A DNA stretch of 38,488 nt from Nitrospira sp. (GTDB lineage Bacteria > Nitrospirota > Nitrospiria > Nitrospirales > Nitrospiraceae). Below are positions 1-38,488 of the stretch, piece by piece. The notes below the pieces were generated by a model, which saw only the letters and a list, made by a program, of their open reading frames with translations, ran no database searches and had not been told where the DNA came from. A program made the translations under genes and the position numbers. The stretch lies in the NCBI GenBank assembly GCA_029240595.1, contig JARDZZ010000004.1, positions 1 to 38,488 of the forward strand, read 5' to 3'. Every line of letters starts with the position of its first letter. The first letter of the stretch is position 1.

Positions 1-407
1 AAACGGGTCTGTTTAAGCAGGCGATCCAAGAATTTGAACAGGCGGCGGAAGACCGGACCTATGCGCTCAAAGCACACGCGCAGATCGGCCTGTGCCACAA
101 ATCATTGGGACGACACGAAGAGGCGGTGGTGTCCTTCCGCAATGCGCTGAAATCGCCTCAGTCATCCAGGAAGGAAACCGTCCAGATTCTTTACGTCCTC
201 GGCCGCTCCCTGGAAATGCTGGGACGCACTGGTGAAACCCTGGAAGTGTATCGGTGGATCAGACGTGAAGATCCGGCTTACCGGGATGTCGAATTCAGGA
301 TCCAACAGTTGAGCGTAAGACGAACCTCCGTCAGGAACCGACCGTCTGCGTCCTGGGTCGGAGGGATTCTCAGGTCATGGCAAGTGTTGTTAGGCCTGCC
401 GAAATAG
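1..407 (+). CDS. TPR-repeat protein, 3' part only
   Basis: The reading frame is open from the left edge (first full codon at base 3) to a TAG at 405-407, so the gene starts outside the window. The visible 134 residues are helical and match tetratricopeptide repeats: a first unit with GLFKQAIQEFEQAAED, a second with AQIGLCHKSLGRHEEAVVSF, and a third with VLGRSLEMLGRTGETLEVYRWI. TPR arrays are protein-protein interaction scaffolds. The partner is not visible. After the repeats comes a short basic tail ending near RSWQVLLGLPK. The gene converges on the large minus-strand fusion gene with only 3 nt between stop codons. Function beyond TPR is unknown. Confidence 0.8.
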   Translation, partial: TGLFKQAIQEFEQAAEDRTYALKAHAQIGLCHKSLGRHEEAVVSFRNALKSPQSSRKETVQILYVLGRSLEMLGRTGETLEVYRWIRREDPAYRDVEFRIQQLSVRRTSVRNRPSASWVGGILRSWQVLLGLPK

Positions 408-410
408 CCG

Positions 411-3400
411 TTACACCGCCGAGAGATGTGCGATCGCCTTGTACACCGCCTCCGGGTCGCTCAACTGATTCCATCCCAATATCGCAGTCGAGTCTTCCAC
501 ATACTGACCAGTCCTCATGCCGTTGAGCACGCAGGTGACTCCAGGCGTGCTCGCAATCACCCACAAGGCTTTTCGTGATAGAGACTCCATTCGTTTTGAT
601 TCAGGAAGAAGCGGATCGATGGAGGCGGCTATCTGTTGCGTTCGGACGCGACTCCTCTCGGCCGCCGTTCGACGCAGCAATCCCAGGAGTGCGAGAAGTC
701 GTGGAACGTACCGGTCTCTCCAGCTTTCCCACTGCTGCTCGACAGACATCCCGCGAAGCAGCCGTGGAATCGCCTGCAAAACTTGGTTCACATGCGGCGC
801 GATCATCTGATGCTCGACCTGTTCCCAATGCTCCACTCCCTGCAAACGGGTGCGGAGAGGCGCTAACTCTTTGGCCCAATTAAAATAGTCCTTGGGCTCC
901 AGGCCTTTTCCGCCGTACGGAATGACCGCAGCGAGCGTCGACCGATACTCGTCTTCTAATACGTCGACCGCTCGGAATGCCTCCTCAAGGTTTCCTGATT
1001 CACCTTCCAGCGGACACTCCGCCAAGCGCACCATGCCCGCCCCTGCACCGGGCATGGCATTCAGGGGGCGATTCACCAGCACGGCGATCTGTTCTTGCTG
1101 GGCGAATTGCAGGACGCTCTGATCATGCTGAGGCCCCGTATTGGCCCGTGTGGCTACATCGCTCTCGAATAGGTTCATGGGACATTGCAAAACGGCAAAG
1201 TGATGCCGCGTCATTCCCACTGAGGCGGCCGCGCGCGCCGCTGCAGACAACACCTCAAACAAGGAGACGGCTTCAGGATCCTCCTTGTCACGACCGACCG
1301 TGTTTGAAGAAACGCCATACCATTGAATGCGGCCGGCCACCACTTGCGATTCGAAATAGGCGAATGCTTGTTGAATCCGCCGGTAGAAGCGCTCACGGGA
1401 CTCCAGCAGGCTCGCCGCGCCGCTTCGGGCTGCTTCCGAAAGAGCATACTCCGGATTGTGTAACAGGCAGACATCCACGGTCGCCAAGCCCAAACGGTCC
1501 AGCGAGCCATCGAGTTGGTCCGCGAGAAACTCCGGATGAATGCAATGCCAAATCCCGTCCCCATACTTGACCATGTCGGGGTAGGGGCGCCCCGTCCGTT
1601 CCCGCGCCTCTGCCTCCTTGAGATTCTGGCCCTGAACATAGCCGATTTTGGACACAACGATCATTTCGTCCCTTGATACGGCGCGCGTATGCACTATCTC
1701 GCGCAGAACCGTTCCAATCATGCGCTCGCTTCCGCCATCCATGTAGTTCGTAGAGGTGTCGATCACATTCACGCCGATTTCCAGCGCACGCATCAGCGCC
1801 CGTCGATGTTCAGGCTCGCTCTCGTCGACACGATACCCTCCGAAGCCCAGTCTCGAAGCGGTTAACCCGGTTGATCCGAATGCCGTATAGCCGTGTGCGA
1901 ACTGACCAGCTGTCCGAGGCTGATTCACCATTCTGGCGGCGTATCGTGCCGATCCTTCGACGGTGGCTGAACCACCGAGCATCCGGCCCCGTAGTTTCTT
2001 GCCGCCCGCGGTGGAAGCCGAGCGGGTAGAGAGGCGGGAAAGAACCTCGGCCGCCGACACGGGATCGGTCAGCGGCTGTTGGCAGGAAAAATCGCGGCAG
2101 ATGTACAGCGCAGTGCGGCCATCGACGGGCTTCTTTCCAGCAAGCAAGGGGTGTGAGGAGGCTCCATCAGTGCGATGACTGGTGGCCAGAATGCGGTTCG
2201 GCAGATACATGGTCCGTACGGTGTCGCGTAAGGCAGAAAACGCCGGATCGTCTTTGGCACCGATCAATGCCAGTTCGACCGGTCCTTCAGTCAGAAAATC
2301 AACCAATGACAAGCTCTTGGCAAATCCCCGCGGGTATCGGCTCATCTGCTTGCCATACGCACGCATGGCCGCAACGGCGGCCTCGCGAAACTCGGGACGG
2401 TCCAGGTGAAATGACAGACGGGCTAAGAACGTTGCGGCCACGGCATTGCCGCTCGGCGTCGCGCCATCAGCACCTTCACGTCCGCGCACAATCAGTGCCT
2501 CGTGATCCTTTGCCGTGGTGTAAAACCCTCCGAGCTCATGATCTTGAAACGACTCCAGAAGAGGCACCGCAAGCGCACCCGCCCTCTCGAGGAACCGTTC
2601 TTCGCCGCCGGCTTCATAGAGATCGACCAACCCTTCTCCCAAATACGCATAGTCTTCTAAGACGGCGTCGTGGTGTGCGCGGCCCTTTCGTGAGGTTCGA
2701 AGCAGGCGATTGTCCTTCGTGTAATGCATTCGAAGGAGATACTCGGTAGACCGTCGGGCTGCCTCGATGTACTCAGGTCGATCCAGCACACGTCCGGCTT
2801 CCGCCATGGCGGAGATCATCATGCCATTCCAGGCGGTGATGATCTTGTCGTCCAGACCAGGCGGCACCCGACGGGCGCGGGCCTCATAGAGTAGTGCTCG
2901 CCCGCGTCGCACAGAGTCCCGCAGTTCCTCGATCGGGACCTGTAACTCTTGTGCAATGACGTCGAGCGGCCGCATCCGATTGGGAATGTTCTTATGCTCC
3001 CAATTGCCTTGTTTCGTAATGTCGTACACCGCGCAGAAGCGCCGGCAGTCTTCTTCGTTGTCGAGGGCCTGTGCGACCTGCTCGGGCGTCCACACGAAGA
3101 ACTTGCCTTCCTCACCTTCCGAATCGGCATCGGTGGCGGAATAGAACGCTCCTTGGTCATTCGTCATTTCGCGAAGCACGTAATCGAGTACTTCCGTGAC
3201 CACCTGGCGGTAGGAGTCATTCCCGGTAACTTGGAACGCCTCGAGATAGGCTCTCCCCAGCAAAGCGTTGTCGTAGAGCATTTTCTCGAAATGAGGGACA
3301 AGCCAGCGTTCGTCGGTTGAATACCGTGCAAACCCGCCTCCAATGTGGTCGTAGATTCCTCCTGCAGCCATGGCGTCGAGGGTGGTCGTGACCATCTGCA

Positions 3401-4103
3401 GCGCCATAGGATTGCCGCTCCTGCGGTAGCATCGAAGCAGGAGAGAGAGTCCGGCAGCAGGCGGGAATTTGGGAGCACCCCCGAATCCACCGAAGCGTGC
3501 ATCAAATTCCTGCTTGAATTCGTCCACGGCCGCATCAAGAACTTCCTCACCGACGGAGATTGGAGCAGGGGTTTGCCACTCACGCTGTAATCGGGCGGTC
3601 ATGTCCTGAGCCTGAGATCGGACTCCGTTGGGATCTTGCTTCCAGACGTCCGCGATCTGTTGCAACAGATCCGGAAACCCTGGACGCCCCCACCGACCAG
3701 CGGGCGGAAAATAGGTTCCTGCAAAGAACGGCTGCTGTTCAGGAGTCAGGAAGACGGTCATCGGCCACCCACCCTGGCCGTGATTCATCGCGACCGTAGC
3801 AGCCATATAAATCTCATCGAGATCTGGTCGTTCCTCGCGATCGACTTTGATACAAACAAACCACCGATTCATCAACGCTGCGATCGCTTCGTTTTCAAAC
3901 GACTCACGTTCCATGACATGACACCAGTGACAAGCGGAATAACCGATGGACAATAGGATCGGACAATTCCTCTGCCGTGCGGTGTCAAACGCTTCCGGTC
4001 CCCAGGGGTACCAGTCAACCGGGTTATAGGCGTGTTGGAGGAGATAGGGACTCGTCTCGTGGACCAGGCGATTGGGCTTGCGTGGAGGTGTTGAAGTTGA
4101 CAT
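411..4103 (-). CDS. Fused DUF255 (YyaL/SSP411-type) thioredoxin-like protein and aldo/keto reductase
   Basis: A single uninterrupted 1230-residue frame carries two proteins normally encoded apart. Residues 1-170 are the DUF255 thioredoxin-like fold (opening [21 protein letters not shown]; redox motif C58-H-W-C61). About 190-690 is the six-hairpin, epimerase-like domain of the YyaL/SPATA20 family, whose exact reaction is unsettled. After a linker at roughly 690-730, residues 735-1230 form an aldo/keto reductase with all four family catalytic residues in order: D782 and Y787 ([12 protein letters not shown]), K819 (VVSKIGYV) and H882 (CLLHNPE). It also has a long helical C-terminal extension and a closing [11 protein letters not shown] segment. 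Met725 (codon at 1931) could start a stand-alone reductase, so a second internal start cannot be excluded. The ATG at 4103 lies 45 nt after the terminator of the upstream small gene, so it needs its own promoter. Soluble, no signal peptide. Confidence 0.88.
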
Positions 4104-4108
4104 AGGTC

Positions 4109-4138
4109 ACGGTAGCACCGGCTTCTGAAAGGGGTCAA
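4109..4138 (-). promoter_or_regulatory. Candidate promoter of the fusion gene
   Basis: Reading the minus strand, TTGACC (4138-4133) is followed after 18 nt by TACCGT (4114-4109), preceded by TGC as in an extended -10 element. The -10 is poor. If used, transcription would begin at about the start codon (4103), giving a leaderless or near-leaderless mRNA. The preceding terminator (4148-4183) means some promoter must lie in this short interval unless the gene lives on read-through. Confidence 0.35.
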
Positions 4139-4147
4139 TGCGCCCCC

Positions 4148-4183
4148 AAAAAAAAGGTCTATGGCCGTAAGACCATAGACCTT
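4148..4183 (-). terminator. Rho-independent terminator of the Lys/His-rich small gene
   Basis: A perfect 11-bp inverted repeat (4154-4164 with 4173-4183, AAGGTCTATGG type) surrounds an 8-nt loop. On the minus strand it is followed by eight consecutive T (complement of 4148-4155). It lies 45 nt downstream of the stop codon of the 75-residue minus-strand gene. Confidence 0.85.
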
Positions 4184-4227
4184 GGGGAATACTCGAGGCC
4201 CGACAAATGTGAAGGAGCCGTGGCGAC

Positions 4228-4455
4228 TTACTTGCCCTTCTTCTCGTCCTTCTTGTCTTCTTTCTTCTCTCCGAAGGTGTCCACGTGGCCACCCTTCTTC
4301 TCTTCTTTCTTGTCCTTGTTCTCATCGCCGTACACGAGAACGTGGCCGCCCTTCTTTTCGTCCTTCTTATCCTTCTTCTCCTCGCCGGCGAACGAAGGAG
4401 CGCTGAATGCAATCAACACCGCCACTGCCATAATAGTCATTAACGCGCGCTTCAT
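4228..4455 (-). CDS. Small secreted Lys/Glu/His-rich repeat protein
   Basis: A 75-residue protein. Residues 1-23 are a clean Sec signal peptide (MKRALM..., hydrophobic core, cleavage likely after PSFA-G or SFAG). The mature part is almost entirely charged. It holds two imperfect repeats of the form K-D/E-KK-D/E-EKKGGHV-x-x-Y/F-G-D/E and a third, shortened copy at the C-terminus. The GGHV histidines and acidic clusters could bind metal or polyanions, but no family is recognised. A purine-rich GGGGGG tract sits about 8 nt before the ATG. It has its own promoter-like sequence and a strong terminator, so it is a monocistronic gene and not a chance frame. Low complexity means its sequence evolves fast and searches may miss relatives. 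Confidence 0.8.
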   Translation of the reverse strand: MKRALMTIMAVAVLIAFSAPSFAGEEKKDKKDEKKGGHVLVYGDENKDKKEEKKGGHVDTFGEKKEDKKDEKKGK

Positions 4456-4509
4456 AGGTAGCCCCCCTTAGACTGTGCATTTGCCTGACCATCAGACAAA
4501 CGGGCGCAT

Positions 4510-4539
4510 ACCGTAGCCAATGAATCAGGGATTTGTCAA
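4510..4539 (-). promoter_or_regulatory. Candidate sigma70-type promoter of the Lys/His-rich gene
   Basis: Minus-strand TTGACA (4539-4534) is followed after 18 nt by TACGGT (4515-4510). The -35 is perfect and the -10 weak. The predicted start at about 4503 leaves a leader of about 47 nt. Confidence 0.45.
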
Positions 4540-4632
4540 TGACCACGAATTCCAAGGACCATTGCGTGCATCAATCGCCCGGTCGCGTCCTCTGTGATAA
4601 GGTTAAGAGACAGTATTTCGGCTCATCGTCCC

Positions 4633-6075
4633 ATGAATGACATCGGCCCGTACTCAAACTATCGCCTCACCGTTCGACTGGAACTCTCGAATAAACCGGG
4701 GATGTTTGCCAAGGTAGCCTCGGCTCTCGCCGAAGAAGGGGCCAACCTCGGCGCTGTGGATCTGGCGTCGGCAACCGCCGACCGGATGGTCAGGGACGTC
4801 ACCTTTGATGTCCGGGATGAAGCCCATGGCGAGCGGGTTCTGGCTAAATTGAATGCCATTCCAGACGTCACCGTGCTCTCGGCCTCGGATCGAATTTTTC
4901 TCCTCCACCTGGGAGGGAAGATCCAGGTGAAGAGCAAGCTGCCGCTGACTACACGTAACGTGCTGTCGATGGTTTATACGCCTGGCGTGGGCCGTGTCGC
5001 CCAAGCGATCGCCATCGATAAATCCAAAGCGTATGCCTTCACGACAAAGAGTAACACTGTGGCGGTGGTGACAGACGGATCAGCGGTGTTAGGCCTGGGG
5101 AATCTCGGACCGGAAGCGGCCCTTCCGGTCATGGAAGGCAAGGCGATGCTATTCAAGGAATTGGCCGGAATCGATGCCTGGCCTATTTGCCTGGCGACTC
5201 AAGATCCGGATGAGATTGTGCGCTCCGTCCAAGCGATTGCCCCCGGATTCGGGGCCATCAACCTCGAGGATATCAGCGCACCTCGCTGTTTTGAGATCGA
5301 ACGTCGACTCAAGGCGTCACTGGACATTCCGATCATGCATGACGACCAGCACGGGACCGCGGTGGTCCTGCTCGCCGCATTGACCAATGCCTTGACCGTA
5401 GTAGGTAAGCATATCGAAGAGGTTCGTGTCGTGGTCAATGGGCTTGGTGCCGCGGGCACTGCCTGCTGCCGGATCCTGCTCGCAGCCGGGGTGTCCCATC
5501 TCCTCGGCTGCGATAAGGAAGGGATCGTTCTGTACGGAGACGCCGCCCAACTGAGAGCCTGCCGAACCGATCTGACGGCATGCCTGACGCCCAACCGGCC
5601 ACGCGGCAGCTTGCGCGACGCATTACGCAATGCCGATGTATTCATCGGACTTTCCGTGGGCAACCTGTTGGACGCGGAGGACCTTGACCTGATGGCGGCG
5701 GATAGAATCGTCTTCGCTATGGCCAATCCCGACCCCGAAGTGCCCCCTCAACTGGCGCTTTCCCACTGCCGCATCTTCGCGACCGGCCGCTCGGATTTTC
5801 CCAACCAGATCAACAACGCGTTGGCATTCCCAGGTATTTTCCGTGGCGCGCTCGATGTGCAGGCCAGCGAGATCAACGAACTCATGAAACTTGCCGCAGC
5901 CCGGGCTTTAGCCGAAACGATTCCACGGGCCGCACTCAGCGATGACTACATCGTGCCCAGCCTGTTCGACAAAGATGTCGTTCCCCGGGTGGCGCGAGCA
6001 GTTGCCGCAGCTGCGCGTGAGAGTGGGACAGCACGTCGAAGATCGAAGCCTTCGGATGAACGGCCCCTGGCTTGA
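4633..6075 (+). CDS. ACT-domain malic enzyme (NAD(P)-dependent malate oxidoreductase, decarboxylating)
   Basis: Catalyses oxidative decarboxylation of malate to pyruvate, linking the C4 acids to pyruvate. From the ATG at 4633 the protein has 480 residues. The first ~80 are an ACT ligand-binding domain (YRLTVRLELSNKPGMFAKVA), which suggests allosteric control by a small molecule. Then comes the malic enzyme core with the catalytic Tyr motif MVYTPGVG, the Lys-bearing MEGKAMLFKELAGIDA, the metal-binding DDQHGTA, and the dinucleotide motif NGLGAAG. A GTG at 4594 would add 13 residues. Neither start has a good ribosome binding site, and ATG was chosen because the ACT domain begins soon after it. 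The fold fits the short bacterial class, with no phosphotransacetylase extension. Coenzyme preference cannot be read from sequence. It stands alone, divergent from the Lys/His-rich gene. Confidence 0.93.
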   Translation: MNDIGPYSNYRLTVRLELSNKPGMFAKVASALAEEGANLGAVDLASATADRMVRDVTFDVRDEAHGERVLAKLNAIPDVTVLSASDRIFLLHLGGKIQVKSKLPLTTRNVLSMVYTPGVGRVAQAIAIDKSKAYAFTTKSNTVAVVTDGSAVLGLGNLGPEAALPVMEGKAMLFKELAGIDAWPICLATQDPDEIVRSVQAIAPGFGAINLEDISAPRCFEIERRLKASLDIPIMHDDQHGTAVVLLAALTNALTVVGKHIEEVRVVVNGLGAAGTACCRILLAAGVSHLLGCDKEGIVLYGDAAQLRACRTDLTACLTPNRPRGSLRDALRNADVFIGLSVGNLLDAEDLDLMAADRIVFAMANPDPEVPPQLALSHCRIFATGRSDFPNQINNALAFPGIFRGALDVQASEINELMKLAAARALAETIPRAALSDDYIVPSLFDKDVVPRVARAVAAAARESGTARRRSKPSDERPLA

Positions 6076-6145
6076 CCCCCACTGAGCGGGCGCGTGTTTC
6101 TCCTGAGAATGCACGTGTCCTCACTTCAGCGCCCCTGTTCTCCTG

Positions 6146-6154
6146 TGCTACAAT
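6146..6154 (+). promoter_or_regulatory. Extended -10 promoter of the J-domain/RNase D pair
   Basis: TGC followed directly by TACAAT (6149-6154) forms an extended -10 element. The corresponding -35 (TTCAGC at 6125-6130, 18-nt spacer) is weak. The predicted start near 6161 leaves about 20 nt before the ATG at 6181, which argues against the longer reading frame that begins upstream of the promoter. Confidence 0.5.
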
Positions 6155-6180
6155 GCCCGCATTCCCGGAGCGTCTACGCC

Positions 6181-6813
6181 ATGCCCTTCTCCGCCGCCAA
6201 GTACATGAAGTTTCGCAACGGCATGCACAAGCGGATCGGCTCCCTGCGTTCAAAGACGGAAGACAGTATGGAAGTTGCCGTGGACACCATGATGGAAGAG
6301 CGGGTAGACAGCTACTTCCGGATTGAGCAGGGCCTGGACGAGATCATCAAGTCTTTGTTGCAGATAGAAGAAGAGCTGGAACAAATCTGCGATATATCAG
6401 GCGCCATGCGCCTCGAATCTAGGCTTGAGTTCGTGGAAGACCGTTGGGATGACCTCGACAGCGAAATTCGCGAACGGCCCAGGCGCCGGAGGCGACGCAT
6501 AAGCCTCGCTGATATGCTGAAGGCCGCGGGCGGAGGCGGCGGTGATCTCTCCCAAAGTTCAGGAGGTGTCAATAACGCCGTAGACGCCTATGCCATAATG
6601 GGAGTAGAGTTCGGCAGTTCTTTGGCCGAGGTGACTGCGGCATTCAGGCACAAGGCGAAGCTGTTGCATCCCGATGCCAATCAGGGCGATCGCAGCTCTG
6701 AGCCGGAACTGCGGCGGATGTTGGATGCCTATCAGTTTTTGAAGGAATATCTGAGCCTCAGTAACACGGAACCGATGCAGCCGCCGAAGCGCCCCTACAG
6801 CCCAGCCGAGTAA
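6181..6813 (+). CDS. C-terminal J-domain protein with helical N-terminus
   Basis: 210 residues. About 30-105 are predicted helical/coiled coil (charged heptads, then a run of arginines at 100-106). 107-132 are Gly/Ser-rich. 134-190 form a J domain with the diagnostic H163-P-D in helix-loop-helix context (FRHKAKLLHPDANQG). J domains stimulate the ATPase of Hsp70/DnaK, and the rest usually picks the client. There is no Gly/Phe or zinc region, so it is a type III (DnaJ-like) co-chaperone, not DnaJ. The ATG at 6181 has GGAG about 10 nt upstream and fits the extended -10 at 6146-6154. RNase D follows after 7 nt, so the two are probably co-transcribed. The client is unknown. Confidence 0.8.
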   Translation: MPFSAAKYMKFRNGMHKRIGSLRSKTEDSMEVAVDTMMEERVDSYFRIEQGLDEIIKSLLQIEEELEQICDISGAMRLESRLEFVEDRWDDLDSEIRERPRRRRRRISLADMLKAAGGGGGDLSQSSGGVNNAVDAYAIMGVEFGSSLAEVTAAFRHKAKLLHPDANQGDRSSEPELRRMLDAYQFLKEYLSLSNTEPMQPPKRPYSPAE

Positions 6814-6820
6814 TGCCACA

Positions 6821-8035
6821 GTGATCACCCCTCCCGAGGAACGGTACATTACCGACAGCGCGGCACTCGAGGCTCTTTGCAAGGAGTTACGGTCCAGTCG
6901 CCGGTTGGGACTGGATACAGAATTCGTCGGCGAAGACAGCTTCATCCCCAAGCTGGAATTAATCCAAGTCGCCACGCATGACCTTGCGGCCGTCATCGAT
7001 TTTCCCGCCGTCCAAGCCAAGGGATCGCTTGCGCCGTTCTGGGACCTGATCTGCGATCCAACTATCGAAAAGATCGTGCATGCGGGTCGCCAAGATCTTG
7101 ACCTCTTTGCGATTCACGCTGGGCAGATTCCTCAGCCGTTTTTTGACACGCAAATCGCGGCGGCCATGCTCGGCTTCGGTGCGCAAATCGCTTATGCAAA
7201 TTTGGTTCAGCGAATTCATGGGACGAAGTTGGCAAAGGCTCATACGTTTACTAACTGGAGTGCTCGACCGCTTTCCTCTGATCAAATCGCCTATGCCGCC
7301 GAAGATGTGCAGTTTCTGCTGCCTATTCATACCTACCTGCAGCGGCGGCTACAGGCGCTCGGCCGGGCCGAATGGGTCCGAGAGGAATTTTCTCGCCTAG
7401 AGACAAGCGTAGGGGAGAAGAGTAAAGACCCGCTCGATCGCTACCAACGCATCAGGGGATGGGATAACCTGAAGCCCAGACAGGCTGCCATCCTACGAGA
7501 CCTGGCCGCATGGCGCGAAGCCGAAGCCCGCCGGCGTAACGTACCCAGGGGCCGTGTGATCCGTGACGAAGTGCTGTTGCAATTGGCGCGGCATCCGCCG
7601 CGCAATATTGATGAACTCCGTGGGCTCCGGGGCTTGCACGGATCTGAAATCGACCGGAACGGTGAGCTGTTGATCACCCTGATCACAACGGCGCTTGAAC
7701 TTCCACCTTCTGCCTGGCCCGAGGTGCCCCGAGAGCGGAAACCTGAACCGGAGTCCATTGGATTGGTGGAACTTCTCCAAGCGGTGCTGAAAGCACGAGC
7801 GGCCGAGATGGAAATTGCTCCCACATTACTCGCAACGACAGCCGACCTCCAGTCGCTCGTTGAAGCCAAGGAAAAGAAGAGACAGGCAGACCTTCCCCTG
7901 TTGCGAGGATGGCGACGCCAGTTAATCGGCGATCTACTTTTACAGATCCTCGATGGCAGCGTGACGGTTTCCGTCGACCCAGCAAAGGGAGTCCTGCGGA
8001 TGTCTGGAGATAGTGTGACCACCAGTTTGTCATAA
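6821..8035 (+). CDS. rnd: Ribonuclease D
   Basis: A 3'-5' exoribonuclease of the DEDDy class that trims tRNA precursors and other small RNAs in the cytoplasm. In this 404-residue protein the acidic catalytic set is visible: D32 and E34 (LGLDTEF), D92 (HAGRQDLDLF), and Y158...D162 (YAAED). A first HRDC nucleic-acid-binding domain lies at about 210-290 (LKPRQAAILRDLAAWREAEA, then RHPPRNIDELRGLRGL). A second helical HRDC-like stretch occupies about 310-385. Length and order match bacterial RNase D. The GTG at 6821 follows the J-domain gene by 7 nt, with no better start in frame, so translation is probably coupled to it. Confidence 0.93.
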   Translation: MITPPEERYITDSAALEALCKELRSSRRLGLDTEFVGEDSFIPKLELIQVATHDLAAVIDFPAVQAKGSLAPFWDLICDPTIEKIVHAGRQDLDLFAIHAGQIPQPFFDTQIAAAMLGFGAQIAYANLVQRIHGTKLAKAHTFTNWSARPLSSDQIAYAAEDVQFLLPIHTYLQRRLQALGRAEWVREEFSRLETSVGEKSKDPLDRYQRIRGWDNLKPRQAAILRDLAAWREAEARRRNVPRGRVIRDEVLLQLARHPPRNIDELRGLRGLHGSEIDRNGELLITLITTALELPPSAWPEVPRERKPEPESIGLVELLQAVLKARAAEMEIAPTLLATTADLQSLVEAKEKKRQADLPLLRGWRRQLIGDLLLQILDGSVTVSVDPAKGVLRMSGDSVTTSLS

Positions 8036-8241
8036 GCTGGCCGCATCCTTCGTCGTTCGTCTTCACCTTCGCACTGTTCAAAAACTGCCTGAGCCCATCC
8101 ACCACGTGCATCGCGGTCCCGCCCCAGGGGCACGCACCCCCAGTGATTTCGGCGTCTTGCGCAATCCTCCACTCGCTCGGCTGCAGCATCAACTGGTACA
8201 GATCTGGCACCTTCGGGCTCGACCTCATCCGCGAGCCGCTC
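8036..8241 (+). other. Intergenic region before the GGDEF gene
   Basis: 206 nt between RNase D and the membrane GGDEF gene. A frame-continuous GTG at 8143 could extend the downstream protein by 33 residues, but these are not hydrophobic or domain-like. No clear promoter, terminator or RNA structure was found by eye. Confidence 0.4.
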
Positions 8242-9531
8242 ATGGTACAAACCGTACTCAAACCTATCCTCGCCTTTGTATTTCCCGGAGGGCTGCTCTT
8301 TTTCCTCGCGCTGGGCTTCCTCCGCCCCAACGGACTCCCATTGTGGTGTCAGAGTCCGGTTGCCGCATTGCCCTATCTGGCGCTGGCATTCGGCCTGGTG
8401 TTCGGATGGTACTTTATCAGCGCGAGAATGCTCTTCACGTTGGTCGTCCTCACATTCGCCGATCGGATACTCATGGCATTTCCTTTTCAAAAAGATCCCG
8501 ACCCCGTGAGTCAGATCGTGTTTTCCCTATCCGTGTTCTTGGTGCCGATGAACATCTTGGGATTCTCTCTCTTGCGAGAAGGACGAGCTGAGACCATCCG
8601 GCACGTGATGGCCGCGACGCTGCTTCTCATTCAGCCCCTTGTCGTGCTGTGGCTGTGTCAGCCGGCACAACAGGATCTGGCCCTGGCCCTTGTCACATCC
8701 GGACTTGCAGGGTGGTCGACGAGTTGGACACCGATTCCACAGGCGGCGCTCCTGGCGTTTATCATCGCCATGACGCTACAGGTGAGCCGCTTTGCGTTGA
8801 GTCGGAATCCTATGGACGCGGGAGCCGCATGGGCATTGGGTAGCGTGTTTCTCGCATATCACTGCGTGCAATTCGGATGGAACCCGACCCATTACTTATC
8901 CACCGCAGCACTGATCGTCTTTGTGTCGCTCGTGCAAGCTTCGTATCAGGAAACGTACCGGGACGAACTGACGGGGATCTCGGGACGTCTGGCGTATGAA
9001 GAAACCACCGCCCAACTTGGCGGCCACTTTGCCCTCGCTGTGCTCGCGATCGATCAGTTGAAGTCCTATGCAGGTAGCCATGGACGGCCGGTTGTGGAAC
9101 AGGTTCTGAAACTCGTGTCCCAAAAAGTGGAGGCTGCCTGCCAGGGAGGGCGCGTGTTCCGTGTGAGCGGGGAAGAATTAACCTTGCTCTTCCCGCACCA
9201 GTCCGCGATGGAAGCTCTGGTCGCGCTGCATGAGGTGCGAAAAACTGTCCAGTCCGCCTCTCTGATTCTTCGGGGCCGCGACCGTGTGTGGGACAATACT
9301 GGCGGAACAAAATCCCCTGGACCGAAGGATCGAGCGCTCCCGGTGACCGCCAGCATCGGAGTGGCTGAAAAATCGGGAGACGCGGCTTCGTTCGACCTGG
9401 TCATCAAGTGTGCCTACCGCGCGCTCTATGAGGCGAAAGCCGGAGGGGGAAATGCGGTAAAGCGGGGCACAGTGACACGCCAATCCACCACACACTCGTC
9501 CGGCCGGATTGTCACGGCGAGCGAGTACTAA
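8242..9531 (+). CDS. Multi-pass membrane protein with degenerate GGDEF domain
   Basis: 429 residues. The first ~230 hold about seven hydrophobic helices (for example LAFVFPGGLLFFLALGFL and LPYLALAFGLVFGWYFI). A cytoplasmic GGDEF-like domain begins at RDELTGISGRLAYEE and runs to about 410. GGDEF proteins make cyclic di-GMP from two GTP. Here the signature loop reads R-V-S-G-E-E-L, so the first Gly is Ser and the last Phe is Leu, and the usual D-x-D/FK-N-D-x-x-GH segment is reduced to AIDQLKSYAGSHG. It may be weakly active, or may act as a GTP or c-di-GMP sensor instead. The start was set at ATG 8242, just before the first membrane helix, without a good ribosome binding site. It converges on the ArsC-like gene with 4 nt between stops. 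Confidence 0.8.
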   Translation: MVQTVLKPILAFVFPGGLLFFLALGFLRPNGLPLWCQSPVAALPYLALAFGLVFGWYFISARMLFTLVVLTFADRILMAFPFQKDPDPVSQIVFSLSVFLVPMNILGFSLLREGRAETIRHVMAATLLLIQPLVVLWLCQPAQQDLALALVTSGLAGWSTSWTPIPQAALLAFIIAMTLQVSRFALSRNPMDAGAAWALGSVFLAYHCVQFGWNPTHYLSTAALIVFVSLVQASYQETYRDELTGISGRLAYEETTAQLGGHFALAVLAIDQLKSYAGSHGRPVVEQVLKLVSQKVEAACQGGRVFRVSGEELTLLFPHQSAMEALVALHEVRKTVQSASLILRGRDRVWDNTGGTKSPGPKDRALPVTASIGVAEKSGDAASFDLVIKCAYRALYEAKAGGGNAVKRGTVTRQSTTHSSGRIVTASEY

Positions 9532-9535
9532 TGCC

Positions 9536-9886
9536 TCACAAGAGATCCTTCACCTTGTCTGCAGGACGGGCTAACAATGCCTTCTCACCTTGCTCGACCA
9601 GCGGACGCTGAATCAAATCCGGATACTTCACCATCGCCTGGATGAGCTCATCATCCGTCAGGGATGTGTTGGCGAGTCCGAGCTGCTTATAGGGGTCTTC
9701 TTTCGTTCTTAGGACCTCCCTCGGCGAGAGCTTGGCTTTTTTCAACAGCATCTTGAGTTGTGAGGCAGTGAACCGCTGTTCGTAGTAATTGATCGCTGTG
9801 AACGGTCTGCCACTTTCCTTGAGTAATTGGAGGGCCTGCCGGCAGGTCGAGCAGGTGGGTTTTTGGTAAATGGTGATTTTTGACAT
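9536..9886 (-). CDS. ArsC/Spx-family thioredoxin-fold reductase
   Basis: 116 residues, the typical size of short ArsC/YffB/Spx-like proteins. It opens SKITIYQKPTCSTCRQAL, with the nucleophile C12 and a second C15. R60, R94 (QRPLV) and R107 (LARP) fall at exactly the positions known as the arsenate-binding arginines of plasmid R773 ArsC, so glutaredoxin-linked arsenate reduction is plausible. The CxxC pair, absent from R773 ArsC, and the lack of any ars transporter or regulator nearby keep open a general thiol redox or Spx-like role. GGAGG lies 4 nt before the ATG, a strong ribosome binding site. It is divergent from the zinc-ribbon gene. Confidence 0.85.
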   Translation of the reverse strand: MSKITIYQKPTCSTCRQALQLLKESGRPFTAINYYEQRFTASQLKMLLKKAKLSPREVLRTKEDPYKQLGLANTSLTDDELIQAMVKYPDLIQRPLVEQGEKALLARPADKVKDLL

Positions 9887-9906
9887 ACGTCCTCCACACT
9901 CGTTGC

Positions 9907-9936
9907 TTGACGCCTTTTTTTCGCTTGTGGTACATG
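9907..9936 (+). promoter_or_regulatory. Candidate promoter of the zinc-ribbon small protein
   Basis: TTGACG (9907-9912), an 18-nt spacer, then TGG-TACATG (hexamer at 9931-9936) as an extended -10. The predicted start is only about 10 nt before the ATG at 9953, so the leader would be very short. Confidence 0.38.
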
Positions 9937-9952
9937 CTTCTCAGCACCCACC

Positions 9953-10321
9953 ATGCCGACGGTCGGAACCAGTTCCAGCGGTCAGTTCTCCTGCGCCACC
10001 CCGACGCAGCATACGTTGCGCGATCTTCGCACCAAGCGGAAGGGCCAGCCGGTGTTCGTGATGGGCCATGTACTCGAGCGGAAAGGACAGGAAGCGACCT
10101 TCGAGGTGTTCAATGACCGTCTGGCCGTGGTGAAATTCATCGACGGAGTGGCGATTGGATACGACCCCTACGAACTCCTTCTTCCCACCGATATCGATCC
10201 GGATGGCACCGCGTACTTTGAGATCCGTTCTTGCGCTGAGTGTCAGCAATTCTTTCCTCTGACTTCCGACGAATGCGAGTCCGACCCCGAACCGACCGCT
10301 TGCCCGGAATGCCGCGGCTAA
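9953..10321 (+). CDS. Small protein with C-terminal zinc-ribbon-like cysteines
   Basis: 122 residues, family not recognised. About 20-90 look like a compact beta-rich domain (GQPVFVMGHVLERKGQEATF, then VVKFIDGVAIGYDPYELLLP). The C-terminus has C94-x-x-C97 and C117-x-x-C120, a pair of knuckles expected to hold one zinc ion, with an extra C108 between. No signal peptide or membrane segment, so cytoplasmic. A nucleic-acid or protein binding role is possible, but nothing in the context decides it. The gene is monocistronic between divergent and convergent neighbours. The ATG lacks a clear ribosome binding site. Confidence 0.65.
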   Translation: MPTVGTSSSGQFSCATPTQHTLRDLRTKRKGQPVFVMGHVLERKGQEATFEVFNDRLAVVKFIDGVAIGYDPYELLLPTDIDPDGTAYFEIRSCAECQQFFPLTSDECESDPEPTACPECRG

Positions 10322-10337
10322 GCACGGCAGCCCCTGG

Positions 10338-10721
10338 TCAATCAACCAAAGGCGCAACTTCAATCGCTTTCTTAATCAGGCAGTCGCCCGCGAACGATTG
10401 CAGAGACATGGGCAGCATGCCCGCATCGATGATGCGGACGGTGAGAACTCGGTAGCCGTCAGGCGCTTTGATGCCCTCGACACGCATCGCATGACAGATT
10501 TCCAATTTTTTCCACACAAGATTGTTGAGGATGGCGTCTGACGCGAGCAGCTTGGTATCCATGGCAACATCATTCACCGAGGCCTTGACGGGCACGCGTG
10601 ACTTATCCTTCGGTGCTTCACTGACGACCGCAAAAATCAGCAACTCGTCGTCGGCATATCCGAGTGTCCATCCTCCGATGAGGATACTGACTCCCAACGT
10701 CAAGGCCCGACACCACTTCAT
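10338..10721 (-). CDS. Secreted protein of unknown function
   Basis: 127 residues from the ATG at 10721, which has GAGG about 8 nt upstream. A longer in-frame start exists at 10862, but its extra residues are not protein-like and would bury the signal peptide. Residues 1-23 form a Sec signal (MKWCRALTLGVSILIGGWTL then GYA-DDE). The mature domain of about 100 residues has two cysteines (EICHAM, FAGDCLIK) that could form a disulfide, and a pattern of short strands (RVLTVRIIDAGMLPMSL). Probably periplasmic. I do not recognise the family. The small membrane gene upstream on the same strand may be co-transcribed. Confidence 0.65.
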   Translation of the reverse strand: MKWCRALTLGVSILIGGWTLGYADDELLIFAVVSEAPKDKSRVPVKASVNDVAMDTKLLASDAILNNLVWKKLEICHAMRVEGIKAPDGYRVLTVRIIDAGMLPMSLQSFAGDCLIKKAIEVAPLVD

Positions 10722-10779
10722 GCCTGTCCTCGCTATCTGTCCAGGGGCAAGCCGGCGCGTGCACCAATTGTGGCGATGG

Positions 10780-10959
10780 TTAACGCCCCGGCCCAGGTCC
10801 TCCATGACTGAGCGTGCTGGTTCCGAAGGGCTTGGTCGGAATCGACGACCGTGAAGGATCACTGGTGATCGAAAGCAAGAGCAGAATAAGCAGAACCGTC
10901 AGGAGCCCGACGCCGATGATCATGGTAAGGAGTCGTTTGCTCGGCGGGGTCCAAACCAT
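10780..10959 (-). CDS. Small single-span membrane protein (tentative)
   Basis: 59 residues from the ATG at 10959. A basic start (TPPSKR) precedes a strong membrane helix (LLTMIIGVGLLTVLLILLLL), followed by a Ser/Pro/Gly-rich tail of about 27 residues. It fills most of the 336-nt stretch between the secreted protein gene and citrate synthase, and codon use resembles that of neighbouring genes. An in-frame ATG at 11016, with a weak GGGA upstream, would give 78 residues. No ribosome binding site precedes 10959. Function unknown. The main doubt is whether it is translated. Confidence 0.42.
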   Translation of the reverse strand: MVWTPPSKRLLTMIIGVGLLTVLLILLLLSITSDPSRSSIPTKPFGTSTLSHGGPGPGR

Positions 10960-11046
10960 CGCAGCAGTATGCCAATCGACTCGAGTCTTTGCAAGGTCGT
11001 GCCGTATGACTTGCATCGTCGTCCCAAGTGGGGCACAGTGAAACAT

Positions 11047-11050
11047 GGAG
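11047..11050 (+). promoter_or_regulatory. Ribosome binding site that sets the citrate synthase start
   Basis: GGAG followed by a 7-nt spacer and the ATG at 11058. The GTG at 11028, 30 nt earlier, has no such element, so 11058 is preferred. Confidence 0.7.
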
Positions 11051-11057
11051 AAGTTCT

Positions 11058-12194
11058 ATGCCACATGACTTCATGCCCGGCCTCGCCGGAATTCCCGCCG
11101 CCAAATCTGCCGTCAGCGACGTCGATGGCGAACGAGGAGTGCTCGAGTATCGCGGCATCCGGGTGGAAGAGCTTTGCAAACGGTCCTCATTTCTGGAGAC
11201 GACGTACCTCCTTCTTTTCGGCCGCCTGCCAGATGAGGCGACCCTCAACAAATGGCAACAGGACATCATCCATCATCGGCGGGTCAAATACTCCATCATC
11301 GACCTCATGAAATGCCTGCCCGAACAGGGCCATCCCATGGATGCGCTGCAAGCGGCTGTTGCCGCACTCGGGATGTACTACCCGGGCCGGAATGTCCAAG
11401 ATTTTGACAATAACTATTGGTCGGCGGTGCGCTTGGTCGCCAAGCTGCCAACGATCGTGGCGGCATGGGCGCGACTTCGGCGCGGAGACGATGCCATTCC
11501 GCCCCGAGATGAACTGGGCTTCAGCGATAACTTCTTCTACATGCTGACAGAAACCATACCGCCTCCTGTGTGGGCAGACATCTTCGATGACTGTCTAATC
11601 TTGCATGCCGAACACACGATGAATGCCTCTACATTTACAGGACTCGTGACCGCTTCGACGTTGGCAGACCCCTATACGGTCGTCGCCTCTTCAATCGGCG
11701 CGCTTAAAGGGCCACTCCATGGTGGAGCGAACGAAGAAGTGGTTCAGATGCTGAAGGACATCGGATCGGCCGATCAGGCTCGTCACTATGTCGAGGAACA
11801 GGTGCGCAAGAAAAAGAAGCTCATGGGCTTCGGACACCGGGTCTATAAAGTGAAAGATCCCCGGGCGACCATCCTGCAAAATCTCTGCGACACGCTCTTC
11901 AAGACCTGCGGGACGTCACCGCTCTACAGCATCGCTTTGGCGGTCGAGCAGGCCGCGGGCGAGACGTTGCACGGAAAAGCGGTCTATCCGAATGTCGATT
12001 TCTATTCCGGCATCATCTACGACAAGATGGGAATCGACACGGACTTGTTCACGCCCATTTTCGCGATGGCCCGGGTGTCAGGATGGCTCGCCCATTGGCT
12101 GGAACAGTTGCGGGAAAACAAGTTGTTTCGCCCCGATCAAATCTACGCCGGAGAGCATAACCGCCCCTATGTGCCCGTGGACCAGCGTCGATAA
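11058..12194 (+). CDS. gltA: Citrate synthase
   Basis: Condenses oxaloacetate and acetyl-CoA to citrate, the entry step of the oxidative TCA cycle. From ATG 11058 it has 378 residues, the size of the short bacterial dimeric type, not the ~430-residue hexameric enterobacterial enzyme. The expected active-site residues are present: H186 region (ILHAEHTMNAST), H221 (GPLHGGANE), H260 (GFGHRVYKVKDPRA) and D314 (YPNVDFYSG). The N-terminal segment GLAGIPAAKSAVSDVDGERG is typical of the GltA/PrpC group. 2-methylcitrate synthase activity cannot be excluded by sequence, but no prp genes are nearby. In an organism that fixes CO2 by a reverse TCA cycle, it would serve the oxidative direction or run in reverse, which is inference. 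Confidence 0.93.
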   Translation: MPHDFMPGLAGIPAAKSAVSDVDGERGVLEYRGIRVEELCKRSSFLETTYLLLFGRLPDEATLNKWQQDIIHHRRVKYSIIDLMKCLPEQGHPMDALQAAVAALGMYYPGRNVQDFDNNYWSAVRLVAKLPTIVAAWARLRRGDDAIPPRDELGFSDNFFYMLTETIPPPVWADIFDDCLILHAEHTMNASTFTGLVTASTLADPYTVVASSIGALKGPLHGGANEEVVQMLKDIGSADQARHYVEEQVRKKKKLMGFGHRVYKVKDPRATILQNLCDTLFKTCGTSPLYSIALAVEQAAGETLHGKAVYPNVDFYSGIIYDKMGIDTDLFTPIFAMARVSGWLAHWLEQLRENKLFRPDQIYAGEHNRPYVPVDQRR

Positions 12195-12273
12195 CTGGGC
12201 GGTCCACCCCATTCACCAGGCCAGTCTAGCTTTAGTTCGCCGCGAAATCGTTTGTCCCGCTGCCTACTGCCTC

Positions 12274-12301
12274 TTGACTCTGCCAGCGCCCGTCTTATCT
12301 G
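12274..12301 (+). promoter_or_regulatory. Possible promoter of the Hsp20 gene
   Basis: TTGACT (12274-12279) and a TATCTG-like hexamer (12296-12301) are 16 nt apart. A sigma32 reading (CTTGA, CCC) has too short a spacer. No CIRCE inverted repeat is visible in the 176-nt gap. Two short hairpins occur just downstream (TTCGC-TAG-GCGAA at 12302-12314). Confidence 0.3.
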
Positions 12302-12370
12302 TTCGCTAGGCGAAAAAAGGGCGCAGCGCCAAAGACTGAACAAAAAAAGCGACAGTCAAGGAGGTGAACT

Positions 12371-12817
12371 ATGACACTCGTACGGTGGGATCCCTTTCGT
12401 GAACTGGAAGATATGTCTGAGCGATTGAACCGCGTGTTCTCGCGGCCGACGTTGAGGAATACCGGTAAAGAAAATCTCACAGTGGCCGACTGGATGCCGA
12501 CGGTCGACATCAGCGAAACCGAATCAGAGTACCTGATCAAAGCCGAGCTGCCCGAAGTGAGAAAAGAAGACGTGAAGGTGACGGTAGAGAATGGGGTGCT
12601 GACCTTGCAGGGGGAACGCCGACAGGAAAAAGAAGAGAAGGGGAGGCGGTTTCATCGGGTCGAGCGCTCGTACGGAAGCTTTGTCCGGAGTTTCACACTT
12701 CCCGAATCCGTGGACGAAGGCGGCGTCAAGGCTGAGTATAAAGACGGCGTCTTGGCCTTGCATCTGCCAAAGTCGGAAAAGGTCAAACCCAAAGCGATCG
12801 ATGTAAAGGTGGCCTAA
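12371..12817 (+). CDS. Small heat shock protein, Hsp20/alpha-crystallin family
   Basis: An ATP-independent holdase that binds unfolding proteins and passes them to DnaK/ClpB-type refolding systems. 148 residues, the usual length. The N-terminus (MTLVRWDPFRELEDMSERLN) is the standard class A start. The alpha-crystallin domain spans about 41-140 with PTVDISETESEYLIKAELP, the ENGVLTLQGER strand and the A-x-x-x-n-GVL box (AEYKDGVLALHLPK). A basic C-terminal extension follows. AAGGAGGTG lies just upstream of the ATG, an almost perfect anti-Shine-Dalgarno match, so high expression is expected. A strong terminator follows immediately, so it is monocistronic. Confidence 0.95.
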   Translation: MTLVRWDPFRELEDMSERLNRVFSRPTLRNTGKENLTVADWMPTVDISETESEYLIKAELPEVRKEDVKVTVENGVLTLQGERRQEKEEKGRRFHRVERSYGSFVRSFTLPESVDEGGVKAEYKDGVLALHLPKSEKVKPKAIDVKVA

Positions 12818-12825
12818 AGATTCAC

Positions 12826-12860
12826 ACGAAGGCCCGCTCCGGCGGGCCTTCGTCTTTTTG
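12826..12860 (+). terminator. Rho-independent terminator after hsp20
   Basis: A 12-bp GC-rich stem (12826-12837 with 12842-12853) with a TCCG tetraloop is followed by CTTTTTG. It begins 9 nt after the stop codon. Confidence 0.93.
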
Positions 12861-12874
12861 TGTATGTCCGCCCC

Positions 12875-13114
12875 TCACGGGTCTTTGGTCGGTTCCGACA
12901 TGATCAACTCCCACACGTCCTCGTCGAGATCCAACCGCAATACATAGCGCTGCCCGTCACAAGCCTCGATCCTAAAATAGCTGTGCGTCTCGCTGTACCA
13001 GCGATCCACGATGTGCTGAACCGATAGCATCCGGCCTTCGAGCACGAAAGAACGTGGCGTCTTTTCGCCTTTATATCCGGCAAAAGCGTCAACGGTGAGA
13101 TGAGGGCTATCCAT
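12875..13114 (-). CDS. Small conserved-looking cytoplasmic protein
   Basis: 79 residues from the ATG at 13114, with AAGAG about 9 nt upstream. A longer start at 13234 would overlap the fumarase gene start and has no ribosome site. The body reads as a compact beta domain (SFVLEGRMLSVQHIVDRWYS, then YFRIEACDGQRYVLRLDLDE, then VWELIM). This resembles the small DUF6504-like proteins with a Trp-rich core, a tentative recollection. No signal peptide or membrane helix. Gene order (head to head with fumC, tail to tail with the hsp20 terminator) gives no functional link. Confidence 0.65.
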   Translation of the reverse strand: MDSPHLTVDAFAGYKGEKTPRSFVLEGRMLSVQHIVDRWYSETHSYFRIEACDGQRYVLRLDLDEDVWELIMSEPTKDP

Positions 13115-13123
13115 CACTGACTC

Positions 13124-13153
13124 TTGTAGAAGTAGGTGGCCTGAGTTTATCAT
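13124..13153 (+). promoter_or_regulatory. Candidate promoter of fumC
   Basis: TTGTAG (13124-13129), an 18-nt spacer, then TATCAT (13148-13153, five of six consensus bases). The predicted start near 13160 gives a leader of about 35 nt. Confidence 0.45.
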
Positions 13154-13184
13154 GGCGCCCGCAGCGTGAAAGCCTTCCAAGCAT

Positions 13185-13188
13185 GGAG
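13185..13188 (+). promoter_or_regulatory. Ribosome binding site that sets the fumC start
   Basis: GGAG with a 6-nt spacer before the ATG at 13195. The ATG at 13183 overlaps this element and is therefore less likely. Confidence 0.6.
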
Positions 13189-13194
13189 CGACGC

Positions 13195-14634
13195 ATGAAG
13201 AACGCAGCCTCTCACAAATCGTCATTGCCCACAAGAATGGAGCGCGACACGATGGGCGAATTGGCCGTCCCGGCTGACGCCTATTATGGCGTACAGACGG
13301 CGCGAGCGATCGAAAACTTTCCCATCAGCCCCCTGCGCATCCCACGATCTGTCATCAGGGCGATGGGGATGATCAAGCGGGCTGCCGCTTCTGTGAACCA
13401 TTCGCTGGGGCTGCTCGACAAAAAACAGGCAGACGCCATCATCGAGGCGGCAACCGAAGTCATAGAGGGGGGGCTCGACGAAGAGTTTCCAGTCGATATT
13501 TTTCAGACTGGTTCAGGCACCTCGACGAACATGAATACCAATGAAGTCATTTCCAACCGTGCAACTGAATTGCTCGGTGGCGTCCGGGGCAGCAAGCTCG
13601 TCCATCCAAACGATCACGTCAACCTCGGCCAGTCCAGCAACGATGTCATCCCCACAGCCATTCACATCGCTGCCTCTGAAACGATCCATCGTCAACTATT
13701 GCCGGCGTTGACCAGGCTCCATAGCGCTCTCGACCGGAAGGCTAGAGAGTTCGATGGAATTGTCAAGATCGGCAGAACCCATTTGCAGGACGCGACCCCT
13801 GTGCGTCTTGGACAGGAATTCGGCGGGTATGCCCGACAGATCGAACTTGGCATTGGACGGATGAAGCATGCCCAAGCGGCCCTGAGCGAAGTGGCCCTCG
13901 GGGGGACCGCCGTCGGCACCGGATTGAATTGTCATCCTGATTTCTCCTCGCAGGTGGTCACTATTATATCCCGTGAAACAGGCTGTCCATTCACAGAAGC
14001 GGCGAATCATTTCGAAGCCCAGTCGTCACAGGACTCACTGGTCGAGGTGAGCGGGGCATTGCGAACATTGGCAGTGAGTCTCATGAAAATCGCGAATGAT
14101 GTTCGATGGCTCGGATCCGGACCGCGATGTGGCTTGGGAGAAATCCACTTACCCGAAACACAACCAGGATCCTCCATCATGCCCGGAAAGGTCAATCCTG
14201 TGATTGCCGAATCGGTAACCATGGTATGCGCCCAAGTCATCGGGAACGACCTGACGGTCACCATCGGCGGACAAGCCGGGAATTTCGAGTTAATCGTGAT
14301 GCTGCCAGTGATGGCATACAACCTCCTACAGTCCATCGAACTGCTTGCGGCTGCCTCCAACAATTTCGCCGCCAAATGCATCGAGGGTATCACCGCGAAT
14401 GAAGAACGCTGTAAAAGTCTCATCGAACAAAGCCTTGCCATGTGTACGGCCTTGGCTCCTGAAATCGGCTATGAGGCGGCAGCGAAGTTGGCGAAGGAGG
14501 CGTACCGATCAGGCAAGACGGTGCGGGAAGTCGCCAAAGCGCAACAGGTCTTGCCCGAGGCACGGCTGAACGAACTGCTGGACCCATGGCGGATGACCGA
14601 ACCCGGTGGGCCGGTGGGAAGCGCAGGCGGGTGA
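13195..14634 (+). CDS. fumC: Class II fumarate hydratase
   Basis: Reversibly hydrates fumarate to malate without an iron-sulfur cluster, as a cytoplasmic homotetramer. 479 residues from ATG 13195. The superfamily landmarks are all visible: VDIFQTGSGTSTNMNTNEVI near residue 100, HPNDHVNLGQSSNDVIPTA, GRTHLQDATPVRLGQE, and the signature GSSIMPGKVNP at about 325-335. GSGTSTNMNTNEV and the C-terminus fit FumC (the mycobacterial-type wording), whereas aspartate ammonia-lyase would normally differ around QAGAGTSxNMN. It sits 1 kb after citrate synthase but in its own transcription unit. Together with the malic enzyme it gives three C4-acid enzymes in 10 kb. Confidence 0.93.
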   Translation: MKNAASHKSSLPTRMERDTMGELAVPADAYYGVQTARAIENFPISPLRIPRSVIRAMGMIKRAAASVNHSLGLLDKKQADAIIEAATEVIEGGLDEEFPVDIFQTGSGTSTNMNTNEVISNRATELLGGVRGSKLVHPNDHVNLGQSSNDVIPTAIHIAASETIHRQLLPALTRLHSALDRKAREFDGIVKIGRTHLQDATPVRLGQEFGGYARQIELGIGRMKHAQAALSEVALGGTAVGTGLNCHPDFSSQVVTIISRETGCPFTEAANHFEAQSSQDSLVEVSGALRTLAVSLMKIANDVRWLGSGPRCGLGEIHLPETQPGSSIMPGKVNPVIAESVTMVCAQVIGNDLTVTIGGQAGNFELIVMLPVMAYNLLQSIELLAAASNNFAAKCIEGITANEERCKSLIEQSLAMCTALAPEIGYEAAAKLAKEAYRSGKTVREVAKAQQVLPEARLNELLDPWRMTEPGGPVGSAGG

Positions 14635-14651
14635 AACGACCAGGGCCGGTT

Positions 14652-14681
14652 TTGACAGTGTCGGAACCGCTATGCTAAAGT
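14652..14681 (+). promoter_or_regulatory. Promoter of the FprA-like flavoprotein gene
   Basis: TTGACA (14652-14657), an 18-nt spacer, then TGC-TAAAGT (hexamer 14676-14681), an extended -10. The predicted start near 14688 leaves a leader of about 40 nt. Confidence 0.6.
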
Positions 14682-14727
14682 CCGCGTAACTGTTAGCTTT
14701 CTTGTCATTTTTCACAATCAGGTAGAT

Positions 14728-16080
14728 ATGAGCACACAGCACAAGCATGTGATCATTGTCGCCGGTGCAGGTCCGGCCGGTATGGCCGTAGCTGCCTCGC
14801 TCGGGAAAGCCGGGCACGAAATTATCATCCTGAATCGCGATATCAAATTCGGTGGGCTTGCCGAGTATGGGATCTTCCCCAGCAAACTGAAACTTCGCGG
14901 GGGCCTGCGGAAACAGTACTGGGACCTCCTGCAGCAGCCGAACGTCCATTATTTCGGCAACGTGTCGATCGGAAAAGACAAAGATCTGACTGTCGATGAC
15001 GTCCGTTCACTCGGCGCCAGCGCAGTAGTGTTTTCAATCGGCGCACAGGGGACTAAAGCCATCGGCGTAGAAGGGGATTCTGCGCAGGGCGTCTTCCACG
15101 CCAAAGACGTCGTTTACCATTTCAACCGGCTCCCCGGCTTTGGTGATCGCCCGTTCGAAATGGGCAAGCAGGTCGCAGTCATCGGTGCCGGGGATGTCAT
15201 GGTGGACATCGCACACTGGCTGACTCGGTATAAAAAAGTCGAACGCGTAACCGCGATCGTACGGCGGGGTCCAGCGGAACGGAAATACAATCCGAAAGAA
15301 ATCCGCGCGGTTTGCGCCAATATGGATCTGGAAGGCATCAAGAACGAGTTCGACCGGATCAAGGATCGGCTGGTGGCCGTCGGCCAAAATCCGGACGAGA
15401 TACAAAAAGGGCTTTTTGAAGAGTTCACGAAATGTGAGCCTGCGGCGAGTCGAACCAAAATGGGCTTCAGATTCTTGGCTTCACCCAAGCGCATCCTTGT
15501 CAACGAACACAATCGTGTCCGTGGTCTTGAAATGGAAGAGAACAAACTAGAACCCAAAGGCGAGGACACGGCCGCCGTGGGACTCAAACAGTTTTACGAG
15601 TTCCCTTGTGACTCGGTTGTGTTCGCTGTCGGCGACAAGGTCGACGACACGGTAGGACTGCCCTATAAAGGGGGCACTTTTCTGACCAATCCCAACAAGA
15701 CTGGCAACGACCCTGATGATGCGCTCTTTCAAGCCTATGACGAATCATCCGGCAAAATCTTGGAAGGACTCTTCCTTGCCGGTTGGGCGAGAAAGGCGAG
15801 TGAAGGCTTGGTCGGGGTTGCCAAAAGGGACGGAGATTGGTGCGCTGAAGTCGTGACTCGTTATCTTGAAACGAAAGCCGCAGACAGCCCAGTGAGCGCT
15901 GTCTTGGATAAACTACAAGCGCTGCTCAAGGAACGGAAGAGCCGGCCCGTCGACATCACAGGTCTTCGAGCCCTCCAAGCAGCCGAGAAAGCGCACAAGG
16001 ACATGACGGACTGCATTGGAGAATTCAAGTACGTGACGAACCAGGAAATGCTCAGCCTGATCGAGCGCGGCGGCAGGTAG
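14728..16080 (+). CDS. FprA/adrenodoxin reductase-like NADPH-ferredoxin oxidoreductase
   Basis: 450 residues. FAD-binding motif G13-A-G-P-A-G18 after an IIVAG strand; GGLAEYGIFPSKLKLRGGL, equivalent to the GGLxRYGVAP segment of adrenodoxin reductase; a second nucleotide-binding motif G153-A-G-D-V-M-V-D-I-A162 for NAD(P)H; and a C-terminal FLAGWARKASEGLVGVAKRDG block, the hallmark FAD contact of the FprA group. This class moves electrons between NADPH and ferredoxin. Glutamate synthase small subunits share the fold but have an N-terminal iron-sulfur domain that is absent here. A helical tail of ~55 residues (from AVLDKLQALLKERK on) is extra. An inferred role is supplying reduced ferredoxin for the reductive TCA cycle or related reactions. 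Converges on nadK, 9 nt between stops. Confidence 0.82.
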   Translation: MSTQHKHVIIVAGAGPAGMAVAASLGKAGHEIIILNRDIKFGGLAEYGIFPSKLKLRGGLRKQYWDLLQQPNVHYFGNVSIGKDKDLTVDDVRSLGASAVVFSIGAQGTKAIGVEGDSAQGVFHAKDVVYHFNRLPGFGDRPFEMGKQVAVIGAGDVMVDIAHWLTRYKKVERVTAIVRRGPAERKYNPKEIRAVCANMDLEGIKNEFDRIKDRLVAVGQNPDEIQKGLFEEFTKCEPAASRTKMGFRFLASPKRILVNEHNRVRGLEMEENKLEPKGEDTAAVGLKQFYEFPCDSVVFAVGDKVDDTVGLPYKGGTFLTNPNKTGNDPDDALFQAYDESSGKILEGLFLAGWARKASEGLVGVAKRDGDWCAEVVTRYLETKAADSPVSAVLDKLQALLKERKSRPVDITGLRALQAAEKAHKDMTDCIGEFKYVTNQEMLSLIERGGR

Positions 16081-16089
16081 CCAGACCAT

Positions 16090-16950
16090 TCAACTTCCGC
16101 CCCATTTCAACTTCTCACGCAGGACTGCGTAGTAGCTGCTTTCCGGAAAGCGAATCAACCGTGTGCGGTGTTCAGAGACCTTCAAGAGCACCGTATCCCC
16201 TTGGGTCAGTGCAACACCTACCTGCCCATCAAGCGTGGCCATTGCGCCTTCATCCTTGCTCGTTAACGTCACGTCAATCTCGGCGTCATCTGGAACGATA
16301 AGAGGCCGGTGAGTGAGCGTATGGGGACAGACCGGCGAGAGGATCAAGGAGCGGACCGCCGGACTGATAATGGGACCGCCGGCAGAGAGGGAATAGGCAG
16401 TGGATCCGGTGGGGGTGCTGATGATGAGGCCATCACCACGAAGCGTGGTGACGAATTGTCCTTGAATCGCAATATTGAGCTCGATCATGCGTGCGAGCGT
16501 TCCCTTGCTGATCACGACGTCATTCAGCACGAGCCCCTGGGCCACCGTTTCACCATGCCGATGAATGTGCGAACTGATCATCAGGCGTTCGTCGAGCACA
16601 TATTCATTGGCAAACACCCGCTCGAGGGAAGGGAACAAGTGTTCCAACCTGACCTCAGTCAGAAACCCGAGCCCGCCCATGTTGACTCCCAGGATCGGAA
16701 TGCCGCGTTCGGCGGCTAACCGCGCTGCATTGAGCATGGTGCCGTCGCCCCCCAGGATCAGCATCACGTCGGCCTTTTGCGCCAACTGAGTTTTTTGCAC
16801 GCCTCCGCGCTCGTTCAACAACGCAGCGGACGTGCTATCCAAAATGACATCAATCTTTCGATCTCGCAGCCAATTGACCACCGCATGCACGGTCGCCTTG
16901 ATCTCTGGGAATTTCGGCTTAGTTAATATTCCGATGCTTTTGCTTTTCAT
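16090..16950 (-). CDS. nadK: NAD kinase
   Basis: Phosphorylates NAD to NADP using ATP or polyphosphate in the cytoplasm. 286 residues, typical size. The defining GGDG motif is at 67-70 (LILGGDGTML). It is followed by VNMGGLGFLTEV, the LNDVVI segment, and the glycine-rich DGLIISTPTGSTAYSLSAGGP substrate region. The C-terminus (HPLI/RPLIVPDDAEIDV..., DGQVGVALTQGD) also matches the family. No ribosome binding site is obvious at the ATG. A good promoter lies about 40 nt upstream. Next to a probable NADPH-using flavoprotein, which is suggestive but the two converge and are not co-transcribed. Confidence 0.95.
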   Translation of the reverse strand: MKSKSIGILTKPKFPEIKATVHAVVNWLRDRKIDVILDSTSAALLNERGGVQKTQLAQKADVMLILGGDGTMLNAARLAAERGIPILGVNMGGLGFLTEVRLEHLFPSLERVFANEYVLDERLMISSHIHRHGETVAQGLVLNDVVISKGTLARMIELNIAIQGQFVTTLRGDGLIISTPTGSTAYSLSAGGPIISPAVRSLILSPVCPHTLTHRPLIVPDDAEIDVTLTSKDEGAMATLDGQVGVALTQGDTVLLKVSEHRTRLIRFPESSYYAVLREKLKWGGS

Positions 16951-16997
16951 CGATCTGTAGTACCGTAATTCATCAAAATTCTGGGAAAAGGTGCGGG

Positions 16998-17026
16998 ATT
17001 TTATCGGGAGGGTCCAGTGAAGTCAA
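16998..17026 (-). promoter_or_regulatory. Sigma70-type promoter of nadK
   Basis: Minus strand: TTGACT (17026-17021), a 17-nt spacer, then TAAAAT (17003-16998). The predicted start near 16991 leaves a ~41-nt leader. Confidence 0.7.
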
Positions 17027-17098
17027 CGAACGAACGGTACGATCTCAGAGGGATCCTGCTCGATGTCCGCGTGCATGCCGTGCAATTCTGTCGCAACC

Positions 17099-17127
17099 TT
17101 GACAGTGAAAAAGCTTCTAGTTAGAAT
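17099..17127 (+). promoter_or_regulatory. Sigma70-type promoter of clpC
   Basis: A perfect TTGACA (17099-17104), a 17-nt spacer and TAGAAT (17122-17127, one mismatch). The predicted start near 17134 gives a 60-nt leader. No CtsR-like or CIRCE operator was recognised. Confidence 0.78.
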
Positions 17128-17193
17128 TAGGCAGATATTTCGAAGGGTTTGAGCGACTCCCCATAGGAGAGCCCCCCAGAATAAGGAGGAAGG

Positions 17194-19620
17194 ATGTTCG
17201 AACGATTCACGGACAAGGGTCGGAAGATCATCATCCTGGCGCGTGAGGAAGCCGAGCGGCACCAAAACGACTACCTCGGAACCGAGCACCTGGTCTTAGC
17301 CATCCTTCGCGAATCCGACGGCATCGCCCTGATGATCCTCAAGAAGATGGGGCTTTCCACCGAACAGATCCGCCTGGAAATCGAGCGCAATCTCCCCGGG
17401 GGCGGCACCACGATGACCTTCGGCGAGATTCCCTTCAGCCCGCGAGTCAAAAAGGTCATCGAGTACGGCGTGGAGGAAGCGCGCCTCCTTGGCCACAACC
17501 ATATTGGCAGCGAGCATCTCTTGCTGGGACTGCTGCGGGAAGAAGAGGGTATCGGAGGGAAAATCCTTCGCAGCCTCGGAGCCAACCTGTTGACCGCTCG
17601 GCAATTGACGGTCACCTTCCTCCGCAAGTCCGCACCCAGAGAACGAGACCGAAAAAGCAACACGCCGGCGCTCGACGAATTCGGCCGCGACCTCACGCAA
17701 ATGGCGCAGGAAGGCCAACTGGATCCGGTGATCGGACGCGCCGATGAAATCGAACGCGTGCTCCAGATATTGAGTCGTCGCACGAAAAATAATCCGGTGC
17801 TCATCGGTGAGTCCGGCGTCGGCAAGACGGCAATCGTCGAGGGATTGGCCCAGCGGATTGTACAGTCGGAAGTGCCCGACAACCTTCTGTCCCGCCGCGT
17901 GATCGCCTTGGACCTCGGCTCCCTCGTCGCGGGCACAAAATACCGTGGCCAATTCGAGGAACGTCTGAAAGTCGTCATGAAGGAAATCGTCCAGGCCGGC
18001 AACATCATCATCTTCATCGATGAATTACACACGCTGGTGGGAGCGGGTGCGGCGGAAGGTTCCATCGATGCATCCAACATGCTGAAGCCTGCGTTGTCTC
18101 GTGGCGAAATCCAGTGCATCGGAGCGACCACACTCGATGAATACCGCAAGCACATTGAGAAGGACGGCGCGCTCAAGCGGCGCTTCCAGCCGATTTATGT
18201 GCAGCCCCCGAGCCTTGATGAGACCGTTCGAATCATCCAGGGTCTACGGGACCGCTATGAAGAACACCACGGTGTCGAGATTACGGAGGATGCGATCGTC
18301 GAGGCGGTCAAGCTCTCCGATCGCTATATCACCGATCGGTTCCTGCCGGACAAAGCTATTGACTTGATCGACGAGACCGGCTCGCGCGCCAAACTTCAGA
18401 CCTATGCGCTCCCTGGCGAGCTCAAAGCGATGGAACAGGAACTGAAGAAAGTCTCCCGCGACAAGGAACTTGCGATTTCGATGCAGAACTTCGAGGAAGC
18501 TGTTCGTCATCGGGAAGAGGAAGAACGGCTGCGCAAGCTGCTCGATGAATCCAAGCGGGAATGGAAGAAAAATCAGGAAAAGCACAAACCGACGATCGGC
18601 AAAGAAGACGTCGCGTACGTCGTCTCGAAAATGACCGGCATCCCGCTCTTCAAGCTCGAGGAAGAAGAATCCAACAAGCTTCTCCGCATGGAGGAGTTCC
18701 TTCACAAGCGCGTGGTGGGACAGAACGAGGCGATTTCGGCTGTGTGCCGAGCGATCCGCCGGTCTCGTGCGGGCTTGAAGGAAGCGAAGAAGCCCATCGG
18801 TTCATTTATTTTCCTTGGGCCGACAGGCGTAGGGAAGACTGAGCTGGCGAGAACGTTGGCGGAATTTCTGTTCAACACGGAAGATGCGCTAATCCGAATT
18901 GACATGTCCGAATATCAGGAAAAGTTTACCAGCTCACGGCTGTTCGGAGCGCCTCCGGGCTATGTTGGCTACGAAGAAGGCGGCCAGCTCACTGAGCGCG
19001 TGCGGCGTCGGCCCTATTCAGTGGTGCTGTTCGACGAGATCGAGAAGGCCCATCCCGACGTCTTTAATCTCTTGCTTCAGGTCCTGGACGACGGGATCCT
19101 GACGGATAGCCTGGGCCGCAAGGTGGATTTCAAGAATACTGTCGTCATCATGACGTCGAATATCGGCACCAAGATGATACAGAAAGGGGTGTCGCTCGGA
19201 TTCCAGAGCACGGATGCCGAGCAGGATCGGCACAAGAAGGAAGAGGTACTGGGAGAACTCCGTCGGCAATTCAGCCCAGAGTTCCTCAACCGGATCGACG
19301 AGATCGTGGTCTTCCACCAACTCGACAAGACGCACTTGACGAGCATCCTCGACATCCTGCTGCGCGAACTGAATCTGAGGCTGGTGGACAAGGGCGTCGA
19401 AATCGAAGTCGACGACGAGGTGAAGGCCTGGCTGATCAAGGAAGGCTACGAGCCACTCTATGGAGCACGGCCCATGCGCAGAACCATCCAGCGCGCAATC
19501 GGCGATCCCCTCTCTGAGGAGATGATCAAGGGTCGATTCAAGGAGAGCCGCAAGATCCGCGTCGTGCTACGTGACGGCGCGCCGACGTTCATCGAACAGG
19601 AGGCCATGGCAGAGGTCTAG
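17194..19620 (+). CDS. clpC: Clp protease ATP-binding subunit ClpC
   Basis: A hexameric AAA+ unfoldase that feeds substrates to ClpP. 808 residues. Two Clp_N repeats at about 1-140 (opening [20 protein letters not shown]). First AAA+ module with Walker A GESGVGKT (205-212) and Walker [18 protein letters not shown] middle domain with a UVR-like stretch (about 421-456, [19 protein letters not shown]). Second AAA+ module with GPTGVGKT (542-549) and [14 protein letters not shown]-terminal ClpB-D2-small domain with [21 protein letters not shown]. The short M-domain excludes ClpB. The UVR-like segment and N-terminus point to ClpC, not ClpA. AAGGAGGAAGG before the ATG is a very strong ribosome site. 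No ctsR or mcsAB neighbours, unlike Firmicutes. It ends at its own terminator. Confidence 0.96.
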
Positions 19621-19661
19621 CGACCGCTGTGACCCTCCATCACTCCCATGGCGAAGTCTTG

Positions 19662-19705
19662 TGCGACCCTTGTCGGAATGACGGCAAGGGTCGCATTTGT
19701 TTTTA
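19662..19705 (+). terminator. Rho-independent terminator of clpC
   Basis: An 11-bp perfect stem (19662-19672 with 19685-19695), extended by three inner pairs (19673-19675 with 19682-19684, one of them G-T), a 6-nt loop, then TTTGTTTTTA. It begins 42 nt after the clpC stop. Confidence 0.9.
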
Positions 19706-19730
19706 CGGCATGCCGCGTCTGTCTCGAAAC

Positions 19731-20813
19731 ATGATCAACCGCCAATCCGCCTTTCCATGGCAATCAGGTCCGATCCTGGGTATCGAAACCTCTTGTGACG
19801 AAACTGCCGCCTCGGTCCTGTCCTCCGATGGATCGGTCCTCTCCAACGTCATTGCGTCTCAGGATGCCGTCCATCAACGCTTCGGTGGCGTGGTCCCCGA
19901 ACTTGCCTCTCGTGCCCACGTCGAGACGATTGAGTCCGTCGCAGACGCGGCCATGGAGGAAGCGAAGCTGTCATGGGCCGACCTGGCGGGCCTTGCGGTC
20001 ACCCAGGGACCTGGCCTTGCTGGTGCGTTGATCGTTGGGGTCAATTACGCCAAGAGCTTGGCGTACACACTCGGGCTTCCCCTCGTTGGCGTCAGCCATT
20101 TGGAAGGGCATATTGCTTCCGCATGGCTGGAGGATCCGGAGTTTCCGTTGCCCTGTGTCGTTCTCGTCGTGTCGGGCGGCCATACGCACCTCTTTCTTCA
20201 AGATCAACACGGCCGCTGTCGTCTCCTGGGCTGCACCAGAGACGATGCCGCGGGAGAAGCGTTTGATAAGGGGGCACAGATGCTGGGATTGGGATTCCCA
20301 GGCGGCCCTGCACTCGATCGGCTCGCGCAAACAGGCAACGCCCGTGCGTTCGGGTTTCCGAAGTCCCGCATCAAGAAAGACAGCCTCGAATTCAGTTTTA
20401 GCGGATTAAAAACCGCATTGCTGTACACGCTCCATAGCATGGAGGAGCCTCAACAAGTCAAACTGAAAGCCGATTTGGCCGCAGGCTATCAAGAGGCGAT
20501 CGTCACCGTTCTGATCGATAAGGCGTTCATGGCTCTCAAGCAGACGGGCGTTCGTGCGCTGGCAGTGGTGGGTGGAGTGTCGGCCAATAGCCGCCTGAGA
20601 TGCTTGCTTCAAGAACGAGCTCTGGCGACAGACACAAGAATCAGCCTTCCGCCTTTACGCTTCTGTACGGACAACGCCGCCATGGTGGCGGCAGCAGGCA
20701 GACAAGCCCTTATCGCCGGTCGCCGGATGCCGTTGGATGCAGAGCCATGGTCGACGTTGGAACCGACGAGCGAGAGTTCTTTCGCTATAACCCCTGAGGC
20801 CTCCCATTCCTGA
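19731..20813 (+). CDS. tsaD: tRNA N6-adenosine threonylcarbamoyltransferase TsaD
   Basis: Transfers the threonylcarbamoyl group to A37 of ANN-decoding tRNAs, working with TsaB, TsaC and TsaE in the cytoplasm. 360 residues from ATG 19731. The ASKHA-fold opening ILGIETSCDETA starts at residue 15. The metal-binding histidines are H123 and H127 (GVSHLEGHIAS). Other family blocks are PELASRAHVE, TQGPGLAGALIVG, LVVSGGHTHL, GEAFDKGA, FSFSGLKTA, VVGGVSANSRLR and FCTDNAAM. Upstream starts in frame (19629, 19710) are rejected: the first lies before the clpC terminator hairpin and the second abuts its T-tract. The gene starts 26 nt after that terminator with no obvious promoter. hflX follows directly. 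Confidence 0.94.
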   Translation: MINRQSAFPWQSGPILGIETSCDETAASVLSSDGSVLSNVIASQDAVHQRFGGVVPELASRAHVETIESVADAAMEEAKLSWADLAGLAVTQGPGLAGALIVGVNYAKSLAYTLGLPLVGVSHLEGHIASAWLEDPEFPLPCVVLVVSGGHTHLFLQDQHGRCRLLGCTRDDAAGEAFDKGAQMLGLGFPGGPALDRLAQTGNARAFGFPKSRIKKDSLEFSFSGLKTALLYTLHSMEEPQQVKLKADLAAGYQEAIVTVLIDKAFMALKQTGVRALAVVGGVSANSRLRCLLQERALATDTRISLPPLRFCTDNAAMVAAAGRQALIAGRRMPLDAEPWSTLEPTSESSFAITPEASHS

Positions 20814-20835
20814 GATCTACGGTCAGACCAGCGGA

Positions 20836-22488
20836 TTGCGACCCAGTCAAGTCACCGCCATCGAGCGGCTGTACCGGCGTCGCGTGCCTCACGACAAGGT
20901 GCTTTCTCCTGAGCTCGGCAGGACCATGTGTCAGATCTCACGCGAGATTCGGCGTCCTATCGCAATCCTGCTCAGTAGAAGGGGACAGGTTCAAGAAATC
21001 ATCGTCGGAACTGATCTCACGCTCTCGGCGACGACCCTATCGAAGTTTCGTGTCGGAGCGCGGTCTCTCCGCGGGCTTCGTGTCATCCGGACACAGCTCC
21101 ATGATCAGCCGTTGAGTCAGGAATCTTTGACCGACCTCGCCTATCTGCGCCTTGATTTATTCGGGGCGCTATCAGTGACGCCTGAAGGAAATCCCGGGAA
21201 CCTGTATCTGGCTCATCTCTTGCCGCCAAACGGCACGGGTCAGGTCTGCAATATCCTCAAGCACACGCCGTTTCATCACGCCACCATGGCCTTCGACCGC
21301 TTTATTGAGGATCTCGAAGCAGACATGCAACGTGCCCAAGGGACTCACGCGGTAGGCCATGAGAGAGAATCGGCCATGCTGGTGAGCGCCTCATCACGAA
21401 GCCGAGTCGAACAAGAAGATCGTCTGCTGGAACTCGCAGAGCTGGCCTCTTCTGCAGGTGTCACGGTCGTCGACCGAATGGCGCAACGGACGCAGGACGG
21501 TCATCAACGTTACGTGTTGGGGAGCGGGAAGCTGAAGGATGTTCTGATCCAGACGCTCCATAGAGGGGCGGACATGGTCATCTTCGATCAAACCCTCACG
21601 CCCGCACAATCGAGAGCGATATCCGAAATGACGGACATTAAGGTCATCGATCGGACCCAGCTCATCTTGGACATTTTCGCTCGGCGAGCTCACACACGTG
21701 AGGGAAAAGTACAAGTCGAGCTGGCGCAACTACGATATTTGCTTCCAAGACTTTCCGGGAAAGGCCAGGAACTGTCCCGGCTGGGCGGTGGAATAGGCTC
21801 ACGCGGACCCGGCGAAACGAAGCTGGAAACCGATCGGCGGAGAATCAGGGACCGCATCACGCATCTCGAACGCGAACTCGATCAGTTCGGCCGTCACCAG
21901 GATCAGCGGCGCGCCCGTCGAACGAGACACGGGTTGCCGGTGGTGTCACTGGTTGGATACACGAATGCCGGAAAATCGACCCTCTTGAATGTCCTGACTA
22001 ACAGTCATGTCTCAACTGTTGATCGGGTATTTGAGACACTTGACACGACAAGCCGTCGGCTTCGATTCCCACAAGATCGGGAGGTCATCATTACGGACAC
22101 CGTCGGATTCATTCGTGACTTGCCTGAAGAACTGCTGGGAGCCTTTCGCACGACGCTCGAGGAATTGCGCCAGGCGGATCTTCTTGTCCATGTCGTGGAC
22201 GCCGGCGCGGCTGATGTCGACATCCAAATATCCGCCGTGGTTAAAATTCTTCAAGAACTGAATCTAGACATGCTGCGGAGGACGCTCGTCTTTAATAAAT
22301 GCGATAGAATTCCGCCGGCCGAGGCAGACCGGCTTTGTCGTCGCTATCAGGCCATCGGCGTATCCGCGCTGCATCCCGACACCTTGCGCCCGCTCCTGGA
22401 CCATCTCGACCGTGAACTCGCCGGGGTGGCACTTCCTCAACCAACCAGCCAGGTCGACCAAGCAGCTGCGCTTGCATCTCGGTTGTGA
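20836..22488 (+). CDS. hflX: GTPase HflX, long form
   Basis: A ribosome-associated GTPase that rescues or splits stalled 70S ribosomes under stress. 550 residues from the TTG at 20836. An N-terminal extension (RPSQVTAIERLYRRRVPHDKVLS) marks the long HflX form. The HflX domain follows (TVVDRMAQRTQ, VLGSGKLKDV, IFDQTLTPAQSRAI, VQVELAQLRYLLPRL, GGGIGSRGPGETKLE). The G domain has P-loop GYTNAGKST at 374-382, G3 DTVGF and G4 NKCD. The typical N-terminal peptide YGQTSG is encoded in frame directly before the TTG, back to a stop at 20788, so the true start may be a rare CTG (20794), ATT (20806) or ATC (20815). It overlaps or abuts tsaD and is followed 25 nt later by nth. Confidence 0.92.
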   Translation: MRPSQVTAIERLYRRRVPHDKVLSPELGRTMCQISREIRRPIAILLSRRGQVQEIIVGTDLTLSATTLSKFRVGARSLRGLRVIRTQLHDQPLSQESLTDLAYLRLDLFGALSVTPEGNPGNLYLAHLLPPNGTGQVCNILKHTPFHHATMAFDRFIEDLEADMQRAQGTHAVGHERESAMLVSASSRSRVEQEDRLLELAELASSAGVTVVDRMAQRTQDGHQRYVLGSGKLKDVLIQTLHRGADMVIFDQTLTPAQSRAISEMTDIKVIDRTQLILDIFARRAHTREGKVQVELAQLRYLLPRLSGKGQELSRLGGGIGSRGPGETKLETDRRRIRDRITHLERELDQFGRHQDQRRARRTRHGLPVVSLVGYTNAGKSTLLNVLTNSHVSTVDRVFETLDTTSRRLRFPQDREVIITDTVGFIRDLPEELLGAFRTTLEELRQADLLVHVVDAGAADVDIQISAVVKILQELNLDMLRRTLVFNKCDRIPPAEADRLCRRYQAIGVSALHPDTLRPLLDHLDRELAGVALPQPTSQVDQAAALASRL

Positions 22489-22513
22489 CCTCTTCACAAT
22501 CTGCAACCAGGGC

Positions 22514-23176
22514 ATGCGACGTCCGCCAACATCGCCGGCTGCGAACCGGAAGCGATTGCAACGCATTGCGCAGGCGCTTGAGGCCGCGATGCCGGAGGCT
22601 AAGATCGAACTCTCCCATCGATCCCCGTGGGAACTGCTGGTGGCCACCATCCTATCGGCGCAGTGCACCGATCAACGGGTCAACCAGGTGACACCGGCGT
22701 TGTTCACCCGATACAAGACGCCGTCCGAATTAGCCAAGGCGCGTGTACCAGATGTGGAAGCGATCATCCGGTCAACTGGATTTTTCAAGAGCAAAGCGAA
22801 GAACATCGTGGCCTGCAGCCAGGTTCTCACCGAACGATTCGGCCAACGGGTGCCAGAACGCATGGATGATTTGGTCACCCTCCCAGGAGTCGGACGCAAG
22901 ACCGCTAACGTCCTGTTGGGCCAAGCCTTCGGTCAACCGGCAATAGTCGTAGATACACACGTGAAGCGCGTGGCCAACCGGCTCGATTTGACCAGATCAG
23001 AGGATCCGGTGCAGATCGAACAGGATCTTCAGCAACTGCTGCCGTCATCGCAATGGACAAGCGTGTCTCAGCGTCTGTTGTTGCACGGCCGCTACATCTG
23101 TCTTGCCCGGAGACCCTTGTGCGGTCGCTGCTCGATTTATGACGACTGCTATGCGAGGGAGAAGCTGCCTCGATGA
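22514..23176 (+). CDS. nth: Endonuclease III
   Basis: A base-excision repair glycosylase/AP-lyase that removes oxidised pyrimidines. 220 residues from the ATG at 22514. A start 102 nt earlier would lie inside hflX and add non-homologous residues. Family blocks: PWELLVATILSAQCTD, the helix-hairpin-helix LPGVGRKTANVLL with the catalytic Lys, and VVDTHVKRVANRL with the catalytic Asp. The C-terminal [4Fe-4S] ligand set fits C-x6-C-x2-C-x5-C (CLARRPLCGRCSIYDDC). Its stop overlaps the yicC start (ATGA), indicating translational coupling. Confidence 0.95.
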   Translation: MRRPPTSPAANRKRLQRIAQALEAAMPEAKIELSHRSPWELLVATILSAQCTDQRVNQVTPALFTRYKTPSELAKARVPDVEAIIRSTGFFKSKAKNIVACSQVLTERFGQRVPERMDDLVTLPGVGRKTANVLLGQAFGQPAIVVDTHVKRVANRLDLTRSEDPVQIEQDLQQLLPSSQWTSVSQRLLLHGRYICLARRPLCGRCSIYDDCYAREKLPR

Positions 23177-24051
23177 TTCAAAGCATGACGGGATTTGGGC
23201 GGAAACAAGCGCCGTGGCAGGAGGGGACCATTACCGTCGAGGTGCGGTCCGTGAACCATCGATTTCTCGAGATGTCCTGCAGATTGCCCCGGACCTTGGC
23301 CATGCTCGAGGAAAGTTTTAAGAAAGCAATTCAGCAGCGCTGCACGCGTGGGCGTGTCGATTTGACGGTGACGATTCAAGGGACCAAGGGGCGCAGTGGA
23401 ACCGTTGCTCTTGACCGTGCGCTTGCAAAACAGTACCATCACGCCCTCCGTACGCTAAAAGCCTCTCTCAAACTGAGCGGGCCTATTGATGTGGCCCTGA
23501 TCGCGGGACTCCGTGATGTCGTGTCCGTCTCAGACCAGCCTCCCGAAGAGCCTGAATTGGCCAGGATGGTTCAACAACTCGCCAATCAGGCGTTGGACGA
23601 CCTGCATCACATGCGAAAGCAGGAAGGCCTTGCCCTGGCCAAGGACATGAGGAAACGCCTTGAGACGATGAAGGATCACCGGTCTGCCGTGGCGAGTCGC
23701 TCGCCCATCGTCGTGCAGGAAAGCTTCGAAAGGATGAAAGAACGCATCGCCAAGCTGCTCGGAACAGAGCCGCCTGATCTTCCGCGATTGCACCAGGAAT
23801 TGGCCGTCTATGCCGACCGTGGCGACATTACAGAAGAAATAGTCAGACTGGACTCCCATATGCTACAGTTTGAGCAGCAGCTTAACCGTGCGGAATCCGT
23901 AGGGAAAACGCTCGAGTTCTTGCTCCAGGAAATGGGCCGCGAAGTCAATACGATCGGCTCGAAAGCAAACGATGCCGCCATTGCAGGGCATGTGATTCAT
24001 ATGAAAGCCGAACTGGAACGCATCCGAGAACAGGTTCAAAACGTCGAATGA
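23173..24051 (+). CDS. yicC: YicC family endoribonuclease
   Basis: 292 residues, the normal length. It opens with the family signature IQSMTGFGR, then VEVRSVNHRFLEMSCRLPR. The C-terminal half carries DITEEIVRLDSHMLQFEQQL and KTLEFLLQEMGREVNTIGSKAND, the YicC/DUF1732 block. YicC/YloC proteins have recently been recognised as RNases in some bacteria; earlier they were called stress-induced proteins. It overlaps nth by 4 nt and gmk by 4 nt. The yicC-gmk-rpoZ order is widely conserved. Confidence 0.94.
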   Translation: MIQSMTGFGRKQAPWQEGTITVEVRSVNHRFLEMSCRLPRTLAMLEESFKKAIQQRCTRGRVDLTVTIQGTKGRSGTVALDRALAKQYHHALRTLKASLKLSGPIDVALIAGLRDVVSVSDQPPEEPELARMVQQLANQALDDLHHMRKQEGLALAKDMRKRLETMKDHRSAVASRSPIVVQESFERMKERIAKLLGTEPPDLPRLHQELAVYADRGDITEEIVRLDSHMLQFEQQLNRAESVGKTLEFLLQEMGREVNTIGSKANDAAIAGHVIHMKAELERIREQVQNVE

Positions 24052-24749
24052 GCAGGTCCAGCACCACCCCTATGCCTTCCGGCCCGGTCCGGTCTTCCAC
24101 GGAACGGCGGGGAATTCTCTTTATTATTTCCGCACCGTCCGGTACCGGCAAGACCACCTTGTGCAAGCAGCTGGTGGCGAACATTCCTGGACTCTGGCAC
24201 TCGGTGTCCTACACGACGAGAACGCCTCGTCCCGGCGAAGAACACGGCCGCGAGTATTATTTTACCGACGATACCACCTTCCAAGCGATGATCGACCGAC
24301 ATGAGTTTGTCGAGTGGGCGCGCGTATACGGCCACCTGTACGGGACCCCGAGAAGGATGGTGGCTGACAAGATCGAGCAAGGTATCGACGTGTTGTTGGA
24401 AATCGACGTGCAGGGGGCGTTGCAAGTGAAGAAGAAGTTCGACGACGCCGTCTCGATTTTCATCCTTCCGCCGTCGATGACCGTGCTCCGTCAGCGCCTA
24501 CTGAATCGCGCTTCCGATTCCTCTGAGGAGATTCAGCGGCGATTGCAAAAAGTCAAAGAGGAAGTCTGGAGCTATCGGGAGTATGCCTACATTGTTCGCA
24601 ACGATGATCTCACGCGCTCGTTACAAGATCTCGAAAGTATTTTTCTAGGAGAACGGTTGAAAACCAAGCGGCTCAATATGGCCTGGATCGAAAACAACTT
24701 CATTCTGGACGACGAGGCCAAACCCGGAGATCGGAAAGATCTTCCATAA
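24048..24749 (+). CDS. gmk: Guanylate kinase
   Basis: Phosphorylates GMP to GDP with ATP; also links to (p)ppGpp control in many bacteria. 233 residues. A 20-residue N-terminal extension precedes the P-loop SAPSGTGKTT (28-37). The GMP-binding block follows (SVSYTTRTPRPGEEHGREYYF, then EFVEWARVYGHLYGTP, then DVLLEIDVQGALQVKKK). Lid region LNRASDSSEEIQRRL. The ATG overlaps the yicC stop (ATGA). The extra tail after about residue 210 is short and acidic. Confidence 0.96.
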   Translation: MSRSSTTPMPSGPVRSSTERRGILFIISAPSGTGKTTLCKQLVANIPGLWHSVSYTTRTPRPGEEHGREYYFTDDTTFQAMIDRHEFVEWARVYGHLYGTPRRMVADKIEQGIDVLLEIDVQGALQVKKKFDDAVSIFILPPSMTVLRQRLLNRASDSSEEIQRRLQKVKEEVWSYREYAYIVRNDDLTRSLQDLESIFLGERLKTKRLNMAWIENNFILDDEAKPGDRKDLP

Positions 24750-24768
24750 CCCCAAGGAGTACAGATCC

Positions 24769-25128
24769 ATGATCGACATGCTCAGCCTGTTACCGCAATA
24801 TACGCCGGACCAATTTGACTCCCGGCACCGTCTCGTCATTGTTGCTGCCCAGCGCGCGAAACACATTGTGCAGGGATCGCGGCCCTTCGGGACGTCGCGG
24901 TTCACGAAGGAGACAACCATTGCTCTGGACGAAGTGCTCCGAGGGGAAGCGAAATTTCTTATCGGCAAAGAAGCGCGAGACGCGATGAAGGAAGCCAAGC
25001 GTGGTAAAGAAGGCGAGACGGAGCGCATGGCCATGATGACCGGAGAAGACGCGAGGGAAATCAAGAAAGAACTCAGCGTCTACGTGGATGACAGCCCCAA
25101 GCCGGTGGCAGGAGAACCAGAAGAATAG
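24769..25128 (+). CDS. rpoZ: RNA polymerase omega subunit
   Basis: Promotes RNA polymerase assembly by chaperoning the beta-prime subunit. 119 residues. The recognisable omega core lies at 15-65: FDSRHRLVIVAAQRAKHIVQG, then TKETTIALDEVLRGEAKFLI. The C-terminal half is a charged, probably disordered tail (EAKRGKEGETERMAMMTG). AAGGAG precedes the ATG by about 9 nt. Assignment is supported by its place between gmk and coaBC, a standard arrangement. Confidence 0.9.
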   Translation: MIDMLSLLPQYTPDQFDSRHRLVIVAAQRAKHIVQGSRPFGTSRFTKETTIALDEVLRGEAKFLIGKEARDAMKEAKRGKEGETERMAMMTGEDAREIKKELSVYVDDSPKPVAGEPEE

Positions 25129-25131
25129 CAC

Positions 25132-26388
25132 ATGGAAGACCATGTCAGAAACCCTTCACTCACCGGCGCACGCATTGTCCTCGGCGTCACCGGGAGTATC
25201 GCCGCCTATAAGGCGGTGACGCTGCTGCGTGCGCTCGTGCGTGAAGGGGCGGTGATCGACGTGGCCATGACCCGCTCTGCCACGAAGTTCGTGACTCCGT
25301 TGACCTTCGAAGTTCTGTCTGGACGGCCGGTCACGGCAGACCTGTTCCAGGCGCATCAGGAAATGAAACATCTCTCACTGCCGGAGCACGCCGACGCCAT
25401 TCTTGTCGCTCCCGCGACCGCAAATTTCCTGGCAAAGGCGGCTCTTGGACTGGGCGATGACCTGCTGTCAACCATGCTCCTGACCGGACGATGTCCGCTT
25501 GTCTGTGCTCCCGCAATGGACGGCGGTATGTGGTCCCATCCCACGGTCGTCGCCCATGTGGAGGCGTTACGGGCTCGTGGCGCTCTCATCGTTGATCCGG
25601 AAGAAGGCCCGCTTGCCTCCGGTCGAATCGGTCAAGGGCGAATGGCCGGAGAGGACCGGATTCTGGACGCCGTGCGTGCGGTACTGACTCCGAAACGGGA
25701 CTGGCAGGGCCAACGGATCTTGTTGTCGGCTGGCCCAACGCAAGAGCCGATCGATCCGGTGCGCTACCTCTCGAACCGGTCGTCGGGCAAGATGGGCTAT
25801 GCCATCGCCGAAGCAGCACGGAAGCGGGGCGCTGAGGTCATTCTCGTCAGTGGCCCGACTTCGCTTCCCGCGCCATCAGGAGTTGAAGTGATCCCGGTAG
25901 AGACAGCTGAAGAGATGCTGAAGCAGCTCAGCAACCGATTATCTTGGTCTACGGTGGTCGTCATGGCTGCCGCGGTGGCCGACTTTCGTCCCAGGCAGGT
26001 CGCTCCTCAAAAATTGAAGAAGCAGGGGAGACGATCCGCTACGCTCGAACTGGAGCAGACCACCGACATTCTTTCCACGATTTCAGGCCAGCGCACCACT
26101 CAATTGGTGATCGGCTTTGCGGCGGAAACTCATGATCTTCTGCCCCACGCCCGAGCGAAACTCGCGTCGAAAGGCCTCGATCTCATCGTCGCGAACGATG
26201 TCACCAGGCCAAAAGCCGGATTTGGTAGCGACTTCAATGCCGCTACGCTGATCGATCGAGACGGTCACACGACCGACATTCCGTTGAAGTCCAAACGTGA
26301 ATTGGCGGACGACATTCTCGATGCCGTACGCCGGTTACTCGTGGACTCTCCTACTCGGAGACACGGCGATCTCCGCAAAAGGCGCTAA
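25132..26388 (+). CDS. coaBC: Bifunctional CoaBC: phosphopantothenoylcysteine decarboxylase/synthetase
   Basis: Couples cysteine to 4'-phosphopantothenate (CoaB) and decarboxylates the product (CoaC) in coenzyme A synthesis. 418 residues. CoaC is the flavoprotein half (about 10-185): LGVTGSIAAYKAV, then ILVAPATANFLAKAALGLGDD, then the substrate clamp APAMDGGMW. CoaB (about 190-405) carries GPTQEPIDPVRYLSNRSSGK, the LVSGPTSLP turn, MAAAVADFRP and KLKKQG. The clamp has Asp where E. coli has Asn, a variation I recall from other bacterial CoaBC proteins. Starts 3 nt after rpoZ and is followed 2 nt later by the TPR gene, so it is in the same operon. Confidence 0.95.
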   Translation: MEDHVRNPSLTGARIVLGVTGSIAAYKAVTLLRALVREGAVIDVAMTRSATKFVTPLTFEVLSGRPVTADLFQAHQEMKHLSLPEHADAILVAPATANFLAKAALGLGDDLLSTMLLTGRCPLVCAPAMDGGMWSHPTVVAHVEALRARGALIVDPEEGPLASGRIGQGRMAGEDRILDAVRAVLTPKRDWQGQRILLSAGPTQEPIDPVRYLSNRSSGKMGYAIAEAARKRGAEVILVSGPTSLPAPSGVEVIPVETAEEMLKQLSNRLSWSTVVVMAAAVADFRPRQVAPQKLKKQGRRSATLELEQTTDILSTISGQRTTQLVIGFAAETHDLLPHARAKLASKGLDLIVANDVTRPKAGFGSDFNAATLIDRDGHTTDIPLKSKRELADDILDAVRRLLVDSPTRRHGDLRKRR

Positions 26389-26390
26389 CG

Positions 26391-27149
26391 ATGCCCCCTC
26401 AGAAAAATATTGCGAGCGCCTTGGAAATCGATCGACTCGCCACGCAGCTGGCAACAAATCCACGTTCGAAGGCTTTTCTTCCGCTTGCGGAAGAATATTG
26501 CAAGGCGGGCATGTGGGAGGAAGCCGTCGGCGTCCTGGAAGACGGTCTGAAGTATTACCCCGGGTTCGTCACAGCCATGGTCGTGTTGGGACGCGCCTAT
26601 GACCAACTGAATCAACCGACCAAGGCGAGGGCGGTTCTCGAGGGCGCCGTCAAGCTGAGTCCGGAAAATCTCCGCGCGCATCGGACTTTGATTAAGATCT
26701 ATGCGGCGCAAGGACTCACCGAAGAGGCTCTCAAATCCTGTCACGTGATCCTCGCAATGAACCCACGGGACGAGGAGGTGCTCTCCCTTCAAGCCTCATT
26801 GGGCGCTCCAGAATCTGAGAAAGGACAAGGGGCCCCATCCCCGAAATCGGTGGAGGTCACAGGCCAGGTGACTGTCACACCCGGCACAAACACCGCGAGC
26901 GGGCCCCCTCCCGCCCTCGAGTCGGTCCCGACGTCCCTTCCTGACATTCCCACCGGAAAGCTGCCTAGCCCGCTCGACGATCAGAAGCCTCCTCAGGATG
27001 TCGCCCCCTCTTCTGATTCCGACGTGGTGACCACTAAGTCACACCAGCCGAGTCATGCTGATACCGTCGCACGCCTCGAGTCGTGGTTACGCTCATTAGA
27101 GCGGCAGCGCCGAGATCGATCGACACGAGATACCCACTCCGGCTCATAA
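26391..27149 (+). CDS. TPR-repeat protein with Pro-rich linker
   Basis: 252 residues. Three tetratricopeptide units at about 25-130 (FLPLAEEYCKAGMWEEAVGV, then AMVVLGRAYDQLNQPTKARA, then AHRTLIKIYAAQGLTEEALK). A Pro/Ser/Thr-rich linker spans about 140-225. A short C-terminal helix (TVARLESWLRSLERQRR) follows; a similar terminal helix is familiar from TPR proteins of deltaproteobacteria and Nitrospirota. No signal peptide, so cytoplasmic. It probably scaffolds protein complexes, but the partner is unknown. It is the last gene of the tsaD-to-TPR run: 2 nt after coaBC, and the next gene has its own promoter. Confidence 0.82.
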   Translation: MPPQKNIASALEIDRLATQLATNPRSKAFLPLAEEYCKAGMWEEAVGVLEDGLKYYPGFVTAMVVLGRAYDQLNQPTKARAVLEGAVKLSPENLRAHRTLIKIYAAQGLTEEALKSCHVILAMNPRDEEVLSLQASLGAPESEKGQGAPSPKSVEVTGQVTVTPGTNTASGPPPALESVPTSLPDIPTGKLPSPLDDQKPPQDVAPSSDSDVVTTKSHQPSHADTVARLESWLRSLERQRRDRSTRDTHSGS

Positions 27150-27171
27150 GCTATTAATATCTTTCGACAGT

Positions 27172-27200
27172 TTGACCGCTCTCCAGTAGCCTGCTACAAT
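27172..27200 (+). promoter_or_regulatory. Strong sigma70-type promoter of the aroQ-efp-acc operon
   Basis: TTGACC (27172-27177), a 17-nt spacer, then TGC-TACAAT (hexamer 27195-27200) with an extended -10. The predicted start near 27207 leaves a leader of about 54 nt. Confidence 0.78.
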
Positions 27201-27260
27201 GCCCCTCTCCTAACGCTGCCGGCACGAACACCACCAGGCTTTTGAATACATCGGCTGATC

Positions 27261-27755
27261 ATGCTCCGGATACTCGTCTTACATGGACCCAACTTGAATT
27301 TGCTCGGTACCCGCGAACAGTCCATCTATGGTACCCAATCGCTCAAGAATATCGACTCGGCCCTCACGACGCTGGCCGAACATTTAGGGTTGCACATCGA
27401 CATTCGCCAATCGAACAGCGAGGGGGACTTGGTGAACTGGATTCAGGAGAGCGGAAGCGGCTATCACGGCATCATCATCAATCCGGCCGCCTATACCCAT
27501 ACGAGCGTTGCGATCCGCGATGCGATTTCCGCTGTTGGCCTGCCCACCGTCGAAGTCCACTTGTCGAATATCCATCAGCGCGAACCATTTCGACATCATT
27601 CCCACGTGGCGGGAGTGGCATTAGGCCAGATATCCGGTCTGGGACCATCGGGCTATCTCCTCGCATTGCGGGGCCTCCACGACCATTTAGCAGGGACCAA
27701 AAAGCTCAAAAATTCTCCGACGGCGTCCCGCCGACCGAAACGGGCGTCACGGTAG
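27261..27755 (+). CDS. aroQ: 3-dehydroquinate dehydratase, type II
   Basis: Third step of the shikimate pathway: 3-dehydroquinate to 3-dehydroshikimate, by trans elimination in a dodecamer. 164 residues. It opens [16 protein letters not shown] with the catalytic Tyr at residue 23 (SIYG). Also [33 protein letters not shown] with the catalytic His, and [11 protein letters not shown]. About 15 basic residues are added at the C-terminus. It is the first gene of a probable operon with efp, accB and accC, a neighbourhood common in diverse bacteria. Confidence 0.96.
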
Positions 27756-27794
27756 GGAAGCGGTCAACCTCATAGACGGTGAAGGGAGTAACGA

Positions 27795-28355
27795 GTGATT
27801 TCCACGACTGATTTTCGCGGCGGCGTCCGCCTCTTAGTTGACGGCGAGCCGTATTACATCGTCGAATTTCAACATGTGAAGCCAGGCAAGGGCGGCGCCT
27901 TTGTCCGAACCAAGCTGAAAAGCTATCTTTCCGGCAATGTATTGGACCGGACATTCCGATCGGGTGAGCGCTTTGAAGAGCCGGACCTGGAAGAACGGGA
28001 AATGCAGTTCTTGTATGCCACCGGCGATGAATACACGTTCATGGACACGGAAACCTATGAGCAGTTGACCTTCGAAAAACAGCAGCTCGGTGACAATGCC
28101 GATCTGCTCAAAGAGAACATGAACGTGAAGATTCTTATCTACGAGCATCGTCCGATCGACGTCGAGCTGCCGATTTTCATCGAACTCAAGGTCGTGGATG
28201 CTGAGCCAGGGGTGCGCGGCGATACGGCATCCGGCGGCACAAAACCTGCGGTCGTCGAGACCGGGGCGACCATCAAAGTGCCGCTGTACTTGGAAGTGGG
28301 CACCGTCATCAAAATCGATACCCGTACGAGGGCCTACGTGGAGCGGGTCCGGTGA
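27795..28355 (+). CDS. efp: Translation elongation factor P
   Basis: Relieves ribosome stalling at polyproline motifs. 186 residues, three beta-barrel domains (KOW-like, OB, C-terminal SKL-like). The modification loop reads [12 protein letters not shown], with Lys at position 32, so the Lys-type maturation (EpmA/B-like or another) is expected, not the Arg-rhamnose type. Later blocks: [34 protein letters not shown] and [21 protein letters not shown]. The GTG start at 27795 has GGGAG about 7 nt upstream and fits the family N-terminus. It overlaps accB by 4 nt. Confidence 0.96.
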
Positions 28356-28909
28356 GCCGGAAGAAGCCTCGCAGATCAAAGCGTCATGGAACCCCGATCG
28401 TGCTGCCCGGGTCTTTCGCCGGCGCGACGAGCGCCCAAGATGCCGCCGCGCAGCAACGGCAAATCCAGGACTTGATCGACCTCCTCAAACGGAACCATTT
28501 GACGGAACTGGAGATTGAGCGGGCAGGGGTACGCATCAGAGTCCGCCATGAGGCCGCGGTGAAAACCGTGTCCGCAGCCGTCAGTGAAGCTGGGGGCACG
28601 GGCCAAACCGTCTCACCACACACCAGCCCGCCCAATGAACTCGCCGAAGACACCGCCGGTCACATTACCATTACCTCGCCGATTGTCGGCACCTTCTATC
28701 GGTCGCCTTCCCCGGACGCCGATCCTTACGTGGAAGAAGGCGATTTCGTGAAAAGGGGGCAGGTCCTGTGTATCGTAGAAGCGATGAAACTGATGAATGA
28801 AATTGAGTCGGAGGTGGACGGGCGCATCACGAAGATACTCGTGGAAAGCACCAAGCCCGTTGAGTACGGCCAGGCGCTCTTCCTCATCGATCCCAAAGCG
28901 ACCCCTTGA
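28352..28909 (+). CDS. accB: Biotin carboxyl carrier protein of acetyl-CoA carboxylase
   Basis: Carries the biotin that shuttles CO2 from AccC to the AccAD transferase, the committed step to malonyl-CoA. 185 residues. Residues 34-66 form the AccB N-terminal helix-strand region ([20 protein letters not shown]). A Ser/Thr/Pro linker follows. The biotinyl domain (about 104-182) has the biotinylation motif EAMKLMNEI with K146. The GTG start overlaps the efp stop (GTGA). The first ~30 residues are an extra basic segment ([15 protein letters not shown]), so a later start is possible, though no better one is visible. Confidence 0.93.
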
Positions 28910-28923
28910 TCCAGGCGCGCTCA

Positions 28924-28944
28924 TCTCACTTCGACTCAGTGAGA
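28924..28944 (+). other. Short hairpin between accB and accC
   Basis: A 7-bp perfect inverted repeat (28924-28930 with 28938-28944) with a 7-nt loop and no following T-tract. It could be a processing or stability element within the operon, or chance. Weak evidence. Confidence 0.25.
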
Positions 28945-28966
28945 ACCCTTCCCCTCGTGTCATGAC

Positions 28967-28970
28967 GGAG
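28967..28970 (+). promoter_or_regulatory. Ribosome binding site that sets the accC start
   Basis: GGAG with an 8-nt spacer to the GTG at 28979. The GTG at 28973 would be only 2 nt away, too close. The resulting start [14 protein letters not shown] matches AccC homologues. Confidence 0.75.
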
Positions 28971-28978
28971 ATGTGACC

Positions 28979-30319
28979 GTGTTCAAGAAAGTGCTCGTTG
29001 CAAATCGGGGAGAAATCGCACTGCGCGTCATCCGCGCGTGCAAAGAACTCGGCATCAAAACCGTCGCTATCCACTCGGAGGCCGATGCGGCCGGCATGCA
29101 CGTGCGCGCCGCAGATGAGCGCATTTGCGTGGGCCCGGCCGAGTCCGCGTTGAGCTATCGCAATATCCCGAACGTCCTGAGCGCCGCAGAAATTACAGGG
29201 GCGGATGCCATTCACCCGGGGTACGGCTTCCTTTCTGAGAACGCACACTTCGCGGAAGTCTGTGAGTCCATCGGCGTGAAATTCATCGGCCCGACCTCAG
29301 AAAACATCGCACTCATGGGGGACAAGGCCAAGGCCAGAGAGATCGTGGCTCGTCGAGGGCTTCCCGTCACCCCCGGCAGTCCGGGCGAGCTGAAGAGCGA
29401 ACAGGAGGCCCGTGAGGCGGCCGCCAAAATCGGCTATCCGGTTATCATCAAAGCCGCGGCGGGCGGTGGCGGTCGGGGGATGCGCGTGGTCAACAGCACC
29501 GACGAAGTGGCCCGGGCATTCCAGGCTGCTCAGGCGGAAGCGAAGTCCACGTTCGGCAACGACAGCGTGTACCTAGAACGGTACTTTCTCGAGCCCCGCC
29601 ACATCGAAGTTCAGATCGCCGCCGATTCGCGGGGCCACGTCGTCTATCTGGGCGAGCGCGATTGTTCGATTCAGCGCCGTCATCAAAAACTCGTGGAAGA
29701 AACCCCTTCGCCTGCCGTGGATGAAAAGCTCCGACGTGAGATCGGACGAGTGGCGGTTGAAGCGGTCAAGGCCGTCCATTATCGAAATCTGGGCACCGTG
29801 GAATTCCTGCTCGACAAGGACCACAACTTCTTTTTCATGGAGATGAATACCCGCATCCAGGTAGAGCATCCCATTACGGAAATGGTGACGGGGATCGACC
29901 TCATCAAGGAGCAAATCACGCTCGCCAATGGACAACCCCTCTCGTTCAGACAACCCGACATCCGACTCACGGGTCACAGCCTTGAGTGCCGGATCAATGC
30001 CGAAGATCCGGAAAAATTCACGCCGTCACCCGGAGTGATTAGCAGGTACTGTGCTCCGGGCGGCTTCGGGGTTCGGGTGGATTCGGCAATGGAGTCCAAC
30101 GCCGTCGTCGTCCCCTATTATGATTCCATGATCGCCAAGGTGATTACGCACGGGCGCGACCGGCTAGAAGCCATGGCCAGGATGCGGCGGGCACTCGACG
30201 AGTTCGTCATCGAGGGCATCAAGACGACGATTCCGCTTCACAAACGGATTCTCAATGATCCGGACTTCCAAAAAGGCCACGTCTCGACTACCTACCTCGA
30301 GCGCTTCCTCGCCAGCTAG
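28979..30319 (+). CDS. accC: Biotin carboxylase subunit of acetyl-CoA carboxylase
   Basis: Uses ATP and bicarbonate to carboxylate biotin on AccB. 446 residues from GTG 28979. N-terminal biotin carboxylase domain ([33 protein letters not shown]). ATP-grasp domain with the glycine loop [14 protein letters not shown] and metal-binding [18 protein letters not shown]-terminal domain with [13 protein letters not shown] and [12 protein letters not shown]. Length is that of a free AccC subunit, not a pyruvate carboxylase fusion. A stand-alone accB next to it argues for acetyl-CoA carboxylase; the pyruvate carboxylase A subunit is the alternative. Converges on the cupredoxin gene, 13 nt apart. Confidence 0.95.
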
Positions 30320-30332
30320 ACGCAAGCCATTC

Positions 30333-30719
30333 TCACTCGACAATGATCGTGCCGCTCATGCCCGCGTGGCCGCGCCTCGCGCAATAAAACAGATACACGC
30401 CGGGAATGGGGCGAACGAGCGCCTCGACTTTCTGATTCGGCGCCACAGGAAGGCTGCTGGATGGCCCCGGTGACATCCCGGTCTGATGAGCCAACAATGC
30501 CGTCTTGAATTCATGCCGCTCGCGGCCTTCGTTGACGACAAGGAGGCGAATCGGATACGCGGAGGAGACATGCACTTCGCTGGGCGTGAATCGGAAATCC
30601 TCCGCGACGATGCGGACGGTCTGTTCCCTCGATTCGCATCCGGACATGGAAGCGATCAGGAACAGAACCACCGCCATCACTGACGGCCTCGGCGACTGCT
30701 CGGGCAAGGGACAGCTCAT
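30333..30719 (-). CDS. Cupredoxin-like lipoprotein (type 1 copper site)
   Basis: 128 residues. A signal segment ends in the lipobox-like SMSGC with C28 as the lipid-modified Cys, so it is probably membrane-anchored and faces the periplasm. The mature domain is a single cupredoxin barrel (VRIVAEDFRFTPSEVHV). The four blue-copper ligands of plastocyanin/azurin-like sites are present: H69 (RHEF), C113 and H118 and M121 (FYCARRGHAGM). It could carry electrons or bind copper. The start is uncertain: an ATG at 30677 has GAGG about 9 nt upstream but would leave the signal peptide without a positive charge, and an earlier ATG at 30752 is also in frame. It is head to head with thiE. Confidence 0.8.
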   Translation of the reverse strand: MSCPLPEQSPRPSVMAVVLFLIASMSGCESREQTVRIVAEDFRFTPSEVHVSSAYPIRLLVVNEGRERHEFKTALLAHQTGMSPGPSSSLPVAPNQKVEALVRPIPGVYLFYCARRGHAGMSGTIIVE

Positions 30720-30761
30720 GTCAGGCGGGCTGTTCCCTGGCGTCTGTTTCACGTCTCACGC

Positions 30762-30767
30762 TACAAT
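30762..30767 (+). promoter_or_regulatory. Candidate -10 element of thiE
   Basis: TACAAT in the context GCTACAATGC, as at 6149 and 27195, but without the upstream TG and with no recognisable -35. Initiation would fall about 3 nt before the thiE ATG, giving a near-leaderless mRNA. Confidence 0.35.
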
Positions 30768-30776
30768 GCACCTACC

Positions 30777-31415
30777 ATGTCCCGGAACCAACGCACACGC
30801 ACACTGTCCGGACTATACGTCATTCTCGACTCGTCGACGCAGCCCCCTCGCCCCCTCATTGACGTGTTGAACGGAGCCGCCATCGCCGGTGTCTCGATCT
30901 TCCAGTATCGCAATAAGACGGCCTCCATGAAAGAAGCCTTTCGCGAGGCCCTGCCGCTCCGGAACAGAGCGAGAGAGCTGGAGGTGCTCTTTCTCGTAAA
31001 TGACCGTTGTGACCTGGCCCTTGCTCTGGATGCGGACGGCGTCCATGTCGGTCAGGACGATTTACCTGTGGCACAGGCGCGTAGGATTCTTGGACCTGAA
31101 GCCGTGATTGGATTGTCCACGCACAACGACCGACAGGTGGAAGCGGCCGACCGTCTACAACCGGATTACATCGGCTTTGGACCGATCTTCGCGCCCGGCT
31201 CAAAAACCGACCATGATCCTATTGTGGGGATTGACGCACTGAGAAGAATCCGCGTACTGACCCGACTGCCCATTTTCGCGATTGGCGGGATTCGCCTCGG
31301 TCAGGTTCGGGCGGTCATCGAAGCGGGAGCCGACGGCATCGCCGTGATATCTGCGCTGGCCAGCGCACCTGACATTGAAGTCGCCGTCAGCGCCCTCCTC
31401 GAGCAGATGTCCTGA
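30777..31415 (+). CDS. thiE: Thiamine-phosphate synthase
   Basis: Joins the pyrimidine and thiazole halves to make thiamine phosphate. 212 residues, a TIM-barrel. Diphosphate- and substrate-binding blocks: VSIFQYRNKTAS, FLVNDRCDLALALDADGVHVGQDDLP, IGLSTHNDRQV, DYIGFGPIFAPGSKTDHDP and PIFAIGGIRLGQV. All family landmarks are intact. The second half of the pathway (thiC, thiG, thiS) is not in the window. Its 3' end overlaps bioD on the other strand by 29 nt, so the two transcripts are complementary there. Confidence 0.95.
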   Translation: MSRNQRTRTLSGLYVILDSSTQPPRPLIDVLNGAAIAGVSIFQYRNKTASMKEAFREALPLRNRARELEVLFLVNDRCDLALALDADGVHVGQDDLPVAQARRILGPEAVIGLSTHNDRQVEAADRLQPDYIGFGPIFAPGSKTDHDPIVGIDALRRIRVLTRLPIFAIGGIRLGQVRAVIEAGADGIAVISALASAPDIEVAVSALLEQMS

Positions 31416-32145
31416 CCAGCTTGGCCAGCATAGTGATCGCCGCCATGTTTGCGAACCGACTCGCAGACTGCCGGAATCGTCGCATGAGACCCGGCACATA
31501 GGGGAGTGGACCGAGTACAGGCACCCCCGCCTGTTTTCGGAGCGCGTCCAAAGTCGTCTTTTCCTGAAGACGCGTGACCGACGATCGGACAGGATGCGTA
31601 CGATTGAGGATGAGCGCGACAACCGGAATCCGCCGTCGGTGAAGCGCGTCGATCGTCAACAAGGCATGATTGATCCCTCCCAGCCCGGCGCGCCCCACCA
31701 CAATGGCGGGCAGCTTGAGTCCACGCATCACGTCCATCACATCGGCGTCGGCCGTAATGGGCACCCGAACACCGCCGATGCCCTCCACCACGACCGATTG
31801 ATAGCGGTTCGCGAGCAGACGATAGACTTGACGAATCACGCGCGGATCGATGCTCCGGCGTTCGATATGGGCCGCACCCAGAGGGGCTACCGGTTGTTCA
31901 AACTGATACGGACAGATCGCGCCCAGCGTTTCTTCGCTGTCAATAGCGGCCCGAAGCCGTGCCGCATCGGACTGGATGAGCCGAGAAGAAGTGACGCCGG
32001 TTTCGATCGGCTTCATGATGCCCACGGTCCTCCCCAGACGCCGCAACCGGATAGCCAGTGCCGCTGTCACCAGGGTCTTGCCTACGCCGGTATCGGTTCC
32101 CGTCACAAACACGCCGGCCCCGCCTGTGACTCGTCGCTGTATCAT
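31387..32145 (-). CDS. bioD: ATP-dependent dethiobiotin synthetase
   Basis: Closes the ureido ring of biotin: 7,8-diaminopelargonate plus CO2 and ATP give dethiobiotin. 252 residues; the extra C-terminal ~30 are basic. P-loop GTDTGVGKTLVTAAL, substrate motif MKPIETGV, VVVEGIGGVRVPI, and the nucleotide-binding IVVGRAGLGGINHALLT and ALILNR. The start codon overlaps the stop of the upstream SDR gene by 4 nt, so translation is coupled. The rest of the biotin pathway is not in the window. Biotin is the cofactor of AccB, encoded 3 kb away. Confidence 0.93.
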   Translation of the reverse strand: MIQRRVTGGAGVFVTGTDTGVGKTLVTAALAIRLRRLGRTVGIMKPIETGVTSSRLIQSDAARLRAAIDSEETLGAICPYQFEQPVAPLGAAHIERRSIDPRVIRQVYRLLANRYQSVVVEGIGGVRVPITADADVMDVMRGLKLPAIVVGRAGLGGINHALLTIDALHRRRIPVVALILNRTHPVRSSVTRLQEKTTLDALRKQAGVPVLGPLPYVPGLMRRFRQSASRFANMAAITMLAKLVRTSARGGR

Positions 32146-32912
32146 GCAAATAGACTCCGGCTGTCACAGTTCCAGACCTGACCGGAGACGTCCTTCAACT
32201 CCACGAGATGCATGACCGTACGCACGACTTCCTCAAGTGCAGGGGGCCGCCCGAGAGCATGGTCTCTCCACTGCTGCCTCCTGGACATTGCCTCGGTCGT
32301 CAAACGTGTGTGCTGCCACCCTGGCAGGACGAGATTGATACAAATGTTGTCCGGTCCCCATTCGACCGCCGCCGTCTTGACCAACCCAACCAGGCCGGCT
32401 TTGGACGCGGCATAGGCGGCTTGACCGGTCGATCCCTGAGATCCGGCGTGCGAGCCAAGAACCACGATGGATCCGCCTCCTTGGGCGAGGAGGGCAGGGG
32501 CCATTGCCCGGAGAGAATGGAATGTGCCCGTCAGGTTTGTCGCCATGACGTCCGCCCACTCCTCCGTGGAGAGTTTCAACAATACGCTTCCGCTTCCGAC
32601 GCCCGCGCAGCACACAAAACACACAGGCCGCGGGTTGTCTCGAATGAACGCAGCGATCAAGTGGTGCACCGCTTGAGCATCCCGCACGTCGGCTTCATAG
32701 AGCTGGCCGCTGCCCCCGGCCTCCTGCACATCGTGCAGCGTCGACTCGGCTGCAAGCTTTTCCCGATGATAGTGGATGCCCACGCACCAGCCGGCCTTCC
32801 CGAACCCGCGGCTGATGGCCTGGCCTATCCCGCCGGAAGCGCCAGTCACAAGGACGGCCCGCGGCCCTGCTCTCGCCTGACAACTCGCTGTTGCGCTGGG
32901 ACGAGTCTCCAT
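32142..32912 (-). CDS. Short-chain dehydrogenase/reductase (FabG-like) coupled to bioD
   Basis: 256 residues from the ATG at 32912, with an in-frame ATG 84 nt earlier (32996) as a less likely start because those residues are not family-like. Classical SDR features: the cofactor loop TGASGGIG at 23-30, N126 (NLTGTF), S154 (GSHAGSQGS) and the Y167-A-A-S-K171 catalytic pair. The usual NNAG motif reads C101-C-A-G. The overall pattern (STEEWADVMATNLTGTFHSL, INLVLPGW) fits 3-oxoacyl-ACP reductases of the FabG type, NADPH-dependent. A dedicated role in making the pimeloyl precursor of biotin is suggested only by its stop overlapping the bioD start. Other ketoreductase roles are possible. Confidence 0.82.
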   Translation of the reverse strand: METRPSATASCQARAGPRAVLVTGASGGIGQAISRGFGKAGWCVGIHYHREKLAAESTLHDVQEAGGSGQLYEADVRDAQAVHHLIAAFIRDNPRPVCFVCCAGVGSGSVLLKLSTEEWADVMATNLTGTFHSLRAMAPALLAQGGGSIVVLGSHAGSQGSTGQAAYAASKAGLVGLVKTAAVEWGPDNICINLVLPGWQHTRLTTEAMSRRQQWRDHALGRPPALEEVVRTVMHLVELKDVSGQVWNCDSRSLFA

Positions 32913-33040
32913 GGGCAAGGGATTATGGGTGTGCTCAAGGCACGAAGGCAAGCCTGCCCGAGCCCGATGAAGTTTCTCCGCCCTTGCTGCCCCCACGATT
33001 CATGTGATACCGTTTCCTAAACGCTGAGCTTCTTGCCCTT

Positions 33041-33928
33041 ATGCCCACAGGAGTTGGCCACAACGTGCGATTCTGCAGCCTGACCGTCTTGTGCCTGGCG
33101 CTCTCTTGGTCGGTTTCACTTGCCGCCGAAGAGCTCACCGGCATCGTGCAATCATCGGATTATTTTCCTGACACCATCGGAAGCCATTGGGAATATCACG
33201 GTCAAATCACCGAAGGGCCGCTTCAAACGATCGAACACAAATTTTTTACCAATGTGTCCACGGTAGTCGGAACCAAACCCCTTCGAGGGATGACCGTCAC
33301 AGTGTTTCATGATACCAACCCCGGCAATCATGGGCCCTCCGACAGCTTCTATCGGCGCGATGTGGTCGGCATTGTGTACCATGGGTCCGATCCCGGCACT
33401 CCCCTGGAGAAACAGCTCATTCCCTATCAGATCGTTCGCTTTCCGATACAAATTGCCTCGACCATCCAGCAATTTGATAAGAAAGGCCTCGATTTCGGAA
33501 CGGACATGGATCGGGACGGCGTGAATGAGAAAGTGGACGCGCATGGCACCTCGACCGTCGCTGGGTTGGAATCGATTACCGTCCCGGCTGGGACCTTCAA
33601 GGATGCCGTCAAGGTTGAAGCCTACATGCGAATGAAAATCCATCTCTCCGGAGCCTCACGAACCGTCACCGGCACGGATGTGATGACCGCCTGGTTTGCC
33701 AAAGGGGTCGGACTGATCAAATATGTGGAGCGGCAGGAACTGTCTCCGCTTGAAGACCGAGGCGTGATTACGGAAATCATGGAGGAGTTGGATTCATACG
33801 AAGTAAAATCCCCGAATGCATCACTCGGCCGGAGCGAAACCCCTGCGGAGCGTTTGTTCGCTCACGATTCTCGACACCATGAATTGCAACAAGTAGTCTT
33901 CCCCTCCAGCTTTCGCCCCCACCCCTGA
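33041..33928 (+). CDS. Secreted protein of unknown function
   Basis: 295 residues. The first ~29 are a Sec signal (RFCSLTVLCLALSWSVSLA then AEE). The mature domain runs to about residue 256 and is beta-rich, with blocks YFPDTIGSHWEYHG, TVPAGTFKDAVKVEAYMRM and WFAKGVGLIKYVERQELSP. This pattern is shared by many secreted or lipoproteins without known function, some annotated as DUF3108-like. The last ~39 residues after EIMEELDSYEVK lie opposite the 3' end of putA (33821-33928) and do not look domain-like. No ribosome binding site is clear at ATG 33041. Confidence 0.75.
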   Translation: MPTGVGHNVRFCSLTVLCLALSWSVSLAAEELTGIVQSSDYFPDTIGSHWEYHGQITEGPLQTIEHKFFTNVSTVVGTKPLRGMTVTVFHDTNPGNHGPSDSFYRRDVVGIVYHGSDPGTPLEKQLIPYQIVRFPIQIASTIQQFDKKGLDFGTDMDRDGVNEKVDAHGTSTVAGLESITVPAGTFKDAVKVEAYMRMKIHLSGASRTVTGTDVMTAWFAKGVGLIKYVERQELSPLEDRGVITEIMEELDSYEVKSPNASLGRSETPAERLFAHDSRHHELQQVVFPSSFRPHP

Positions 33929-36763
33929 CAGCCGGTGCCCGCCAAAAGGTTGGCGGTTGACGAGAGCACCGGTGATGGGTCGGTTCAAGTAGAGATTTCC
34001 GACATCGAATCGCAGCCGCGCCAAGTCGAGATTGGCCGGGCTGCGCGAGTAGACTCCCCCGGTTAGTGCATAGTCCGTCCCATTCGCGACTGCGAGGGCC
34101 TCGTCGAACGATTCCGCTCTCATCACCGCCAGCACCGGCCCGAAGATTTCCTCTTGTGCGATGCGAGCGGTGGGTGTGACGTCGGCGAAAACGGTCGGCG
34201 CCACGTACCAACCAGGCTGCGGTACCCGGCCTTCAACCACCACACGCGCTTCCTGACTGCCGATTTTGATGTACTCCAGGATGCTGGCCTGCGCCCGCTC
34301 GTCGATGACCGGTCCCATCTGAGTTCCGGGTTCTTCAGGATTGCCCACCCGCAGGCTCGAGATTGCATCTCGAAGCCGGCTCAGAAAGAGGTCATAGACC
34401 GCGGCGTGGACGATGACGCGTGAACAGGCGGAGCACTTCTGCCCGCTATAGGAGGTGCTGGACGCCACCACACCGGCAACGGCATCGTCCAAGTCGGCCG
34501 TTTCGTCGACAATGATCGCATTCTTCCCGCCCATTTCGGCAATCACCCGTTTCACCATCCGTTGGCCGGTCGCGATCGTCGATGCGTCTTTCAGGAGATT
34601 GAGCCCGACGTGCTTCGAGCCGGTAAAAGCAATGGTGACCACGGCAGGATGATGCACCAGGGCTTGTCCCACGGTCGGTCCGCCGGGCAGACAAAAGAGC
34701 ACGGCTGGAGGCACTCCTGCTTCGATCAAGATCTGCACGAGCATGCGGCCGATCAGGGGCGAGCGCTCCGACGGCTTAAAAATAACCGGGTTACCCGTCA
34801 CCAGCGCCGCGGACACCATACCGGCCGGAATCGCGAGAGGAAAGTTCCAGGGGGCAATGACCGCGGTGAGCCCTCGTGGACTCAATAGGCGATGATTGAG
34901 TTCACCTGGTGCATGTCCCAAGCGCTTGGGCGTCGAAAGGCGGAGACCCTCCGCGGCATAGAATTCCAAAAAGTCGATTGCCTCGGCGATATCCGCATCC
35001 GCCTCGCGCCAGGGTTTTCCACATTCCAGAATCTCCCAGGCAGCCAGAGGCTCCCGATGAGCCCGCATGAGGGCTGCTGCGGCTTGTAAAACCTTCACCC
35101 GTTCCGCAGCCGGTCTATCGCGCCACGCCGGCCACGCGTCGCCTGCCTGACGGATGGCATGCTCGACGTTGCTCCCGTCGGCCGCTTGAACGACCCCGAC
35201 GACTTCATCCGGGCGACTGGGGTTGTGCGAGGTCAGGAGAGGTCCGCTCAGCGTCACCACACCAGCAACTGGTGGCCACAACCTGCCGAGCTGGCCTTTC
35301 ACCACGCCGATGGCCTCCTGCATGGCTGATCGCGCCTCAGGCTGAGAAAAATCGCGCAAGGGCTCATTGCGAAAGCCGGTCGGCTCGCTGGCCGGCATCG
35401 GAGTCGTCTGAGCCGTCGACGGCGCCAAGAGCGTGGTCAACGGCTGCGACTCCACATATTCCTTTCTCAAGAAGGATTCATTCGACGTATTCTCCAAGAG
35501 CCGTCGCACGAGATAGGCCATGCCGGGAAGCAGATCGCCGACCGGAGTATAGAGCCGCAGACGACGGCCTCGCCGCAACACGGCCTGCTGGAAGGGCTCG
35601 GCCATGCCGAAGATCATCTGGTACTCCCACGTGGAAGGGGGAAGCCCCAGCTGCTCAGCCACGGCCTCGACATAGGCGAGTGTGCGCAGGTTGTGTGTGC
35701 CGAACGCCGGCCGGATGAGGGAGGACGCCTCCAACAGGATGCGCACCAACGATTCGTAGTTGAAGTCGGTCTCCGCCTTCTCTTCAAATAGCGGCACCGG
35801 CCAGCCCCGCTGGCGGTAACGAATTGTGTCCGAATCCCAGTAGGCGCCTTTCACCAGCCTGATCGTGATCGGCGCGCCCCGCGTGCGAACCCATCCAAGC
35901 AGGGATGCCACATCCTGAGTGGTCTCTCGATGGTAAGCCTGAAGGGCCAATCCCGCATGAGGAAACTGCCGATAGGGCGTTTCCGTGAACAGCCGTGTGA
36001 AGATCTCGATCACAAGCGATTTTGTATCGGCTTGTTCCATGTCGAAGATCAGCGAAGCCGGCGCTCGCATGGCCATATCCACGATGGGCCGCAGGCGTGA
36101 CGCGACCGACTCAAAGCTGGCCTCGGGATCAATCGGATCGAGAAAGGGAGACAGAGCCGAAATCTTGAGTGAAAGCTGCACCCGCGGCACGGCACCGAGA
36201 TGATCTTTCTCCAGAAGCGGAATGGCCGGCCAGACTCGCGCGGCCTGAGCGAAGCTGTCCAGGGCAGCCACACATCGATCCCGGTAGCGATCGGCTTCCT
36301 GGTGGCTGATTGTGGCTTCGCCGAGCAGATCGACGGACCAGGCCTTGCCACCCGCCCACAATGCGCCCAGGACCGGCACGGCATCCTCGATTGACGAGCC
36401 GGCGATAAAGGTCCGCGCCATCTGCTCCACCTGGGCACGAATGGCCCGTCCGCTCAGACGGGCGCCGATGCTCGTTGCAGACAGGGCCTTCAACCCCCAG
36501 CGAAGACCAAAAGCTTGATCGGCCATCGCCCCGAAGTATTCCTGTGCCAGGGTCACGACCCGTTGATCGTCGGCGACCGACGGCAAGACGTCAATGAAAC
36601 GGAACAGCTGTGTCTTGAAGTCGAGGTCATGCATCGCCAGATTGATGGCCGCTTGCGACCACCATTGACGTTCAAAAAGAGCAGGAGCCTGCCCTGCAGA
36701 GAGTCGGGCGAGTTCTCCTCCAATGTGTTGGACAGAAGATTCCAGAGGATCAATGGCAGCCAC
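33821..36763 (-). CDS. putA: Bifunctional proline dehydrogenase/glutamate-semialdehyde dehydrogenase
   Basis: Oxidises proline to glutamate in two steps: an FAD proline dehydrogenase reducing quinone, then an NAD-dependent aldehyde dehydrogenase, with channelling between them. 980 residues, the short type A architecture without a DNA-binding domain, so it does not regulate its own gene. Proline dehydrogenase (about 130-440): QLSLKISALSPFLDP, IRLVKGAYWDSD, GTHNLRTLAY, YTPVGDLLPGMAYLVRRLLEN. Aldehyde dehydrogenase (about 490-960): VIAPWNFPLAIPAGM, FTGSKHVGLNL, the catalytic Glu in EMGGKNAII and nucleophile C777 (SGQKCSACSR). The C-terminus RTLRRGF-like matches family ends. GTG start with a weak AGG upstream. 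Its 3' end overlaps the secreted protein gene. Confidence 0.94.
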   Translation of the reverse strand: MAAIDPLESSVQHIGGELARLSAGQAPALFERQWWSQAAINLAMHDLDFKTQLFRFIDVLPSVADDQRVVTLAQEYFGAMADQAFGLRWGLKALSATSIGARLSGRAIRAQVEQMARTFIAGSSIEDAVPVLGALWAGGKAWSVDLLGEATISHQEADRYRDRCVAALDSFAQAARVWPAIPLLEKDHLGAVPRVQLSLKISALSPFLDPIDPEASFESVASRLRPIVDMAMRAPASLIFDMEQADTKSLVIEIFTRLFTETPYRQFPHAGLALQAYHRETTQDVASLLGWVRTRGAPITIRLVKGAYWDSDTIRYRQRGWPVPLFEEKAETDFNYESLVRILLEASSLIRPAFGTHNLRTLAYVEAVAEQLGLPPSTWEYQMIFGMAEPFQQAVLRRGRRLRLYTPVGDLLPGMAYLVRRLLENTSNESFLRKEYVESQPLTTLLAPSTAQTTPMPASEPTGFRNEPLRDFSQPEARSAMQEAIGVVKGQLGRLWPPVAGVVTLSGPLLTSHNPSRPDEVVGVVQAADGSNVEHAIRQAGDAWPAWRDRPAAERVKVLQAAAALMRAHREPLAAWEILECGKPWREADADIAEAIDFLEFYAAEGLRLSTPKRLGHAPGELNHRLLSPRGLTAVIAPWNFPLAIPAGMVSAALVTGNPVIFKPSERSPLIGRMLVQILIEAGVPPAVLFCLPGGPTVGQALVHHPAVVTIAFTGSKHVGLNLLKDASTIATGQRMVKRVIAEMGGKNAIIVDETADLDDAVAGVVASSTSYSGQKCSACSRVIVHAAVYDLFLSRLRDAISSLRVGNPEEPGTQMGPVIDERAQASILEYIKIGSQEARVVVEGRVPQPGWYVAPTVFADVTPTARIAQEEIFGPVLAVMRAESFDEALAVANGTDYALTGGVYSRSPANLDLARLRFDVGNLYLNRPITGALVNRQPFGGHRLSGVGAKAGGEDYLLQFMVSRIVSEQTLRRGFAPAE

Positions 36764-37050
36764 GGCGGACCTACCGGCTTACGGATAACGTTCTCACACC
36801 GTTCAGTATACACCCCCGTCTGGTGCTCGCCCCGGCGGCAGGCAAAGAATTTCTTGATTAAAGTCTGCTACTTGTGTACTCTTACTCAGCGAGACTTCAG
36901 TCCCGGCCAGAGCGGTCGTGAATTCCCTAACACGCCGGAGTGCCTATAGCTCTTTGAGTGGGCTGAGAAGCTCTGCGTGCTGCTAAACAACGTGCCCGAG
37001 CCAGCGACAACGCGACATAACCTACTGTTGAATGTTCAGAAGGAGTGAGA
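36764..37050. other. Intergenic region between putA and the desaturase
   Basis: 287 nt between divergent genes. On the minus strand TATACT (36810-36805) could be a -10 for putA, without a good -35. On the plus strand TTGATT (36854-36859) and TACTCT (36877-36882), 17 nt apart, are a weak candidate for the desaturase. No recognised operator, RNA structure or small coding frame. Confidence 0.35.
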
Positions 37051-37902
37051 ATGCCGGACGCTGTTGGAACCACCCCGTTTGCCTATAAGACGTTCACGCT
37101 CTTTTGTCTCGTCGTTGCCGTCACGCTGATCGGAACACCGCTCTTCGGCTATCTCTATGGCTATACGCTGTTTGACTGGGCCCTCTTTGCCATCCTCTAC
37201 GTGTGTACGGGCCTGGGCATCACGGTCGGCTATCATCGGTTGATTTCACATCGCAGCTTCGAGTGCCATCCCTGGGTCAAAGCCCTGCTGTTGATCGCCG
37301 GAGGATGGGCGCTGCAAAATTCCGCCCTTCGCTGGAGCGCCGACCATCTTCGCCATCACGCGAGGACGGACCAGGAAGAAGACCCCTACAATGCCCAGAA
37401 AGGCTTTTGGCATAGCCACTGCATTTGGCTCTTCATCAACACCTCGCACCGGACGGAAAACTACGAGCGGCAATTGCGCAAGGATCCCATCGTCATGTGG
37501 CAGCACCGGCACTATCATGCGGTCGTGATCTCCGGGTTAGCGTTTCCCTTGCTGCTGGGCTACCTCCACGGCGGACTGATCGGCGGCATCGGATGTTTTT
37601 TTCTCGCCGGAATGTTCCGGATGTTCATGGTGCTCAATTCGACCTTTGCCATCAACTCCCTGTGTCATATGTTCGGAACGCAACCACACGGAACGGGGGA
37701 CAGCAGCCGCGACAACTGGCTGGTCTCTTTCCTCAGCTTCGGTGAGGGGTACCACAATTACCACCACACCTACGCGCGCGATTACCGAAACGGCCCTCGC
37801 TGGTACAACTTTGATCCGTCCAAGTGGACAATTTACTGCCTCTCCATGCTCGGATTGGCGACCAATCTTCGCCGCCTCGATTCAACTGTCTTGTCCGAAT
37901 AG
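37051..37902 (+). CDS. Acyl desaturase (membrane, di-iron, three His boxes)
   Basis: Introduces a double bond, normally delta-9, in acyl-CoA or lipid-bound fatty acids using O2, for membrane fluidity. 283 residues. About four to five membrane helices (TFTLFCLVVAVTLIGTPLFG; FAILYVCTGLGITVGY; LAFPLLLGYLHGG; FFLAGMFRMFM). The iron-ligand boxes are H62-R-L-I-S-H67, H99-L-R-H-H103 and H235-N-Y-H-H239, the pattern of stearoyl-CoA desaturases. AGGAG with a 5-nt spacer precedes the ATG at 37051; a GTG 6 nt earlier overlaps that site. The requirement for O2 fits an aerobic organism. The electron donor is not encoded nearby. Confidence 0.92.
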   Translation: MPDAVGTTPFAYKTFTLFCLVVAVTLIGTPLFGYLYGYTLFDWALFAILYVCTGLGITVGYHRLISHRSFECHPWVKALLLIAGGWALQNSALRWSADHLRHHARTDQEEDPYNAQKGFWHSHCIWLFINTSHRTENYERQLRKDPIVMWQHRHYHAVVISGLAFPLLLGYLHGGLIGGIGCFFLAGMFRMFMVLNSTFAINSLCHMFGTQPHGTGDSSRDNWLVSFLSFGEGYHNYHHTYARDYRNGPRWYNFDPSKWTIYCLSMLGLATNLRRLDSTVLSE

Positions 37903-37922
37903 ACTCTCGAGCGGTCCTGCCA

Positions 37923-37946
37923 GGGCCAATGGGCCCATTTTCTTTC
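37923..37946 (+). terminator. Weak terminator after the desaturase
   Basis: A 5-bp all-GC stem (37923-37927 with 37932-37936), a 4-nt loop, then ATTTTCTTTC. It begins 20 nt after the stop. Confidence 0.5.
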
Positions 37947-38090
37947 GGCTTCTGTATCCCTTATGATGAAGTAGTAGGGAGTGGTCGAACCGATACTGAC
38001 CCTATTCAGTTGCTGTCCGACCCATGACGGCAGGAGCACAGCCACACGCGTGCGGCATAGCGTGTGATTTCGCGCGATAAGGAGTCGTGT

Positions 38091-38488
38091 ATGGCTGACG
38101 AAGAGCAAGCGGCCCAACCCAAAGAAAACCTGATCCCGGGCGTCAAACATGTCATCGCGATCAGCAGTGGGAAGGGCGGCGTCGGCAAATCGACCGTTGC
38201 CGCAAACCTCGCCTGCGCGCTGGCCTTGACGGGCGCCAAGGTCGGCCTGATGGATGCCGATCTCTATGGGCCGAACATTCCCATGATGATGGGCAGTACG
38301 GCCGGGCCTGAGCAACGAGACGGGAAGATTGTTCCGGTCGAGAACCATCGCGTGAAACTCATCTCAATGGCGTATCTCGTCCCCGAAGAAGCGCCGCTTG
38401 TGTGGCGTGGGCCGATGGTGCATCAATACCTCCAGGCGTTCTTCCGCGACGTGCTCTGGGGAGACCTCGACTATCTTCTGATCGATCT
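38091..38488 (+). CDS. mrp: Mrp/ApbC-family Fe-S cluster carrier ATPase, 5' part
   Basis: Members bind a [4Fe-4S] cluster between two subunits and deliver it to target enzymes. The gene starts at ATG 38091 (GGAG 6 nt upstream, good ribosome site) and runs off the right edge after 132 codons. Visible: the deviant Walker A G27-K-G-G-V-G-K-S34, the switch-like DADLYGPNIPMMMG and an APLVWRGPM block, characteristic of Mrp/NBP35 proteins. MinD-like ATPases share the P-loop but not the YGPN(I/V)P motif. The C-terminal CxxC that holds the cluster is outside the window. There is no N-terminal DUF59/MIP18-like domain, so this is the short version. Confidence 0.92.
   Translation, partial: MADEEQAAQPKENLIPGVKHVIAISSGKGGVGKSTVAANLACALALTGAKVGLMDADLYGPNIPMMMGSTAGPEQRDGKIVPVENHRVKLISMAYLVPEEAPLVWRGPMVHQYLQAFFRDVLWGDLDYLLID

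Follow-up and report, generated by a model that had tools for sequence, protein, structure and literature searches.

A lineage-restricted family of small, charged, predicted secreted proteins in Nitrospira, encoded at two loci with different promoter classes

The minus strand at positions 4228–4455 of the window, the 38,488-nucleotide stretch of Nitrospira DNA analysed here, carries a coding sequence for a precursor of 75 amino acids. The open reading frame starts with ATG at 4455 and closes with a TAA that ends at 4228 (stop codon 4228–4230); ORF calling, dN/dS values and the existence of relatives all support it. The precursor reads MKRALMTIMAVAVLIAFSAPSFA followed by a 52-residue tail. Its first 23 residues (4387–4455, minus strand), delimited from the translation, the alignment and the codon table, form a signal peptide that terminates in APSFA and is the best conserved part of the family alignment, above the mature part. 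This anatomy suggests Sec export with cleavage after residue 23 and a location in the periplasm or on the cell surface. Several signal-peptide codons are nearly fixed (Leu5 TTG in 84 of 90, Ser18 AGC in 92 of 98 and Phe17 TTC in 97 of 98), a pattern that could stem from codon bias or from a constraint at the RNA level.

The mature part (4231–4386) is a polyampholyte with 18 K, 9 E, 7 D, 8 G and 2 H among its 52 residues and a net charge of +2. It contains two repeats, GGHVLVYG (4327–4350), conserved in the alignment, and GGHVDTFG (4270–4293), conserved with substitutions. AlphaFold, run with a 19-sequence alignment, gives no confident fold (mean pLDDT 51.6, pTM 0.12), which is not proof of disorder. 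The first-pass annotation had described a small secreted protein here without giving the strand, and the gene, the signal peptide and both GGHV-x-x-(Y/F)G repeats are indeed present. It had also called the mature part nearly all Lys/Asp/Glu; it is rich in these residues, but they make up 65% of it, so that “nearly all” comes down to about two thirds. The truncated third repeat that it listed is merely a K/E tail ending in KKGK, and we regard it as weak.

The gene is framed by its own candidate expression signals, all on the minus strand. A Shine-Dalgarno sequence, AAGGGGGG, can be read at 4462–4469, just as the first pass had claimed. Further upstream lie a –35-like element TTGACA (4534–4539) and a –10-like element TACGGT (4510–4515). 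A strict sigma70 scan found no promoter, but the combination TTGACA-N18-TACGGT at 4539–4510 aligns with the equivalent elements of 13 other copies of its promoter class (class B, defined below). A stem search places a hairpin with an 11-pair stem and a TGG loop at 4478–4502, near the predicted 5' end of the mRNA. Behind the gene, at 4154–4183, the “textbook” terminator of the first pass is found as a 13-pair stem (4183–4154) followed by a T run, with a folding z-score of –4.4. Taken together, the promoter-like and terminator signals support the earlier suggestion that the gene is transcribed separately. The terminator separates it from the downstream neighbor (411–4103, minus strand), a large protein that we take to be YyaL/thioredoxin-domain-like. 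The divergent neighbor (4594–6075, plus strand) is presumably a malic-enzyme-like protein. Both were placed from the ORF list and synteny, and both are synteny markers of class B. No tRNA was found in the window, and an Rfam scan of 4000–4700 gave three matches, all far under the gathering score. A sigma54 site and the dyad enhancer described below are absent from the window copy.

The window's own genome holds a second copy, with 83% identity over the aligned part. Each of the seven genomes of the genus has a member, a single-sequence search finds relatives in 152 of 235 genomes of the order, and a profile search extends this to 159 of 235 genomes and 17 of 37 genera, commonly with two or more paralogues per genome. 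The absence of relatives with a conserved signal peptide and repeat, which the first pass had named as grounds for dropping its reading, is therefore not what was found. A scan of 84,980 species genomes gave 117 relatives, of which 80 were kept; all of these are titled Nitrospira, Nitrospirae/Nitrospirota, Nitrospiraceae or “Nitrosospira” (bins NOB2, CMX). Pfam and NCBIfam contain no family above cut-off for the window protein, in agreement with the first pass, to which no known family had come to mind, and scans of 19 members gave weak matches only. Four weak families are listed in the Pfam scan of these members, and ZraP is not among them. We rejected membership of ExtJ, DUF5052, PepSY_2, DUF6520, LPXTG and MxKDx, all of which are under cut-off or weak. 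A PDB search returned no relative (best E 0.8). The protein thus belongs to a lineage-restricted, multicopy family that is unnamed in Pfam and NCBIfam.

The family is under purifying selection, with dN/dS of 0.06–0.23 across nine pairs of relatives; a tenth pair was skipped, as one of its members had earlier been removed as a duplicate. A spurious or decaying reading frame could be suspected from the low-complexity composition and from broken copies elsewhere (stops in several members; L089), but the dN/dS values, the presence of members in every genome of the genus and the conservation of expression signals among family copies leave this with next to no probability. The reading frame is a genuine gene, and its product has a signal peptide. 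The disruption seen in a few copies elsewhere (L089, L072 and members with stops) could reflect either biological decay or assembly error.

Promoter architecture was compared among copies with at least 140 nt of upstream sequence; removal of duplicates identical in upstream region plus protein reduced 115 copies to 99, and loci were left out if their protein was unreadable (X) or lacked the SAP motif, or if they lay too close to the start of a contig. Eighty of the 99 copies, among them the second copy of the window's genome, form class A, with a sigma54-type –24/–12 element GGCA-N6-[TCA]TGC, for example CGGCACCAAGCTTGCT; it was sought 65–100 nt before the ATG and lies at a distance of 69–88 nt. 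Class B comprises 14 copies, including the window copy, with a sigma70-like TTGACN-N16-22-YANNN(T/A). Five copies fall in neither class; of these, L089 resembles a disrupted class B copy, and a class A element, though a weaker one, can be seen in L164. The classes follow gene order: the YyaL-like gene adjoins 13 of the 14 class B copies and no class A copy (0 of 80), and 9 of the 13 also have the malic-enzyme gene beside them, which is the arrangement of the window. NUDIX/gcvT/fabI genes adjoin 58 of the 80 class A copies (in one of the 58, fabI or NUDIX alone); the remaining 22 have no such neighbor within 4.5 kb or a flank too short to tell. Promoter class is thus tied to synteny, and the two classes correspond to two loci, A and B.

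Ten genomes or bins have both loci. Within these genomes A–B identity averages 0.88, compared to 0.79 for B–B and 0.80 for A–B between genomes, although the genome's own A copy is the single best match in only four of the ten. The excess of within-genome identity over the between-genome values hints at gene conversion between the two promoter contexts. In L065/L068, L082/L097 and L057/L079 the proteins from loci A and B of one bin are 94–99% identical, and class B copies differ more between these bins than A and B differ within one.

Class A promoters carry further conserved elements upstream. The motif YAANNNNTTGATW, which we take to be IHF-like, is present in 34 of 53 non-redundant sequences (80 before removal of near-identical ones), compared to a mean of 0.7 and a maximum of 4 in shuffled sequences. 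It lies at –41/–42 or –51/–52 from the –24 element, two spacings that are one helical turn apart. Farther upstream is a long dyad, TGAGGCRGTTTAG and CTATTCTGCCACAG separated by about 10 nt, whose halves are inverted repeats. Among class A copies 53 of 80 match the strict pattern, as does 1 of the 5 unclassified ones, whereas none of the 14 in class B does; by eye, many of the misses deviate at a base or two, and the dyad seems to be missing from L047. Whole genomes were searched with the strict pattern (22 genomes) or with up to three mismatches (23 genomes), 28 distinct genomes in all. The dyad is found in 20 of the 28, once in each, and the reversed-pattern control gave 0. A family gene lies within ~200 nt downstream in 18 of these 20 genomes, and in G124 and G166 the coordinates match a listed family member. 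This arrangement is that of an enhancer for a sigma54-polymerase activator, here apparently serving one gene. Scans for other sigma54-like sites used a pattern too loose to define a regulon: G000, G001 and G140 gave about as many matches as the reversed-pattern control, and G003, G062 and G166 gave more. Sigma54-like sites precede genes for exported proteins beside nxrAB in G003 (L186; 2314319 and 2324172) and in G062 (L182–L183; 4271285), and the family dyad pattern was not found at these sites.

A stem near the predicted 5' end of the mRNA is shared by the two classes. After removal of near-identical sequences (class A from 80 to 43, class B from 14 to 12), its start lies 12–17 nt downstream of the –12 element in 36 of 43 class A sequences; for class B the distance from the –10 element is 6–12 nt in 10 of 12 sequences. 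In a per-sequence stem search against mononucleotide shuffles, a simpler control than dinucleotide shuffles, the mean stem score is 14.7 compared to 10.9 for class A and 17.0 compared to 10.7 for class B, and none of 100 shuffled sets reached the observed mean in either class. The window hairpin folded alone is unexceptional (z –0.95), whereas the stems of each class as a whole do exceed their shuffles. In an RNAalifold consensus of the class A upstream alignment the 5' hairpin does not appear, since the alignment breaks its stem apart. Paired changes are seen in the stems ATGCCC/GGGCAT (the second copy of the window's genome), ACGCCGA/TCGGCGT (L033) and GTACCGA/TCGGTAC (L059). The palindromes could be operators instead of RNA hairpins; we favor the RNA reading because several stems contain G–T pairs. 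Hairpins at the 5' end can stabilize mRNA.

One genome in the collection, G062, is taken to be N. moscoviensis because its nxrA and bacterioferritin genes sit where the tags of that strain place them. It has three members: one at locus A, one at locus B in the synteny of the window, and a divergent third of 73 aa at 2324 kb (L168; C1 2324072–2324290), flanked by glycosyltransferase-20 and trehalose-phosphatase genes. Full-length relatives of L168 occur in G061, G098, G099, G127, G128 and others, and two further loci also have a trehalose-phosphatase neighbor. The third member lies 55 kb, or ~43 heuristically called genes, before the bacterioferritin gene expected to be NITMOv2_2541. Its own tag is estimated at ~2482–2498, between the 43-gene count and the genome-wide tag density. 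One of the top transcripts of N. moscoviensis may come from a family member, with NITMOv2_2496 as the candidate. This match is suggestive only: among other exported genes that could carry this tag, one of 131 aa at 2319942 fits less well, and two near 2337 kb fit about equally. Proteins of this family are probably expressed strongly and under tight regulation.

Our best guess at function, to which we give a probability of roughly 45%, is that the protein is an abundant, disordered, hydrophilin-like protectant of the periplasmic envelope, supplied by one constitutive and one inducible copy. Alternating K/E/D blocks would stay unfolded and soluble and provide hydrophilin-like, chaperone-like shielding of envelope proteins, and the GGH-x-x-x-(Y/F)G motifs would be short stickers that make contacts or touch metal. 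Such a protein would resemble ZraP in how it is regulated and a hydrophilin in its chemistry. The window copy, as a class B gene, would be the constitutive sigma70 supply, and the class A copy the inducible one, switched by a single putative dedicated enhancer-binding protein. The 5' hairpin of both classes probably shields the transcript and keeps it abundant. The idea of two supplies rests on the class A partner because the window copy has neither a sigma54 site nor the enhancer, and the protectant function is read from a composition that many unrelated proteins share.

The first-pass annotation is supported in part: its picture of a secreted, repeat-bearing, separately signaled and family-less product stands, its caution about function was justified, and the metal-binding, polyphosphate-binding and extracellular matrix roles that it named as possible are candidates only. 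The paralogue, the promoter classes, the enhancer and the restriction to one lineage were beyond its view. A periplasmic metal buffer would hold Cu or Zn at the GGH motifs, either to supply metalloenzymes or to protect them, perhaps after cleavage at the KK before the motif, which would expose an N-terminal Gly-Gly-His copper site. It would fit the finding that GGH is the commonest repeat form (H at 181 of 266 xG positions) and that the median copy has 2 His. However, the repeat His gives way to K (52 of 266), Y, Q, T or other residues, His is missing altogether from 3 of 98 mature sequences, Cys is absent, and by eye no metal-handling gene sits beside locus A or B. Since the repeat His is common but not fixed, the family does not call for a metal role based purely on His, and we consider a metal buffer unlikely. 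Slightly more unlikely is a factor tied to nitrite oxidoreductase (NXR), either a secreted partner of this periplasmic enzyme or a helper in its assembly, co-regulated via sigma54. In G062, G160 and G128 gene order is conserved and ~12 kb separates locus A from nxrBA, and the third member of G062 is located about where NITMOv2_2496 should fall. The intervening 12 kb, however, consists of ordinary housekeeping-type genes, the enhancer is found only ahead of the family gene, and the identity of NITMOv2_2496 is not proven, other exported genes nearby being possible. In addition, NxrA, identified through PDB 7b04, is present in 36 genomes of the sister family f4, possibly the marine lineage, and none of these is among the family-positive genomes. 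An obligate NXR role is unlikely on this ground, and we rejected a strict partnership. An extracellular matrix, polyphosphate or surface-charge element of Nitrospira microcolonies is the least probable of the three functions: the protein is predicted to be secreted, highly charged and repeat-bearing, with Tyr/Phe “sticker” motifs, but it is very small and shows no anchor or polymerization signal.

The envelope-protectant reading can be widened to the regulation as a whole. This would be a private sigma54 enhancer system, approximately one activator for one gene, whose product is a secreted, disordered envelope-protection polyampholyte, previously unnamed and among the most abundant that nitrite-oxidizing Nitrospira make, with inducible and constitutive copies kept uniform by gene conversion. 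The full combination is possible but rather doubtful. A large share of global nitrite oxidation is the work of Nitrospira, whose strongly expressed genes nevertheless include some that lack an assigned function. Here an unusually well conserved regulatory region accompanies a widespread family that Pfam and NCBIfam do not name, and the enhancer offers a direct handle by which the binding protein, then its signal and then the role of the peptide can be tested. Should the top-ranked unknown transcript of N. moscoviensis turn out to encode a family member, one of the major products of these bacteria would be identified.

Several known systems resemble parts of this picture. One is ExtJ (NF040942), a protein of selenite/tellurite reduction operons that shares the short precursor; 9 of 19 members give a weak full-length match (best E 6e-5), but the window protein reaches 20.8 bits, under the curated cut-off of 52.5, and no selenite/tellurite operon was seen by eye around loci A and B. 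The MxKDx pentapeptide repeat proteins (TIGR02953) match weakly in 2 of 19 members (best E 0.016) and have a different repeat. ZraP is described in PMC4987338 as a sigma54-dependent, zinc-dependent periplasmic chaperone of the ZraSR system. The small size and export of the protein, together with the sigma54-type promoter of class A genes (80 of 99 copies), recall ZraP, whereas the window copy has no sigma54 site; homology to ZraP is not detected, as no Pfam family is over cut-off, and by eye no zraSR-like neighbor is present at loci A and B. Hydrophilins are delimited in PMC7448490 by Gly above 6% and hydrophilicity above 1. The window protein exceeds both values, with Gly at 8 of 52 mature residues (15%; 10.7% of the precursor) and a mean Kyte-Doolittle score of –2.35 for the mature part and –1.16 for the precursor. 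The lack of a confident AlphaFold fold may be a further likeness to hydrophilins and LEA-like proteins; the family differs from them in being exported and in having a repeat motif of its own.
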